NCBI RefSeq assembly: GCF_021284745.1
Contig: NZ_CP089925.1
Location: 62,001 to 126,000 of the forward strand
Source of the DNA: Lysobacter sp. KIS68-7
Lineage (GTDB): Bacteria; Pseudomonadota; Gammaproteobacteria; Xanthomonadales; Xanthomonadaceae
DNA: 64,000 nucleotides
Direction: 5' to 3'
Part shown: one piece after another, positions 1 to 64,000 of the stretch
Layout: every line of letters starts with the position of its first letter
How positions within the stretch are numbered: the stretch's first letter is position 1
Translations under genes and position numbers: made by a program
Notes under the pieces: generated by a model
The model's database searches: none
What the model saw: only the letters and a program-made list of their open reading frames with translations
Told to the model about the DNA's origin: nothing

Positions 1-621
1 CGAGCCCCAATGCTTGCGTGTTGTTGAGGCGCAGGATGCCCTGCTGCACGCTCGTCACGCCGGTGTAGGTGTTGGCGCCGTTGAGTTGCAGGATGCCTGC
101 GCCAGATTTCACCAAGCCCGAAGTGCCGGCAACGATCGACGTGATGCCGGCACTTCCCGTCGCGACCGAAATGGTGGGATTGGTCCCGCCCATGTCAGCG
201 GCCCACCGTTGAGCGTGTAGTTGGCGACGTTGAACGTGACGTTGTGCGCGGTGACGCCGGCGCCCGCGATGATGACGGTGCCGGCCGATCCGCCGAACAC
301 CGCGTCCAGGGGAACCGTGCCGTTCCATGCGGTGTTCGCGCCCGCGGTAGCCGCGCTGTCCCAGTTGATGCCGCCTTCGGACCAGCTGCCGTTGCCGCCG
401 TCGGCGTTCGCGGTGGTGTCGTTGCCGTCCCAGAACACGCTTTGCGCATGCGCGGCGGTCCATGGGCCCAGCGCTGCGAGCAATGCAAGCGTAAGGCGAT
501 GCTGCGCGATCGCGCTGCGCCCGTCGTGCGCACGCGCACCACGTCGGCGCGCTGCCGATTCCGACACAACGATCCATGCACCGGTCGCATGGGACCAGAT
601 CACCTGGAAAACACGATTCAT
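1..621 (-). pseudogene. Autotransporter, 5' part, frameshifted, runs off the window
   Basis: Start chosen at the ATG at 621, preceded by a GAGGGG-like ribosome site. The N-terminus (MNRVFQVIWSHATGAWIVV) matches the extended signal peptide region of type V autotransporters, followed by a hydrophobic stretch ending AHAQ. The passenger then reads as typical Gly/Asn/Thr-rich beta-helix. Near 194 the frame breaks: the first frame runs into a stop at 109, while the next frame resumes at 193 with convincing passenger sequence (SGAGILQLNGANTYTG) to the window edge. This fits one missing base, either a real mutation or an assembly error. Translocator domain and adhesin/enzyme role are outside the window. 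Confidence 0.75.
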
Positions 622-741
622 CGCCCAACCCCTCGTCCGCATGCGTGACTGCATGTGCGGCCGAATCTACGAGGCGCGAGGGAATCGTCGTACTGGGAAA
701 TGTCCTAGCTCGAAATGCACGCGTTCGAAGCAAGGACGCAG

Positions 742-769
742 GCGGCGCACACGAATTGATGCGCGCCGC
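742..769. terminator. Hairpin downstream of rfbD
   Basis: Arms gcggcgc (742-748) and gcgccgc (763-769) form a stem that can extend with two more pairs past one mismatch. A run of T lies to its right (772-777), which would suit a plus-strand transcript, but the gene ending here (rfbD) is on the minus strand and its stop codon overlaps that run. Termination of rfbD is therefore plausible but not clear. Confidence 0.3.
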
Positions 770-776
770 TGTTTTT

Positions 777-1673
777 TCAGGGTTTCATGCGATCCAGCGT
801 GTTCGCGAGCGCGTCTGCCCATTGGGGCAAGGCAAGACCGAAGTCGAGACGAATCGCCGAAGTGTCGAGGACTGAATACGCAGGTCGCGCAGCCGGTGTC
901 GGGTATTCGGACGAAGGAATCGGCACGACACGCGGCGCTTTCGCCAGCAATCCGCGTGCGACGGCACCTTCGAAAATCGCCGTCGCGAAGCCGTGCCAGC
1001 TTGTCTGCCCGGTGGCGGTGAGATGCCACAGGCCATTGCGATGTTCTGGACGACGCAGGATCGTCGCCGTCGTGTCGGCGAGCAGCCACGCGGGCGTCGG
1101 CGAACCCACCTGGTCGGACACGACGCGCAGTTCGTCGCGCTCGGCTCCCACGCGCAGCATCGTGCGCAGGAAGTTGTGGCCGTGCACGTCGTACACCCAC
1201 GCCGTGCGGAAAATCATGTGGCGCGCGCCACTGCCCTGCACGGCTTCTTCGCCGGCGCGCTTGGTGCGGCCATAGACGCCGAGCGGCGCAGTGGGATCGA
1301 CTTCGCGATACGGGCGCGTGCCGTGGCCGTCGAACACGTAATCGGTGGAGTAATGCACGAGCCTTGCGTCGCGCGCAGCGCAGGCCTGCGCGATGCGCGC
1401 GGGCGCTTCGGCATTGATGCGATGCGCGAGCTCGGGTTCGCTCTCGGCCTTGTCGACGGCGGTATGCGCGGTGGCGTTCACCACGACGTCGGGCGCGATG
1501 CGTTCGATCAGCGGCGCGATGGCGTCGAGGTCGGTAAGGTCGAGGCGTTCGCACGCACTGCCGTCGGCGAGCGCGCCGGTGAGCGTCGTCGGCACGACGT
1601 CGCCGAGCGGGGACAACGCGGGCAGGAGGCGTTGCCCGAGCTGGCCGTCGCCGCCGAGGAGCAGCAGCTTCAT
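777..1673 (-). CDS. rfbD: dTDP-4-dehydrorhamnose reductase
   Basis: Catalyses the last, NAD(P)H-dependent step to dTDP-L-rhamnose, a donor for LPS and other surface glycans. The 298-residue product has an N-terminal Rossmann glycine motif (LLLGGDGQLG, about residues 4-13), the short-chain dehydrogenase segment STDYVFDG (109-116) and the catalytic pair Tyr134/Lys138 (YGRTK). The ATG at 1673 overlaps the rfbC stop as ATGA, so it is the last gene of a coupled rfbB-A-C-D operon. Length is normal for the family. Confidence 0.95.
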   Translation of the reverse strand: MKLLLLGGDGQLGQRLLPALSPLGDVVPTTLTGALADGSACERLDLTDLDAIAPLIERIAPDVVVNATAHTAVDKAESEPELAHRINAEAPARIAQACAARDARLVHYSTDYVFDGHGTRPYREVDPTAPLGVYGRTKRAGEEAVQGSGARHMIFRTAWVYDVHGHNFLRTMLRVGAERDELRVVSDQVGSPTPAWLLADTTATILRRPEHRNGLWHLTATGQTSWHGFATAIFEGAVARGLLAKAPRVVPIPSSEYPTPAARPAYSVLDTSAIRLDFGLALPQWADALANTLDRMKP

Positions 1674-2227
1674 GGAACGTAGACCGGCAGGCGATCTTCG
1701 GGGACGTCGGCGAGGAACGGCGCGATCGCATCCTTCTCGGACAAGGAGGGATGGCCGAGCGGCCAATCGATGGCCAGCTTCGCATCGTTCCAACGGATGC
1801 CGGCGTCGGCAGCCTTGTCGTAACCCGCGGTGCACAGATAGCTGAAGATCGCGCGTTCGGACATCACGGCGAATCCGTGTGCGAAGCCTTCGGGCACCCA
1901 GAAATGGCGCTTGTTGTCGGCGCTCAGCACGACGGCCGTGGACTTGCCGAAGGTCGGCGAGCCGCGGCGGATGTCCACCGCGACGTCGAACACTTCGCCT
2001 TCGAGCACGCTCACCAGCTTGCCCTGCGGATTCGGCCACTGGTAATGCAGGCCGCGCAGCACGCCACGCGCGGACGAGGAGACGTTGCTCTGCACGAACT
2101 TCGTCGGCAGCCCGAGCGCACCGAAGCGATCGGCATTCCAGGCTTCATAGAAGAAGCCGCGCGCATCGCCCCACACCGCGGGCTCGATCACCACGCACCC
2201 GGGCAATCCGGTTTCGACGACCTTCAT
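1670..2227 (-). CDS. rfbC: dTDP-4-dehydrorhamnose 3,5-epimerase
   Basis: Epimerises dTDP-4-keto-6-deoxyglucose at C3 and C5, supplying the substrate of RfbD. The 185-residue cupin protein shows the family signature RGLHYQ with the catalytic His at 61, a basic Lys71 (QGK), and the later [10 protein letters not shown] segment. Both ends overlap neighbouring genes by four bases (ATGA with rfbA and with rfbD), which indicates translational coupling and fixes the start at 2227. Confidence 0.95.
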
Positions 2228-3117
2228 TCGACGCGTCCGTGTTCCAGCAGGCTGAGCAGGTACTGGCCGTAGCCGTTCTTCGCGAGCGGCTTGGCCAGCG
2301 CTTCGAGCTGCGCGCGATCGATCCACTTGTTGAAGTAGGCGATCTCTTCGGGACAGCACACGCGCAGGCCCTGGCGCTTTTCGATGGTCTCGATGTAGGT
2401 CGAGGCTTCCACGAGCGATTCGTGCGTGCCGGTGTCGAGCCAGGCGTAGCCGCGGCCCAGCTTTTCCAGGTGCAGGTTGCCCTGCTCGAGGTACACGCGG
2501 TTGAGGTCGGTGATTTCCAGTTCGCCGCGCGCGGAGGGCTTGAGCTTCGCCGCATGGTCGCTCGCGTTGCCGTCGTAGAAATACAGGCCGGTGACGGCGT
2601 AGTTCGAACGCGGCTGCGCAGGCTTTTCCTCCAGGCCCACCACGCGGCCTTCGCCGTCGAACTCGGCGACGCCGTAGCGTTCCGGATCGCGGACCCAGTA
2701 GCCGAACACCGTGGCTGCATCGGTGCGCGAATCGGCGCGCTGCAGCAGGTCGGTGAGGCCATGGCCGTAGAAGATGTTGTCGCCCAGCACGAGGCAGCTC
2801 GGCTGGCCGGCCACGAAGTCGCGGCCGATCAGGTAGGCCTGTGCCAGGCCGTCGGGGCTGGGCTGCACGGCGTACTCGATGCGCATGCCCCACTGCGAAC
2901 CGTCGCCGATCAGGTTCTGGAACAGCGCCTGCTCGTGCGGCGTGTTGATGATCAGCACTTCGCGGATCCCCGCGAGCATCAGCACGCTCAGCGGGTAATA
3001 GATCATCGGCTTGTCGTACACCGGCAGCAGCTGCTTGCTGATCGCCTTGGTGATCGGATACAGGCGCGTGCCGGAACCGCCGGCGAGGATGATGCCCTTG
3101 CGCGCGGTGGTGGTCAT
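2224..3117 (-). CDS. rfbA: Glucose-1-phosphate thymidylyltransferase
   Basis: Joins dTTP and glucose-1-phosphate to give dTDP-glucose, the entry step of the rhamnose pathway. The 297-residue protein carries the nucleotidyltransferase motif GGSGTRLYP (13-21), KPMIYYPLS and the metal-binding region GDNIFYG. The ATG at 3117 was chosen because it overlaps the rfbB stop as ATGA and places the motif at the usual distance from the N-terminus; an in-frame extension to 3174 lies inside rfbB. Confidence 0.96.
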
Positions 3118-4169
3118 GCGGCGGTCCCGATGCGTTCGAGGCGATAGCTGCCGTCGGTCACGCGCTTCACCCACTCCTGGTTCGACAGGTACCAGTCGAC
3201 GGTATCGGCGATGCCTTGTTCGAAGGTGTGCGCGGGCGCCCAGCCGAGTTCGGACTTGAGCTTGCCCGCATCGATGGCGTAACGGCGGTCGTGGCCCGGG
3301 CGGTCGGCGACGAAGGTGATCTGCGATTCGCGCGGCTTGCCGTCGGCGCGCGGGCGGCGGGCGTCGAGCAGCGCGCAGATGGTCTTCACCACGTCGATGT
3401 TCTGGCGCTCGGCGTCGCCGCCGACGTTGTAGGTCTCGCCGACGCGGCCGCCTTCGAGTACGGCGCGGATCGCCGTGCAGTGGTCGCCCACGTACAACCA
3501 GTCGCGCACGTTCTTGCCGTCGCCGTACACGGGCAGCGGTTCACCGGCCAACGCACGCGCGATGATCAGCGGGATGAGCTTTTCCGGGAACTGGTAGGGG
3601 CCGTAGTTGTTCGAGCAGTTGGTCGTGAGGACCGGCAACCCGTAGGTGTGGTGGAAGGCGCGGACCAGGTGGTCGGACGCGGCCTTCGACGCGGAGTACG
3701 GCGAGTTGGGCGCGAACGGTGTGGTTTCCGTGAACTTCCCGGTGTCGCCGAGCGAGCCGTACACCTCGTCCGTGGACACATGCAGGAAACGGAACGCGTC
3801 CTTCGCCTGGCCTTCCAACGACTTCCAGTAATCGCGCGCCGCTTCGAGCAGCGCGAGCGTTCCGACGACGTTGGTGTGGATGAAGGCCGCCGGGCCGTCG
3901 ATCGAACGATCGACATGGCTTTCCGCCGCGAAATTCACCACGGCGTCGGGGCGGTGTTCGCGCAGCAGGCGTTCGACCAGGGCGCGGTCGCCGATGTCGC
4001 CGTGCACGAAGACGTGATCCGGATTGCCGGTCAGCGGCGCCAGCGTATCGAGGTTGCCCGCGTAGGTGAGCGCGTCGAGGTTCACAACGCGCACGCCGCG
4101 GCGCACCGCGTCCAGAACGAAATTACCGCCGATGAATCCGGCACCGCCGGTCACCAACCAGGTCGTCAC
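3114..4169 (-). CDS. rfbB: dTDP-glucose 4,6-dehydratase
   Basis: Second step of dTDP-rhamnose synthesis: NAD-dependent oxidation, dehydration and reduction of dTDP-glucose. The 351-residue extended SDR protein has GGAGFIG (8-14), the catalytic Thr133-Asp134-Glu135 (STDEVYG) and Tyr158/Lys162 (YSASK). A GTG start at 4169 is preferred because GGAGG sits five bases upstream and the Rossmann fold begins at once; longer in-frame starts would cross the ssb terminator. It is the first gene of the operon, and only about 48 bases separate it from that terminator. Confidence 0.95.
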
Positions 4170-4217
4170 ATCAGCCTCCACTGCCAAGTCGTGTCGCCGC
4201 CCCTGAACGGCGATGGG

Positions 4218-4271
4218 AAAAGTGCGCAACCCCTTGCGCACAGCGAGCGGCCCGGGCGAAACCCGGGCCGC
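4218..4271 (-). terminator. Two-hairpin terminator of ssb
   Basis: Reading leftwards after ssb come two hairpins: a 10-bp perfect stem (4247-4256 with 4262-4271, loop of 5) and an 8-bp perfect stem (4222-4229 with 4234-4241, loop of 4). The second is followed on the minus strand by TTTT (4218-4221), the form of an intrinsic terminator. It should separate ssb from rfbB. Confidence 0.8.
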
Positions 4272-4277
4272 GTGCAA

Positions 4278-4787
4278 TCAGAACGGGATGTCGTCGTCGG
4301 CGAAGTCGTCGCCGAAATCGCGCGCTGCCGGCGCGGTGTCGCGCGGCGCGCTGGCCGGACGCTCCTGGCGCTGCGGTGCCGAACGCGCCGGGCGTTCACC
4401 GCCGCCGCTGCGTTCCTGTCGTGCGCCGCCGCCACCGCCACCGCCGCCATCACCGCGGCCGCCGAGCATCTGCATCTGGTCGACGACGATGTCGGTGAAG
4501 TAGCGCTCCTGCCCGTCCTGGCCGGTGAACTTGTCGTAGCGGATCGAGCCTTCGACGTAGACCTGCGAACCCTTGCGCAGGTACTCGCCGGCGATTTCAG
4601 CGACCTTGCCGAAGAACTTCAGGCGGTGCCACTCGGTGCGTTCCTGGCTGTTGCCGTCCTTGTCCTTGCGCACGGAGGTCGTGGCGAGGCTGGCGGACGT
4701 CACGGCCATGCCGCCCTGGGTGTACTTGGTCTCGGGGTCGTCGCCGAGATTGCCGACCAGGATCACCTTGTTGATGCCACGTGCCAT
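4278..4787 (-). CDS. ssb: Single-stranded DNA-binding protein
   Basis: Coats single-stranded DNA in replication, repair and recombination. The 169-residue product has the OB-fold core from [15 protein letters not shown], a Gly/Arg/Gln-rich flexible linker (about 115-155) and the acidic tail ending DDDIPF that binds partner proteins. The ATG at 4787 gives the canonical N-terminus; the longer in-frame extension is low-complexity and unsupported. Two terminator hairpins follow immediately. Confidence 0.96.
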
Positions 4788-5001
4788 GGAGTGCGTGTCC
4801 TCGAATGCGGGTGGGGCACGGCCGGTCGGGTGGACCGGCGGGCCAGTCGGCACATGGTACCAGCGGGGCGCGCGTGCGCTTGCCGACCGGGTCGTCGGAT
4901 CGGCGATCCGGCCACCAGGCCCGCACCGGGCCCACGCATTCATTGCCCCTCCCCGGGCGGTCCCCTTCGGCTTCGGCGCCCCCGGCCGCAGATCGCTTGG
5001 C

Positions 5002-5625
5002 TCAGACCGGCGCCTCGGTCTCGCGGGACAGCTCGATGAGGTCGCGGATGTTGCGCGCCCCGAGCTTGCGCATGATCTTCATCTTGTAGGCGCTGACCGT
5101 CTTGTTGCTCAGGCGCATGTGATTGCCGATGTCGCGGTTGGACTGGCCTGCCACGAGGCAACGGAACACTTCGAACTCGCGCTCGGTCAGGCGCGACACC
5201 GGCCGACCGTCGGCCTGCCCGTCCCCCGACAACGCGAGCAGCTCCTGGTTGAAGTAGGACTTGCCGCGGGCCACGACCAGGGCCGCCATCGAGATCTCGG
5301 ACATGGCGTCGGTCTTGTGGATGAAGCCGTTGGCGCCGGCACGCAGCGCGCGCAGGCCGCTTTCGTGGGACTCGCCGCCAGACACCACGAGGATGCCGAA
5401 CTGCGCGCCGCCCGCGCGCAGGCGGGAGATGACTTCGACGCCTCCGAGCACCGGGACGCCGAGGTCGATGATGAGCAGGTCCGGTTGCAGCATCCGTGCC
5501 GCGGAAAGCGCGGAGCCACCGTTGTCGTGCACGGCGACGACTTCGAAGTGCTCCTGGGTTTCCAGCAGGTCTTTGAGTGCAGCTGCGACCATCGGATGGT
5601 CGTCGACGATGATGACTCGAAACAT
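5002..5625 (-). CDS. LuxR/NarL-family response regulator (orphan)
   Basis: A 207-residue two-domain regulator. The receiver domain (1-120) has the acidic pair Asp8-Asp9, the phosphoacceptor Asp54 (LLIIDLG), Ser82 and Lys104. The C-terminal GerE-type helix-turn-helix (about 143-200) includes [12 protein letters not shown] and [16 protein letters not shown]. The ATG at 5625 follows GGATCCTCC-type sequence and sits directly at the receiver fold. No histidine kinase is adjacent, so the input signal and target genes cannot be read from the context. The preceding gap (5626-5884) holds nothing I recognise. Confidence 0.88.
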
Positions 5626-5884
5626 GGAGGATCCTGGTGTTGGGCGGAATGCGCGAAAACGCCTCATGGATGCTGTGCCGATTCTAGGCAGCGCTGAATC
5701 GGAAGCGACGCCTGTTTGCAGCGAATTGCACCAAGAGGCAGACCGTCGTTTCCGCGGAGCGGGCAAGCGGCCGGTGCGGATTAGAGGCGAAACGCCGGCC
5801 GCGCGATATGCACGCGCGGGCGTTTTCGGGGTCGAGAGATTTTTCTACCGGACATCCGCGCGCATTCGCGCGGAACTGGGGCGC

Positions 5885-6205
5885 TCAATGCACGGCGCCG
5901 GCCGCTTCCATCAGGCGTTCGATTTCCGCCGATTGATCTGCCGCGAAGCGCAGGCCCATGTGGTCGACGGCGACCCATGCCACCTCGGTCTGCAGCGTGA
6001 TCGCTTCGCTGTCGGGCAGGTCGAAGAACATGCGCAGTTCGGTGCCCATGGCGGGGGTCCAGCCGGGCGTGAGGTCCACGCGCGCACCGCCCTCGGACAG
6101 GTCGAGGATGAAGCCTTCATGGGGATGGCCGTTGGGTGCGACGACGACGGCGCACAGCACGTTGTGTCGGTAGTGCCTGCGCTTCTCGAGGACGGCAGTC
6201 TCCAT
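5885..6205 (-). CDS. PilZ-domain protein
   Basis: A 106-residue single-domain protein with both parts of the PilZ c-di-GMP-binding signature: RRHYR (9-13, RxxxR) and DLSEGG (35-40, D/NxSxxG). Such proteins act as c-di-GMP receptors controlling motility, secretion or polysaccharide export. It has no signal peptide or membrane segment. It stands alone between gcvP and the response regulator, so its partner is unknown. Confidence 0.88.
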   Translation of the reverse strand: METAVLEKRRHYRHNVLCAVVVAPNGHPHEGFILDLSEGGARVDLTPGWTPAMGTELRMFFDLPDSEAITLQTEVAWVAVDHMGLRFAADQSAEIERLMEAAGAVH

Positions 6206-6333
6206 GGCGCGAAATGCTAGCGCGCCGGGCGTTGGCGTCGTGCAAGCGGGGGCGCCCCGGCCATGAGGACGCCCTGCGGCTGACCAACGGCAGGCCGCGG
6301 CCGAAGGACGGTCCGCTGGCCGGGTCGGACGGA

Positions 6334-6363
6334 GGCCGCGTTGCGCAGTGCAGCAACGCGGCC
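6334..6363 (-). terminator. Strong hairpin after gcvP
   Basis: An 11-bp perfect stem (6334-6344 with 6353-6363, loop of 8) lies 11 bases beyond the gcvP stop. There is no T-run on the minus strand, so it may be a 3' protective hairpin or factor-assisted terminator rather than a classical intrinsic one. Confidence 0.45.
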
Positions 6364-6373
6364 CGTCGGGGTC

Positions 6374-9229
<2,856 letters not shown>

Positions 9230-9254
9230 CGGGGGCGCCTTCGTAGGATTCGAG

Positions 9255-9473
9255 AGCGCCCCATCTGTCTATTCGCCTGAGAGCGTTACTCCTTCGGCGG
9301 GCCGAAAGCGGTGTCGCTGGCAGGTGCCGCGCTACCGGAGGGGGAGGAGCCCGGGAGGCACGGCGGTGCGAGACCGTCGGTCACTTTTCAGATTGTGTGC
9401 GCCGCGAGGTCCTTTTGCCTGAGAGTTTCCGGGGCGGTTGCTCCTTCGGCGCCGGCGTCGGCCGGTCTCTCCC
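9255..9473 (-). promoter_or_regulatory. Tandem glycine riboswitch of gcvP
   Basis: Read on the minus strand, aptamer 1 spans about 9473-9380: P1 pairs GAGACC (9470-9465) with GGTCTC (9385-9380), and it contains the conserved GCCGAAGGAGCAA and AAACTCTCAGGCAAAAGGAC. Aptamer 2 spans about 9353-9255: P1 pairs AGCGC with GCGCT, and it contains GCCGAAGGAGTAA and CTCTCAGGCGAATAGACAGA. The two are about 26 bases apart, and the second ends about 25 bases before the gcvP ATG. Known tandem glycine riboswitches of gcv genes switch expression on with glycine. Confidence 0.93.
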
Positions 9474-9562
9474 AAGCGGCGATGCTGCAGGAAAGCGCGC
9501 AAATGGTCTCATGCGCGCCCCGGCCGGGCAAACCGACGCGGCGGTCCCCACGCACGGCCGCC

Positions 9563-9568
9563 TATAAT
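9563..9568 (+). promoter_or_regulatory. Probable -10 box of ispB
   Basis: A perfect TATAAT followed by a C/G-rich stretch lies 35 bases before the ispB GTG. No good TTGACA-like -35 is present at 17 bases. The region 9474-9562 between this and the riboswitch must also hold the divergent gcvP promoter, which I cannot place. Confidence 0.55.
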
Positions 9569-9602
9569 CCCGCCCTCTTCAGCCCACACACGCCTCCCAC
9601 AC

Positions 9603-10598
9603 GTGAACGCAGCCCCCAGCCACGTCCTGCCCGACCTGCCCACCATCCAGGCCCTGGCGCGCGAGGACATGGCGGCGGTCGATGCGCTCATCCGGCGCCG
9701 GCTCGCGTCCGATGTGGTCCTCATCAACCAGGTCAGCGAATACATCATCGGGGCCGGCGGCAAGCGCCTGCGTCCGATGCTGCTGCTGCTTGCCGCGCAG
9801 GCCCTCGGCCATCGCGGGCCGGATGCGCACCAGCTCGCGGCGGTCGTCGAATTCATCCATACGGCGACGTTGCTGCACGACGACGTGGTCGACGAATCCG
9901 ACCTGCGCCGCGGCCGCCGCACGGCGAATGCGGTGTGGGGCAACGCCGCGAGCGTGCTCGTGGGCGACTTCCTGTACTCGCGCAGCTTCCAGCTGATGGT
10001 CGAACTGGATCGCATGGAAGTCATGCGCATCCTCGCCGACACGACCAACCAGATCGCCGAAGGCGAAGTCCTGCAGTTGCTGCACGTGCGCAACCCGGAC
10101 ACCGACGAAGCGGCGTACCTGCGCGTGATCGAGCGCAAGACCGCGGTGCTGTTCGCCGCCGCCACGCGCCTGGGCGCACTGCTCGCCGGCGCCGATGCGA
10201 AGACCTGCGACGCGTTGCACGAGTACGGCCTGCAGCTGGGCTACGCCTTCCAGATCGCCGACGACGTGCTCGACTACGCAGCGGATTCCGATGCACTCGG
10301 CAAGAACCTCGGCGACGACCTCGCCGAAGGCAAGGCCACCCTACCCCTCATCCACGCGATCCTGCACAGCGATACGGCGACGCAGGCCGCGTTGCGCGCG
10401 GCCATCGAACACGGCGACGTCGATGCGATGCCCGCGGTGGTCGCGGCCATCCGCGCGACGGGCGGCCTGGATTACAGCCGTCGCCGCGCGATGGAATTCG
10501 CGGAGGCCGCCGAAGCGGCCATCGCAGGCCTTGCGCCGAATGCCGCCGTGGACGCGCTACGCGGGCTCGCGCGCTACTCGGTCACGCGCGACCACTGA
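9603..10598 (+). CDS. ispB: Octaprenyl (polyprenyl) diphosphate synthase
   Basis: A trans-prenyltransferase that makes the C40-range side chain of ubiquinone. The 331-residue protein has both aspartate-rich motifs: DDVVD (93-97) and DDVLD (220-224), plus GGKRLRP near residue 52. A GTG at 9603 is used because it lies just after the TATAAT box; ATG at 9669 would delete part of the first helix. It converges on the next gene with only six bases between stops. Chain length cannot be read with certainty. Confidence 0.92.
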   Translation: MNAAPSHVLPDLPTIQALAREDMAAVDALIRRRLASDVVLINQVSEYIIGAGGKRLRPMLLLLAAQALGHRGPDAHQLAAVVEFIHTATLLHDDVVDESDLRRGRRTANAVWGNAASVLVGDFLYSRSFQLMVELDRMEVMRILADTTNQIAEGEVLQLLHVRNPDTDEAAYLRVIERKTAVLFAAATRLGALLAGADAKTCDALHEYGLQLGYAFQIADDVLDYAADSDALGKNLGDDLAEGKATLPLIHAILHSDTATQAALRAAIEHGDVDAMPAVVAAIRATGGLDYSRRRAMEFAEAAEAAIAGLAPNAAVDALRGLARYSVTRDH

Positions 10599-10604
10599 TC
10601 GCGA

Positions 10605-11387
10605 TCACGGCGTCGCAAATCGCTCGGCGAAGAACACCCGCATCATCCGCTCGGAACGGCGCGTCGCCAGTTCGTTGTAGACGCAGCCAGGCGGCTTGTT
10701 CGCGGTCGGGATCGCGAAGCAATGCACCGCGCCGCTGAAGTTGACGAACTGCCAGTCCACCTTCGCGGCATTCATTTCGTTTTCGAACGCCGGGATGTCG
10801 GGCCGCGTGCCCTGGTCGTCGGCGCCGTTGAGCACCAGCAAGCTCGCCTTCACCGTGCCGGGTTTGGCAGGCATCGTCGTGTTGAGGCCGCCGTGGAAAG
10901 TGACGACTGCCGCGAGGTCCGCGCCGCTGCGCGCCATCTCCAGCGCGGTCGCGCCGCCGAAGCAGTAACCGATCGCGCCGATCTTCGTGGTGTCGAGCGG
11001 CACGTCCTTTGCGGTCTTCAACACTTCGATCGCCTTGTTCGCTCGCTCGCGCAGCACGGCGCGGTCCGCGTACATCGCCTTGACCTGGGCCTGCGCCTCG
11101 GCGTCGTTCTTCGGACGCACGCCCTTGCCGTACACGTCGGCGAGCAGCACGACGTAATCGTCGCCGGCGATGTGCTTGGCCTTCTCCACGGCCGCGTCGC
11201 TTACGCCCATCCAGTCCGGGACCATGACCACGCCGGGGCGCTTGATCGCATTGGTGTCGTCGTAGACGAGGTAACCGCTGAAGGTGTCCTTGCCCACCTT
11301 CCACTCGACGGGGCGCGCCTGCATTTCCGCATGCGCGGTGGACAGGCCGATGGCGAACAACAGGACGGCGAACAACGTGCGGCGCAT
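10605..11387 (-). CDS. Secreted dienelactone-hydrolase-family protein
   Basis: A 260-residue alpha/beta hydrolase with a Sec signal peptide (MRRTLFAVLLFAIGLSTAHA) and likely periplasmic location. It has the family nucleophile elbow GYCFGG (Cys142), an acidic residue in NGADDQG and the His in AVHCFAIP, completing a Cys-Asp-His triad. The ATG at 11387 follows GGGAGAGAAC. Natural substrate unknown: many members of this family do not act on dienelactones. It is separated from murD2 by a large hairpin. Confidence 0.85.
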   Translation of the reverse strand: MRRTLFAVLLFAIGLSTAHAEMQARPVEWKVGKDTFSGYLVYDDTNAIKRPGVVMVPDWMGVSDAAVEKAKHIAGDDYVVLLADVYGKGVRPKNDAEAQAQVKAMYADRAVLRERANKAIEVLKTAKDVPLDTTKIGAIGYCFGGATALEMARSGADLAAVVTFHGGLNTTMPAKPGTVKASLLVLNGADDQGTRPDIPAFENEMNAAKVDWQFVNFSGAVHCFAIPTANKPPGCVYNELATRRSERMMRVFFAERFATP

Positions 11388-11420
11388 GGCGTTCTCTCCC
11401 TGGAACCGTGGCGGATGGCG

Positions 11421-11462
11421 GTGCAACGTTCGCTGCGCGAGCCTACGCAGCGCACGTTGCAC
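11421..11462 (-). terminator. Long hairpin after murD2
   Basis: Arms of 9 and 7 bp (11421-11429 with 11454-11462; 11431-11437 with 11446-11452) are split by a single mismatch around an 8-base loop. It starts about 10 bases past the murD2 stop. No T-run follows on the minus strand. Confidence 0.45.
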
Positions 11463-11472
11463 GCGCGTGAAG

Positions 11473-12870
11473 TCAGGCGATGCCCAGGCCCGGGATGGCG
11501 CTGATCGCCTCCGGGTCGAACCCCGCCAGTGCTGCGAAATGGCGACCGCGTGCAACGTAATCCTTGTAGGCGCCGAAGCTCGGCGCGCCTGGCGAGAGGA
11601 GCACGACGCCCTCGCCGGCCAGCGCGTCGCGCGCCTGGCGCATGGCATCTTCGAGGTCGCGTGCTTCCGTCAGCACGAATCCGGCTTCGCGCGCGATCGG
11701 CGCGAGGAGCGCATGGATCTTCGGGCCGTTCTGCCCGACGGTGACGATCGCCGCAGGCGCGCGCGTGCGCATCTGGTCGGCGAAGTCGCTCCAGTCGATG
11801 CCGCGATCGTGCCCGCCCGCGATCAGCGCGACGCGCCGGTCGGCGAAACAGGCCAGTGCCGCGAGACTCGCGTGCGGCGTGGTGCTGATCGAATCGTTGA
11901 CATACGCAATGCCGTCGCGCGTGCCGATCGTCTGCAGGCGATGCGGCAACGGACGGAAGCTCGCGGCATGCGCGGCGAGCGGCGCCGCATCCAGGCCCAG
12001 CGCTTCGATCGCCGTGAGCACGGCGCACAGGTTGCCGCGGTTGTGCCGGCCGGGCAGCGGCAGCGACGCGGTGTCGAGCACGCAGGCATCGCCGCGGTAC
12101 AGCGCATCGCCCCGCAGGTGCCAGCCCGCGGGCACGTTGAATGCGCGCACGTCGCTATCGGGCAGCGCAAGCGCGGAAACCGTCGGATCCTCCGCGTTGA
12201 CCACTGCGATGCGCGGCTTCGCATCCGTGAGCAGGCGCAGCTTGTCGGCGACGTACTGCGCCTGTCCGCCATGCCAGTCGAGGTGTTCCGGAAACACATT
12301 CAGCGCGACTGCGACATCCGGGTGTGCGCCGCTGTCGGCGACATCGCCGGTCTGGTAGCTCGACAACTCGATGGCCCAGAACGCGGGCGGATCTGCGACG
12401 TCGAGCAGTTCGAGCAGGGGCAGTCCGATGTTGCCCGCGAGCGCAGTGCGATGGCCGCCGGCGCGCAGCAAGTGCGCGAGCAATGCCGTGGTGGTGCTCT
12501 TGCCCTTCGTGCCGGTCACGCAGATCGTGCGGCCGTGGCCTTGCGCGGCGTGTTCGGCGAACCACAACGCGGTGCCGCCGATGAAACGCGTGCCGCGCGC
12601 CGCGGCGGCGCGGGCTTCATCGCGATACGGGCTGATGCCCGGCGACTTCACGACGACGTCGAACGCGGCAAGCGCGTCGGCATCCACCTGCGTGTTCGCG
12701 ACCAGCAGGGAATCGCCGAGCGCTGCGACTTCCTTCGCTTCCTCGCCGTTGCAGAACAGCGTCAGCGGCAACGACGGCAGGCGCGCGCGCAACGCGCGAT
12801 ACGCCGCGCGCCCTTCGCGGCCCCAGCCCCAGAGGGCGACACGCTGGCCGTCAAGTTGCGAAATGCGCAC
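11473..12870 (-). CDS. murD2: UDP-MurNAc-L-Ala--L-glutamate ligase (MurD2 type)
   Basis: A 465-residue Mur ligase with the ATP loop GTKGKSTTT (120-128) and the later HNRGN segment. By sequence alone it is MurD-like. Its position directly after murL identifies it as the Xanthomonas-type MurD2, which adds L-Glu rather than D-Glu to UDP-MurNAc-L-Ala; MurL then inverts the glutamate. The ATG at 12870 lies inside the murL 3' end (20-base overlap). The L-Glu specificity is inferred from the neighbour and known Xanthomonas enzymes; a plain D-Glu MurD is the alternative. Confidence 0.87.
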
Positions 12871-14209
12871 GCAGGCTGTCCCACAGCGCGGGCGGAATGC
12901 GGTGCTCGTCGTCGATCTGCAGCAGCGCGGCGAGTTCGAGCTCCGCCGAATCGAGCTGCGGCCGGATCTCGCGCACGAAGCGTTCGACCAATGCGTCCTC
13001 GCGCCACTCCGGACGTTCGGCCAGCGCGGCCAGCGCCGCGCGCGATTCGCGACCTTCGCCGACGCATTCGAAGGGCTTGTGGTCCTGGAACTCGAGCAAC
13101 GCGTCGTAGCCGGGGATCTGCGCCGGATCGTCGAGCAGGTTGCGCCCGAAGATGCCGACCAGGCGCGGCTTCGACATGAAGGGCGCGAGCGCGAGGAACA
13201 CGAAGTGGCACTTCGGGCAGACGCCGCACCAGCGATTTGCGGGGCGTTCGCCGAGCAGGTGGAAGTTGCGGTTGCAGCTGGAGAAATGCGCGTCGTAGCG
13301 GTCGCTCTTCGCGAACTGGCGCGCGACGGCGAGTTCGCTCAGCGGACGCAACAGGGAGTAGTAATACAGGTCCGCGGCGACATGCGATTGCACGTGCGCG
13401 GCCAGCGCCTGCTCCCACGCCCAGCCCTTCGACCACTGGTGGTTCACCTCACCCGTGCCCGGGATGAGGCTGCCGTAGCTCGCCGAGCGTTCGTTGGAGA
13501 ACACGACCTGGTCGTGGCCGAGCACGATCGCGGCGAACAGCATGATCGCCGAGTTCACGCCGGTCACCGGGATGTGTCCGTTCCAGGCGCCCTGTCGATT
13601 GAACTCGAACAGTTCCGGCGCGAGCGCGCGGCCGATGTTGAGCGTCGGCAGGCCCGTGCGTTCGGCGCAGGCCTTGATCAGCTGCGAACCGCCGATCCAC
13701 GTGACGGTCTGCGAGACACCCAGGGTGCGCAGCGCTTCGATGGAAACGAGCGAATCCTTGCCGCCGCCGATGGCGACGAGCGCATGGCGCTCCAGGCCGA
13801 TCGCGGGCGCCGGTGCTTCGTCGGTCGCCGCATGCGGGAAGTGGATGCGCCCGTGCAGGTGCATGCCGTTGCGATACGCGAATTCGCCGAGGCCGTTGAG
13901 GTAGAACGATTCGAGCAACGCTGCGGTTGCGGCGTCGATCGGTGCGCCTTCGATGCGGATCTCGCCCGGCACCGCGGCCTTGTAATAGCTCACGCCTGCA
14001 AGCAGGTGCAGCAGGCGCAGTGCGCGTTCGGCTGCCGCCGCACGTTGCCCATCGAGCACGAAGGGCGCGCCCGGCAGCGTGATGGTTTCCACCAGCTCCG
14101 GGCCGTCGTCGAACGCATACACCAGGCGCGCGACACCGGTGGTCGCATCGAAGGTGCAACGCACGAAACGGAAGGCGCGGATGGCATCGCGCGAGAAGGT
14201 CCAGCTCAT
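12851..14209 (-). CDS. murL: UDP-MurNAc-L-Ala-L-Glu epimerase (MurL)
   Basis: A 452-residue cytoplasmic protein matching the Xanthomonas MurL family, which epimerises the terminal L-Glu of UDP-MurNAc-L-Ala-L-Glu to D-Glu in an ATP- and Mg-dependent reaction, replacing the MurI/D-Glu route. Visible signatures are a PP-loop-like GGGKDS (148-153) and a cysteine cluster CGVCPKC (Cys328, Cys331, Cys334) that could bind metal. The start at 14209 overlaps the lysAC stop as ATGA, and the 3' end overlaps murD2 by 20 bases, so all three genes are co-translated. Confidence 0.88.
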
Positions 14210-16797
14210 TCGATCGTGTCCTGTGCCGGCAAGGCCCGCAGGTTGTAGGTGCTCGCCATGACCATGCCGTAGGCGCCGGCGTCGGCGACGAGCAGCACGT
14301 CGCCCTCCGCCGTGGCGCGCGGCAGCAGGCGGCTGCGTCCGAGCACGTCGCCGCTTTCGCAGATGGGGCCGACGACGTCGAACGCCGCCATGTCCGCATC
14401 GCCGAAGCGCGAGAGATTGTGGATGCCGTGGTAGGCCTCGTACATCGCCGGGCGCACCAGGGCGTTCATGCCTGCATCGCAACCGACGCGCAGCACGCCG
14501 TCCTTCTCGACGACCTGCGTGGCGTGCAGCAGCAGCGCGCCGCATTCGGCGACGAGGTAGCGGCCGGGTTCGACGGCGAGCGCGAAGCGTGGATAAGCCG
14601 CGCGGATTTCTTCCAGGCCCTCGCGCCATGCGACGAGGTCGAAGTCTTCCGAATCCGGCGTGTAGGCGACCGGCAGGCCCCCACCGATGTCGATCGTCTC
14701 GACCGTGCCGATGGTGTCGGCCAGGCCCGCAAGTTCGGCGTACACGCCGCGCCAGTGGCGCGGATCGTCGATGCCGCTGCCCAGGTGGGCGTGCAGGCCG
14801 GAGATGCGGATGTCGAGCTGGCGCGCGTGTGCGATGAACTCGTCGAAGCGGCCCATCGACAGACCGAACTTCGCCGCGACGCCGCCCGTCTTCACCTTCT
14901 CGTGGTGGCCTTCGCCATGGCCGAGGTCCAGGCGCAGCCACAGCGTGCGGCCGCGGAACACGTCGGGCCAGCGCTGCAGCGCTTCGACGTTGTCGAGCGT
15001 GACGCCGACGCCGCGCGCGAACGCGGCTTCGTATTCGTGCCGCGGCGCGAAGCTCGGCGTGAACAGCACGCGCTGCGGCGAGAGGTCCGGCAACACCGAG
15101 AACACGTGTTCCAGTTCGCCGATCGACACGCACTCCAGGCCGAAGCCTTCGTCGACCAGCGTGCGCAGGATCGCCGGATGCGGATTGGCCTTGATCGCGA
15201 AGAAGCGGCGGTCGATGGCGTCGATGGCCGTGAGTTCGCGTGCGCGGTCGCGCACGGTGTCGAGGTCGTAGGCGTAACGCGGCGTGCCGCGCGATGCGAT
15301 GTCCAGCAGCGCAGCCTGCTTGCCTTCCCACCACTTCGCACGACGCGTGCGGCGCCCATGCGCGATTTCGCGCCAGCTCGGACCGAACACGGTGTCTTCG
15401 AGGACCGGCATCGCACCGCCGCGGATCAGCTCGGCGTGCAGCTGCGGCAGCATGCCGTCCGCATCGGCTTCGTCGATCACGAAGGTGAGGTTGAGGTCGT
15501 TGGACGACTGCGAGATCAGGTGCACGCGCTCCTGGCCGAAGGTCGCCCACACGTCCGACAGCTTGTGCAGCAGCGAACGCATGCCGCGGCCGACGAGCGT
15601 GATCGCCGCGCACGGCGCGATGACCTTCACGCGGCACACTTCGGACAGATCGGCCGACAGGCGTTCCAGCACGTTCGTCGTCACCAGGTTCTCGCTGGGA
15701 TCAAGCGACACGGTGACGTTGGTTTCCGACGAACCGATGAGGTCGACCGACAGGCCATTGCGCTTGAAGCGTTCGAACACATCGGCGAGGAAGCCGACCT
15801 GCTGCCACATGCCGATGCTTTCCATCGACACCAGCACGATGCCGTTGCGGCGGCTGATCGCCTTCACGCCCGGGACCGTCGCCGCGCTCGCATCGATGCG
15901 CGTGCCCGGCAAGTCGGGGCGTTCGGTGTCGAGGATGGCCATCGCCACGCCGGCATCGCGGCACGGGGCGATCGAACGCGGATGCAGCACCTTCGCACCG
16001 GTGGTCGCGATTTCCTGCGCTTCGGCGTAATCCAGGCGCGTGAGCAGGCGTGCGTCGGGCACTTCGCGCGGGTTCGCGCTGAACATGCCGGGGACGTCGG
16101 TCCAGATTTCCACGCGCCGCGCATCGAGCAGCGCGCCGAAATAGGCAGCGGAGGTATCCGAACCGCCGCGGCCGAGCACCGCGGTGCCGCCGTCGGCATG
16201 GCGCGCGATGAAGCCTTGCGTGACGAGCAATTCGGTCGGCTGCTTCGCGAAGCGTTCCTGCAACGCGGCATCCGACGTGCAACGGCAGTTCACCGACAAA
16301 CGCTGCGCCCACGCGCTCGCGTTCGGCAGCGACACGGCGTCGAGCCAGTCGCGCGCATCGCACCAGCCGATGTCGCGGCCTTGCGTGCGCAGGTAGGCCA
16401 CACCGAGCGTGGAGGACAACAGTTCGCCTTGCGCCAGGACTTCGGCCTGCCAGTCGAGCGCGCGCGTCGCAGCGCGGGCGTCGCTGCCGAGCGCGCGCAA
16501 CCCACCCAGGCGCTCACCCAACACGGCATCCGGATCGAGGTCGAGTTCATGGCAGAAGGCGCGATGGCGATCGACCAGCGCATCGATGCGCGCGCTGAAA
16601 TCCTCGCCCGCCGCGGAGTACGCGATCGCCTGCAATTCATTGGTCACGCCCGACAGGGCCGAGACCACGACGAGCACGCGTACGCCTTCATCGCGCGCGC
16701 GCTCGGCGGCCAGGCGGCCGATCGTGTCCCATCGATTGCGCCGCGACACCGAGGTGCCGCCGAACTTGAGTACCACCCACCGCCGTGACTGCACCAC
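14206..16797 (-). CDS. lysAC: Bifunctional aspartate kinase / diaminopimelate decarboxylase
   Basis: An 863-residue fusion of the first and last enzymes of lysine synthesis. Residues 1-460 are aspartate kinase (KFGGTS at 11-16, TDVPGMFSANPR, two ACT regions around 320-460 for feedback control). Residues about 480-863 are PLP-dependent DAP decarboxylase with Lys536 (FFAIKANPH), HLGSGI and the catalytic CESGD. GTG at 16797 is used, with GGGGA upstream; GTG at 16794 is also possible. The fusion is known in Xanthomonadaceae. First gene of the lysAC-murL-murD2 operon. Confidence 0.95.
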   Translation of the reverse strand: MVQSRRWVVLKFGGTSVSRRNRWDTIGRLAAERARDEGVRVLVVVSALSGVTNELQAIAYSAAGEDFSARIDALVDRHRAFCHELDLDPDAVLGERLGGLRALGSDARAATRALDWQAEVLAQGELLSSTLGVAYLRTQGRDIGWCDARDWLDAVSLPNASAWAQRLSVNCRCTSDAALQERFAKQPTELLVTQGFIARHADGGTAVLGRGGSDTSAAYFGALLDARRVEIWTDVPGMFSANPREVPDARLLTRLDYAEAQEIATTGAKVLHPRSIAPCRDAGVAMAILDTERPDLPGTRIDASAATVPGVKAISRRNGIVLVSMESIGMWQQVGFLADVFERFKRNGLSVDLIGSSETNVTVSLDPSENLVTTNVLERLSADLSEVCRVKVIAPCAAITLVGRGMRSLLHKLSDVWATFGQERVHLISQSSNDLNLTFVIDEADADGMLPQLHAELIRGGAMPVLEDTVFGPSWREIAHGRRTRRAKWWEGKQAALLDIASRGTPRYAYDLDTVRDRARELTAIDAIDRRFFAIKANPHPAILRTLVDEGFGLECVSIGELEHVFSVLPDLSPQRVLFTPSFAPRHEYEAAFARGVGVTLDNVEALQRWPDVFRGRTLWLRLDLGHGEGHHEKVKTGGVAAKFGLSMGRFDEFIAHARQLDIRISGLHAHLGSGIDDPRHWRGVYAELAGLADTIGTVETIDIGGGLPVAYTPDSEDFDLVAWREGLEEIRAAYPRFALAVEPGRYLVAECGALLLHATQVVEKDGVLRVGCDAGMNALVRPAMYEAYHGIHNLSRFGDADMAAFDVVGPICESGDVLGRSRLLPRATAEGDVLLVADAGAYGMVMASTYNLRALPAQDTIE

Positions 16798-16818
16798 CCT
16801 GGATCCCCGAATGCGCCG

Positions 16819-16824
16819 TAGAAT
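16819..16824 (+). promoter_or_regulatory. Probable -10 box upstream of the PhzF-like gene
   Basis: TAGAAT followed by GCGCGG, 59 bases before the PhzF-like ATG. The same arrangement (TANAAT then a GC-rich discriminator) recurs upstream of several other genes here. Confidence 0.5.
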
Positions 16825-16882
16825 GCGCGGCTCTCGCGCGTTTTCTGCCGTGAAAAGCAGGCGCCGATTCTAGGGTAAAGCG

Positions 16883-17764
16883 ATGGCCTTGCGCCGATAC
16901 CAGCAAGTGGACGTCTTCGCCGACCGGCCCGGGGCAGGCAACCCGCTCGCGGTCGTCCTGGATGCGGAAGGGCTGGACGATTCGGCGATGCAGGCCATCG
17001 CGCGCTGGACGCGCCTGCCCGAAACCACCTTCCTGCTCCCCCCGAATACCCCCCAAACCAGTTACCGCATCCGGATCTTCTCGCCGCGGCGCGAAGTGCC
17101 GTTCGCGGGGCATCCGAGCGTGGGCAGCGCCCACGTCGCGCTTGCCACTGGGCTTGCGGTGCCGGTGGACGGCCTGCTCGTGCAGGACGGCATCGCCGGC
17201 AAGCTGCCGTTGCGCGTGACCGGCAGCGGGCGCGCGCGGACCATCGCGGTGCGCACGCCACGCTCGCGCGTGCTCGAAATCGTCGATCCGGCCGATCTGC
17301 GCCTGGCGCCTGCCCTCGCCGGTCTGCCGCTGGGTGCGTTGCCGCCGGCGCTGGTCGAAGGCGGCCGTCGCTGGTGGCTGGTCGAGTTGGCCAGCGAGGC
17401 GCAACTCCGCGCGGCCGAACCCGACTGGAACGCCATCGGCCAACTCGCGCGCGACACCGACAGCATGGGCGTGTGCGTCTTCGCGCGCAGCGCCGATTCG
17501 GTCTATTACCTGGCGGTGCGCGCGTGGGTCGGCGCGCCGGCACAGTTCGAGGACGCCGCGTCCGGCGCGGCCAATGCCACGCTCGCTGCCTGGCTGGCCT
17601 CGCAGAACGCGCTCCCCGGCGAAAGCGGCTTCTATCGCATCAGCCAGGGGCGCGAAGTCGGGCACGACGCGATCATCGAGCTGGAAGTCGATGCCGACGG
17701 AGAAGTCTGGTCCGGCGGACGCGTGTGCACGGTGGTCGACGGCCAGATCGACTGGCCGGGCTGA
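16883..17764 (+). CDS. PhzF-family isomerase/epimerase-like protein
   Basis: A 293-residue cytoplasmic protein of the diaminopimelate-epimerase-like PhzF family. The catalytic Glu is at 47 (PETTFL), and GHPSVGSAH (about 76-84) is the conserved turn. The usual C-terminal EDPATGSA is present as EDAASGAA. No phenazine genes are nearby, so phenazine synthesis is unlikely; the substrate is unknown. It is divergent from lysAC and ends at a bidirectional terminator. Confidence 0.87.
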   Translation: MALRRYQQVDVFADRPGAGNPLAVVLDAEGLDDSAMQAIARWTRLPETTFLLPPNTPQTSYRIRIFSPRREVPFAGHPSVGSAHVALATGLAVPVDGLLVQDGIAGKLPLRVTGSGRARTIAVRTPRSRVLEIVDPADLRLAPALAGLPLGALPPALVEGGRRWWLVELASEAQLRAAEPDWNAIGQLARDTDSMGVCVFARSADSVYYLAVRAWVGAPAQFEDAASGAANATLAAWLASQNALPGESGFYRISQGREVGHDAIIELEVDADGEVWSGGRVCTVVDGQIDWPG

Positions 17765-17775
17765 CGAACAAAAAA

Positions 17776-17799
17776 GGGCCGCATCGCTGCGGCCCTTTT
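17776..17799. terminator. Bidirectional intrinsic terminator
   Basis: An 8-bp perfect stem (17776-17783 with 17788-17795, loop tcgc) has a run of A before it and TTTT after it, so it can terminate the PhzF-like gene rightwards and the glycine-zipper gene leftwards. Confidence 0.9.
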
Positions 17800-17809
17800 C
17801 GTCCCCGCA

Positions 17810-18547
17810 TCACTCCGGATGCACGTCCACGCGAACGCGGATGCGATCGCCCGGGTGGTAGTCGGTGCGCGTCACGAACTGGCGCCCGCCGTATTCGTAG
17901 GTCACGTCGTAACCCACCACGCGGCCGTCGTTGACGTTGTTGCTGGCGTAGCCGTTGTTGTAGCCGTTGTTGTTGTAACCGTTGTTGTTGTAGCCGCCCT
18001 CGTAGCCCGGATCGCACACCTGCACGGTGTTGCCCTCGTAGCGGCGACGCTGCGTGCTGTCGTAGATCTGCCGCCCGGCGAGGCCGCCGACCATCGAACC
18101 GATGGCGCTCGCGGCATACGCGCCGCTGCCGCCACCGACCTTGCTGCCGAGCACCGCACCCGCGATGCCGCCGACGACGGTCGCGACCGTGCGACCGGTC
18201 TCGGTGCCGTAACCGGCGGTCTGCTGCGGGTAGTAGCCACCGTTGCGATACGTGCCGTTCTGCGCGTAGCCGTTGTTGCCGTAGCGGTTGTTCGATTCGT
18301 AGCAGTGCTGCCCGCTCGTGTTCGAATAGCCGTTGTTCGCGTAGCCGTTGCGGTCGTAGCGCGAATCGATCACCGGATCGACGCGAACCACGCGGGCCCA
18401 GTCGTAGATCGCGTTGTCGTCGCGGTTGTACGTATTGCCGTTGCTCCCGCCATACGTGTTGTACCCACCATAGGTCTGCGCCGAGGCCGTCCCGACGACG
18501 GCGGTGGCGAGCCCGATCGCAAGCAAAGTGGCGGACAGGCGCTTCAT
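17810..18547 (-). CDS. Glycine-zipper 2TM-domain exported protein
   Basis: A 245-residue protein with a Sec signal peptide (MKRLSATLLAIGLATAVVGTASA). The centre (about 122-165) is a glycine-zipper hairpin (VGGIAGAVLGSKVGGGSG, GSMVGGLAGRQIYD) of the kind found in outer-membrane or periplasmic Rick_17kDa-like proteins. Asn/Gly/Tyr-rich low-complexity stretches flank it, including NNNGY repeats near 195-210, and the C-terminus (YEYGGRQFVTRTDYHPGD) is conserved in related proteins. No lipobox. Function unknown; probably an envelope protein. Confidence 0.8.
   Translation of the reverse strand: MKRLSATLLAIGLATAVVGTASAQTYGGYNTYGGSNGNTYNRDDNAIYDWARVVRVDPVIDSRYDRNGYANNGYSNTSGQHCYESNNRYGNNGYAQNGTYRNGGYYPQQTAGYGTETGRTVATVVGGIAGAVLGSKVGGGSGAYAASAIGSMVGGLAGRQIYDSTQRRRYEGNTVQVCDPGYEGGYNNNGYNNNGYNNGYASNNVNDGRVVGYDVTYEYGGRQFVTRTDYHPGDRIRVRVDVHPE
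17950..17995 (-). repeat. Short tandem repeat encoding NNNGY units
   Basis: Imperfect 15-base units of gccgttgttgttgta type, encoding consecutive NNNGY/NNGY pentamers inside the glycine-zipper gene. The low-complexity array could change length by slippage in multiples of three without breaking the frame. Confidence 0.6.
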
Positions 18548-18631
18548 GGTTCTCTCCCGGCGCCGGGAATGGCGCGCGAGTGGATCGTCGGCGCGTTGCG
18601 GGCAATGCATCCTGAATCGAATCGACCTGCA

Positions 18632-18653
18632 AACGCTTCCACCGGAAGGCGTT
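18632..18653 (-). terminator. Possible terminator of the OsmC gene
   Basis: Read leftwards, a 4+5 bp stem (18650-18653 with 18632-18635; 18644-18648 with 18636-18640) has one bulged base at 18649 and a 3-base loop, and leads into TTTGC. It is a weak intrinsic terminator candidate between the OsmC stop and the next start. Confidence 0.35.
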
Positions 18654-18671
18654 GCCGCATCGTCAGCAATG

Positions 18672-19106
18672 TCACGACTCGAGTTCGGCGTCGAGCGAGA
18701 TCGGCACCGCGCTCAGCGCCTTGGAGATCGGGCAGTTCTGCTTCGCGTCGTCGGCCAGGGCGCGGAACTTCGCGGCATCCAGGCCCGGCACCCTGGCGCG
18801 GGTGGTCAGGCGGATCTCGGCAATGGTCGGCGCGCCCTCCAGGGACAGCTCGACCTCGGCCTTGGTGTCGATCGCCGCCGGCGGATGGCCGGCCTCGGTG
18901 AGCTTGGCCGACAGCGCCATCGTGAAGCACCCGGCGTGCGAAGCCGCGATCAGCTCCTCGGGGTTGGTCCCTTTCTCGTCCCCGAAGCGCGTGTTGAAGC
19001 CATAGCGGGTGCCCACCATCAGGCCGCTCTGCGGGGTATCGAGCTTGCCCTGGCCGGTCTTGAGGTCGCCTTCCCAATGCGCAGTTGCACGCCGCGTGAT
19101 CGCCAT
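18672..19106 (-). CDS. OsmC-family peroxiredoxin
   Basis: A 144-residue protein of the OsmC hydroperoxide-reductase family, which reduces organic peroxides with thiols. The two redox cysteines are Cys60 (SHAGCF) and Cys125 (KQNCPIS), at the usual spacing. The N-terminus (ITRRATAHWEGDLKTGQG) is typical of OsmC rather than Ohr. The ATG at 19106 has GGAGA upstream. It is divergent from the EF-G-like gene; no MarR/OhrR-type regulator is adjacent. Confidence 0.92.
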   Translation of the reverse strand: MAITRRATAHWEGDLKTGQGKLDTPQSGLMVGTRYGFNTRFGDEKGTNPEELIAASHAGCFTMALSAKLTEAGHPPAAIDTKAEVELSLEGAPTIAEIRLTTRARVPGLDAAKFRALADDAKQNCPISKALSAVPISLDAELES

Positions 19107-19330
19107 GACGCAGGTCTCCGGTGGGGGATCGCCAGCCTACTCCCGGCCACGTTGGTCGGCGTACACATCGCACCGCTTGACCGCCCCTTGGGTCTGCGGG
19201 AGATTGGCCTCCCGGCGGCGACGCCGGTCCCCGCCATGACCGCCCGCCGAGCCAGCCGCTCGGGCGGCAACGCTTCCGACGCGGACAGCCATGACGGCCC
19301 TCTGACACCCATCACGGGAGAGACGGCCTC

Positions 19331-21403
19331 ATGTCCTACACCACCGAAAACATCCGCAACGTGGCCTTCGCAGGCCATCCCGGCGCCGGCAAAACAATGC
19401 TCTTCGAAGCCCTGCTGCATGCCGGCGGCGCGATCCAGACGGCAGGCACCATCGAGCGCGGCACGACGGTTTCCGATTTCGATCCGATCGAAAAGGAACG
19501 CGGGCACTCGGTCGATGCGGCGATCGCGAGCATCGATGCGTTGACCGACAACGCGCCTGTCCACATCAACCTCGTGGACACCCCCGGATATCCCGATTTC
19601 CGCGGCCCGACGCTGTCGGCGCTCGCCGCGGTGGAAACGGTCGCGATCGTGGTCGACGCCGATGCCGGCGTCGAATACGGCACGCGCCGAATGATGGAAT
19701 ACGCGAAGGCGCGCAACCTGTGCCGCGTCATCGTCGTCAACAAAATCGACCACCACGACGCCGACGCCGCGCGCGTACTGAACGACCTGCGCGAAATCTT
19801 CGGCGCGGAACTGCTGCCGCTCAACCTGCCCGCCGACGGCGGCCAGCGCGTGGTCGATTGTTTCGGCTACAGCGGCAAGATCGCCGAAGGCGATTCCGAC
19901 GTCGGTCCGGTCGCGGAGTGGCACCAGAAGATCCTCGACCAGGTCGTCGAGGTGAACGAAACGGTGATGGACCATTACCTCGACCTCGGCGAAGAAGGGC
20001 TCTCCGGCCAGGAGCTGCACGACGCCTTCGAGCAATGCCTGCGCGAAGGCCACCTGGTGCCGGTGTGTTTCGTCTCCGCGCGCAGCGGGACGGGCCTGCC
20101 CGACCTGCTGCAGATCGCCGGGCGCCTGTTGCCGCATCCGGGCGAAGGCAACCCACCGCCCTTCGTCAAAGGCTCGGGCGAGGACGTTGCCTCGATCGAC
20201 GCCGCGCCGGATCCGAAGGCGCACGTCATCGCCGACGTGTTCAAGATCGTCAACGATCCCTTCGTCGGCAAGCTCGGCGTCTTCCGCGTCTACCAGGGCA
20301 CGGTGAAGAAGGACACGCAGTTGTTCATCGACGACGGCAAGAAGCCGTTCAAGGTCGGGCACCTGTTCAAGCTGAAAGGCAAGGACCACGTGGAGATCAC
20401 CGAGGCGATCCCGGGCGACATCGCCGCGGTGGCCAAGGTCGACGACCTGCATTTCGATGCGGTGCTGCACGATTCGCACGACGAGGACCAGATCCACTTG
20501 GCGCCGATGGAATTCCCGCGGCCGATGTTCGGGCTCGCGGTGGAGGCGGCGCACAAGGGGCAGGAACAGAAGTTGTCGTCGGCGCTGCACAAGCTGTCGG
20601 AAGAAGATCCCGCCTTCGCCATCGAACACCACGGCGAGCTCAACGAAACCGTGGTGCGCGGGCTGTCCGACCTGCACCTGCGCGTCATGCTGCAGCGCCT
20701 GAAGGACAAGTACGGCGTGGAAGTCACCACGCGCCCGCCCAGGATCGCCTACCGCGAAACCGTCAGCGCGAAGGCCGAGGGCCACCATCGCCACAAGAAG
20801 CAGACCGGCGGTGCGGGCCAGTTCGGCGAAGTGTTCCTGCGCGTCGAGCCGCTGCCGCGCGGCACCGGCTTCGAGTTCGTCGACGAGGTCAAAGGCGGCA
20901 CGATCCCGGGGCAGTTCATGCCCGCGGTCGAAAAAGGCGTGCGGCAGGTGCTGGCCGGCGGCGCGGTGGCGGGCTATCCGCTGCAGGACGTGCGCGTCAT
21001 CGTCTACGACGGCAAGCACCACAGCGTGGACAGCAAGGAAGTGGCGTTCGTCGCGGCCGGCAAGAAAGCCTTCCTGGATGCCATCGCCAAGGCGCGCCCG
21101 CAGGTGCTGGAACCGATCGTCGACCTGGAGGTCGCCGCGCCCGAACAGCACATGGGCGACATCAGCGGCGGGCTGTCCTCCAAGCGTGCGCGCATCAGCG
21201 GGACCGATTCGGTCCGCGGCGGCGAGATCGTCATCAAGGCGCAGGTCCCGCTTTCGGAGCTGGAAGGCTACGCGGCGGAACTCAAGTCGGTGACGGCCGG
21301 CCGCGGCCGCTACGCGCTGGATTTCAGCCATTACGAACCGGTTCCGCCGCAGGTGCAGGTCCGCCTGGTCGAAGCCTACAAGCCACGGGTCGACGAGGAC
21401 TGA
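19331..21403 (+). CDS. Elongation factor G-like GTPase (FusA2 type)
   Basis: A 690-residue, full-length EF-G paralogue with all domains: P-loop GHPGAGKT (15-22), G3 at 83-87, NKID (137-140), domain IV with GHHRHKKQTGG, and SVDSKEVAF. The G3 motif reads DTPGY instead of DTPGH, so the residue matching the catalytic His is Tyr87, and switch I reads EKERGHSV rather than EKERGITI. It is not beside rpsL/rpsG/tufA, as the main EF-G gene would be. Good ribosome site GGGAGAG. Probably an auxiliary, slow or non-hydrolysing factor. Confidence 0.9.
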   Translation: MSYTTENIRNVAFAGHPGAGKTMLFEALLHAGGAIQTAGTIERGTTVSDFDPIEKERGHSVDAAIASIDALTDNAPVHINLVDTPGYPDFRGPTLSALAAVETVAIVVDADAGVEYGTRRMMEYAKARNLCRVIVVNKIDHHDADAARVLNDLREIFGAELLPLNLPADGGQRVVDCFGYSGKIAEGDSDVGPVAEWHQKILDQVVEVNETVMDHYLDLGEEGLSGQELHDAFEQCLREGHLVPVCFVSARSGTGLPDLLQIAGRLLPHPGEGNPPPFVKGSGEDVASIDAAPDPKAHVIADVFKIVNDPFVGKLGVFRVYQGTVKKDTQLFIDDGKKPFKVGHLFKLKGKDHVEITEAIPGDIAAVAKVDDLHFDAVLHDSHDEDQIHLAPMEFPRPMFGLAVEAAHKGQEQKLSSALHKLSEEDPAFAIEHHGELNETVVRGLSDLHLRVMLQRLKDKYGVEVTTRPPRIAYRETVSAKAEGHHRHKKQTGGAGQFGEVFLRVEPLPRGTGFEFVDEVKGGTIPGQFMPAVEKGVRQVLAGGAVAGYPLQDVRVIVYDGKHHSVDSKEVAFVAAGKKAFLDAIAKARPQVLEPIVDLEVAAPEQHMGDISGGLSSKRARISGTDSVRGGEIVIKAQVPLSELEGYAAELKSVTAGRGRYALDFSHYEPVPPQVQVRLVEAYKPRVDED

Positions 21404-21468
21404 GCGCCCAAACGCTGGCCGTTGGTCCGCATCGGCAAAAAAAAGCCTGAAAAACCGGCCTCCGGGGC

Positions 21469-21497
21469 TTGGCGGCAGAGGTTGCATGCCCTACATT
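21469..21497 (+). promoter_or_regulatory. Probable promoter of the HU gene
   Basis: TTGGCG (21469-21474) and TACATT (21492-21497) are separated by exactly 17 bases and would give a leader of about 60 bases before the HU start. The fit to the -35/-10 consensus is moderate. Confidence 0.45.
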
Positions 21498-21561
21498 CCG
21501 CCTGCCGAGGGGGAAAACCAGGCATTCCATCAACTCACTACGAGTAATCCACAGGATCAAT

Positions 21562-21942
21562 ATGGCGAAGAAAAAAGCCGCATCGAAGAAGGCCGCTCCG
21601 AAGTCCGCCGCCAAGTCGGCTGCGCCGAAGCCGATCAAGGAAGCGCTGGGCAAGTCGGGCCTGGTCGCGCACATCTCCGAACAGACCGGCGTTGCGCCGC
21701 GCGACGTGCGCGCCGTGATGTCCGCCCTGGAAGGCGCCGTGCATGGTTCGGTCAGCAAGAAGGGCGCGGGTGCGTTCACCCTGCCGGGCCTGCTGAAGAT
21801 CACCGTGGTCAACGTTCCGGCCAAGCCGAAGCGCAAGGGCATCAACCCGTTCACCAAGGAAGAGCAGTGGTTCGCGGCGAAGCCGGCGACCGTCAAGGTC
21901 AAGGTGCGCCCGCTGAAGAAGCTCAAGGACGCGGCCGCCTAA
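21562..21942 (+). CDS. HU-family DNA-binding protein with Lys/Ala-rich tail
   Basis: A 126-residue nucleoid protein. Residues 1-25 are a Lys/Ala/Pro/Ser tail (AKKKAASKKAAPKSAAKSAA) resembling histone H1 tails; the rest is an HU/IHF-like domain (IKEALGKSGLVAHISEQTG through GAFTLPGLLKI, then FAAKPATVKVKVRP). The ATG at 21562 was chosen because the tail begins exactly there after a short leader. Extended HU forms of this kind are seen in Xanthomonadaceae. A strong terminator follows. Confidence 0.9.
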   Translation: MAKKKAASKKAAPKSAAKSAAPKPIKEALGKSGLVAHISEQTGVAPRDVRAVMSALEGAVHGSVSKKGAGAFTLPGLLKITVVNVPAKPKRKGINPFTKEEQWFAAKPATVKVKVRPLKKLKDAAA

Positions 21943-21966
21943 GGCGCCTGCCGAAGCTTCGAAGGA

Positions 21967-21994
21967 ACGCCCGGTTCGCCGGGCGTTTTTTTTT
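21967..21994 (+). terminator. Intrinsic terminator of the HU gene
   Basis: An 8-bp stem acgcccgg/ccgggcgt with a stable TTCG tetraloop (21967-21986) is followed by a run of nine T (21986-21994). Confidence 0.95.
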
Positions 21995-22066
21995 GCCCGC
22001 GCAGGCGACCTGCGATTCACGCAAGGCGGTGCACGCTGCCGGCCTCCGACACGGAATGCCCACACC

Positions 22067-22621
22067 ATGCGTCGATCCTTGTTCGCGCTGTTCGTCCTCC
22101 TGTTCGCGGGTTGCACCACGCTGGGAGCCCTGATGGGCAACCAGGTCAGCTTCTCCGCGGCGCAACTGCAATCGCAGCTCGATCGGCGATTCCCGCGCGA
22201 CTACGACAAACTCGGCGGCCTGGTGACGCTGCGCGTGATGCATCCGCGCCTGACGATTCCGCAAACCGCATCGCCCCAGGGCAGCGGACGCCTGCAACTC
22301 GATTTCGACCTCGGCATCGGCGGCCTGGGAATGACGAACGACCAGGTCGCGGGGCACCTGGCCCTGGAAAGCGGATTGCGCTTCGACCCGAACACGCGCG
22401 GCCTGCACATGGTCGATCCGACGATCTTGCGCGCCGACGTGCCCATGCTCGGCGCCATGAACGACACCACGCGCGGCATGCTCAACCAATGGCTCGCCGA
22501 TTACGCGCGCGAGGAACCCGTCTATCGGTTGGACGATAATGCGTGGCAGCGACTGTCCGGACGCACGATCGGCGACACCACGATCGGCAAGGGCGTCGTG
22601 ACCCTCCACCTCGACCATTGA
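22067..22621 (+). CDS. DUF1439-like lipoprotein
   Basis: A 184-residue lipoprotein with a lipobox LFAGC (Cys16 after an 11-residue hydrophobic core). The remainder resembles the YceB/DUF1439 family of small periplasm-facing lipoproteins (SFSAAQLQSQLDRRFP, RLQLDFDLGIGG). No catalytic motif is visible. A second lipoprotein gene begins 10 bases after its stop, so the two are probably co-transcribed. Function unknown. Confidence 0.78.
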   Translation: MRRSLFALFVLLFAGCTTLGALMGNQVSFSAAQLQSQLDRRFPRDYDKLGGLVTLRVMHPRLTIPQTASPQGSGRLQLDFDLGIGGLGMTNDQVAGHLALESGLRFDPNTRGLHMVDPTILRADVPMLGAMNDTTRGMLNQWLADYAREEPVYRLDDNAWQRLSGRTIGDTTIGKGVVTLHLDH

Positions 22622-22631
22622 TGGATTTCCG

Positions 22632-23312
22632 ATGCGCGCCGTCGTTGCTTCCCTGTTTTGCGTTTCCGTCCTCGCCCTGGCCGCCTGCGGCGGCGACAAA
22701 TCCGGCGTGGCGAAGCGCTCCGACGGCACGGACCTCGCGGCCTTGCCGACGCCCGAGCGTCCCGGCGGTTCGGTCACCGGCATGCCCGACGCACCCGGTC
22801 CTGGCCAGCCGGAAGCGGATGCGACGACGCTCCCGCCCGAAGCGGGCTCCGTCGCCATGGACGCGGAGACGACCGACGAACCCGGCGTGCTCGACGACAG
22901 CGCGGAACCGAGCGACGAAGAACCGAATCCGTCGGGTCAACCGACCTCCGGCGATGCGGTCAAGGCCATCCAGCAGTACTACGCGGCGCTGCAGTCGCGC
23001 GATTACGCCACCGCCTACGCGACGTGGGGCGACAGCGGACGCGCGAGCGGGCAGACGCCCGAGCAGTTCGCCGCGGGCTTCGCGGACGACACGCAGATCG
23101 TCGCGACGCTCGACGCGCCGGCCCGCATGGAAGGCGCCGCCGGCACGCGTTACATCGAAGTCCCCGTCGCGGTGGAAATCACCTCGCGCGACGGCAAGGT
23201 GAAGCGCTACGTCGGTGCGTACACGCTGCAGCGTTCGGTGGTGGACGGCGCCACCGACGCGCAGCGTGCCTGGCACATCGCATCGGCGGACCTGCGCGAA
23301 CTCACGCAGTGA
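22632..23312 (+). CDS. Lipoprotein with NTF2/SnoaL-like C-terminal domain
   Basis: A 226-residue lipoprotein: signal peptide with lipobox LAAC (Cys19), an acidic/Pro-rich linker (about 25-110) and a compact C-terminal domain (AVKAIQQYYAALQSRDYATAYATWGD) whose start resembles NTF2-like folds. Product and ligand unknown. It follows the DUF1439-like gene closely and converges on the DUF5916 gene with 16 bases between stops. Confidence 0.72.
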   Translation: MRAVVASLFCVSVLALAACGGDKSGVAKRSDGTDLAALPTPERPGGSVTGMPDAPGPGQPEADATTLPPEAGSVAMDAETTDEPGVLDDSAEPSDEEPNPSGQPTSGDAVKAIQQYYAALQSRDYATAYATWGDSGRASGQTPEQFAAGFADDTQIVATLDAPARMEGAAGTRYIEVPVAVEITSRDGKVKRYVGAYTLQRSVVDGATDAQRAWHIASADLRELTQ

Positions 23313-23328
23313 CCGCCGACGCCGTGCG

Positions 23329-25593
23329 TCACAGCTCCCAGCGATAGGTGAACTTCACCACCAGCTGTTCGGAATCGCGCAGCGAATAGGCATCGCGCAA
23401 GGCGTCGCGCGCTTCGTTGGAGTACTCGTTGAACAGGTCGCCGCCGCGGCCGTACACCACGTACAGGTAGGACAGCGGCTTGTATTCCCAGCGGTAGCGC
23501 ACCTGGAAGCCGAGGTTGCTCAGCGAGAAGTCGTTGACCGGATCGTTGGTCGGGATCGGCGTGCCGTCGGGCTCCATGCGCCAGGCCTGGCGCAGCTTCG
23601 CGTCCAGGCCGAGCGACTGCATCTTCACGCGCAGTTCCTGGTTCGTGCCGATGTTCCAGTTCACGCCCGCGTCGATCTGTTCGGCGTGCTCGTTGAAGGT
23701 GCCGAGCAGGTTGTCGTACTGCCAGATCATCCACTGCGGCGTGCGTTCGGCATACAGCGTGACGTAGACGCTGAAGGCATCGCTGATGAAGTAGGTCGGC
23801 TGGAATTGCGTGTTCCAGCCGATGGCGCGGCTGTTGTTCGCATCGCCGATGCCGCTGTTGTTCGCGCCGAAGTTGGCATAGAACGACCAGTCGCCCTTGC
23901 GCGGCCAGTTGCGTTCGGCGAAGGCGTTGAAGTTGGACGGCGTGCGCAGGATGCCGTTGCCGCGCAGGATGCGGTCGTCGTAGCCGGCAGTGTTGAGGTT
24001 GATCTGCGCGTAGGAGTTGCCACCGTCCTTCATCTGGTTCTGGACGCTCAGGCGGAACTGGCGTTGCAGGTCCAGGCCGTGGTCGTTGTCGGTGGCGCTG
24101 ATGCGCGCGCGCCAGTCGTGCGAGGAAAACTTCGAATCGGCCGGCATGTCGGTGAAGCGCTTCATCACCTGCCAGTGCGCGTAGTTGAGGTTGTTGCGCG
24201 ACAGGAAGCCGAAGTCGTTGATCTGCAGGCTGTCGCTGAAATGCATGCCCAGCCACTGCTGGCGCCAGCCCTTGTCCATCTCGTAGTCGATGATGGTGGT
24301 GAAGCCGTCGCCCTTCTCGCTCTTGCCGATGCTCGGGCTGTTGTCCGCGCCTTCGTCGATGTCACTGAAGATGAGGCGGTTCTGGATGCTGAGGCGTTCG
24401 TTCGGGCGCCAGTTCTGGTCGAAGCCGACCACCTGCGCGTCGCGGTCGTAGAACGGACGGTCGACCTTCGTGTACATCATGCCGACGCTTTGCGTGGCGA
24501 AGTCGTGGCTCAGGCGCAACGCGCTGAAGGTGCGGCCGGCTTCGTCGGCTTCGTCGGCGACGAGCACGCCGTACTTGGTGGCGCCGAAGCTGCCGTTGGC
24601 TTTCACCGCCGCGGTGATGTCGCCGGGGCCGCTACCGTCGTCCGCCGGGCCGCCGACGCGGCGGGTGTAGACGAGCTGGCTGAAGTCGGACGGCGTGGTG
24701 AATTCGAACGGGCCCTGGTTCTCGGTGAAGAACGGGCGCTTGTCGCTGAAGAAGGTTTCGTTCGCGCTGAAGTTGACGACGATGTCGTCGCTCTCCACCT
24801 GGCCGAAGTCGGGGTTGAGCGTGGCGGTCAGCTGGAACTGGCCGTTGGGCTTCCAGAAAATGTCCGCACCGGTGTCGAAGGTTTCGTCGTGTCCGACGTT
24901 GTCGTACAGGCCCGACACGTACGGCGTGATCGCGATCAGCGCCTGGTTGTAGACCGGCACTTCGATCGGCGTGAAGTCCGACAGGAAGCGCGGGCGCTCG
25001 AAGCTCGCGGCCGGCCACGCGGCGCGTTCGCCGGTGCTGCCGATCACGCGGTCGAGGTAGATGCGGAACGTGCGCTTGCCGTCCTTGCCCTTGCCCATCG
25101 GCGCGATGTACCAGGGGATCAGCATTTCGACGTACCAGGCTTCGGCGTCTTCGCTGACGGCGTGTTTCCAGTTGCCGTCCCAGTCGGTGCTGAAGCTGTT
25201 TTCGTTGGTGATCACCGCGTCGTTGATGCCGTCGGTCGAGCTCACCATGAAGTTGTAGCCGGTGCGCCCGTCGCCGAAGTCGATCATCAGGTTGTCGCGG
25301 TCCACCTGCGCCTGTTCGTCGCGACGGATGCGCTGCTTGGTGCGCGGCACGCTCGCCGGCTGCGTGTTCTTGAACGCGATCGCCAGGCCTTCGGGCGTGG
25401 CGAGGATCCAGGCTTCCGTCGGCTGCGAGGCCGGCGCGCCCGTGAGCGGTTGGGTGATGCGGAAATCGGTGACGTGCTGGGCGCCGGCGTATTCGCCGGG
25501 TTCGATCTTGCCGTCGACGTTGACGGCATAGGCCTGGCTGGAAAGCGCGGCAAGGATGGCGAGGGACAGGGTCGCGACGCGGCGGCTGCGCAT
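23329..25593 (-). CDS. DUF5916-type outer-membrane protein with CBM9-like N-domain
   Basis: A 754-residue exported protein: signal peptide ending QAYA, then a carbohydrate-binding family 9-like domain (VDGKIEPGEYAGAQ... to about residue 200), then a long beta-strand-rich region ending FTYRWEL, with an aromatic C-terminal pattern fitting an outer-membrane barrel. The arrangement matches DUF5916 proteins, common in Xanthomonadaceae. The ATG at 25593 begins the signal peptide, although the upstream C-run offers no clear ribosome site. Substrate unknown; a surface binding role is a guess. Confidence 0.75.
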   Translation of the reverse strand: MRSRRVATLSLAILAALSSQAYAVNVDGKIEPGEYAGAQHVTDFRITQPLTGAPASQPTEAWILATPEGLAIAFKNTQPASVPRTKQRIRRDEQAQVDRDNLMIDFGDGRTGYNFMVSSTDGINDAVITNENSFSTDWDGNWKHAVSEDAEAWYVEMLIPWYIAPMGKGKDGKRTFRIYLDRVIGSTGERAAWPAASFERPRFLSDFTPIEVPVYNQALIAITPYVSGLYDNVGHDETFDTGADIFWKPNGQFQLTATLNPDFGQVESDDIVVNFSANETFFSDKRPFFTENQGPFEFTTPSDFSQLVYTRRVGGPADDGSGPGDITAAVKANGSFGATKYGVLVADEADEAGRTFSALRLSHDFATQSVGMMYTKVDRPFYDRDAQVVGFDQNWRPNERLSIQNRLIFSDIDEGADNSPSIGKSEKGDGFTTIIDYEMDKGWRQQWLGMHFSDSLQINDFGFLSRNNLNYAHWQVMKRFTDMPADSKFSSHDWRARISATDNDHGLDLQRQFRLSVQNQMKDGGNSYAQINLNTAGYDDRILRGNGILRTPSNFNAFAERNWPRKGDWSFYANFGANNSGIGDANNSRAIGWNTQFQPTYFISDAFSVYVTLYAERTPQWMIWQYDNLLGTFNEHAEQIDAGVNWNIGTNQELRVKMQSLGLDAKLRQAWRMEPDGTPIPTNDPVNDFSLSNLGFQVRYRWEYKPLSYLYVVYGRGGDLFNEYSNEARDALRDAYSLRDSEQLVVKFTYRWEL

Positions 25594-25706
25594 TGGGGGG
25601 GTCCGGGTCCGTGGAGGCGGTGGGGAGGAGGTGGCAAGTTGCGGGCAGCCTATGCGCGGCAACGCCCGCCGCCGACTCCCGTCAGTCATGCAAACCTTTT
25701 GCCTAG

Positions 25707-25733
25707 GCCGCGCATCGCCAAGGGATGCGCGGC
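25707..25733 (-). terminator. 10-bp hairpin between the SET and DUF5916 genes
   Basis: A perfect 10-bp stem gccgcgcatc/gatgcgcggc (25707-25716 with 25724-25733, loop of 7). It lies downstream of the SET-domain gene but lacks a T-run on that strand; three T follow on the plus strand. Confidence 0.45.
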
Positions 25734-25785
25734 TTTGCCCGCCGGGGCAGGACCCGCTGGCTGCCCGGTTTACTTCTTGCTTGTC

Positions 25786-26313
25786 TTACTTCTTGGGCTT
25801 GAGCATCGTGCCTGTGCAGTTCTTCGAACCGCAGTGGCAGGCCCAGATCTTCTTCAGGCGGGCCGTGTGCGGCTCGTCCAGGGTGATGCCGTAGTCGTAG
25901 GTGAGCTCTTCGCCCGGCTTGATCGCGCGCGTGGCCTCGATGAACACGCGGTCCTTGCGGGGGTCCCCGCCGTCGTGCTCATCGAGCACCGCTTCGCAGT
26001 TCGGATCGCAGCTGTGGTTGATCCAGCGCGCCGTGTTGCCGCCGTGGTTGGCGTCGATCACGTACTCGTCGTTGAGCGTGAACAGGAAGGTATGCCCGCT
26101 GTCCACGTCCCCGGTGTCGCCGTTGTCCACCTCTTCGTGGGTGCGGCGCTGGCCTTTGTATTCGACGAGGCGCTCGCCCTTCTTGATGGGGGCGACGGCG
26201 AACACGCCGTTGCCGTGGATCTGCGAACGACGGGCAGCGATCTTGCGGGGCATGCGGAATCCGGAGAGGAGGAAAGAAGCGGGATTGTCGCCGTTCGTCG
26301 GTGAAGCCGCCAT
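25786..26313 (-). CDS. SET-domain protein-lysine methyltransferase
   Basis: A eukaryote-like SET domain enzyme that should transfer methyl groups from SAM to lysine. Visible motifs are the pre-motif NGVFAVAPIKKGE, the pseudoknot RWINHSCDPNCEA, the YDYGI tyrosine and a complete post-SET zinc site CHCGSKNC. The ATG at 26313 has a strong GGGAGG nine bases upstream and gives 175 residues; the internal ATG at 26253 (MPRKIAARRS) is where most relatives begin but has no clear ribosome site. Target protein unknown. Confidence 0.85.
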   Translation of the reverse strand: MAASPTNGDNPASFLLSGFRMPRKIAARRSQIHGNGVFAVAPIKKGERLVEYKGQRRTHEEVDNGDTGDVDSGHTFLFTLNDEYVIDANHGGNTARWINHSCDPNCEAVLDEHDGGDPRKDRVFIEATRAIKPGEELTYDYGITLDEPHTARLKKIWACHCGSKNCTGTMLKPKK

Positions 26314-26380
26314 CGGCTTGGCCTCCCTGCGATGCCGGTTCCGTATTCCGGGGTTCCATCCTTGTCGTGACGAACCACCG

Positions 26381-26959
26381 ATGCGCGCACCACGCCTGCT
26401 GCTCACTGCCCTCGCCCTTTCCCTGGCCGCCTGCAAGCCTGCGGCGAACGATGCCAAGCCCGTGGCCGATGCGCCGGCCGCGACCCCGGCGACGACCTCG
26501 CACGGCATGACCGATGCCGAACTGATCGCGCAGGGCGAATACATCGCGCGCATCGGCGGTTGCAACGATTGCCACACGCCGGGCTACGCCGAAAAGGGCG
26601 GCGAGGTGCCGAAGGACCAATGGCTGGTCGGCACCGGGCTCGGCTGGAGCGGCCCGTGGGGCACGACCTATCCGGCCAACATCCGCCTGAAGGCCGCCGA
26701 CATGGACGACGCGGCATGGCTCGACTACACCGCCAAGCTGCATACGCGCCCGCCGATGCCCGACTTCGCCGTGCGCGACATGAAGGAAAGCGATCGACTG
26801 GCCTTCTTCCGCTTCGTGAAGTCGCTCGGCCCGGCCGGCCAGCCGGCGCCGGCCTACCTGCCGCCGGGCCAGCAGCCCCCGATCCCCTACGTCGAGTTCA
26901 AGCTGCCGCCCCCGCCGGCGGCCGCTTCCACGGCAGCCAAGCCCGCCGCCGCGGGCTGA
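26381..26959 (+). CDS. Cytochrome c-like haem lipoprotein
   Basis: A 192-residue lipoprotein with lipobox LAAC (Cys18) and a c-type haem motif CNDCH (61-65) in the setting IARIGGCNDCHTPGYAEKGG, like the small subunit of alcohol/aldehyde dehydrogenase cytochromes. Methionines that could be the sixth ligand occur downstream (RPPMPDF). The C-terminus is Pro/Ala-rich. It is divergent from the SET gene. A role in periplasmic electron transfer is inferred. Confidence 0.82.
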   Translation: MRAPRLLLTALALSLAACKPAANDAKPVADAPAATPATTSHGMTDAELIAQGEYIARIGGCNDCHTPGYAEKGGEVPKDQWLVGTGLGWSGPWGTTYPANIRLKAADMDDAAWLDYTAKLHTRPPMPDFAVRDMKESDRLAFFRFVKSLGPAGQPAPAYLPPGQQPPIPYVEFKLPPPPAAASTAAKPAAAG

Positions 26960-26998
26960 GCTGAACCCGCTGCCAGCCCGCACTGGCCCGGGCGATTC

Positions 26999-27027
26999 CT
27001 AAAACGTACAATTTCAGTCCGTTTTAG
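26999..27027 (+). promoter_or_regulatory. Palindromic operator over the suf promoter
   Basis: Perfect inverted 8-mers CTAAAACG (26999-27006) and CGTTTTAG (27020-27027) flank a 13-base spacer. The spacer begins with TACAAT (27007-27012), a good -10 box 31 bases before the Rrf2 ATG. An inverted repeat overlapping the -10 of an Rrf2 gene suggests an autoregulatory operator. It is unusually AT-rich for this genome. Confidence 0.65.
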
Positions 27028-27042
27028 AGGGTCACCCCGGCC

Positions 27043-27492
27043 ATGTTGCGGGTCACCAAGCTCACCGATTACGCCACCGTCGTCCTGACCGCCCTCGCCG
27101 CGGCGCCAGACCGCGTGCACAGCGCGGCCGAGCTCGCCGAACAGGCAGGCCTGGAAGTCACCACGGTCGCCAAGCTGCTCAAGCCGCTTGCGCAGTGCGG
27201 CCTCGTCGCCGGGTTCCGCGGCGCGCACGGCGGCTATCGCCTCGCGCGCGACGCACGCGAGATCTCGCTCATCGAAATCGTCGAAGCCATGGAAGGGCCG
27301 CTCGGCATGACCGAGTGCAGCGTCCATGCCGGCGCCTGCGGCATCGAATCCTCCTGCGGCGTGCGCGCGAACTGGCGCCGCATCAACGACGTGGTGATCG
27401 ACGCCCTGCGCGGCGTCTCCCTCGCCGACATGTTGTCCCCCACCTCCATCAAGACGCGCCGCGCCATTCCCGCCACGCTCGCGACGGCGTGA
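27043..27492 (+). CDS. Rrf2-family SUF operon regulator
   Basis: A 149-residue winged-helix regulator of the IscR/Rrf2 family, in the subgroup that heads suf operons in Xanthomonadaceae. It has the N-terminal helix-turn-helix ([24 protein letters not shown]), the wing [10 protein letters not shown], and three cysteines (Cys92, Cys99, Cys105) placed to hold an Fe-S cluster. It probably senses cluster status and controls its own operon through the palindrome upstream. sufB begins eight bases after its stop. Confidence 0.93.
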
Positions 27493-27500
27493 GATCTGCC

Positions 27501-28943
<1,443 letters not shown>

Positions 28944-28946
28944 ACA

Positions 28947-29723
28947 ATGGAAAAGAACATGCTGAAGATCGACAACCTCCGCGTCCGCGTCGCCGGCCGC
29001 GAAATCCTCAAGGGCCTCTCGCTCGAAGTCGCACCGGGGCAGGTGCACGCGATCATGGGCCCCAACGGCGCGGGCAAGTCCACGCTGGGCAACATCCTCG
29101 CCGGGCGCGACGGTTATGAAGTCGTCGAAGGCACCGTGACCTTCGAAGGCCGCGACCTGCTCGCGCAGGAACCGGAAGCGCGCGCCGCCGAAGGCGTCTT
29201 CCTCGCCTTCCAGTACCCGGTCGAAATCCCGGGCGTGAACAACACCTATTTCCTGCGTTCGGCGCTCAATGCGCAACGCAAGGCGCGTGGGCAGCAGGAA
29301 CTGGATTCGATGCAGTTCCTCAAGCTCGTGCGCGAAAAGCTCGCCGTGCTGCACCTGAAGGACGACCTGCTGCATCGCGGCGTCAACGAAGGCTTTAGCG
29401 GCGGCGAGAAGAAGCGCAACGAAATCTTCCAGCTCGCGGTGCTCGAACCGAAGCTCGCGATCCTCGATGAAACGGACTCGGGCCTGGACATCGACGCCCT
29501 GCGCAACGTCGCCGACGGCGTGAATGCCTTGCGCGCGCCGGACCGCGCCTTCCTGGTGATCACGCATTACCAGCGCCTGCTGGACTACATCAAGCCGGAC
29601 GTCGTGCACGTGTTGTCCGACGGCCGCATCGTCGAAACCGGCGGGCCGGAACTCGCGCTGGAACTCGAGCAGCACGGCTACGCCTGGCTCGCCGATCGCA
29701 AGGCGCCGGAGGCCGCTGCCTGA
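28947..29723 (+). CDS. sufC: Fe-S cluster assembly ATPase SufC
   Basis: The ABC-type ATPase of the SufBCD complex, 258 residues. Walker A is GPNGAGKST (38-46), the signature is FSGGEKKRNE, Walker B is LAILDETDSGLD and the switch His lies in LVITHYQRLL. ATG at 28947 is given, but ATG at 28959 (MLKIDNLRV) is the usual family start and has GGAAAAG just upstream, so the first four residues are uncertain. Its stop overlaps the sufD start as TGATG. Confidence 0.97.
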   Translation: MEKNMLKIDNLRVRVAGREILKGLSLEVAPGQVHAIMGPNGAGKSTLGNILAGRDGYEVVEGTVTFEGRDLLAQEPEARAAEGVFLAFQYPVEIPGVNNTYFLRSALNAQRKARGQQELDSMQFLKLVREKLAVLHLKDDLLHRGVNEGFSGGEKKRNEIFQLAVLEPKLAILDETDSGLDIDALRNVADGVNALRAPDRAFLVITHYQRLLDYIKPDVVHVLSDGRIVETGGPELALELEQHGYAWLADRKAPEAAA

Positions 29724-30955
29724 TGAGCGCTTTGCTGGAATCGCTGGCGCAGGGTTTCGACGGCGACGCGGCGCGTCGCGCGATGCTCGATGCGGTGCTG
29801 CGCGAAGGCCTCCCGAAGCCACGCAGCGAAGCGTGGAAGTACACGGCGTTGCGTGCGCTGGAACGGCGGACGTTTGCGCCTGCGCAGGGCGCGCCCATCG
29901 AGCCGGGACTGCTCGCGACGATGGACGGGCCGCGCATCGTGTTCGTCAATGGCATGTTCGATGCGCAGGCGTCGAAGCTCGATGCATTGCCGGCGGGTGT
30001 GTGCTTGCAGGCCGGCGTGGTGGACGGTGAAGCGCCGGCGGCGCATGCCGACCTCGTGTTCGCCGGACTCAATGCGGCACTCTCACGCACCGGCGTGATG
30101 TTGCAAGTGGCGGCTGGCGCGCGGATCGACGCACCGCTGCATCTGGTGTTCGTCGGTGCGCCGACCGGGGCCGACCAGGCCTGGCACCTGCGCCATGCGC
30201 TCGAAGTGGGCCAACACGCTGAGGTTTGCGTGGTCGAACACCACCTCGCCGCCGGGGCGCACGCGCATCTCGGCACCGTGTCGATGTCGGTGGACCTCGC
30301 GCGCGGCGCCCAGCTCGCGCACCTGCGCGTGCAGGATGAATCGGCGGGCGCCACCTTGTTCGTGCGCACGGACGCGAAGCTCGCGGAAGACGCGCGTTAT
30401 CGCAGGCTGGACCTGGAACTCGGCGGCGCGATGACGCGGCACGAGTTCGGTTGCCGCTTGCTGGGCACGAATGCGGTGGTGCAGGCGGACGGTGCGCTGC
30501 TCGGCGCGGGCCGTCGCCACGTCGACACGCGCCTGGACATCGATCACGTCGCCGGCGATACGCGTTGCGACCTCACCTGGCGTGGCCTCGCCGCGGACCG
30601 CAGCCGCGTGGTGCTGCACGGCGGCATCCGCATTCGCGCGGGCGCCGACGGCAGCGCGGCCTCCCTGTCAAGCAAGAACCTGTTGCTGTCCGACCAGGCG
30701 GAGATCGACGCGCAGCCCGTGCTCGAAATCCATGCCGACGAAGTCCAGGCGGCGCACGGTGCGGCCGTGGGCGGGCTGGATCCGACTGCGCTGTTCTACC
30801 TGCGCTCGCGCGGCCTGCCGGCCGATGAGGGGCGCAAGCTGTTGACGCGGGCCTTCGTGCGCGATGTGTTGTCCGGCGTCGATGCGCGCCTGCGCCCGAT
30901 CGCCGAAGGCGCGCTGGATCGCGCGCTCGCCACCGCACTGGAGCGGACCGCATGA
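29723..30955 (+). CDS. sufD: Fe-S cluster assembly protein SufD
   Basis: A 410-residue SufB homologue that pairs with SufB in the scaffold and helps deliver iron. The N-terminal third is divergent, and the beta-helix core shows GGLDPTALFYLRSRGLP, with DEVQAAHGAAVG containing the His conserved at the SufB-SufD interface. The ATG overlaps the sufC stop by one base, and the 3' end overlaps sufS by four, supporting coupled translation. Confidence 0.95.
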   Translation: MSALLESLAQGFDGDAARRAMLDAVLREGLPKPRSEAWKYTALRALERRTFAPAQGAPIEPGLLATMDGPRIVFVNGMFDAQASKLDALPAGVCLQAGVVDGEAPAAHADLVFAGLNAALSRTGVMLQVAAGARIDAPLHLVFVGAPTGADQAWHLRHALEVGQHAEVCVVEHHLAAGAHAHLGTVSMSVDLARGAQLAHLRVQDESAGATLFVRTDAKLAEDARYRRLDLELGGAMTRHEFGCRLLGTNAVVQADGALLGAGRRHVDTRLDIDHVAGDTRCDLTWRGLAADRSRVVLHGGIRIRAGADGSAASLSSKNLLLSDQAEIDAQPVLEIHADEVQAAHGAAVGGLDPTALFYLRSRGLPADEGRKLLTRAFVRDVLSGVDARLRPIAEGALDRALATALERTA

Positions 30956-32190
30956 GCACCGTCGCCTCCCCCGCCGGCCTGGACTGGGCGCGCGTGCGCG
31001 CCGATTTCCCGTTGCTGCATCGCGAGGTGCACGGCAAGCCGCTGGTGTATTTCGATTCGGCGAACACGGGGCAGAAGCCGGCCGCGGTGATCGAAGCGGT
31101 GGATGCGTTCTATCGCCGCCACAACGCCAACGTCAGCCGCGCGGTGCATGCGCTCGGCATGGAAGCGACGGAAGCCTACGAGGGCACGCGCGAGCGCCTC
31201 GCACGCCACGTCAACGTCGCGGCCGAAGACCTCGTCCTGACCAGCGGCACGACCTTCGCCCTGAACCTGGTCGCGTATTCGTTCGGCCTGCCGCGCCTGA
31301 AGACCGGCGACGTCGTGCTGCTCACGCGCATGGAACACCACGCCAACATCGTGCCCTGGCAGCTGATCTGCGAGCGCACCGGCGCGACGATCCGCGTGGC
31401 GGAACTGCTGCCCGACGGCTCGCTCGACCTCGACGCGCTGTACGCGGCGATGACGCCCGAGGTGAAGATCCTCGGCGTGGCGCACGTCTCCAACGTGCTC
31501 GGCACGATCAACCCGGTGGCCGCGATCTGCCGCGAGGCGCGCAAGCGCGGCATCGCCACCGTCATCGACGGCTCCCAGGCACTGCCGCACATGGCCGTCG
31601 ACGTCGCCGCCATCGGTTGCGATTTCTATGCCTTCACCGGCCACAAGATGTGCGGGCCCACGGGCACCGGCGCACTGTGGGGACGGCGCGAACACCTCGC
31701 CGCCATGCCGCCGTTCCTCGGCGGCGGCGAGATGATCAAGGAAGTGCGTTACGAGGGGACGATCTTCAACGACCCGCCGCACCGCTTCGAAGCGGGCACG
31801 CCGAACATCGCCGGCCACGTCGGCCTCGGCGCGGCCGTGGGTTACCTGGACGGCATCGGCATGGCCGCGATCGCAGCCCGCGAGGCTGCGTTGCTCGCGC
31901 ACCTGACCGAAGAGATGCAGCAAGTCGACGGCCTGCGCATCCTCGGCACCGCGGCGGACAAGGCGGCGGTCGTGTCCTTCCTGGTGGAAGGCGCGCATGC
32001 ACACGACCTGGCGACCCTGCTGGACCTGGAGGGCGTGGCCGTGCGCTCGGGCCACCACTGCGCGCATCCGCTCATGCGCTTCTTCGGCGTCCCGGCCACC
32101 TGCCGCGCTTCGCTCGCGTTCTACAACACGCACGAGGAAATCGAGGCCTTCGCCGCGGCCCTGCGCAAGGTGCGCCGCCTGCTCGGCTAG
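30952..32190 (+). CDS. sufS: Cysteine desulfurase SufS
   Basis: A group II PLP-dependent cysteine desulfurase, 412 residues, that supplies persulfide sulfur for cluster assembly. The PLP lysine is Lys232 (TGHKMCGPTG) and the persulfide-carrying cysteine is Cys370 (RSGHHCAHPLM). The N-terminal motif reads DSANTGQKP, a variant of the common DSAASAQKP. No sufE or sufU follows, so the usual sulfur acceptor must lie elsewhere. It overlaps sufD as ATGA. Confidence 0.96.
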   Translation: MSTVASPAGLDWARVRADFPLLHREVHGKPLVYFDSANTGQKPAAVIEAVDAFYRRHNANVSRAVHALGMEATEAYEGTRERLARHVNVAAEDLVLTSGTTFALNLVAYSFGLPRLKTGDVVLLTRMEHHANIVPWQLICERTGATIRVAELLPDGSLDLDALYAAMTPEVKILGVAHVSNVLGTINPVAAICREARKRGIATVIDGSQALPHMAVDVAAIGCDFYAFTGHKMCGPTGTGALWGRREHLAAMPPFLGGGEMIKEVRYEGTIFNDPPHRFEAGTPNIAGHVGLGAAVGYLDGIGMAAIAAREAALLAHLTEEMQQVDGLRILGTAADKAAVVSFLVEGAHAHDLATLLDLEGVAVRSGHHCAHPLMRFFGVPATCRASLAFYNTHEEIEAFAAALRKVRRLLG

Positions 32191-32224
32191 ACTGGCGACC
32201 CTGTCGACCGACGAGGGCTGCCCG

Positions 32225-32485
32225 GTGAGCGAAGACGTCGCCGCACTGCTGCGGGAGATCCGCGACAACCAACGCCAGGCGATCGCGCTGCAGCGCGAAC
32301 ACATGGCGATGTACGCCAAGCAGCTCGAGCGCGTGGAGCGCATCAACGACAAGGCCGAAGCGCTGCAGTCGCGCGCTGCGCGCACGGTGAAGTACGCCAT
32401 GTGGTTGTTGCCCGTGGTCCTCGTGCTCCTGCTCATGATCGGTTGGCCTTACCTCCGTTACCTGTGGTGGTGGATCTCGCAATGA
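32225..32485 (+). CDS. Small coiled-coil single-pass membrane protein
   Basis: An 86-residue protein starting at GTG 32225 (GAGGG upstream). Residues 8-53 are a charged amphipathic helix likely to form a coiled coil (LREIRDNQRQAIALQREH, KQLERVERINDKAEAL). Residues 59-80 are one strongly hydrophobic helix ending YLWWWISQ. It fits the operon by position: 34 bases after sufS and overlapping the next gene by four bases. I do not recognise the family. Confidence 0.72.
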   Translation: MSEDVAALLREIRDNQRQAIALQREHMAMYAKQLERVERINDKAEALQSRAARTVKYAMWLLPVVLVLLLMIGWPYLRYLWWWISQ

Positions 32486-33006
32486 GTGCATTGATGTTCC
32501 GCGCCGCGACGGCGGCCGACCTGGACGCGCTGGTCGCGCTCGTGACCTCGGCCTATCGCGGCGACGTGAGTAAACAGGGCTGGACGACCGAAGCCGACTT
32601 CCTCGAAGGCAACCGCATCGATCGCGACGTGCTGCTGCGCGACATCGAACGTCCGCGCAGCCGCGTACTCATCGCCGAACGCGACGGCGACCTGATCGCC
32701 TGCGCGCACGTGTGCGAAGACGATGGCGCCGGTTATTTCGGCATGTTCTCCGTCACGCCCACCCTGCAGGGCGGCGGCATCGGCAAGGCCTTGCTGGCCG
32801 AATCCGAGCGCATCGTGCGCGACGAGTGGGCGCTGCCCGCGATGCGCATGACCGTCATCGACATCCGCGACGAACTCATCGCGTTCTACGAACGCCGCGG
32901 CTACGCGCTCACCGGCGTCAAGAAGCCCTTCCCCTACGGCGATCCGCGCTTCGGCATTCCCACGCGCGACGACCTGCGCTTCGAAATCATGGAGAAGCCC
33001 CTGTGA
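32482..33006 (+). CDS. GNAT-family N-acetyltransferase
   Basis: A 174-residue GNAT enzyme with motif A (GMFSVTPTLQGGGIGKALL), the acetyl-CoA-binding Q/RxxGxG/A present as QGGGIG, and the motif B segment FYERRGYALTG. The ATG at 32482 overlaps the preceding stop as ATGA, and its own stop overlaps the Rieske gene (GTGA). Acceptor unknown; its place in a coupled suf-tail operon is the only functional hint. Confidence 0.88.
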   Translation: MSALMFRAATAADLDALVALVTSAYRGDVSKQGWTTEADFLEGNRIDRDVLLRDIERPRSRVLIAERDGDLIACAHVCEDDGAGYFGMFSVTPTLQGGGIGKALLAESERIVRDEWALPAMRMTVIDIRDELIAFYERRGYALTGVKKPFPYGDPRFGIPTRDDLRFEIMEKPL

Positions 33007-33326
33007 GCGACGGCTGGGTGCGCGTCTGCGCGACCGCCGAATTGTTGCCGGGCGAATCGAAGGTGGCCTGGGACGGTGACACCGCCATCGTGGTGTTCAA
33101 CTACGACGGCGATTTCTACGCACTCGAGGATCGTTGCTCGCACGAGGATTTCGATTTGTCCTCGGGGCCCTTCGACGGCGACGAAGCGACGATCGAATGC
33201 GTGCTGCACGGTTCCAAGTTCGACGTGCGCGACGGCCGCGCGCTCAATGCGCCCGCCTATGCGCCCGTCCCCAAGTTCCCGGTGAAGGTGGAAGACGGGG
33301 CCGTCTGGACCCGCGATGACCGCTGA
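33003..33326 (+). CDS. Rieske-type ferredoxin
   Basis: A 107-residue single Rieske domain with both cluster motifs: CSH (Cys45, His47) in DRCSHEDFDLS and CVLH (Cys66, His69) in CVLHGSKFDVRDG. It resembles the small ferredoxin subunits of non-haem iron oxygenases, but no oxygenase or reductase gene is adjacent. GTG at 33003 overlaps the GNAT stop. As the last gene of the suf transcript it may be a client or an electron donor; that is inference. Confidence 0.9.
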   Translation: MSDGWVRVCATAELLPGESKVAWDGDTAIVVFNYDGDFYALEDRCSHEDFDLSSGPFDGDEATIECVLHGSKFDVRDGRALNAPAYAPVPKFPVKVEDGAVWTRDDR

Positions 33327-33357
33327 TCGGCGGGTCTCGCCGATCTCGGCGATTGCA

Positions 33358-33381
33358 TTTGCGAATCGTTCTCATTAGCAT
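33358..33381 (+). promoter_or_regulatory. Fur box upstream of the TonB receptor
   Basis: TGCGAAT-C-GTTCTCA (33360-33374) matches the 7-1-7 inverted Fur core TGATAAT-N-ATTATCA at 10 of 14 positions. It lies in an AT-rich patch about 50 bases ahead of the receptor gene, the expected place for iron repression. Confidence 0.75.
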
Positions 33382-33429
33382 GGTCTGGCTGCGGCAACTG
33401 CCGCCTACGACAACCGCTTTGAGGACGTC

Positions 33430-35571
33430 ATGCCCCACTCCCCCCTGCGCGCAGCCCCCCTCGCGCTCGCACTCGCCATCGCCCTGTCCCCCGCCGCCCA
33501 CGCCGCCGAGGACCCCGCCGTCCCGCGCAAGCCGACCGAACTCGACAAGGTGGAAGTCATCGGCAAGGCCGACGCCTATGTGGTGCCCGAATCGTCCACG
33601 GCGACCAAGACCCCCACGCCGCTGCGCGACACCCCGCAGTCGATCACCGTCGTCACCCAGCAGCTGATCCGCGACCAGGCGATGCAGAACATGGCCGACG
33701 TGGTGCGCTACGTGCCGGGCGTGACCATGGCGCAGGGCGAAGGCAACCGCGACACGCCCGTGCTGCGCGGCAACAGCTCGACCTCCGACATGTACGTCGA
33801 CGGCATGCGCGACGACGTGCAGTACCTGCGCGACCTCTACAACATCGATCGCGTCGAAGCGCTCAAGGGCCCGAACGCGATGATCTTCGGTCGCGGCGGT
33901 TCCGGTGGCGTGATCAACCGCGTGACCAAGCAGGCCGACTGGAAGACCGTGCGCGAGGTTTCCGCGCAGTTCGGCTCCTGGAACAAGCGTCGCGTCGCCG
34001 CCGACTTCGGCCAGGCCATCAACGACACCGCCGCGTTCCGCGTCACCGGCATGTTCGAGGATTCGGAAAGCTACCGCGACGATTACGACGCGCGTCGCTG
34101 GGGCGTGAACCCCACCCTGTCGCTGTCCGTCGGTGAGAACACCGCAGTGACGCTGGGTTACGAACACTTCGAAGACGATCGCGTCGCCGATCGCGGCCAG
34201 CCCTCGGAGCCCGCCGTGTTCAACGGGACCCGCATCAAGATCGATGCCGATCCGTCGACGTTCTTCGGCGACCCCGCGCGCAGCGACGTCACCGCCGACG
34301 TGGATGCCTTCACCGCCCTGGTCGAACACGACTTCGGCGGGGGCGCGACGCTGCGCAACCGCACGCGCATCGCCGACTACGACAAGTTCTACCAGAACGT
34401 GTTCCCGGGTGCGGTCGACCCCACGCGCACGCAGGTGGCCATCTCGGCCTACAACAACGCCACGCAGCGCACCAACGTCTTCAACCAGACCGACCTGATC
34501 TGGAACGCGACCACCGGCAGCGTGCACCACACGCTGCTGGCCGGCGCCGAACTCGGCCACCAGAAGAACGACAACCTGCGCTTCACCGGCTTCTTCGGCG
34601 CACCGGGTTCGACGGCCACCTCCGTGCTCGTCCCGCTCGGCAACCCGCGTTACACCGGCCCCATCGATTGGCGCCAGTCCGCGACCGACGCGCGCAACCA
34701 CAGCGTCGCCAACGTCGCCGCGCTGTACGTGCAGGACCAGCTCGAGTTCTCGCCGCACTGGCAGGCCATCGTGGGCCTGCGCTACGACCGGTTCGACGTC
34801 GACTTCACCAACAAGCGGCTCGACGAAGGCAATCCGAACCGCAATCTCTCCAGCACCGACAACCTGTGGTCGCCGCGCGCGGGCCTGGTGTACAAGCCGA
34901 TCGAACCGGTCTCGATCTACGCCAGCTACAGCATCGCCTACCAGCCGCGCGCCGGCGAACAGCTCGCCTCGCTCTCGCCGACCAACAAGGCCTTCGATCC
35001 GGAGAAGTTCACCAACTACGAAATCGGCGCGAAGTGGGACATCAGGCCGACGCTCGCGCTGACCGCGGCCGTCTACCAGCTGGACCGCACCAACGTCGTC
35101 GTGCCGAGCGCGGTCGATCCCACCGTCTCGGTGCTCGTCGACGGCCAGCGCGCCAAGGGCGTCGAAATCGGCCTCGCCGGCTCGCTCACGCAGTGGTGGC
35201 ACGTCATGGGCGGCTACGCCTGGCAGGACGGCGAAGTGCTCGCCGGCGCCGACAAGGGCAAGCGCCTGGCGCAGCTGCCGGAGAACACGTTCTCGCTGTG
35301 GAATCGTTTCGATATCGCCGAGAACTGGGGCGTCGGCTTCGGTGCGCAGTACCGCGACGACATCTTCGCGCAGCTCACCAACGCGGTGACGGCGAAGAGC
35401 TACACCCGTTACGATGCCGCCGTGTTCTTCGACGCGAACGACCACCTGTCGCTGCAGCTGAACCTCGAAAACCTGTTCGACAAGGAATACGTCGTCTCGG
35501 CGAACTCCGACAACAACATCATGCCCGGCTCGCCCCGCGCAGCGTCGGTCAGCCTGCGCTACAAGTTCTGA
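33430..35571 (+). CDS. TonB-dependent siderophore receptor
   Basis: A 713-residue outer-membrane receptor: signal peptide to AAHAAE, TonB-box-like region (TELDKVEVIG), plug domain (LRDTPQSITVVTQQLIRDQ through GRGGSGGVINRVTK) and a 22-strand-type barrel ending in aromatic Phe (SLRYKF). It resembles the FhuA/FcuA ferrisiderophore group (DMYVDGMRDD, LYNIDRVEALKGPNAMIFGRG). GAGGA lies five bases before the ATG. The Fur box and the adjacent PepSY gene support iron uptake; the exact siderophore is unknown. Confidence 0.93.
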   Translation: MPHSPLRAAPLALALAIALSPAAHAAEDPAVPRKPTELDKVEVIGKADAYVVPESSTATKTPTPLRDTPQSITVVTQQLIRDQAMQNMADVVRYVPGVTMAQGEGNRDTPVLRGNSSTSDMYVDGMRDDVQYLRDLYNIDRVEALKGPNAMIFGRGGSGGVINRVTKQADWKTVREVSAQFGSWNKRRVAADFGQAINDTAAFRVTGMFEDSESYRDDYDARRWGVNPTLSLSVGENTAVTLGYEHFEDDRVADRGQPSEPAVFNGTRIKIDADPSTFFGDPARSDVTADVDAFTALVEHDFGGGATLRNRTRIADYDKFYQNVFPGAVDPTRTQVAISAYNNATQRTNVFNQTDLIWNATTGSVHHTLLAGAELGHQKNDNLRFTGFFGAPGSTATSVLVPLGNPRYTGPIDWRQSATDARNHSVANVAALYVQDQLEFSPHWQAIVGLRYDRFDVDFTNKRLDEGNPNRNLSSTDNLWSPRAGLVYKPIEPVSIYASYSIAYQPRAGEQLASLSPTNKAFDPEKFTNYEIGAKWDIRPTLALTAAVYQLDRTNVVVPSAVDPTVSVLVDGQRAKGVEIGLAGSLTQWWHVMGGYAWQDGEVLAGADKGKRLAQLPENTFSLWNRFDIAENWGVGFGAQYRDDIFAQLTNAVTAKSYTRYDAAVFFDANDHLSLQLNLENLFDKEYVVSANSDNNIMPGSPRAASVSLRYKF

Positions 35572-35599
35572 GCCCCAACCTCCACGCCTGGACCCACCG

Positions 35600-36211
35600 A
35601 TGCAAGCCACCGTCGCCACCACGCCCCGACGTTCCGCCGCCACTTACCGATGGATCCGCCAGATCCACCTGTGGATCGGCGCATGGGGTGCATTGGCGGC
35701 GGTGATCTACGGCTTCACCGGGCTGGTGATGAACCATCGCTTCGGCGACAGCGCATGGTTCCAGGGCGACAGCGAAGATCGGGCGAAAGTGGCATTGGAA
35801 ATTCCGGCGCAGGCGCAGGCCTCGCCGGAGGCCCTGTCCTTGTGGCTGCGCGATACGCAGAAGCTCGACGCGCAGGTCATCCGCAAGAATCCGCAGACCT
35901 CGAAGTGGTCCCTCAGCGGCGGCAGCGCCACCGACGCGTGGTCGCTCGACTACACGCCCGGCAGCGCAAGTGCAGAGGTCAAGCACACGCGCCACGACAC
36001 GCTCGCCGCGTTCAACCGCCTGCACAAAGGCGTCGGCGGCGGCATCGGCTGGAAGATCCTCTCCGACAGCTTCGCCATCTGCATGTTGCTGCTCGGTCTG
36101 TCGGGCATCTGGATGTGGGCACGCGGCCGCAGCGCAAAGGACCTGGTGGTCAGCGTGCTCGGGGTTTCGCTGACGGCGATGCTCGTGGTGTTGCTGCCCG
36201 CGTTGCTGTAA
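35600..36211 (+). CDS. PepSY-associated membrane protein
   Basis: A 203-residue inner-membrane protein with an N-terminal helix (about 22-44, IHLWIGAWGALAAVIYGFTG), a periplasmic PepSY-like domain, and two C-terminal helices (about 158-175 and 184-203). The RxxHxWxG pattern and a second His in FNRLHKG suggest haem ligation, as in PepSY_TM ferrisiderophore reductases, but it is shorter than those. It lies 28 bases after the receptor and is probably co-transcribed. Confidence 0.82.
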   Translation: MQATVATTPRRSAATYRWIRQIHLWIGAWGALAAVIYGFTGLVMNHRFGDSAWFQGDSEDRAKVALEIPAQAQASPEALSLWLRDTQKLDAQVIRKNPQTSKWSLSGGSATDAWSLDYTPGSASAEVKHTRHDTLAAFNRLHKGVGGGIGWKILSDSFAICMLLLGLSGIWMWARGRSAKDLVVSVLGVSLTAMLVVLLPALL

Positions 36212-36216
36212 CGCGC

Positions 36217-36813
36217 TTACTTCGGGCGAAGCTGCACCAGCAACACTTCGCCGCCGCCATCGAGCACGTGCCGCAGGCGCGTATCGCCTGCGCGCAGCAA
36301 GGCGGTGTCGCCCGCCTGCAGCGACGGCAATCCCGAATCGTCCGCGAAGCGCGCCTGCCCCGCGAGAAGGTGCACCGCCCACGTCGTGCCGGCCTCTGCG
36401 AAGATCACCATCGGCCCCACCAGCGGGCGATGCCAGAGTTGCGCGTCGATCAGGTCGCGCCGCCACATCAGGTTGAAGTCCTGCGTAGCGCCGTCGATCA
36501 GTTCGCCGTGAACGCTGGCTTCGCCTGCGAAGCGCAATCGCCCGTGCGGCGGTTCCAGCGAATGCACGCCGCCTTCGTCGAAGCGCAGGCGCACGCCATT
36601 CCCCGAGAGCAGCACGATCTCGCGATCGATGCCGGGGAAACGCGAGAACGGCGCGTCCTGCTCGATCTCCGCGATCGACAGGCGCCACGCCCACTCACCG
36701 CCTTCGGGCTCCGCCGCGATCTCGCGCGTCCAGCCGGCGCCATTGCGCCAGCGCTCGCGGCGATATTCGTTCGCCGGAACGACGCGGGACAGCGCGGGCG
36801 CGAGCGTGCTCAT
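36217..36813 (-). CDS. HutD/Ves-family cupin protein
   Basis: A 198-residue cytoplasmic protein of the HutD/Ves family (YRRERWRNGAGWTREIA at the N-terminus, FSRFPGIDREIVLLSGNG, and DFNLMWRR). Some members sit in histidine-utilisation operons, but no hut gene is nearby. The ATG at 36813 starts the conserved region. Its stop is five bases from the convergent PepSY gene. Biochemical role unknown. Confidence 0.85.
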   Translation of the reverse strand: MSTLAPALSRVVPANEYRRERWRNGAGWTREIAAEPEGGEWAWRLSIAEIEQDAPFSRFPGIDREIVLLSGNGVRLRFDEGGVHSLEPPHGRLRFAGEASVHGELIDGATQDFNLMWRRDLIDAQLWHRPLVGPMVIFAEAGTTWAVHLLAGQARFADDSGLPSLQAGDTALLRAGDTRLRHVLDGGGEVLLVQLRPK

Positions 36814-36885
36814 GCCCAAAAGGTTACGCGCGAAGCGAGGCAAAAGGGCAAGGGCCGGCACCGTCCTTTGCGACGGCCCCTGCAC

Positions 36886-36925
36886 GACGTCCCGCCCAAC
36901 GACCGCCCGCGGCCGCCGGGACGTC
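36886..36925 (-). terminator. Hairpin downstream of the ComEA-like gene
   Basis: Nine-base perfect arms gacgtcccg (36886-36894) and cgggacgtc (36917-36925) enclose a GC-rich 22-base loop that can fold further. No T-run follows. Confidence 0.35.
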
Positions 36926-36939
36926 ACCTGGTGCTTCGG

Positions 36940-37272
36940 TCAGGGCGTGGCCGACGCCGCCGCGGCCGGCTTCTTCGCCGCCCCGCCTCCCGCCCCGAGG
37001 TCGATGCGGTCGCGGTTCTTCTCGACCGTCTTGAGCCCGATGCCCTTGACCTGCGCGAGCTGTTCGAGGCTCTTATACGGCCCGTTCGCCGTGCGGTGCG
37101 CCACGATGGCCTCGGCCTTCGACGGGCCGATGTTGACCAGCACGCGGTCGATGGTCGCCGCGTCGGCGGTGTTGATGTCCACCTTGTCCGAGGTGGCCGC
37201 CTGGGCCGCGAAGGCCACGGCGAGCACGAGCGACTGCAGGACGAGGGCGGTGTGTTTGACGAACGAACGCAT
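36940..37272 (-). CDS. ComEA-like helix-hairpin-helix protein
   Basis: A 110-residue exported protein: signal peptide (MRSFVKHTALVLQSLVLAVAFAAQA) followed by a tandem helix-hairpin-helix domain (VDINTADAATIDRVLVNIGPSKA, LEQLAQVKGIGLKTVEKN) typical of the DNA-binding part of ComEA. The tail is Ala/Lys-rich. In naturally competent Gram-negative bacteria such proteins pull incoming DNA into the periplasm. No other competence genes are in view. Confidence 0.88.
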   Translation of the reverse strand: MRSFVKHTALVLQSLVLAVAFAAQAATSDKVDINTADAATIDRVLVNIGPSKAEAIVAHRTANGPYKSLEQLAQVKGIGLKTVEKNRDRIDLGAGGGAAKKPAAAASATP

Positions 37273-37435
37273 GTGGGGGCTCTCCCTGGAAATGGCCTGC
37301 GCGGCGGGATGCCGGCGGCAAGACCATGGTCCGATCCGGCCCGCCGCCGCCCCATCGGGCTTTCCCGCCCGCCCGCTTCGGTGTTCCTCGCGCCCGCGTG
37401 TAAGGAATGTCTGAAGCCGACCGCCGCCGGGGCGG

Positions 37436-37441
37436 TAGAAT
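37436..37441 (+). promoter_or_regulatory. Probable -10 box of the M20 peptidase gene
   Basis: TAGAAT followed by CGCGGG, 33 bases before the ATG; same pattern as other -10 candidates in this window. Confidence 0.5.
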
Positions 37442-37473
37442 CGCGGGTCTTTCCCGCACGCCAGGATCCACGC

Positions 37474-38976
<1,503 letters not shown>

Positions 38977-39103
38977 CCCCGGCTCCTGGATCGCCCCGGA
39001 ACACCCCCGGGGCACGGGGCCGGGCCCGGCCCCCAATGCTGCGCCGCACACCCCGTTAGCATCCCCTCCCGGCGCCATCCGGCGCCCCTAGTGGAGGGGA
39101 ACC

Positions 39104-39364
39104 ATGTTCGACGGACTCCTGATGTACATCGTGGGTGGTGCGGTCATCGGCATCCTGGCGCGCTTCTTCAAGCCCGGCGCGGATCCGATGGGCTGGATCA
39201 TGACCATCGTGCTCGGCGCGCTGGGTGCGGCGGCGGGTGGTTACATCGCAGGGATGCTCGCCATCACCAACACGATGATGGTCTGGGGCATCGCGATCCT
39301 TGCCGCGATCGTGCTGCTGTTCCTCTGGGAAGCGATCCGCGGCAAACGCCCGCGCACGGCCTGA
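39104..39364 (+). CDS. GlsB/YeaQ/YmgE-family membrane protein
   Basis: An 86-residue protein made almost entirely of three hydrophobic helices with Gly-rich packing (GGAVIGILARFFKPGADPMGWIMTI and GALGAAAGGYIAGML), the pattern of transglycosylase-associated, stress-induced inner-membrane proteins. It has a strong ribosome site, GGAGGGG, and an intrinsic terminator after it, so it is probably monocistronic. Confidence 0.9.
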   Translation: MFDGLLMYIVGGAVIGILARFFKPGADPMGWIMTIVLGALGAAAGGYIAGMLAITNTMMVWGIAILAAIVLLFLWEAIRGKRPRTA

Positions 39365-39385
39365 GCCCTCGCCCCTGTTCCGGAG

Positions 39386-39416
39386 AACGCCCCGCCCCCG
39401 CGGGGCGTTTCTTTTT
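39386..39416 (+). terminator. Intrinsic terminator of the GlsB-like gene
   Basis: A 9-bp stem aacgccccg/cggggcgtt around a C-rich loop, followed by a T-rich tract (39408-39416). Oriented for the plus strand. Confidence 0.9.
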
Positions 39417-39420
39417 TGCG

Positions 39421-40833
39421 TCAGCCCGTCCGGCCGTAGGCGTCCTCGTAGCGGACGATGTCGTCTTCGCCGAGGTAGTCGCCGGACTGCACTTCGATCA
39501 GCTCCAGCATCTGCTCGCCGGGATTCTGCAGGCGATGGCGCTCGCCGATCGGGATGTAGGTGGATTCGTTCGCGCGCAGGTCGAAGACATCGTCGCCGCG
39601 CGTCACGCGCGCGATGCCGCGCACGACGATCCAATGTTCGGCGCGGTGTTTGTGCGATTGGAGCGAAAGTGTCGCGCCCGGCTTCACCTTGATGCGCTTG
39701 ACCTGGAAGCCTTCGCCGACGTCCACGGAGTCGTAGCTGCCCCACGGGCGATGCACTTCGCGATGCAACGACACCTGCGTGCGCTGCGCGGCCTTCAGCT
39801 GCGCCACCACGTCCTTGACCTGCTGCACGCGGTCCTTGCGCGCGACGAGGACCGCGTCGTCGGTTTCCACCACGACCAGGTCGTCCACGCCGACCAGCGC
39901 GACCAGGCGGCGCGCGTAGGCATAACTGTTGCGGCTGTCGACCGAGATGACGTCGCCCTGGTGCGCATTGCCGTCGGCATCGCGCGCCGTCACGTCCCAC
40001 AGCGCCGACCAGGACCCGACGTCGTTCCAGCCGATGTCCACGGGCAACACCATCGCCGCGTCCGTGCGTTCCATCACCGCGTAGTCGATGGAGTCGGACG
40101 GGCAAGCCGCGAAGGCCGCCGCATCCAGGCGCACGAAATCGCCGTCGCGCTTGGCCGCATCCAGCGACGCGCGACAGGCGGCGACGATGTCGGGACGGAA
40201 GCGTTCGAGTTCTGCGAGCACCACCGACGCACGGAACAGGAACATGCCGCTGTTCCAGTAATACCCGCCTTCGCGGACGTAATGTTCCGCGGTGGCGTGG
40301 TCGGGCTTCTCGACGAAGCGACGCACGTGACGCACGCCGCGCGCGTTGGCGTCCGCTTCGATGTAACCGAATCCGGTTTCCGGCGCCGTCGGCACGATGC
40401 CGAAGGTGACGAGCTTGCCTTCGGCCGCTGCCGCGCTCGCGGTATGCACGGCGACGCGGAACGCATCGACGTCGCCGACAACGTGGTCGGACGGCAGCAC
40501 CAGCAGCAAGGGATCGGCGCCGTCGTCCAGGGCCTGCAACGCGGCGACGGCAATCGCCGGCGCGGTGTTGCGCCCCACGGGTTCGAGCACGATGCGCGGC
40601 ACGGGCGCGCCGACGAGGCGCAACTGCTCGGCCACGAGGAATCGATGGGCTTCGTTGGCGACCACGATCGGGGGCGTGTCGCCCGCAAGCGGGGCGGCGC
40701 GCAGCCACGTGGCCTGGAGCATCGTGTCCTCGCCGACCAGCGGGAGGAACTGCTTCGGATAGGCTTCGCGCGAGAGCGGCCACAGCCGCGTGCCCGAACC
40801 GCCCGACAACAACACCGGCTGGAGTGGGATCAT
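39421..40833 (-). CDS. xanB: Mannose-1-P guanylyltransferase / mannose-6-P isomerase
   Basis: A bifunctional enzyme giving GDP-mannose for exopolysaccharide and LPS. Of 470 residues, the N-terminal part is a nucleotidyltransferase (GGSGTRLWPLSR, FVEKPD, NSGMFLFR) and the C-terminal part a cupin isomerase (SLQSHKHRAEHWIVVRG). ATG at 40833 is preferred over the preceding GTG at 40836. It is divergent from amgK with a 47-base gap. The xanA phosphomannomutase partner is not in the window. Confidence 0.94.
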   Translation of the reverse strand: MIPLQPVLLSGGSGTRLWPLSREAYPKQFLPLVGEDTMLQATWLRAAPLAGDTPPIVVANEAHRFLVAEQLRLVGAPVPRIVLEPVGRNTAPAIAVAALQALDDGADPLLLVLPSDHVVGDVDAFRVAVHTASAAAAEGKLVTFGIVPTAPETGFGYIEADANARGVRHVRRFVEKPDHATAEHYVREGGYYWNSGMFLFRASVVLAELERFRPDIVAACRASLDAAKRDGDFVRLDAAAFAACPSDSIDYAVMERTDAAMVLPVDIGWNDVGSWSALWDVTARDADGNAHQGDVISVDSRNSYAYARRLVALVGVDDLVVVETDDAVLVARKDRVQQVKDVVAQLKAAQRTQVSLHREVHRPWGSYDSVDVGEGFQVKRIKVKPGATLSLQSHKHRAEHWIVVRGIARVTRGDDVFDLRANESTYIPIGERHRLQNPGEQMLELIEVQSGDYLGEDDIVRYEDAYGRTG

Positions 40834-40880
40834 CACCGTCTCGCCCGTTTCATTGCCGGCAGTTTAACCTTCGCGCACTT

Positions 40881-41921
40881 ATGACCGATACCGCCGCCAC
40901 GCCCACGACCCTTCCGCGCGAAACGCAGCGCCTGGACTGGGCCCGACACGCCACGCACGACGCCGACCTCGGCCTCGCGCGCGCTTCCGCCGACGCCGGC
41001 TTCCGCAGCTACTGGCGCACGACCGGCACCGAGCCGAGCCGCATCGTCATGGACTCGCCGCCCGACAAGGAAGACGTGAAGCCCTGGCTGCGCATCCGCG
41101 CGCTGCTCGAAGGAAACGGCGTGCGCGTGCCGCACCTGCTCGCCGAAGACACCGAACACGGTTTCCTGTTGCTCGAAGACCTCGGCCCGGACACCTACCT
41201 GCACGTCCTGCATGCCGACAACGCCGATGCCTTGTTCGACGATGCGATCACGCAACTGCTGCGCATCCAGGCCACGCCGATCCCCGAAGGCATGCCGGTC
41301 TACGACGAAGCCTTGCTGCTGCGCGAACTGCGCCTGTTCGACGAGTGGTTCCTCGGCAAGCACCTGGCGATCGTGCCGGACGTGCACGACGAGCAGACGC
41401 TCGAGCGCGTGCATCGCGTGCTGATCGACGCGGCCCTGGCGCAACCGCAGGTGTTCGTGCATCGCGATTTCATGCCGCGCAACCTGATGCCCGCCGCCGA
41501 CGGTCCCGCCGTGCTCGATTTCCAGGATGCGGTGAAGGGCCCGATCGCCTACGACCCGCTGTGCCTGTTCAAGGACGCCTTCGTCAGCTGGCCGCAGGCG
41601 CGCATCGATGCATGGCTCGATCGCTACCACGCGCGCGCCGTCGACGCAGGCCTGCCGGTGCCGCCGCTCGAACGCTTCCGCCGCGACGTCGACCTGATCG
41701 GCGTGCATCGCCACCTCAAGGTGATCGGGATCTTCGCGCGCCTGCACCATCGCGACAACAAACAGCATTACCTGGAAGACGCGCCGCGCTTCTTCGCCTA
41801 CCTAGACCACGTGCTGCCGAAGTATCCGGAACTCGCGCCGCTGGCCGAATTGATCGAACGGCGCGTCAAACCGACGCTCGTCGAATACGCGCACTGGACC
41901 GACGGAACGGGCGACGAATGA
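40881..41921 (+). CDS. amgK: N-acetylmuramate/N-acetylglucosamine anomeric kinase
   Basis: A 346-residue kinase of the aminoglycoside-phosphotransferase fold with the Brenner motif HRDFMPRNLM and the metal motif LDFQDA. Followed directly by murU (ATGA overlap), it matches AmgK, which phosphorylates MurNAc at C1 in the peptidoglycan recycling route known from Pseudomonas putida. This route returns wall sugars to UDP-MurNAc without MurA. The identification rests on the murU pairing as well as length and motifs. Confidence 0.9.
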   Translation: MTDTAATPTTLPRETQRLDWARHATHDADLGLARASADAGFRSYWRTTGTEPSRIVMDSPPDKEDVKPWLRIRALLEGNGVRVPHLLAEDTEHGFLLLEDLGPDTYLHVLHADNADALFDDAITQLLRIQATPIPEGMPVYDEALLLRELRLFDEWFLGKHLAIVPDVHDEQTLERVHRVLIDAALAQPQVFVHRDFMPRNLMPAADGPAVLDFQDAVKGPIAYDPLCLFKDAFVSWPQARIDAWLDRYHARAVDAGLPVPPLERFRRDVDLIGVHRHLKVIGIFARLHHRDNKQHYLEDAPRFFAYLDHVLPKYPELAPLAELIERRVKPTLVEYAHWTDGTGDE

Positions 41922-42619
41922 AGGCGCTCGTCCTCGCCGCCGGCCTCGGCGAACGCATGCGGCCGCTGACGAACACGACGCCCAAGCCCCTGCTCGAAGC
42001 AGGCGGCAAGCCCTTGATCGCCTGGCATCTCGAACGGCTCGCCGCCATCGGCGTTCGCGACGTCGTCGTCAACACGAGCTGGCTCGCGCCGCGCTTTCCC
42101 GAAGTGCTTGGCGATGGCGAACGCTGGGGCCTGAAACTCCATTTCGTGTACGAAGGCCCGACGCCGCTCGAGACCGGCGGCGGCATGCTCAACGCATTGC
42201 CCTTGCTCGGCGATGCACCGTTCCTCGCGGTCAACGGCGATGTGTGGACGGACTTCGATTTCGCGCGCTTGCCAAAGGAGCCTCGCGGCGTCGCGCACCT
42301 GGTGCTGGTCGACAATCCGCCGCAGCATCCCGCCGGTGATTTCGCACTGCATGCAGGCGGACGTGTCGACGATGCAACCGAAGGGCGCCTGACGTTTTCC
42401 GGCATCGGCCTCTATCGCCCGACCTTGTTCGACGGTTGGCGCGAGATCATCGGCAACGCCCTCGGCGCGGACGAAACACCGCCCCGCTTCCGCACACCGC
42501 CCTTGCTGCGCGCCGCGATGGCGCGTGGCGAGGTCGACGGCATGCACCACGCGGGGCGATGGACGGATGTCGGCACGCCGCAACGCCTGGCCGAGCTCGA
42601 CGCTGCGCTGCGCGCCTAA
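41918..42619 (+). CDS. murU: N-acetylmuramate-1-phosphate uridylyltransferase
   Basis: A 233-residue nucleotidyltransferase (LAAGLGERMRPLT at residues 6-18, KPLL, NGDVWTDFDF) that makes UDP-MurNAc from MurNAc-1-phosphate. It is translationally coupled to amgK. Its stop lies two bases from the convergent hda stop, leaving no room for a separate terminator. The AmgK-MurU route gives partial resistance to fosfomycin in Pseudomonas. Confidence 0.92.
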   Translation: MKALVLAAGLGERMRPLTNTTPKPLLEAGGKPLIAWHLERLAAIGVRDVVVNTSWLAPRFPEVLGDGERWGLKLHFVYEGPTPLETGGGMLNALPLLGDAPFLAVNGDVWTDFDFARLPKEPRGVAHLVLVDNPPQHPAGDFALHAGGRVDDATEGRLTFSGIGLYRPTLFDGWREIIGNALGADETPPRFRTPPLLRAAMARGEVDGMHHAGRWTDVGTPQRLAELDAALRA

Positions 42620-42621
42620 GC

Positions 42622-43320
42622 CTAGCCTTCGCCCAAGGTCTGCTTGAGGAACGGCACGGTGACGCGTCGCTGCGCTGCGAGCGACGCGCGATCGAGCACG
42701 TCGAGCAATCCCGTCAGCGTGACGAGGTCGCGCCCGCGCCGACGCAGCAACCAATCGATCGCCGCATCGTCGAGCGACAAACCGCGCCGACGCGCGCGTT
42801 CGCGCAACACTTCGCGCCGCGCATCGTCGTCGAGCGGCGTCAGCACGATGCGCGCGCATTGCGACAGCCGCGAGCGCAGATCGGGCAAGGTGAGGGGCAG
42901 CGCGTCAGGCGCCACACTCGCCGTATAGAGCACGCCGGCACCCGCCGCACGCGCACGATTATGGAAATCGAACAGCGCCACTTCGTCGTCGCGATGGCCC
43001 GCGATCGCATCCAGGCCGTCGAGCGCAACGAGCGCGCGATCGTCGAACGCCTCAAGCGCATCGCGCAATCGCCCGGCCGCGGCCTTCAAGGGCACGTAGG
43101 CCGCAGCGCGCCCCGCCGCTTCCGCAGCCGCGCACGCAGCCAGCGCGAGATGCGTCTTCCCCACACCCGCCGGCCCCGCGACATACACCCAATCCGCCCC
43201 CTGCACGCCGGCCAGGGCCTGCAATTGCGCGAGCGCACCAAGCGGTGGTGCGACGAAGGCCTCCAACCGCTGGTCCGGCGGATAGCGCAGGGCCAGCGGC
43301 AGCTGCGGAGCAGGCGACAT
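42622..43320 (-). CDS. hda: DnaA regulatory inactivator Hda
   Basis: A 232-residue AAA+ protein related to DnaA domain III. It has the N-terminal clamp-binding motif QLPLAL, Walker A GPAGVGKTH and Walker B LVALDGLDAI. With the beta clamp, Hda stimulates ATP hydrolysis by DnaA and prevents re-initiation. It is the last of three co-oriented genes (DUF2066, permease, hda), a gene order common in gammaproteobacteria. Confidence 0.92.
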   Translation of the reverse strand: MSPAPQLPLALRYPPDQRLEAFVAPPLGALAQLQALAGVQGADWVYVAGPAGVGKTHLALAACAAAEAAGRAAAYVPLKAAAGRLRDALEAFDDRALVALDGLDAIAGHRDDEVALFDFHNRARAAGAGVLYTASVAPDALPLTLPDLRSRLSQCARIVLTPLDDDARREVLRERARRRGLSLDDAAIDWLLRRRGRDLVTLTGLLDVLDRASLAAQRRVTVPFLKQTLGEG

Positions 43321-43331
43321 CGTGCGTGGGA

Positions 43332-44483
43332 TCAGACGTGGTCGTCGTTGGGCGCAGGACGATCGATGCCCGCGTCGACGAACTCGTCGAGTTCGATGCC
43401 CGGCCGATCGCCCGCGTACAGGCGGCTGTGCGTGTAACGCTCGTGCGCGTAGCGCAACAGCACGTTCGCGATCGCCGCCACCGGCAGTGCAAGCAGCACG
43501 CCGAGGAAGCCGAACAACTGCCCGCCCGCCATGATCGCGAAGATCACCGCGACCGGATGCAGGCCGATCTTGTTGCCCACCAGGCGCGGCGTGAGCACGT
43601 AGCTTTCGATCACCTGCCCGACGCCGAACACGCCCAACACCAGTGCGACGTGGTACCAGTCACCGAACTGCACGAGCGCCGCGAGCACGCCGAGGAACAC
43701 ACCCGTGGCCGGGCCGAGGTAAGGCACGAAGCTTACGAGCCCCGCGATGAATCCGATCAGCAGGCCGAGGTCCAGCCCCACCGCCCACAAGCCGATCGCA
43801 TACAGCACGCCCAGCACCAGCATCACGCTGAACTGCCCGCGCAGGAAGGCGCCGAGCACCTGGTCGGATTCCTTCGCCAGGCGCGACACCGTGCCGATGT
43901 GGTCGCGCGGCACGAGCGCGGCCACGCGTTCCTTCAGCAGGTCCCAATCGCGCAGGAAGTAGAAGGTCAGGAACGGCACGAGCACCACGTTCGCGATCCA
44001 CGCCACGAGCGCAAAGCCCGAGGCCGACAGGTACCCGAGCATGGTCGCGGCGATGCCGCCCGCGCGTTCCCAGTGATCGCGGATCAGCGCAAAGACGCGA
44101 TCCGGATCCAGCCACGACAGCAACTGGAAGCCGGTCTTGCGTTCCACCCACGGCAAGGCAGTGCCGATGAACCAATCGCGATAGGTCGGCAGGGATTCGA
44201 TCAGTGTGCTCAGTTGCTTTTCGACCAGCGGCAGCAGCAGGACGAGCGTGATGAGCACGGCCAGCGTCATCGCGCCGAACACGAGCACGACCGCGACGTG
44301 GCGCGACCAGCCGCGACGCTGCAGGCGATCCACCGTGGGATCGCCGAGCCAGCCGAGCAAGGCCGCGAACACGAAGGGCGTGAGGATCGGTGCGAGCAGC
44401 CAGATGACACAGGCCGACGCGACAAGGATCGCAGCCCATTGCCAGCGGCGGGCGATGGGCGATGCGGCGGGCGTGGTGTCCAT
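43332..44483 (-). CDS. AI-2E/PerM-family permease
   Basis: A 383-residue inner-membrane protein with about seven to eight helices: a pair at 17-50, one near 65-88, then a cluster from about 165 to 345 containing VLVPFLTFYFLRDW and the family block GLVSFVPYLGPATGVFLG. The family was named after autoinducer-2 export, but most members have other or unknown roles. The start overlaps the DUF2066 stop by one base. Confidence 0.9.
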   Translation of the reverse strand: MDTTPAASPIARRWQWAAILVASACVIWLLAPILTPFVFAALLGWLGDPTVDRLQRRGWSRHVAVVLVFGAMTLAVLITLVLLLPLVEKQLSTLIESLPTYRDWFIGTALPWVERKTGFQLLSWLDPDRVFALIRDHWERAGGIAATMLGYLSASGFALVAWIANVVLVPFLTFYFLRDWDLLKERVAALVPRDHIGTVSRLAKESDQVLGAFLRGQFSVMLVLGVLYAIGLWAVGLDLGLLIGFIAGLVSFVPYLGPATGVFLGVLAALVQFGDWYHVALVLGVFGVGQVIESYVLTPRLVGNKIGLHPVAVIFAIMAGGQLFGFLGVLLALPVAAIANVLLRYAHERYTHSRLYAGDRPGIELDEFVDAGIDRPAPNDDHV

Positions 44484-45568
44484 CAGCGCAGGTGCAGCAC
44501 GGGCACGGTGGAGCTGGTGGGCAGTTCGCTTTCGTCGGCGTAGAGCACTTCACCCGTGCCGAGCATGCGCTTGAGCCCCGGCATGCCCGTGATGAGGTCG
44601 AGTTCGACCACGAGCGCATCGGCATTCGCGCGCACCGGCGCGACGCCGCGCACGACGGTCAGGCCCTGCAGGTAGGACACCGCGCGCAGGTAATCCTCGC
44701 TGCTGCGGATGCCGTCGATCTGCACGGTGTAGCGGCCCGGTTCGCCGGCGGCCGTGCTGCGCTTGGCGTACTTCTTCGAGAGCGCGTCGGCGGCGCCGTC
44801 GGCGCCGGTGGCCATCGCGCGGCGCGCATCGGGCTGCGTGCCTTCCCAACTCGACAGCACCTTGCCGCTGTCGACGAAGGTCCATTCGGCCGTCCAGCCG
44901 CCTTCCGGCGCACGGTAGAGCTTGCCGATCAGCTGCATCGGCGGGGCATAACGCGAGGACAGGCGCGCGATCGCGGCGGTATCGCCGCGCCAGATCGCAC
45001 CGACGGCCGCTTGTTCCGCGGCGCTGCCCGCCGGCAGGCCGAGGCGATAGCCGCGTTCGACCGCCCGGTCGAGCACCGCGCGCGCGGCGTTGGTCTGCGC
45101 CAGCGCGACCAAGCGCGGGCCGCGGCCGTCGTCGATGGCGAGCCACAGCACCGGCTTGGGGCGCGGTTCCGGCCAGATCGGCAGGCCCAGCGTGGCGGCC
45201 ATGCCGTCCACCTGGTCCTGGTCGAAGCGGACGATCAGCGTCGTGGTGAAGGTCGGCGCGCCGGAGGGCGAGCGGCCTTCGTCCTGGCGGTAGTCGTAGC
45301 TTTCGACGTAATCGCGGGCGTGGCGCATTTCCTGGCCCACGCCGGGCAGGCCGGCGGCATTCTTGGTCCCGGTGAGCTTGCCCAGCACCTGCGACAGCGC
45401 GCGCGCGAACCCGGCATTGCGCTCGGCCTCGCCCTGCCCGTTGACGTTGATCTCGGACTGGTACGCCCCTTGCGCACCCGCACGATCGCCTTCCACGCGC
45501 TGCGCGAAGGCCGTGCCCAGCGCCAGCCACAACGCGAGCGCACCCACCAAGCGAATTGCCAGCCGCAT
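44483..45568 (-). CDS. DUF2066-family exported protein
   Basis: A 361-residue protein with a signal peptide ([21 protein letters not shown]) and the DUF2066 core ([18 protein letters not shown] near the N-terminus, [31 protein letters not shown]). The ATG at 45568 is supported by AGGGA seven bases upstream; another ATG lies at 45583. Function unknown. Its divergent position to purM, and hda downstream, is conserved in many gammaproteobacteria. Confidence 0.87.
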
Positions 45569-45636
45569 CCTTCGTCCCTGCATGCCGATTCCGCGGTCAT
45601 GGTGCCGCAGGCCCGCCCGTCGCGTCCAACCCGGGC

Positions 45637-45642
45637 TAAAAT
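45637..45642 (+). promoter_or_regulatory. Probable -10 box of purM
   Basis: TAAAAT followed by CGCGGC, about 45 bases before the purM GTG. No clear PurR-like operator is visible. Confidence 0.55.
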
Positions 45643-45686
45643 CGCGGCCCTTGCCGCATACCGGCGTTGCACGGCGATCCCCCGCA

Positions 45687-46721
45687 GTGACCACCCCCAC
45701 TCCGCTCACCTACCGGGACGCCGGCGTCGACATCGACGCGGGCAACGCCGTCGTCGAACGCATCAAACCGCTGGTCAAGCGCAGCTTCCGGCCGGAAGTG
45801 ATGGGCGGCCTCGGCGGCTTCGGCGCGATGTTCGACCTCTCCGGCAAGTACAAGGAACCGGTGCTCGTCTCCGGCACCGACGGCGTCGGCACCAAGCTCA
45901 AGCTCGCGCAGCAGCTCAACCGCCACGACACCATCGGCATCGACCTGGTCGCGATGTGCGTCAACGACGTGCTCGTGCAGGGCGCCGAGCCGCTGTTCTT
46001 CCTCGATTACTTCGCCACCGGCAAGCTCGACGTCGACACGACGGTCGCGGTCGTCGGCGGCATCGCGCGCGGCTGCGAACTCTCCGGCTGCGCGCTGATC
46101 GGCGGCGAGACCGCCGAGATGCCCGACATGTATCCGCCGGGCGAATACGACCTCGCCGGCTTCTGCGTCGCCGCGGTGGAAAAATCGAAAATCCTCGATG
46201 GCGCCAAGGTGCGCGCCGGCGACGTGCTGCTCGGCATCGCGTCCTCGGGTCCGCATTCCAACGGTTACTCGCTGGTCCGCCGCATCTACGACCGCGCCGG
46301 CCGCCCGGCCGATCTCGACATCGGCGGTCGCAAGCTCGTCGACGCGCTGATGGAACCCACGCAGCTGTACGTCAAGCCGATCCTCGAACTGATTGGCAAG
46401 CATGACGTACACGCGATGGCGCACATCACCGGCGGCGGCCTCACCGAAAACATCATCCGCGTGATCCCCGACGGCCTCGGCCTCGACATCGAAGCCTCTT
46501 CGATCGTGCTGCCGCCCGTGTTCGATTGGCTGCAGCGCGAAGGCGCGGTGCCGAACGAGGAGATGTGGCGCACGTTCAACTGCGGCGTCGGCTTCGTGCT
46601 GGTGCTCGCGCCGGGCGATGTCGCCGCAGTGTCTTCGGAGCTGGAACGTCTCGGCCTCGCGCATCGCCCGATCGGCGCGGTCGTGGCGGCCAGCGGCGAC
46701 GAACGCGTGCGCATCGGCTGA
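45687..46721 (+). CDS. purM: Phosphoribosylformylglycinamidine cyclo-ligase
   Basis: Closes the imidazole ring to AIR in purine synthesis, 344 residues. Diagnostic segments include [49 protein letters not shown] and [11 protein letters not shown]. The GTG at 45687 was selected because it begins the conserved N-terminus ([15 protein letters not shown]) after the -10 box; no closer ATG exists. purN follows after two bases. Confidence 0.97.
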
Positions 46722-46723
46722 CG

Positions 46724-47374
46724 ATGCGCCGCCTGGCGGTCCTCGTCTCCGGCCGCGGCAGCAACCTGCAGGCCCTCCTCGATGCCATCGCATCGGGCGC
46801 GCTCGATGCACAGGTCGTGGGCGTGTTCTCCGACAAGCTGCAGGCACCCGCGCTCGAACGCGTGATGCCTGCCTTGCGCTGGAGCCGCGATGCCAGGTCG
46901 TACGTGCATCGCGAGGAATTCGATGCCGAACTCGCCGATGCGATCGATGCCGTGCAACCCGATTGGGTGGTCTGCGCCGGCTACCTGCGCATGCTGGGCG
47001 ATGCCTTCGTCGCGCGTTTCCGCGGCCGCCTGTTGAACATCCATCCGTCGCTGCTGCCGGCCTATCGCGGCCTGCGAACGCATGCGCGCGCCATCGCCGA
47101 CGGCGCGACGGAGCACGGCGCCAGCGTCCACTTCGTCAGCCCGGAGCTCGATGCCGGCGCCGTCGTGGCCCAGGCCCGCGTCCCCGTGCTGCCGGGCGAT
47201 ACGCCCGACGCGCTGGCCCAACGCGTCCTGGGCATCGAACATCCGCTACTCGTGGCCGCCGTGAAGCTGGCCGTCGACGGGCGCGTGAAGGAAGACGGCG
47301 ACCGGGTCCTGTTCGACGGTCATCCGCTGTTGCGTCCGCTGCGCGTAGATTCCGCCGGACTTTTGGTTCCATGA
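46724..47374 (+). CDS. purN: Phosphoribosylglycinamide formyltransferase
   Basis: Transfers the formyl group of 10-formyl-THF to GAR. The 216-residue protein has the N-terminal VLVSGRGSNLQALLDA, the catalytic NIHPSLLPAYRG (Asn, His) and the Asp in DAGAVVAQ. It is immediately downstream of purM, the usual purMN pairing, and is followed by two DUF3108 genes that probably share the transcript. Confidence 0.96.
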   Translation: MRRLAVLVSGRGSNLQALLDAIASGALDAQVVGVFSDKLQAPALERVMPALRWSRDARSYVHREEFDAELADAIDAVQPDWVVCAGYLRMLGDAFVARFRGRLLNIHPSLLPAYRGLRTHARAIADGATEHGASVHFVSPELDAGAVVAQARVPVLPGDTPDALAQRVLGIEHPLLVAAVKLAVDGRVKEDGDRVLFDGHPLLRPLRVDSAGLLVP

Positions 47375-47396
47375 ATACGCCCCGGCCCCTGCCTCG

Positions 47397-48197
47397 ATGA
47401 ACGCCCGCCCCGCCCTGTGGTCCGCCTGCCTCGCCGTGCTCCTGCCGGCGGCCGTGGCCGTCGCGTGGGCGCAGGAGGCTGCGCAGACCGCACCGCCCGC
47501 CCCCGCCACGACCACCACGGCGCCGCCCGCGGTCGAAGCGCCGGTCCGCACGCTCGCGCCCTTCGATGCGCGTTATGCGGTTTTCCGCGACGGCAAGCCC
47601 CTGGGCGATGCCACGCTGCAACTCGTGTCCCTGGCGAATGCCCGCTGGCGCGTGGACCTGCACATCGAAGCCACGCACGGCCTGCTCGGTTTCGCCGGGC
47701 TGGACCTGCAACAGAGCACCGTGTTCGACGTCAACGGCCCGCACTACCGTCCGTTGAGCCAGAGCACCGTGCGCAAGGCGCTGTTCTCCAAGCGCATGGC
47801 GACCGGCGTTTACGATTGGTCGCGCCATGCGGCGCGTTGGACGGGCGACGTGAAGAAAACCCGCCGCGGCGACGTGGCCCTGCGCGAAGGCGACATGAGC
47901 GGCCTGCTCATCAACCTTGCCGTGTTGCGCGACGCCACGCCCGGCGCGACGCTGCAGTATCGTTTCGTCGACGATGGCCGCGCACGCGACCAGCAGTACC
48001 GCGTCGCGACCGAGCGCGAAACGCAGCAGATCGAAGACCTGAATTACGCCGCGTTGCGCGTGGACCGCGTCCACGCCGGCGCCGATGTCACCACGTTGTG
48101 GGTCGTCGAAGACGTCCCGATGCCCATCCGCATCCTGCAGCGCGACGACGAGGGCGGCACCCTCGAATTGCGCCTGATCGATTATCGAGAGGTATGA
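47397..48197 (+). CDS. DUF3108-family exported protein (first copy)
   Basis: A 266-residue periplasmic protein: signal peptide to AWAQ, Ala/Pro/Thr-rich linker (about 28-50), then the DUF3108 domain (FDARYAVFRDGKPLGDATLQL, YDWSRHAARWTGDV, QYRFVDDGRARDQQYRV). Its stop overlaps the second copy as ATGA. Function not known for the family; no catalytic motif is evident. The ribosome site is weak. Confidence 0.82.
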   Translation: MNARPALWSACLAVLLPAAVAVAWAQEAAQTAPPAPATTTTAPPAVEAPVRTLAPFDARYAVFRDGKPLGDATLQLVSLANARWRVDLHIEATHGLLGFAGLDLQQSTVFDVNGPHYRPLSQSTVRKALFSKRMATGVYDWSRHAARWTGDVKKTRRGDVALREGDMSGLLINLAVLRDATPGATLQYRFVDDGRARDQQYRVATERETQQIEDLNYAALRVDRVHAGADVTTLWVVEDVPMPIRILQRDDEGGTLELRLIDYREV

Positions 48198-48877
48198 CCA
48201 TGCGTCGATTGTTCGCCACGCTCCTCCTTGCGGCCGCCGTCGCGCTGCCCGCCTTCGCCGCACCCTCGGACCTCAAGCCCCTGGAAGCCGACTACACCGC
48301 CCGCTACATGGGCATGGAGGGCGCGGGGCACATTTCGCTCGCGCCGTCCGGCGGGCAGTGGACGTACACGCTGCGCATCAGCAGCAGCCTGGCCACGCTC
48401 AGCCAGAGCACCACGTTCGATGAAAAGGACGGCCACTGGCGTCCGCTGTCGGGGACCGACGCCGCAGCGGTGCTGATCAAGAAATCGAACAAGAACGCGC
48501 AGTACGACTGGGCGAAGGGCGAAGCGACCTGGTCGGGCGACGTGAAGCCCGATCGCGCCGGCCCGGTGAAGCTGCAGCCCGGCGACCTCGACGCGATGCT
48601 GCTGAACCTGGCCATCGCGCGCGACGTCAACGCGGGCAAGCCGCTGCACTACCGCATGGTGGACGACGGCCGCGCCAAGGACCTCACCTACACGGTGGTC
48701 GGCAAGGAAGCGATCAACATCGGCGGCAAGTCGAAGCAGGCGACCAAGGTGTCGCGCACCGACGGCAGGCGCGAGACGGTGTTGTGGATCGTCGACGGCC
48801 TGCCCGTGCCCGCGCGCATCCTGCAGCGCAAGGACGGTGCGGACGAGATCGACCTGCAGATCAAGTCGATGCCCTGA
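48194..48877 (+). CDS. DUF3108-family exported protein (second copy)
   Basis: A 227-residue paralogue of the preceding gene: signal peptide (RRLFATLLLAAAVALPAFA) and the same domain (ADYTARYMGMEGAGHISLA, AQYDWAKGEATWSGDVKPD, HYRMVDDGRAKDLTYTV). ATG at 48194 overlaps the upstream stop; ATG at 48200 is also possible. The two copies share the motif order YDW...W(S/T)GDV...MLLNLA...R.VDDGRA, so they are an old tandem duplication. Confidence 0.84.
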   Translation: MTMRRLFATLLLAAAVALPAFAAPSDLKPLEADYTARYMGMEGAGHISLAPSGGQWTYTLRISSSLATLSQSTTFDEKDGHWRPLSGTDAAAVLIKKSNKNAQYDWAKGEATWSGDVKPDRAGPVKLQPGDLDAMLLNLAIARDVNAGKPLHYRMVDDGRAKDLTYTVVGKEAINIGGKSKQATKVSRTDGRRETVLWIVDGLPVPARILQRKDGADEIDLQIKSMP

Positions 48878-48897
48878 GCACCACGACGCACGCAAAC

Positions 48898-48927
48898 AAA
48901 AAGCCCCGCGAATGCGGGGCTTTTTTT
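48898..48927. terminator. Bidirectional intrinsic terminator
   Basis: A stem aaagccccgc/gcggggcttt with loop gaat (48900-48923) is flanked by an A-rich tract on the left and seven T on the right. It can stop both the DUF3108 transcript and murA. Confidence 0.93.
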
Positions 48928-48946
48928 GTGCCGCCGGGAGCGTCCG

Positions 48947-50456
<1,510 letters not shown>

Positions 50457-50470
50457 TCGGGGTGGTCCTG

Positions 50471-50476
50471 TAAACT
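50471..50476 (+). promoter_or_regulatory. Probable -10 box of the kdsD operon
   Basis: TAAACT followed by GCGCCCC, 49 bases before kdsD, in the 63-base gap that also serves ibaG. Confidence 0.45.
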
Positions 50477-50519
50477 GCGCCCCTCAGTCTAGCGGAAGGC
50501 CCAGCGCCCAGCGCCCCAC

Positions 50520-51515
50520 ATGGCGACGATGCCCGCGTCCATCACCGAGTTCGACTTCGCGGCCAGCGGCCGCCGCGTCATCGCCATCGAGGCCCAGGGG
50601 CTCGAAGCGGTGGCCGGCCGGCTGGATGGCGCCTTCACCGATGCCTGCCGCCGCATGCTCGACTGCAAGGGCCGCGTGGTCTGCACCGGCATGGGCAAGT
50701 CGGGCCATGTCGCGCGCAAGATCGCCGCCACCCTGGCCTCCACCGGAACGCCGAGCTTCTTCGTGCACCCGGGCGAAGCCGGCCACGGCGACCTGGGGAT
50801 GATCACGGATGCCGACATCGTGCTCGCCCTGTCCTATTCCGGCGAAAGCGACGAGCTGCTCATGCTGCTGCCCGTGCTCAAGCGCCAGGGCAACCTGCTG
50901 ATCGCGATGACGGGCCGACCGGATTCCTCGCTGGCGCGCGAGGCCGACGTGCACCTGGACGCCAGCGTCCCCGCCGAAGCCTGCCCGCTCGCGCTCGCCC
51001 CCACCGCCAGCACCACCGCCGCGCTCGCGCTCGGCGATGCGCTCGCGGTCGCGTTGCTCGAAGCGCGCGGCTTCACCGCCGAAGACTTCGCGCGCTCGCA
51101 TCCGGCGGGCTCGCTGGGTCGCCGCCTGTTGCTGCACATCCGCGACGTCATGCATTCGGGCGACGAGGTGCCGAAGGTGCGCGAGGCCGCCACGCTCAGC
51201 GAAACGCTGGTGGAGATGAGCCGCAAGCGCCTGGGCATGAGTGCGATCGTGGATGCCGACGATCGCCTGCTCGGCCTGTACACCGACGGCGACCTGCGCC
51301 GCACGCTCGACGACGCGCGCATCGACGTGCGCGCCACGTCGATCGCCTCGGTGATGACGCGCAACCCGAAGGTCATCGACGCCGACGCGCTCGCGGTGGA
51401 AGCCGCGCAGTTGATGGAAGCGCACAAGATCAACGCGCTGATCGTCGTCGACAAGGAGCGCCGCGTCGTCGGTGCATTGAACATCCACGATCTGCTGCGC
51501 GCGCGGGTGGTCTGA
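50520..51515 (+). CDS. kdsD: Arabinose-5-phosphate isomerase
   Basis: Makes arabinose-5-phosphate from ribulose-5-phosphate for Kdo and LPS. The 331-residue protein has a SIS domain (VVCTGMGKSGHVARKIAATLAS, LALSYSGESDEL) and two C-terminal CBS domains (about 205-331). ATG at 50520 is used; an internal ATG (MPASITEFDF) lies three codons later. kdsC overlaps the stop (TGATG). Confidence 0.95.
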   Translation: MATMPASITEFDFAASGRRVIAIEAQGLEAVAGRLDGAFTDACRRMLDCKGRVVCTGMGKSGHVARKIAATLASTGTPSFFVHPGEAGHGDLGMITDADIVLALSYSGESDELLMLLPVLKRQGNLLIAMTGRPDSSLAREADVHLDASVPAEACPLALAPTASTTAALALGDALAVALLEARGFTAEDFARSHPAGSLGRRLLLHIRDVMHSGDEVPKVREAATLSETLVEMSRKRLGMSAIVDADDRLLGLYTDGDLRRTLDDARIDVRATSIASVMTRNPKVIDADALAVEAAQLMEAHKINALIVVDKERRVVGALNIHDLLRARVV

Positions 51516-52108
51516 TGCCAGGCTCTCAAACAACGTATTCGCATTTGAACGACTTCCCCGCCGACATCCGCGAACGCGCCAAGCGCATCAGGCTCGCCTG
51601 CTTCGATGTCGACGGCACGCTCACCGACGGGCGCCTGCTCATCGACGGCGACGGCAACGAATCCAAGTCCTTCCACGTGCTCGACGGCCTGGGCCTGAAA
51701 CTGCTCCAGCGCAAGGGCATCGCCGTGGCCTTCGTCACCGCGCGCGCGAGCGCCGCGGCGGAACGGCGCGCGGCCGAACTCGGCGTGGAATCGCACACCG
51801 GCGTGAGCGACAAGCTCGAATGCGTCGAAGGCATCGCAAGCCGCCTCGGCATCTCGCTCGACGAAGTGGCCTTCATGGGCGACGACCTCGCCGACCTGCG
51901 CGTGATGCTGCAGGTCGGGCTGTCGGTCGCGCCGTCGCAGGCGCACATGTGGACGCGCGAACGCGCGCACTGGCGCACGCAGGCGCGCGGCGGCGAAGGC
52001 GCGGCGCGCGAGCTGTGCGACCTGCTGCTCGCCGCGCAGGGCCACGCCGAAGACCTGCTCGCCGACATCTCGCACGTCACCGGCGTGCGCGTCGAAGGCA
52101 GCGCGTGA
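51515..52108 (+). CDS. kdsC: Kdo-8-phosphate phosphatase
   Basis: A HAD-superfamily phosphatase that releases Kdo from Kdo-8-phosphate. The 197-residue protein has motif I CFDVDGTLTDG with the nucleophile Asp, motif II VTARASAAAERRAAELG and motif IV MGDDLADLRVM. The N-terminus is about 15 residues longer than the minimal enzyme. Its stop overlaps the lptC GTG. Confidence 0.94.
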   Translation: MPGSQTTYSHLNDFPADIRERAKRIRLACFDVDGTLTDGRLLIDGDGNESKSFHVLDGLGLKLLQRKGIAVAFVTARASAAAERRAAELGVESHTGVSDKLECVEGIASRLGISLDEVAFMGDDLADLRVMLQVGLSVAPSQAHMWTRERAHWRTQARGGEGAARELCDLLLAAQGHAEDLLADISHVTGVRVEGSA

Positions 52109-52689
52109 ACGAGCGCAAGGCCATCACCCTGGTGTTGCTGGTCGCGGCCTTCGCGAGCGGCTGGGCCGTGTGGACGCATCGCCCGAAGGGCAACGCCGCG
52201 GCGAAATCGAACGCGCGCTCGGACTACGTGCTCACGAACTTCGAAGTCGTCGTGCTCGACAAGACCGGCCTGGAGGCCTTCACCGTCGCCGCGCCCAAGC
52301 TCGAACGCAATCCGGGCGACCGCACGATGACGATGGCCACACCCATCTTCTACATCCCCGTCTCCCCCGGCGAAGGCCTGCCCCCGACGCGCGAGGCCGG
52401 GTGGGAAGTGCGCTCGAAGACGGGGTGGGTCAGCGGCGATGGCGACGAGCTGCGCCTGACGGGCAACGTGACGGCGCAGACCGCGGGCCACCGCGAGCGG
52501 CCGGTCACGATGGCCACCGAGCAACTGAACGTCTTCCCCCATCGCAACCGCGCCACCTCACCGGTGCTGGTCACGGTCTCGCAGCCGGGTTCTATACTGC
52601 GCGGCCAGGGCATGGAGGCGCTGCTCGACAGCAAGCGCATCCGCTTCTCGTCGAACGTCAAGGTCCAATATGTCCCGCCGCCGCGCTGA
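52105..52689 (+). CDS. lptC: LPS export protein LptC
   Basis: A 194-residue bitopic inner-membrane protein of the LPS transport bridge. The single N-terminal helix (AITLVLLVAAFASGWAVW, about 6-23) precedes a periplasmic beta-jellyroll (YVLTNFEVVVLDKTGLEAFTVAAPKLER, TMATEQLNVFP). GTG at 52105 overlaps kdsC. The 3' end overlaps lptA by 20 bases. Confidence 0.92.
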   Translation: MNERKAITLVLLVAAFASGWAVWTHRPKGNAAAKSNARSDYVLTNFEVVVLDKTGLEAFTVAAPKLERNPGDRTMTMATPIFYIPVSPGEGLPPTREAGWEVRSKTGWVSGDGDELRLTGNVTAQTAGHRERPVTMATEQLNVFPHRNRATSPVLVTVSQPGSILRGQGMEALLDSKRIRFSSNVKVQYVPPPR

Positions 52690-53197
52690 TCTCCGCATTC
52701 GCCTGTTGTTCGCCGCCTTCGCCGCGATGGCGTTCGCGACCTCCGCATGGGCACGCACCACCGATCGCAGCCAGCCGCTCAACGTCGAATCCGACAAGAG
52801 CGACTGCTCGGTGGCCGACGATGGCGCATGCACGCTCACCGGCGACGTCCGCCTCGTGCAGGGCACGATGAACGTGCGTGCCGGCCAGGCGGTGGTGCAT
52901 CGCACCGGCGGCGACATCAAGCGCGTCGTCCTCACCGGCAGCCCGGTGCAGATGAGCCAGGAGCTCGACGACGGTTCGAAGATCAACGCCACCGCCGCCA
53001 ACGTCGACTACGACATGTCCACCGATACCGTCGTCTTCACCGGCGATGCGCACATCGACCAGCCCGGCCGCGGCAACATCGCCGGTGGGCGCATTGCGTA
53101 CAACATGAAGTCCGGCCAGGTGCAGGGCAGCGGCGACGGCAAGCAGCGGGTGAAGATGCAGTTCCAGCCGAAGAACGGCGCAGCGGGCTCGCGCTGA
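52670..53197 (+). CDS. lptA: LPS export protein LptA
   Basis: The periplasmic bridge protein that carries LPS from LptC to LptD. The 175-residue product has a signal peptide ([17 protein letters not shown]) and an OstA-like beta-jellyroll ([46 protein letters not shown]). It contains a cysteine pair ([11 protein letters not shown]) not usual in the E. coli protein. It overlaps lptB by one base. Confidence 0.92.
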
Positions 53198-53916
53198 TGC
53201 TGGTCGCGGAAGGGTTGCGCAAGTCCTACCGCTCGCGCGCGGTCGTCCGCGATTTCGGCCTCACGCTCGATGCCGGCGAAGTCGTCGGCCTGCTTGGCCC
53301 CAACGGCGCGGGCAAGACCACCTGTTTCTACATGATCGTCGGGCTGGTGCCCGCCGATGCGGGCAAGATCGTCCTGGATGGCCGCGACATCAGCGATGAG
53401 CCGATGTACACGCGTGCGCGCCTGGGCGTCGGTTACCTGCCGCAGGAACCGTCGGTGTTCCGCAAGCTCACCGTCGCCGACAACCTGCGCCTGGTACTCG
53501 AACTGCGCCCGGACCTCGAAGAGACCGCACGCGAGCGCGAACTCGAAAGCCTGCTCGACGAATTGCAGATCACGCATGTCTCTGGCCAGATCGGCGCCAG
53601 CCTGTCCGGCGGCGAGCGGCGGCGCGTGGAAATCGCCCGTGCGCTCGCGGCCAAACCCCGCCTGATGCTGCTCGACGAACCCTTCGCGGGCGTCGACCCC
53701 ATCTCCGTCGGCGAGATCCAGCGCATCGTCCGCCACCTGAAATCGCGCGGGATCGGGGTGCTCATCACGGATCACAACGTGCGAGAGACCTTGGGCATCT
53801 GCGACCGGGCGTATATCCTCAACGAAGGCAGCGTGCTCGCGCAGGGGGCTCCGGACGCGCTGCTGGCGAACCCCGACGTCCGCCGCGTGTACCTGGGCGA
53901 AGCTTTCCGCCTCTAG
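53197..53916 (+). CDS. lptB: LPS export ABC transporter ATPase LptB
   Basis: A 239-residue cytoplasmic ATPase powering LPS extraction with LptFG. Walker A is GPNGAGKTT, the signature is [15 protein letters not shown], Walker B is [12 protein letters not shown] and the switch His lies in ITDHNVRET. It lies between lptA and rpoN, the standard order in gammaproteobacteria. lptF and lptG are not in the window. Confidence 0.97.
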
Positions 53917-53966
53917 GTCCCCGCGTTCCGGCCGTTGATCCCATCCGGCCGCGTTGAACTTAAAGA

Positions 53967-55391
53967 ATGAAGCCCCGCCTCCAGACATCGCTGGGACAGC
54001 ATCTGGTGATGACGCCGCAACTGCGGCAGGCCATCCGCCTGTTGCAGCTGTCGACTGCGGAACTCGAGGTGGAAATCGCCAGCGCGGTGGAGAGCAATCC
54101 GCTGCTGGATTGGGAAGAACCCGCGCCGATCGAAACCCACGTCGCCGATGGCAACAGCCGCTCCGATGGCGAAAGCGGCAGTGACGGCGATGGCGATCGC
54201 GCACCGGCCGATGCCTCCGCCTGGGACGGCGACGAAACCTGGTACGAACGCATCGGCCCCGCCGACAGCGACGACGAGCCGCTCGCCGAACAAGTCGCCG
54301 AAGCCGAGACGCTGCAGGACCACCTGCTGTGGCAGTTGCACCTGAGCCATCTGTCGCAACGCGATCGCAGCATCGGCGTGGCCATCATCGAAGCGATCGA
54401 CGACGACGGTTACCTGCGCGAGACGCTCGAGGCCGTCGCCGAAAGCCTGCGCCCCGGCATGCACGCCGCGCAGGACGAGATCGTCACCGTGCTGCACCAG
54501 GTCCAGCGCTTCGATCCGCCCGGTGTCGGTGCGCGCACGATCAACGAATGCCTGCAGCTGCAATTGCAGTTGGTGCCGGAAGACACGCCGGGCCGCGCAC
54601 TCGCGATCCGCATGACCGAAGGTCCGCTGGAACGCTTGCCGCGCATCGGCGTGGCGGGCCTTGCGAGCGAATTGCACGCGCCGCCGGAAGAGATCGAAGG
54701 CGCGGTGCACTTGTTGCGTTCGCTCGATCCGCGTCCCGGTGCGCAGATGGGTGGGCTGTCCGCGGATACCTACGTCACGCCCGATTGCGTCGTGTGGCGC
54801 CAGCAAGGCCAGTGGCGCGTCGCGCTTGCCGCAGGCGGGCGTCCGCGCATCTCCATCCATCGCGGCTACGAACGAATGATCCGTTCGGCGAACGAAAGCG
54901 ACGCCATCTACCTGCGCGGCCGCCTGCAGGAAGCACGCTGGTTGCTCAAGAGCCTGGAAGCGCGTGGCGACACGCTGCTGAAGGTGATGCGCTGCCTGCT
55001 GCGCCAGCAATCGGCGTTCCTGGAATTCGGCGACCAGGCCCTGCGCCCGCTGACGCTGCGCGAGGTCGCCGCCGAGGTCAGCCTGCACGAGTCCACCATT
55101 TCCCGCGCGATCGCCCGCAAGTTCGTGCGGACCCCGCGTGGAACGATCCCGCTGCGCGCGTTCTTCGCCTCGGGCATCGATACCGGCGCCGGCGGCGAAG
55201 CCTCCAGCACGGCCATCCAGGCCATGATCCGCCGCCTCATCGACGGCGAAGATCCGCGCAAGCCGCTGTCGGACGCGCGCCTGGCCGAGTCCCTGAAGGC
55301 CTCGGGGGTGCCCGTCGCACGGCGTACGGTCGCCAAATATCGCGAGGCGATGAGCATCCCGTCGTCGCAGGACCGCCTGCGCATCGGCTGA
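53967..55391 (+). CDS. rpoN: RNA polymerase sigma-54 factor
   Basis: A 474-residue sigma-54. Region I (MKPRLQTSLGQHLVMTPQLRQAIRLLQ) binds activators, an acidic linker (about 55-110) follows, then the core-binding domain, the helix-turn-helix (LREVAAEVSLHESTISRAIARK) and the RpoN box ARRTVAKYRE (451-460) that reads the -24 element. Fifty bases separate it from lptB. No sigma-54 activator gene is adjacent. Confidence 0.97.
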   Translation: MKPRLQTSLGQHLVMTPQLRQAIRLLQLSTAELEVEIASAVESNPLLDWEEPAPIETHVADGNSRSDGESGSDGDGDRAPADASAWDGDETWYERIGPADSDDEPLAEQVAEAETLQDHLLWQLHLSHLSQRDRSIGVAIIEAIDDDGYLRETLEAVAESLRPGMHAAQDEIVTVLHQVQRFDPPGVGARTINECLQLQLQLVPEDTPGRALAIRMTEGPLERLPRIGVAGLASELHAPPEEIEGAVHLLRSLDPRPGAQMGGLSADTYVTPDCVVWRQQGQWRVALAAGGRPRISIHRGYERMIRSANESDAIYLRGRLQEARWLLKSLEARGDTLLKVMRCLLRQQSAFLEFGDQALRPLTLREVAAEVSLHESTISRAIARKFVRTPRGTIPLRAFFASGIDTGAGGEASSTAIQAMIRRLIDGEDPRKPLSDARLAESLKASGVPVARRTVAKYREAMSIPSSQDRLRIG

Positions 55392-55482
55392 CCTTCGCCC
55401 CGGCCCCCTCCGGCCACTTCCCCTCACGGCCGCCGGGGGTATTCTGTCGGTCCGAACGTGAGGCAAAGGAAGGAGGTCTGCG

Positions 55483-55800
55483 ATGCGCATCGAAACCTAC
55501 GGCCAGCAACTGGAAGTCACGCCTGCCCTGCGCGACTACGTCGAATCCAAGCTCGCGCGGCTCGCGCGACATTTCGACCAGCCCTTCGATGTCCGCACGC
55601 AACTCAGCCTGGAGCGCACCGACCATTGCGCCGAGGCCAACGTCAACATTGCCGGCCGCGCGCTCCATGCCGACGCGAAGGCCGAGAACATGTACGCCGC
55701 GATCGACCTGCTCGCCGACAAGCTCGATCGCCTGCTGGTGAAGCACAAGGAAAAAGTGATCGACTCCCATCGCGGCGGGGAAGCCGCGCGCGGCGGCTGA
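55483..55800 (+). CDS. hpf: Ribosome hibernation promoting factor (short form)
   Basis: A 105-residue HPF/YfiA-family protein ([50 protein letters not shown]) that binds the 30S decoding site and promotes 100S dimers in stationary phase. It has an excellent ribosome site (AAGGAGGT), and TATTCT at about 55440 may be its own -10 box, suggesting separate expression within the rpoN cluster. Confidence 0.94.
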
Positions 55801-55811
55801 CCGCGCGCGAT

Positions 55812-56270
55812 ATGCCGTTCCAGTCGCTGCTCGCCGCCGACCGCATCGTCCTGCTCGTCGAGCCCGGGGACCGCGACGCCGTCCTCGACGCCGCGGCCCG
55901 CCTGCTGGCGGACTCGGCCCCGGCGAACACGCAGGCGATCGCCGAGGGCCTGCGCAAGCGCGAACGATTGGGCAGCACCGCGATCGGCCACGGCATCGCC
56001 ATCCCGCACGGGCGCACGCCCGCCTTCGACACCGCGCGCGGTGCGTTCCTGCGCTTGCGCGAACCGGTCGATTTCGGCGCGAGCGACGGCGAGCCCGTCG
56101 ACCTCGTCTTCGCCATGGCCGTGCCCGAACACTTCACCCAGCAGCACCTGCAACTGCTCGCCGAACTCGCCGAGCAGTTCGCAGACGCCGGGTTCCGCGA
56201 TGCGCTGCGCGCCGCGCCCGACGTCGGTACGCTGCGCACCCTGCTCCTCGACACCGCCGTCGCACCATGA
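55812..56270 (+). CDS. ptsN: PTS EIIA-Ntr (PtsN-like)
   Basis: A 152-residue EIIA domain of the fructose/nitrogen type. The phosphorylated His is His66 in [10 protein letters not shown]. No EIIB or EIIC is fused or adjacent, so the protein is regulatory (nitrogen-related PTS). It begins 11 bases after hpf, and its stop overlaps hprK as ATGA. Confidence 0.92.
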
Positions 56271-57223
56271 CCCAGCGCATCACCGCACGCGAGCTGTTCG
56301 ACCGGCAGCAGGAGCGCCTCGACCTGCGCTGGATGGCCGGCCTGTCCGGTGGCGAGCGCGTGCTCGAAGCGGTGGACACCGTCGCGCGGCGCCCGTCGCT
56401 CGCCGGCTACCTCAACATCATCTATCCGAACAAAGTGCAGATCCTCGGCACGGAGGAACTCACCTGGCTCGACAGCCTGGATCCGCGCGCGCGCGCGGAC
56501 GTGATCCTGAAGATCATGGATGCGAGGCCGCTGGCCATCGCCGTCAGCAAGGCCCAACGCATCCCCGAGGACCTGCGCGGCGCCGCGGAGGAATCCGACA
56601 CACCGCTGTGGTCCTCGCCGCGCCGCGGCCATGAACTGCTCAACCACCTGCAATACATGCTCGCGCGCGAACTCGCGCCGCGCGTGACCTTGCACGGCGT
56701 GTTCATGGAGATCTATTCGATCGGCGTGCTGATCACCGGCGAGTCGGGATCGGGTAAGAGCGAGCTCGCGCTGGAGCTCATCACGCGTGGCCACCGCCTC
56801 GTCGCCGACGACGCACCGGAGTTCACCCAGATCGCGCCCGACGTCCTCGACGGCACCTGCCCGGAATTGCTGCAGGACCTGCTCGAAGTGCGCGGCCTGG
56901 GCGTGCTGAACATCCGCCAGATGTTCGGCGACACTGCGGTGAAGAAGAACAAGTACCTGCGCCTGATCGTGCATCTCACCAAGCCGCACCTGGAACCGCA
57001 GCCCGGCGGGATGAGTGGCATGGAGCGCATCACCGGCGTTCTCAACGCGCGCCGCGTGCTCGACCTCGACGTTCCGCAGATCACGCTGCCCGTCATGCCC
57101 GGCCGCAACCTGGCGGTGCTCGCGGAGGCCGCCACGCGCGTGCACATCCTGCGCGCGAAAGGCGTCGATCCCGCCGCGGCCTTCATGGCGCGCCATTCCC
57201 ATTTCCTCGAACGTTCCAGCTGA
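56267..57223 (+). CDS. hprK: HPr kinase/phosphorylase
   Basis: A 318-residue bifunctional enzyme that phosphorylates HPr on Ser46 and reverses the reaction. The P-loop is GESGSGKS (158-165), the catalytic His is at 143 (LHG), and the family signature is [15 protein letters not shown] (about 208). Its target residue is present in the ptsH gene further down the cluster, so the pair can work. Confidence 0.95.
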
Positions 57224-57227
57224 CGCC

Positions 57228-58127
57228 GTGAACCAGCCGCCGCCACCCCCCGCTCCGCCTGCGCACCCCGTGCCCAGCCTGATGATCGTCAGCGGCATGT
57301 CCGGCTCGGGCAAGTCGGTGGCGCTCAACACGCTGGAAGACCTCGGCTTCTATTGCGTCGACAACCTGCCCGCGGACCTGCTGCCGGAATTCGTGAAGCG
57401 CGTGACGCGCGGCGAGGACCGTCCGGAAAAACTCGCCGTCGGCCTCGACGTGCGCAGCGGCGGCGACCTCGGCCTGATCCCCGACGTGCTGTCGGAAGTC
57501 GGTGCGCTCGGCCTGGATCCGAAACTCCTGTTCTTCGACGCGGAAGACGACGTGCTGCTGCGGCGTTATGCCGACACGCGCCGCCGCCATCCGCTCAGCC
57601 ACCTCGGCCTCGCGCTTGCGGACGCGATCGCGCTCGAACGGCAGGCGCTCAAGCCGCTGCGGCAGATCGCCGACGTCGTGCTCGATACCAGCCACCTCAA
57701 CGTGCACAAGCTGCGCCGCGTGGTGATCACCGAATTCGGCCTGGGCGAAGCGGGTTCGCTGTCCCTGCTGTTCGAATCCTTCGCCTACCGCCGCGGCGTG
57801 CCGCCGGACGCGGACTTCGTGTTCGATGCGCGCTGCCTGCCGAACCCGCACTGGGATGCGCGCCTGCGTCCGCTCTCCGGCCGGGACAAGGACGTGTGCG
57901 AGTACCTGGAAGCGCAGCCGGACGTCGCGCAGTACGCCGGCGAGATCGAAACCTTCCTCGATACCTGGCTGCCGCGCCTGCAGTCGGACACGCGCAGCTA
58001 CGTCACCGTGGCCTTCGGCTGCACGGGCGGCCGCCATCGCTCGGTCTACCTGGCCGAACGGCTGGCCCGCCACTGCCGGGAACGCGGCTGGGCCGAGGTT
58101 GCGGTGCACCATCGCGAACTGGACTGA
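57228..58127 (+). CDS. rapZ: RNase adapter protein RapZ
   Basis: A 299-residue P-loop protein ([21 protein letters not shown], motif at 23-30) with the C-terminal RapZ domain ([18 protein letters not shown]). In E. coli RapZ guides RNase E to the small RNA GlmZ and so controls glucosamine-6-phosphate synthase. GTG at 57228 adds a Pro-rich extension of about 18 residues; ATG at 57282 is the alternative start. It is followed by two hairpins. Confidence 0.93.
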
Positions 58128-58149
58128 CGGTCGCGGCGCGCTGTTCCGG

Positions 58150-58186
58150 GGAAGCGACGTCCGTCGCTTCCGGGAGATCGCCTCCC
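58150..58186 (+). other. Intercistronic double hairpin after rapZ
   Basis: A perfect 9-bp stem ggaagcgac/gtcgcttcc with loop gtcc (58150-58171) is followed directly by a 5-bp stem gggag/ctccc (58172-58186). No T-run. The elements lie between the rapZ stop and the EIIA start and could be an attenuator, a processing site or a protein-binding RNA element. Confidence 0.6.
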
Positions 58187-58203
58187 TCTGCTAAGTTGCC
58201 GGC

Positions 58204-58596
58204 ATGTCCGTCGGCATCCTCCTGATCACGCACGAAGGGGTCGGCACCGCCTTGCTCGCGGTCGCCACGCGCCTGCTGCGCCAGTTGCCGCTGCGGACCG
58301 AAGCCTTCGAAGTCCCCTTCGACGCCGACCCCGACGAATTGCTGCCCGCCGCCAGCGCCGCGTTGCGCCGCGTCGACGGCGGCCAGGGCGTGCTGGTCCT
58401 CACCGACCTGTACGGCGCGACGCCCAGCAACCTCGCCGCCAAGCTCGCGCGCATCGGCACGCCCATGCGCCGCGTGTCCGCGCTGAGCCTGCCGATGTTG
58501 CTGCGGGTGATGAACTACGCCGAGATGGACCTCGAAGAACTCCCGAATGTCGCCGCCGCCGGAGCACGCAATGGCGTGATCCACGACGACGCGTAG
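58204..58596 (+). CDS. PTS mannose-type EIIA protein
   Basis: A 130-residue EIIA of the mannose (AgaS/ManX) family with the phosphorylated His at 10 (ILLITHEGVG) and the conserved LVLTDLYGATPSN. EIIB, EIIC and EIID partners are absent, so it probably works as a regulator within the incomplete PTS, as described for EIIA-Man in other proteobacteria. ptsH starts 22 bases downstream. Confidence 0.9.
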   Translation: MSVGILLITHEGVGTALLAVATRLLRQLPLRTEAFEVPFDADPDELLPAASAALRRVDGGQGVLVLTDLYGATPSNLAAKLARIGTPMRRVSALSLPMLLRVMNYAEMDLEELPNVAAAGARNGVIHDDA

Positions 58597-58618
58597 CACG
58601 CACCAGGACATCCCCCAC

Positions 58619-58888
58619 GTGATCGAACGCGAACTCCTCGTCGCCAACAAACTCGGCCTGCATGCGCGGGCGACGGCGAAACTCGTGCAACTGCTGTCGG
58701 GTTACCGCGCCGGCGCCACGCTCGCCGCCAAGGGCCGGGAAGTGAATGCCAAGAGCATCATGGGCGTGATGCTGCTCGCCGCCGGGCAAGGCACGCCCGT
58801 GGTGCTGCGCGTGGATGGCGAGGACGAAGCCGAAGCCGCGGCCGCGGTCTCCGACCTGTTCGAGCGCCTGTTCGACGAGGGCGGCTGA
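58619..58888 (+). CDS. ptsH: Phosphocarrier protein HPr
   Basis: An 89-residue HPr. His15 (NKLGLHARATAKL) accepts phosphate from EI, and Ser46 (NAKSIMGVM) is the HprK target, so both control points are kept. GTG start at 58619. The stop overlaps the ptsI start as TGATG. Confidence 0.96.
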   Translation: MIERELLVANKLGLHARATAKLVQLLSGYRAGATLAAKGREVNAKSIMGVMLLAAGQGTPVVLRVDGEDEAEAAAAVSDLFERLFDEGG

Positions 58889-60609
58889 TGCGGCAGGTCC
58901 TGCCCGGGCATGGGGCCTCGCGCGGCAGCGCGCTCGGCCGCGCCCGGGTCCGGCTGCCGCATGTGCTGGACGTCCGCGAGGAACGCATCCCCGCAGAGCA
59001 GGTCGAAACCGAACTCGAGCGCCTGCACGCCGCCATCGATGTCGTGCGCGAAGAAATGCGCGTGCTGCGCGTGCGCCTGCATGGCGCGTTGGCGCAGGAA
59101 GTCGGCGAGTTCCTCGACCTGCACGCGCTCCTGCTCGACGACCCCGAACTCCTGCACGGCCTGGATGACCTGATCCGCATGGGCCGCTACACCGCGGACT
59201 ATGCCTTGCGCCTGCAGCGCGATCGCATCGCGAATGTCTTCACCGGCATGGACGATGCGTACCTGCGCAGCCGCATCGACGACATCGACCAGGTGATCGG
59301 CCGCATCCACGCTGCGTTGCATCGGCGTTCGGCGCCGGTCGAAGGCCTGGCGGGCGACATCCTCGTCACCGACAACATCGCACCGGCCGAACTCGCGCAG
59401 CTGCAGGCACAGGGCGTGATGGCCGTGGTGACCGCGGGCGGCAGCGCGCTGTCGCACAGCGCGATCCTCGCGCGCAGCCTGCACGTGCCGCTCGTCGTGG
59501 GTGCCGCGCAAGCCTTGCTGAAGGTCAACGACGGCGACGTGCTTGCAGTGGATGGCACCAGCGGGCTGGTGGTGCTGGAACCCAACGCCGACGACCTGCG
59601 CGGCCATCGTGCGCGCATGCGCGACCAGGTGCGCGAGCGCCGCCAGCTCAATCGCCTGCGCCGCGAACCCACGCGCACCACCGACGGCGTGGACATCAAA
59701 CTGTGGGCGAACGCCGAATCGCGCGCCGACGTCGCCGAAGCGCACGCTTTGGGCGCGGCGGGCGTGGGCCTGTACCGCACCGAGTTCCTGTTCCTGCAGC
59801 GCAACGAACTGCCGGACGAAGAGGAACAGTTCCGCGCGTATCGCGATGTCGTGCTCGGCATGACCGGCCGCACCGTCACCATCCGCACGCTCGACCTGGG
59901 CGCAGACAAGGCCGACCGCAGCGGCCTGGTACTCGAAGACGAACCGAATCCCGCGCTCGGCCTGCGCGGCGTGCGCCTCTCGCTCGCGCGCGATGCGCTG
60001 TTCCGCACGCAGCTGCGCGCGATCGTGCGCGCCTCCGGCTATGGCCCGGTGCGCGTGCTGGTGCCGATGGTGAGTGCGCGCGAAGAAGTGCTCGCGGTGC
60101 GTCGCATGCTGAAGACCGTGCTCGCCGACGCGCGCCGCGACGGCCACGAAGTCGCCGACGTGATCCCGCTCGGCGCGATGATCGAAGTGCCGGCGGCGGC
60201 GATCGCCCTGCCCACCTTCGTCGGCGCGGTGGATTTCCTCTCGGTTGGCACCAACGACCTGGTCCAGTACCTGCTCGCCGCCGACCGCAACAACGAAGCG
60301 CTCGGCGAGGTCTATACGCCGCTGCACCCGGCCCTGGTCCGCCTGCTGCACAGCGTGATCCGCATCGCCCACAAGCGCGGCAAGCCCGTGGCGGTCTGCG
60401 GCGAAATGGCGGGCGATGCGCGTTATGCGCCGCTCCTGCTCGCACTCGGCCTGGGCGAGTTCAGCCTGCACCCCAACACGCTGCTCGAACTGCGCCGCGC
60501 GATCCGCAACTGCGACCTGTCCGCGTTGCGCGCCCGCGCCCCTGCCCTGCTGCGCGCGCGCACCCGCAAGGGCATCGAAGACTGGCTGCGCAACGGCCAT
60601 GCGCATTGA
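58888..60609 (+). CDS. ptsI: PTS enzyme I
   Basis: A 573-residue PEP-protein phosphotransferase that passes phosphate from PEP to HPr. The active-site His is His190 in GGSALSHSAILAR, the PEP-binding barrel shows GLYRTEFLF and TLDLGADKAD, and the C-terminus has GTNDLVQYLLAADRNN and CGEMAGD with the catalytic Cys. It closes the cluster that runs from kdsD. Confidence 0.97.
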   Translation: MRQVLPGHGASRGSALGRARVRLPHVLDVREERIPAEQVETELERLHAAIDVVREEMRVLRVRLHGALAQEVGEFLDLHALLLDDPELLHGLDDLIRMGRYTADYALRLQRDRIANVFTGMDDAYLRSRIDDIDQVIGRIHAALHRRSAPVEGLAGDILVTDNIAPAELAQLQAQGVMAVVTAGGSALSHSAILARSLHVPLVVGAAQALLKVNDGDVLAVDGTSGLVVLEPNADDLRGHRARMRDQVRERRQLNRLRREPTRTTDGVDIKLWANAESRADVAEAHALGAAGVGLYRTEFLFLQRNELPDEEEQFRAYRDVVLGMTGRTVTIRTLDLGADKADRSGLVLEDEPNPALGLRGVRLSLARDALFRTQLRAIVRASGYGPVRVLVPMVSAREEVLAVRRMLKTVLADARRDGHEVADVIPLGAMIEVPAAAIALPTFVGAVDFLSVGTNDLVQYLLAADRNNEALGEVYTPLHPALVRLLHSVIRIAHKRGKPVAVCGEMAGDARYAPLLLALGLGEFSLHPNTLLELRRAIRNCDLSALRARAPALLRARTRKGIEDWLRNGHAH

Positions 60610-60636
60610 GGGGTAGGCGCCCCACGCGCGGAAGTC

Positions 60637-60642
60637 CATAAT
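60637..60642 (+). promoter_or_regulatory. Probable -10 box of mgtE
   Basis: CATAAT followed by CCGCCC, 64 bases before mgtE. A minute open frame ATG AAC GCC TGA begins at 60651, near the expected start of transcription. Confidence 0.45.
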
Positions 60643-60705
60643 CCGCCCTTATGAACGCCTGACCCTGTCGCGCCCTCGTGCGCGGCCCGCCACCGGAAGC
60701 CCCGC

Positions 60706-62067
60706 ATGGCCGAAGCCATCCGCCACGAGAAGACCGCGCGCCAGCTGCGTCTGCTTTCAGACGCGCTCGACAGCGGCCGCCTCGGCCCCGTGCGTCGGCT
60801 GGTCAACACGCTCGCGCCCGCCGAGATCGGCAACCTCCTCGAATCGCTCCCGCCGGCCAAGCGCACCATCGTGTGGGGCCTGGTGGATGCCGAGGATGAC
60901 GGTGAAGTGCTCGTCCACGTCGGCGACGACGTACGCGAGAGCCTGCTCGCGGAGATGGACCCGGACGAAATCGTCGCGGCCGTCGAGGACCTGGACATCG
61001 ACGACCTCGCCGACCTCGTCGAGGACCTGCCCGATACCGTCATCGACGAGATCCTCAAGTCGATGGACCGCGAGAACCGCGAGCGCCTGGAGCAGGTGCT
61101 GTCCTACGACGAGGACACCGCGGGCCGCCTGATGAACCCCGACGTGGTGACGGTGCGCACCGACACCACCGTCGATGTCGTCCTGCGCTACCTGCGCCTG
61201 CGCGGCGAACTGCCCGACCACACCGACCACCTGTACGTCGTCAGCCGCCGCCACCAGTACCTGGGGCGCATCGCGCTGCAGTCGCTGCTCACGCACGAGG
61301 CGAACACGCCGATCAACCAGTTGATCGACGACCAGCAGCCCGCGATCGGCGTCGAGGAATCCTCGGACGAAGTCGCGCGCCAGTTCTCCGACCACGACTG
61401 GATCTCCGCGCCCGTCGTGGACGACAACAACATCCTGCTCGGCCGCATCACCATCGACGACGTCGTCGACATCATCCGCGAACAGGCCGAGCACCAGGCC
61501 CTCGGCGCGGCCGGCCTGGACGAGGATGAAGACCTCTTCTCGCCCGTGCCGCGTGCGTTCAAGCGCCGCCTGACGTGGCTGACGATCAACCTCGGCACCG
61601 CCTTCCTCGCCTCCAGCGTGGTCGGGCGCTTCGAAGTCACGATCGAAAAGATCGTCGCGCTTGCGGTGCTGATGCCGATCGTCGCGGGCATGGGCGGCAA
61701 CGCGGGCACGCAGGTGCTGGCGCTGATGGTGCGCGGCCTCGCGCTCGGCCAGGTCGGTGCGTCGAACGTGCAGACGCTGCTGTGGAAGGAGTTGCGCGTC
61801 GCACTGATGAACGGCCTGAGCCTGGGCTTGCTGCTGGGCGTGATCGTGTTCGCCTGGTTCCGCGACCCGATGCTCTCGCTGGTGATCGGTGCGGCGCTGA
61901 CGATCAACCTGCTCAGCGCCGCCGGCGCCGGCGTGATGATCCCGCTGCTGCTCAAGCGCATGGGCTTCGACCCCGCGCTCGCCGGCGGCGTGATCCTGAC
62001 CACCGTCACCGACGTGATGGGCTTCCTCGCGTTCCTGGGGTTGGCGACGCTCATCCTGCTACGCTGA
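60706..62067 (+). CDS. mgtE: Magnesium transporter MgtE
   Basis: A 453-residue Mg channel. The N-terminal superhelical domain (about 1-130, DPDEIVAAVEDLDIDDLADLVEDLP) and a pair of CBS domains (about 135-260) form the Mg sensor; five membrane helices follow (about 285-453) with the pore signature PIVAGMGGNAGTQ. GGAAG precedes the ATG at six bases. It converges on pyrB with a 10-base gap. Confidence 0.95.
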   Translation: MAEAIRHEKTARQLRLLSDALDSGRLGPVRRLVNTLAPAEIGNLLESLPPAKRTIVWGLVDAEDDGEVLVHVGDDVRESLLAEMDPDEIVAAVEDLDIDDLADLVEDLPDTVIDEILKSMDRENRERLEQVLSYDEDTAGRLMNPDVVTVRTDTTVDVVLRYLRLRGELPDHTDHLYVVSRRHQYLGRIALQSLLTHEANTPINQLIDDQQPAIGVEESSDEVARQFSDHDWISAPVVDDNNILLGRITIDDVVDIIREQAEHQALGAAGLDEDEDLFSPVPRAFKRRLTWLTINLGTAFLASSVVGRFEVTIEKIVALAVLMPIVAGMGGNAGTQVLALMVRGLALGQVGASNVQTLLWKELRVALMNGLSLGLLLGVIVFAWFRDPMLSLVIGAALTINLLSAAGAGVMIPLLLKRMGFDPALAGGVILTTVTDVMGFLAFLGLATLILLR

Positions 62068-62077
62068 ACGCAGCGAA

Positions 62078-63025
62078 TCAGGCGCCCAGCAACACTTCCA
62101 GCACCGCCATGCGCGCAGCCACGCCGTTCGCCACCTGGCGCAGGATCAACGACTGCGGACCATCAGCGACGTCGTCATCGATTTCCACGCCGCGGTTCAT
62201 CGGGCCCGGATGCAGCACGACCGCTTCCGGCGCGGCGCGCCTGAGGCGCTGCGCCGTCAAACCGTAAGCGCCGTGGTACTCGGCCAGCGAACCCACCAGG
62301 CCTTCTTCCATCCGTTCGCGCTGCAGGCGCAGCATCATCACGGCGTCCACGCCTTCCAGCGCGGCGTCGAAATCCTGCGTCACGCTGCAACCGGCGAGCG
62401 TCTCGTCGTTCGGCAGCAGCGACTTCGGCCCGCACACGCGGATCTCGCCCGCGCCGAGCGTGCGCAGCGCATGCAGGTCCGTGCGCGCGACGCGCGAATG
62501 CTTCACGTCGCCGATGATGGCGACCTTGAGCTGCGAGAAGTCGCTGCCCTTGGCCTGGCGCAACGTGAGCATGTCGAGCAGGCCCTGCGTGGGATGCGCG
62601 ATGCGGCCGTCGCCGGCGTTCACCAGCGCGGTGCCTGGACGCGCATCGCCGGCGAGCGCAGCGACCGCCCCGTCTTCGCGATGGCGCACGACGAAGCCGT
62701 GCACGCCCATCGCTTCGAGGTTCTTCAGCGTGTCGCGCGCGGTCTCGCCCTTGCTCGTCGAGGACGTGCTGGCATCGAAGTTGAGCACGTCCGCGCCCAG
62801 GCGCTGCGCGGCGATCTGGAAGCTCGAACGCGTGCGCGTGGAGGGTTCGAAGAACAGCGTGCACACCGTCTTGCCGGCGAGCGCGCTGCGCAACGCGGGA
62901 TCGCCGCGGCGATCGTCGAAGTTCTGTGCAAGGTCGAGCAGGCGCACGAGCACCGTGCGGGGCAGACCTTCGAGCGTGAGGAAATGGCGCAGGCGTCCCT
63001 GCGCGTCGACCTGGGCGACAGTCAC
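62078..63025 (-). CDS. pyrB: Aspartate carbamoyltransferase catalytic subunit
   Basis: Second step of pyrimidine synthesis. The 315-residue protein has the carbamoyl-phosphate motif FFEPSTRTRSSF, the 80s-loop sequence STSKGET, the HPTQ-like AHPTQGLLDM and HPGPMNRGVEI at the C-terminus. GTG at 63025 overlaps the ruvX stop. No pyrI regulatory gene is next to it; the yqgE-ruvX-pyrB order is widespread in gammaproteobacteria. Confidence 0.96.
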   Translation of the reverse strand: MTVAQVDAQGRLRHFLTLEGLPRTVLVRLLDLAQNFDDRRGDPALRSALAGKTVCTLFFEPSTRTRSSFQIAAQRLGADVLNFDASTSSTSKGETARDTLKNLEAMGVHGFVVRHREDGAVAALAGDARPGTALVNAGDGRIAHPTQGLLDMLTLRQAKGSDFSQLKVAIIGDVKHSRVARTDLHALRTLGAGEIRVCGPKSLLPNDETLAGCSVTQDFDAALEGVDAVMMLRLQRERMEEGLVGSLAEYHGAYGLTAQRLRRAAPEAVVLHPGPMNRGVEIDDDVADGPQSLILRQVANGVAARMAVLEVLLGA

Positions 63026-63552
63026 TCGGCGGCTCCGTGGTTGGGCGGGGTCGGGGTGGGCGTGGGTGCATCGTCGATGCGGATCGCGTCCTGCGGCGCG
63101 GCGAGCCAGCGCTCGACGATGACGGCAGCGGCGACGGCATCGAGCGCGGCGGCGTCGCGGCGCTTCTTGCGGCCTTCGGCGCGATCGGACGCGAAACGTT
63201 GCGCGGCTTCGATGGAGCTCGCGCGTTCGTCGACGAGGACGACGGGCAAGCGATAGCGCCCGGACAGTTCGCGCGCGAAGGCATGCGCGCGACGACGGAT
63301 CGGCTGGTCGCCGCCATCCATCGTCATCGGGTCGCCGACCACCAGGCCGTCGGGGCGCCATTCGTTGCGCAGGCGGTCGATGGCATTCCAATCGGGGCCG
63401 TGCGCATGCACGTCGATCACCGCGAGCGCGCGCGCCCCGTGGCCGAAGGCGCTGCCGACTGCAACTCCTATCCGGCGAGCGCCGACATCGAAGCCAAGCA
63501 CCGTACCGTCGAGTTTCATGGGCGTGCCGGCCATGGCGCTGCCGTCCGTCAC
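63022..63552 (-). CDS. ruvX: YqgF/RuvX-family putative pre-16S rRNA nuclease
   Basis: A 176-residue RNase H-fold protein with the N-terminal [26 protein letters not shown] and [13 protein letters not shown], and the C-terminal Asp in [15 protein letters not shown]. Orthologues process 16S rRNA 5' ends and were earlier called Holliday junction resolvases. GTG at 63552 is chosen for its GTGA overlap with yqgE; ATG at 63519 or 63534 are alternatives. Confidence 0.92.
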
Positions 63553-64000
63553 GCGTGCCCGCTGTAGTCGGCGACCTGCGTCAGGTCGATGCCGATGCTG
63601 CCCGCGGCCGCGCGCCAGCGCGCATCCAGCGGGATGTCGAACAACAGGCCCGCGTCCACCGGGACCATGAGCCAGCTGTCCTCGGTGAGTTCCTGTTCGA
63701 GTTGCCCCGCGCCCCAGCCGGCGCACCCGAGTGCGACCACGGCGTGCGTGGGACCGGCGCCGCCGGCCATGGCTTCCAGGATGTCGCGCGAGGTGGTCAC
63801 GTACAGCCGGTCGCTGATGGCGAGCGTGGAATCCCAGGCATCGCCCCCGTCGTGCAGCACGAAGCCGCGCTCGGGATGCACGGGGCCGCCGGAGAGCACG
63901 ATCTGCCCGCGCAGCGATTCGTCCTCGCTTTCGATGCCCATCTGCTGGAACACATCGCCCAGCGTGTACTCCGATGCGCGATTGACCACCACGCCCATCG
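63549..64000 (-). CDS. yqgE: UPF0301/AlgH family protein YqgE, 5' end outside the window
   Basis: The last 150 residues of an AlgH/YqgE protein ([60 protein letters not shown]). The family normally has about 35 more residues at the N-terminus, so the real start lies beyond 64000 and the Met at 63998 is internal. It heads the overlapping yqgE-ruvX-pyrB unit. Molecular function is unknown. Confidence 0.92.

Follow-up and report, generated by a model that had tools for sequence, protein, structure and literature searches.

In a bacterium without a murI match, our analysis assigns to the lysAC-murL-murD2 locus, with a probability of roughly 0.85, the making of residue 2 of the peptidoglycan stem peptide and the supply of residue 3, with a QueC-like MurL and an arrangement of shared supply. 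The locus lies in a 64-kb window, by which we mean the whole stretch of DNA that was analyzed, within a host genome consisting of a single contig of 3.25 Mb. The overlaps of 4 and 20 bases that the initial annotation had claimed were borne out by the reading frames, all on the minus strand (Table 1); the starts of the three genes were picked by a mechanical rule rather than mapped. An identical 4-base spacing between lysAC and murL was found in two fetched congeners (L181 and L182), and among the 59 fetched loci of the host family, murL and murD2 were spaced at -20 in 55 (56 of 60 including the window); murL-murD2 is the tight unit of the locus. The gene row is real, widely kept among relatives and made of known parts, that is, a conserved neighborhood of known enzymes. 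Scanning the locus for promoters and terminators returned nothing above chance (0 promoter-like sites, compared to a mean of 0.4 in shuffles).

Table 1. Positions, in window coordinates, of the genes, overlaps and protein features at the locus
Feature	Position	Strand	Description
lysAC	14206-16797	-	863 aa, GTG start, fused aspartate kinase/DAP decarboxylase
murL	12851-14209	-	452 aa, ATG start
murD2	11473-12870	-	465 aa, GTG start
lysAC stop/murL start overlap	14206-14209	-	ATGA, 4 bases
murL/murD2 overlap	12851-12870	-	20 bases
LysAC domains (Pfam)			AA_kinase, residues 7-289; ACT, 399-456; DAP decarboxylase, 530-841
LysAC lysine-site segment	15724-15810	-	residues 330-358, by alignment to E. 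coli AKIII 2j0w
MurL PP-loop-type (ATP pyrophosphatase) motif	13751-13768	-	GGGKDS, residues 148-153
MurL Cys312, Cys328, Cys331, Cys334	13208-13276	-	aligned with four QueC cysteines

In the working that we propose, MurD2 would add L-Glu to the cell-wall precursor, and MurL would invert this terminal L-Glu to D-Glu, spending ATP to AMP, a reaction demonstrated by others in X. oryzae and assigned here from sequence. LysAC would supply all the aspartyl phosphate that the host genome appears to make, and hence be the source of meso-DAP, part of which it would convert to lysine. The position of lysAC beside murL-murD2 would thus place the supplier of residue 3 next to the makers of residue 2, and in the host lineage the three genes are probably carried on one mRNA with translational coupling.

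The enzymes of the glutamate route were readily recognized. MurL scored 826.8 bits against NF041275 (cut-off 700), a family matched in 191 of the 200 genomes searched in the order and above the cut-off in 82, and MurD2 scored 303 bits against TIGR01087 (MurD; cut-off 211.95). Residues E195 and R356 of MurD2 correspond to E197 and R358 of the X. oryzae enzyme, and I328 sits at K319 of E. coli; the diagnostic residues are E/I/R, compared to D/K/K in E. coli (D182, K319 and K348). The E/R pair is the one reported as L-Glu-selecting, and we infer that MurD2 prefers L-Glu. The initial identification of MurL and of an MurD2 with L-Glu-type residues therefore stands on both family cut-offs and on E195/R356. 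The E/I/R combination occurred in 143 of 150 distinct MurD sequences, a set drawn from loci also holding MurL, plus L155, that contains one broken row (L117) and in which double counting is possible for any genome retrieved two times with different starts. Four sequences were left out of this count, namely, L003 and L005, which are other Mur ligases of the host genome, and L160 and L165, which are canonical-type MurDs; an earlier count had comprised 150 rows, including E. coli, the window and these four.

Two marks of the pathway accompany MurL: its gene is overlapped by murD2, and the single-contig host genome, searched for murI and a canonical murD as the initial annotation had proposed, gave no murI match. 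A single MurD passed the cut-off in that genome, with no second murD above it, and no D-amino-acid transaminase exceeded its cut-off. Since all three were missing at these thresholds, D-Glu most likely comes from MurD2 and MurL. The best transaminase match (125.9 bits; cut-off 277.45) was rejected as IlvE, which passes its own cut-off, and the second match reached 29.2 bits. In one relative (G119), murL is absent between lysAC and murD2, murI is present, and the chirality residue of MurD2 is changed from R to K. This genome is a candidate for a reversal of Glu chirality in nature, and as such it would predict which MurD residue matters for that chirality.

Comparison of gene order across the Xanthomonadales, another step suggested at the outset, showed that linkage of lysAC to murL is common but not universal. 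In all 36 sampled genomes of the host family, the two genes share a contig and a strand and are separated by less than 3 kb. Across the order, adjacency was seen in 92 of 129 testable genomes from eight families, among the matches listed. Testable genomes were those of the 200 searched with coordinates of both genes among the matches listed (149 and 150 genomes, respectively); the remaining 71 had one or both matches outside those listed, or no match. Linkage was observed in 7 of 12 sampled families (f1, f2, f3, f4, f5, f11 and f12) and in part of f9. No adjacency was seen in f6, f7, f8, f10 and most of f9, although testable genomes were scarce in f6, f8 and f10, and a neighbor may go unseen where a contig ends. 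With seven families and part of an eighth showing it, the linkage is no accident of the host genome; equally, the link to lysine is not needed, because the overlap is not conserved and several families show no adjacency.

Plain inheritance of gene order, with ancestral neighbors kept without selection for coupling, could account for this pattern, and we give it somewhat less than an even chance. It is consistent with the families lacking linkage, with the occurrence of murL-murD2 away from lysAC both in other families and beyond the order (where all 7 fetched loci had murL standing without lysAC), and with four f11 loci (L037, L038, L040 and L043) in which murD2 is not beside lysAC-murL. The breadth of the adjacency over eight families speaks against it, as does the arrangement of loci with wide gaps. 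The extremes of lysAC-murL spacing were an overlap of 8 bases and a gap of 978 bases; in several Pseudoxanthomonas and Luteimonas genomes, an extra open frame lies between the two genes. An intervening frame of at least 144 aa was present in 30 of 38 wide-gap loci (some representing the same genome twice), and in 24 it starts inside lysAC and stops 4 bases into murL, a pattern suggesting that, at such loci, it is favorable for murL to be coupled to the gene upstream of it. Some relatives carry a gene for a small hydrophobic protein between lysAC and murL.

The fused enzyme itself matched NF006515 with 1364.7 bits (cut-off 802) over residues 3 to 862, with kinase and decarboxylase in one frame, and its best-scoring solved relatives were lysine-sensitive aspartokinase 3 (2j0w) and a DAP decarboxylase (2yxx). 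It is the only aspartokinase and the only DAP decarboxylase found in the host genome, supporting the earlier claim that LysAC both starts DAP supply and drains DAP to lysine. One further match to the LysAC profile (43 bits) fell inside a 687-aa frame that we take to be the arginine decarboxylase SpeA. In-frame TGA matches appeared in lysAC of several genomes; those in lysAC of G015 and in murL of three genomes were considered as selenocysteine codons and rejected, since the profile match had simply taken in the ordinary stop at the end of the gene.

By sequence comparison, LysAC largely keeps the AKIII-type lysine site of E. coli, and lysine therefore probably inhibits the enzyme. Counting residue 325 among the lysine-binding positions, as we assume it should be, the signature at positions 318, 321, 324, 325, 338, 339, 340, 344, 345 and 346 reads MQFLSVDSSE, compared to MSFLSVDTSE in E. 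coli, and the compared binding residues are kept except for S321, which is Q. Residues 318, 321, 324, 338 to 340, 345 and 346 are those given as lysine binding in Table 2 of PMC8092979. Of 19 single-kinase relatives, 2 have Ala at residue 345 (E. coli numbering); the substitution S345L is reported to render an E. coli aspartokinase insensitive to lysine (PMC10464499).

The initial annotation had gone further: in its reading the operon is regulatory, and D-Glu incorporation is kept in fixed proportion to DAP supply by co-translation together with feedback from lysine. We regard this as unlikely, although the overlaps in the host genome, the adjacency in all 36 sampled members of its family and the presence of LysAC as sole aspartokinase in all four sampled genomes of the genus would fit it. 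So would an association between overlap and kinase number: lysAC and murL overlapped in 17 of 20 single-aspartokinase genomes compared to 16 of 40 two-kinase genomes (60 family loci; Fisher P = 0.001), and the association persisted in genomes of 3.6 Mb or less (17/20 versus 6/20) and in a two-trait Markov test on the tree (likelihood ratio test, 12.6; P = 0.014, an asymptotic value from a rough fit). However, this comparison was post hoc and is kept as a hint only. The contrast was sharper in the first 40 loci (17/20 versus 4/20), before a further 20 two-kinase genomes joined the sample; single-kinase genomes have a median size of only 2.95 Mb, compared to 3.65 Mb for the others; and the gene starts were rule picked. 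The sample covered 20 of 34 single-kinase and 40 of 85 other genomes, taken from listed coordinates, with a second batch made up partly of congeners.

Fixed proportion fails as a general rule, given the variable spacing, the frames that sometimes intervene and the murL-murD2 pairs standing without lysAC. Nor does lysine feedback on the glutamate route follow from a shared polycistron: inhibition of the kinase would have no path to MurL or MurD2 by way of a common mRNA, because lysine would act on the LysAC protein and not on the synthesis of its neighbors, and no lysine riboswitch exceeded the Rfam threshold within the 64-kb window. The sole Rfam match in the window was a glycine riboswitch. 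What survives of the proposed coupling is the linkage of the lysine fusion to the glutamate genes in part of the order; the overlap varies, and some families are without the linkage. We read the locus as a shared-supply arrangement and not a feedback circuit acting on MurL and MurD2.

As for MurL, we think it quite likely that this epimerase belongs to the carboxylate-activating enzymes of the QueC family: PP-loop adenylation, the step that in QueC comes before amide formation, would here make the alpha carbon of the peptide-bound L-Glu more acidic and power a one-way flip from L to D, in a route that lineages can leave, as the murL-less, murI-bearing genome with the R-to-K change would illustrate. 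MurL looks like the QueC-family PP-loop enzymes on four counts: its motif, its four cysteines, the profile alignment and the predicted fold. The GGGKD loop (G148 to D152) is invariant in 26 diverse MurLs, as are C312, C328, C331 and C334, in register with the four C-terminal cysteines of the QueC family, presumably a zinc site. An hhalign comparison with E. coli QueC covered 173 columns (E = 5.3e-4; probability, 30.5%), placing GGGKD on the SGGQDS of QueC with the loop and the cysteines in register, whereas two control proteins reached probabilities of 0.2% (E = 0.25) and 0.1% (E = 0.54); a profile match to the PP-loop enzyme TtuA fell at the GGGKDS motif (E = 0.0025). With an AlphaFold2 model (mean pLDDT, 82.5; low confidence at residues 210-212, 240-247, 253-260, 313-324 and 379-383), the first six PDB matches in Foldseek were QatC, QueC, a predicted tRNA methyltransferase subunit of M. 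jannaschii, TtuA, Cap9 and QueC, those to QatC, QueC, TtuA and Cap9 having E values of 7.3e-4 to 4.9e-3 (one below 0.001), with a TM score of 0.40 for the match with the best E value.

Pfam gave no family for the window MurL and, over the 26 MurLs, weak matches that included DUF6395 (3 of 26; best E = 0.015), zinc ribbon (3), ThiI (2) and PAPS reductase (1); a single-sequence search of solved structures found nothing better than E = 0.38, and a PHROGs search returned nothing. QueC makes a modified tRNA base, and conversion of ATP to AMP is the usual chemistry of PP-loop enzymes, which the likeness of MurL to this family fits. Convergence of the loop and cysteines in a protein unrelated to QueC, for which the missing Pfam family and the weak whole-chain similarity could be cited, is improbable, since motif, cysteines and their order, the 173-column alignment and the Foldseek ranking agree on one family while the two controls do not, and the ATP-to-AMP chemistry reported for MurL is that of PP-loop enzymes. 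As a QueC-family PP-loop enzyme, MurL would adenylate the alpha-carboxylate of the terminal L-Glu; the activated residue would lose its alpha proton and regain it on the other face, and hydrolysis would then free the D product. This opens a fold and active-site hypothesis, with single testable residues, for an enzyme whose mechanism had been called unclear.

Compared to the canonical MurI and MurD route, with murI present and D/K/K in the ligase, the host instead lacks a murI match and carries E195/I328/R356. It shares the two enzymes, the diagnostic residues and the absence of murI with the MurD2-MurL pathway of X. oryzae (XOO_1320 and XOO_1319; PMC8788868 and PMC5808125), where the gene numbers are likewise adjacent; the host differs from that description in having lysAC immediately upstream with a 4-base overlap, and the two reviews, searched by word, contain no mention of lysA, aspartokinase (aspartate kinase) or diaminopimelate decarboxylase. 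LysAC is the same NF006515 fusion as described for Xylella fastidiosa (PMC555942). In contrast to 85 of 119 sampled family members, which have at least two aspartokinase matches, the host has LysAC alone and so belongs to those bacteria whose whole aspartate family and meso-DAP seem to depend on a single fused enzyme, and this makes the regulation of that enzyme by lysine a real question. X. oryzae MurL catalyzes an ATP-dependent, one-way L-to-D epimerization yielding AMP, and it was described as being without known domains, with adenylation proposed but no fold (PMC8788868). With the QueC/QatC/Cap9 PP-loop family, MurL shares the GGxDS loop and four in-register cysteines, and its predicted fold appears similar. 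QueC uses ATP to activate a carboxylic acid (PMC13279940), an activation that we propose MurL may share. MurL is about twice as long (452 versus 231 aa), takes UDP-MurNAc-dipeptide as its substrate and would end in epimerization and hydrolysis, whereas QueC ends in amide formation.

The three genes lie on the minus strand (see the table), and NCBIfam assigned the names LysAC, MurL and MurD, each above the family cut-off. The overlaps claimed in the initial annotation, of 4 bases between lysAC and murL (ATGA) and of 20 bases between murL and murD2, were borne out. By alignment, Glu195 and Arg356 of this MurD2 correspond to Glu197 and Arg358 of X. oryzae MurD2 and to Asp182 and Lys348 of E. coli MurD, and Ile328 stands at the place of E. 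coli Lys319. The MurD2 changes E197D and R358K were each reported to alter Glu stereospecificity, with a full switch in the double mutant (PMC8788868).

The genome is one contig of 3,251,132 bases (completeness 99.97%), and the closest named MurLs, among the matches listed, were those of Lysobacter gilvus, L. dokdonensis and L. lactosilyticus (86-88% identity). The expected lack of murI and of a second, canonical murD held across the whole genome: the profile search gave no murI match, and the one murD over cut-off was the murD2 of this locus. The top D-amino-acid-transaminase match was an IlvE. A search for aspartokinase-family members at E up to 1e-10 found LysAC alone; the LysAC profile itself had one further match, of 43 bits, within a 687-aa frame that we take to be the arginine decarboxylase SpeA. 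Homoserine dehydrogenase is encoded by a separate 347-aa frame, which overlaps a cystathionine gamma-synthase gene, and it carries no kinase domain, which leaves LysAC as apparently the sole aspartokinase of the genome. LysAC thus appears to carry the entire aspartate-family flux, meso-DAP included. A single aspartokinase match was likewise found in all four sampled genomes of the genus and in 34 of the 119 of the family, the 34 including a few incomplete drafts and one genome (G677) whose match, at 356 bits, looks like the other kinase rather than LysAC.

Profile searches of 200 genomes of the order gave a MurL match in 191 (82 above the curated cut-off), murD above cut-off in 191, fused LysAC above cut-off in 174 and murI above cut-off in three, with weaker murI-family matches (at most 72.6 bits) in 54 more. 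Nine genomes gave no MurL match. Two of them, G119 and G019, have murI above cut-off; the remaining seven, drafts in 110-680 contigs, also gave poor top murD matches (E 1e-24 to 1e-40), so that their assemblies may lack the murL-murD2 stretch. One MurL-bearing draft has a second, canonical-type murD (L165, G062:C190; 418 bits) on a 3.9-kb contig, with Asp, Lys and Lys at the places of X. oryzae E197, E. coli K319 and X. oryzae R358 (D-K-K); this may be contamination.

The proposed gene order was confirmed for only part of the order. Among the matches listed, coordinates for both lysAC and murL were available in 129 of the 200 genomes, and the two were same-direction neighbours in 92 of these, a count from which true neighbours on different contigs can be hidden. 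Linkage was complete in sampled families f1 (36/36), f12 (33/33), f11 (8/8), f3 (8/8) and f2 (3/3) and in the single genomes of f4 and f5, partial in f9 (2/18), and not seen in f6 (0/2), f7 (0/15), f8 (0/3) or f10 (0/1); of the loci fetched later, those of three further f4 genomes and two further f9 genomes (L162, L163, L164, L166, L167) were linked too. In four f11 loci (L037, L038, L040, L043) lysAC and murL lie together, with the genome's murD2 on a different contig. Loci retrieved from f7, f8, f9 and f10 (L047-L050) have murL adjoining murD2 without lysAC. In a sample of 398 genomes of the phylum, MurL was found in 20, ten of them outside the order; murD2 adjoins murL in six of the seven such outside loci that were fetched, the seventh reaching a contig end, and lysAC is present in none. 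In the MurL tree, families with and without the linkage are intermixed. Under the chosen rooting, MurLs from two other families of the phylum (L148, L154) nest within those of the order. This nesting suggests MurL transfer, and the tree of this sample does not separate gains, losses and transfers of the linkage.

The 20-base murL/murD2 overlap recurs in 56 of 60 loci of the family, the window included, and lysAC/murL spacing in the same loci ranges from -8 to 505 bases, the two genes overlapping in 33. The largest spacing was 978 bases (L064). Of the 38 loci in which lysAC and murL are 150-1300 bases apart, a few of them from a genome counted twice, 30 have an open frame of 144-177 codons between the two genes, tallied as open frames and not as one homologous family; 24 of these begin within lysAC and end 4 bases into murL. 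The encoded proteins (GRAVY 0.57-1.2, with 3-5 hydrophobic stretches under a simple hydropathy criterion) are, from this hydrophobicity, probably membrane proteins. Pfam searches with four of them gave nothing above cut-off and one weak TctB match (E 0.065). Three loci with gaps of 189-198 bases (L011, L115, L207) have a 69-72 aa frame that looks like a remnant, and the window has no intervening frame.

Of the lysine-binding residues of E. coli AKIII that we compared by alignment, all are kept in LysAC except S321, which is Q. M318, F324, D340 and E346 (E. coli AKIII numbering) are kept in 19/19 fetched single-kinase relatives, and residue 345 is Ala in two of the 19; in E. coli, S345L confers insensitivity to lysine (PMC10464499). 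Since the site is largely kept, lysine inhibition of LysAC is plausible. That such feedback would also steer MurL and MurD2 does not follow, because inhibition of the protein leaves the output of the other genes on the mRNA unchanged and Rfam found no lysine riboswitch in the window. We thus read the neighbourhood as shared supply. The lysAC/murL overlap was more frequent in genomes with LysAC as their sole aspartokinase (17/20 vs 16/40; 17/20 vs 4/20 in an earlier, smaller sample), and the excess persists in genomes up to 3.6 Mb (17/20 vs 6/20). A two-trait test, post hoc and sampled from the matches listed, gave an LRT of 12.6 (asymptotic p about 0.014); as a sign of coupling, the association is a hint. 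Elsewhere in the window, a glycine riboswitch (Rfam RF00504, 63.2 bits vs a cut-off of 32) lies directly upstream of a 951-aa frame.

G119, of family f9, has no MurL match. Among 43 genomes of that family it alone has murI above cut-off (220 bits), and this murI carries both catalytic-cysteine motifs, judged by eye. The murD2 of G119 follows lysAC at a distance of 51-87 bases, according to which start is taken, with no murL between, whereas in its congener G020 (L156) murL lies between them. The ligase of G119 is E-I-K, and that of G020 and most others E-I-R. The R-to-K change at this chirality residue reportedly alters stereospecificity (PMC8788868), and G119 is a candidate for a natural reversal of Glu chirality. 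Contamination is an unlikely source of its murI, since the murI and lysAC-murD2 stretches are equal in composition (GC 0.495 and 0.497; tetranucleotide r 0.962, vs 0.81-0.82 against the congener). Asp at the E197 place also occurs in three MurL-bearing genomes (L157, L162, L163), so that E197D alone is no marker of the D-Glu route. In G019 the MurD is D-K-K. The third genome with murI above cut-off, G126, also has MurL and an E-I-R MurD2, an apparent redundancy.

Features of the window and of the compared loci
Feature	Position	Strand	Locus
lysAC	14206-16797	-	window
murL	12851-14209	-	window
murD2	11473-12870	-	window
lysAC/murL overlap, ATGA	14209-14206	-	window
murL/murD2 overlap	12870-12851	-	window
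Glycine riboswitch	9397-9484	-	window
Frame that reads as glycine cleavage P protein	6374-9229	-	window
Homoserine dehydrogenase without kinase domain	G000:C1:154580-155164	-	L180
G119 lysAC	8363-10957		L155
G119 murD2	11009-12415		L155
G119 murI	5972-6787		L159
G126 murI	7615-8505	-	L158
G126 lysAC-murL-murD2			L205
150-171 aa hydrophobic-protein frame between lysAC and murL, in most cases overlapping each of them			L200, L201, L206, L208, L210, L212, L214
Same kind of frame, named loci			e.g. L073, L080, L103

MurL was described as having no known conserved domains (PMC8788868). In a set of 26 MurLs, the others 29-63% identical to that of the window, G148-G149-G150-K151-D152 and C312, C328, C331 and C334 are invariant by alignment, and a KPFECVG segment is invariant or nearly so. 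Their profile matches the PP-loop protein TtuA at the GGKDS loop (E 0.0025). Against E. coli QueC, hhalign aligned 173 columns with the loop and the four cysteines in register (E 5.3e-4, probability 30.5%), and controls with a PhzF-family protein of the window and E. coli YbaE gave 0.2% and 0.1%. An AlphaFold2 model (45 sequences, mean pLDDT 82.5) had QatC (7.3e-4) and QueC (1.8e-3) as top PDB matches, followed by an M. jannaschii protein, TtuA, Cap9 and a second QueC. The terms lysA, aspartokinase, aspartate kinase, diaminopimelate decarboxylase and PP-loop are absent from the texts of PMC8788868 and PMC5808125, as is QueC from the latter. In a literature search that most subscription papers fall outside, these two alone mention MurL and MurD2 along with Xanthomonas, and they alone mention XOO_1319. 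No paper among the matches listed names MurL with QueC; one apparent co-mention of MurL with PP-loop was rejected, the string being 'Mur_ligase'. MurL requires ATP, forms AMP and acts one-way, and adenylation of the alpha-carboxylate has been proposed (PMC8788868). QueC uses ATP to activate a carboxylic acid (PMC13279940), and the likeness of MurL to QueC thus offers a concrete mechanism, in which MurL would adenylate the alpha-carboxylate, then epimerise the residue and finally hydrolyse the product.
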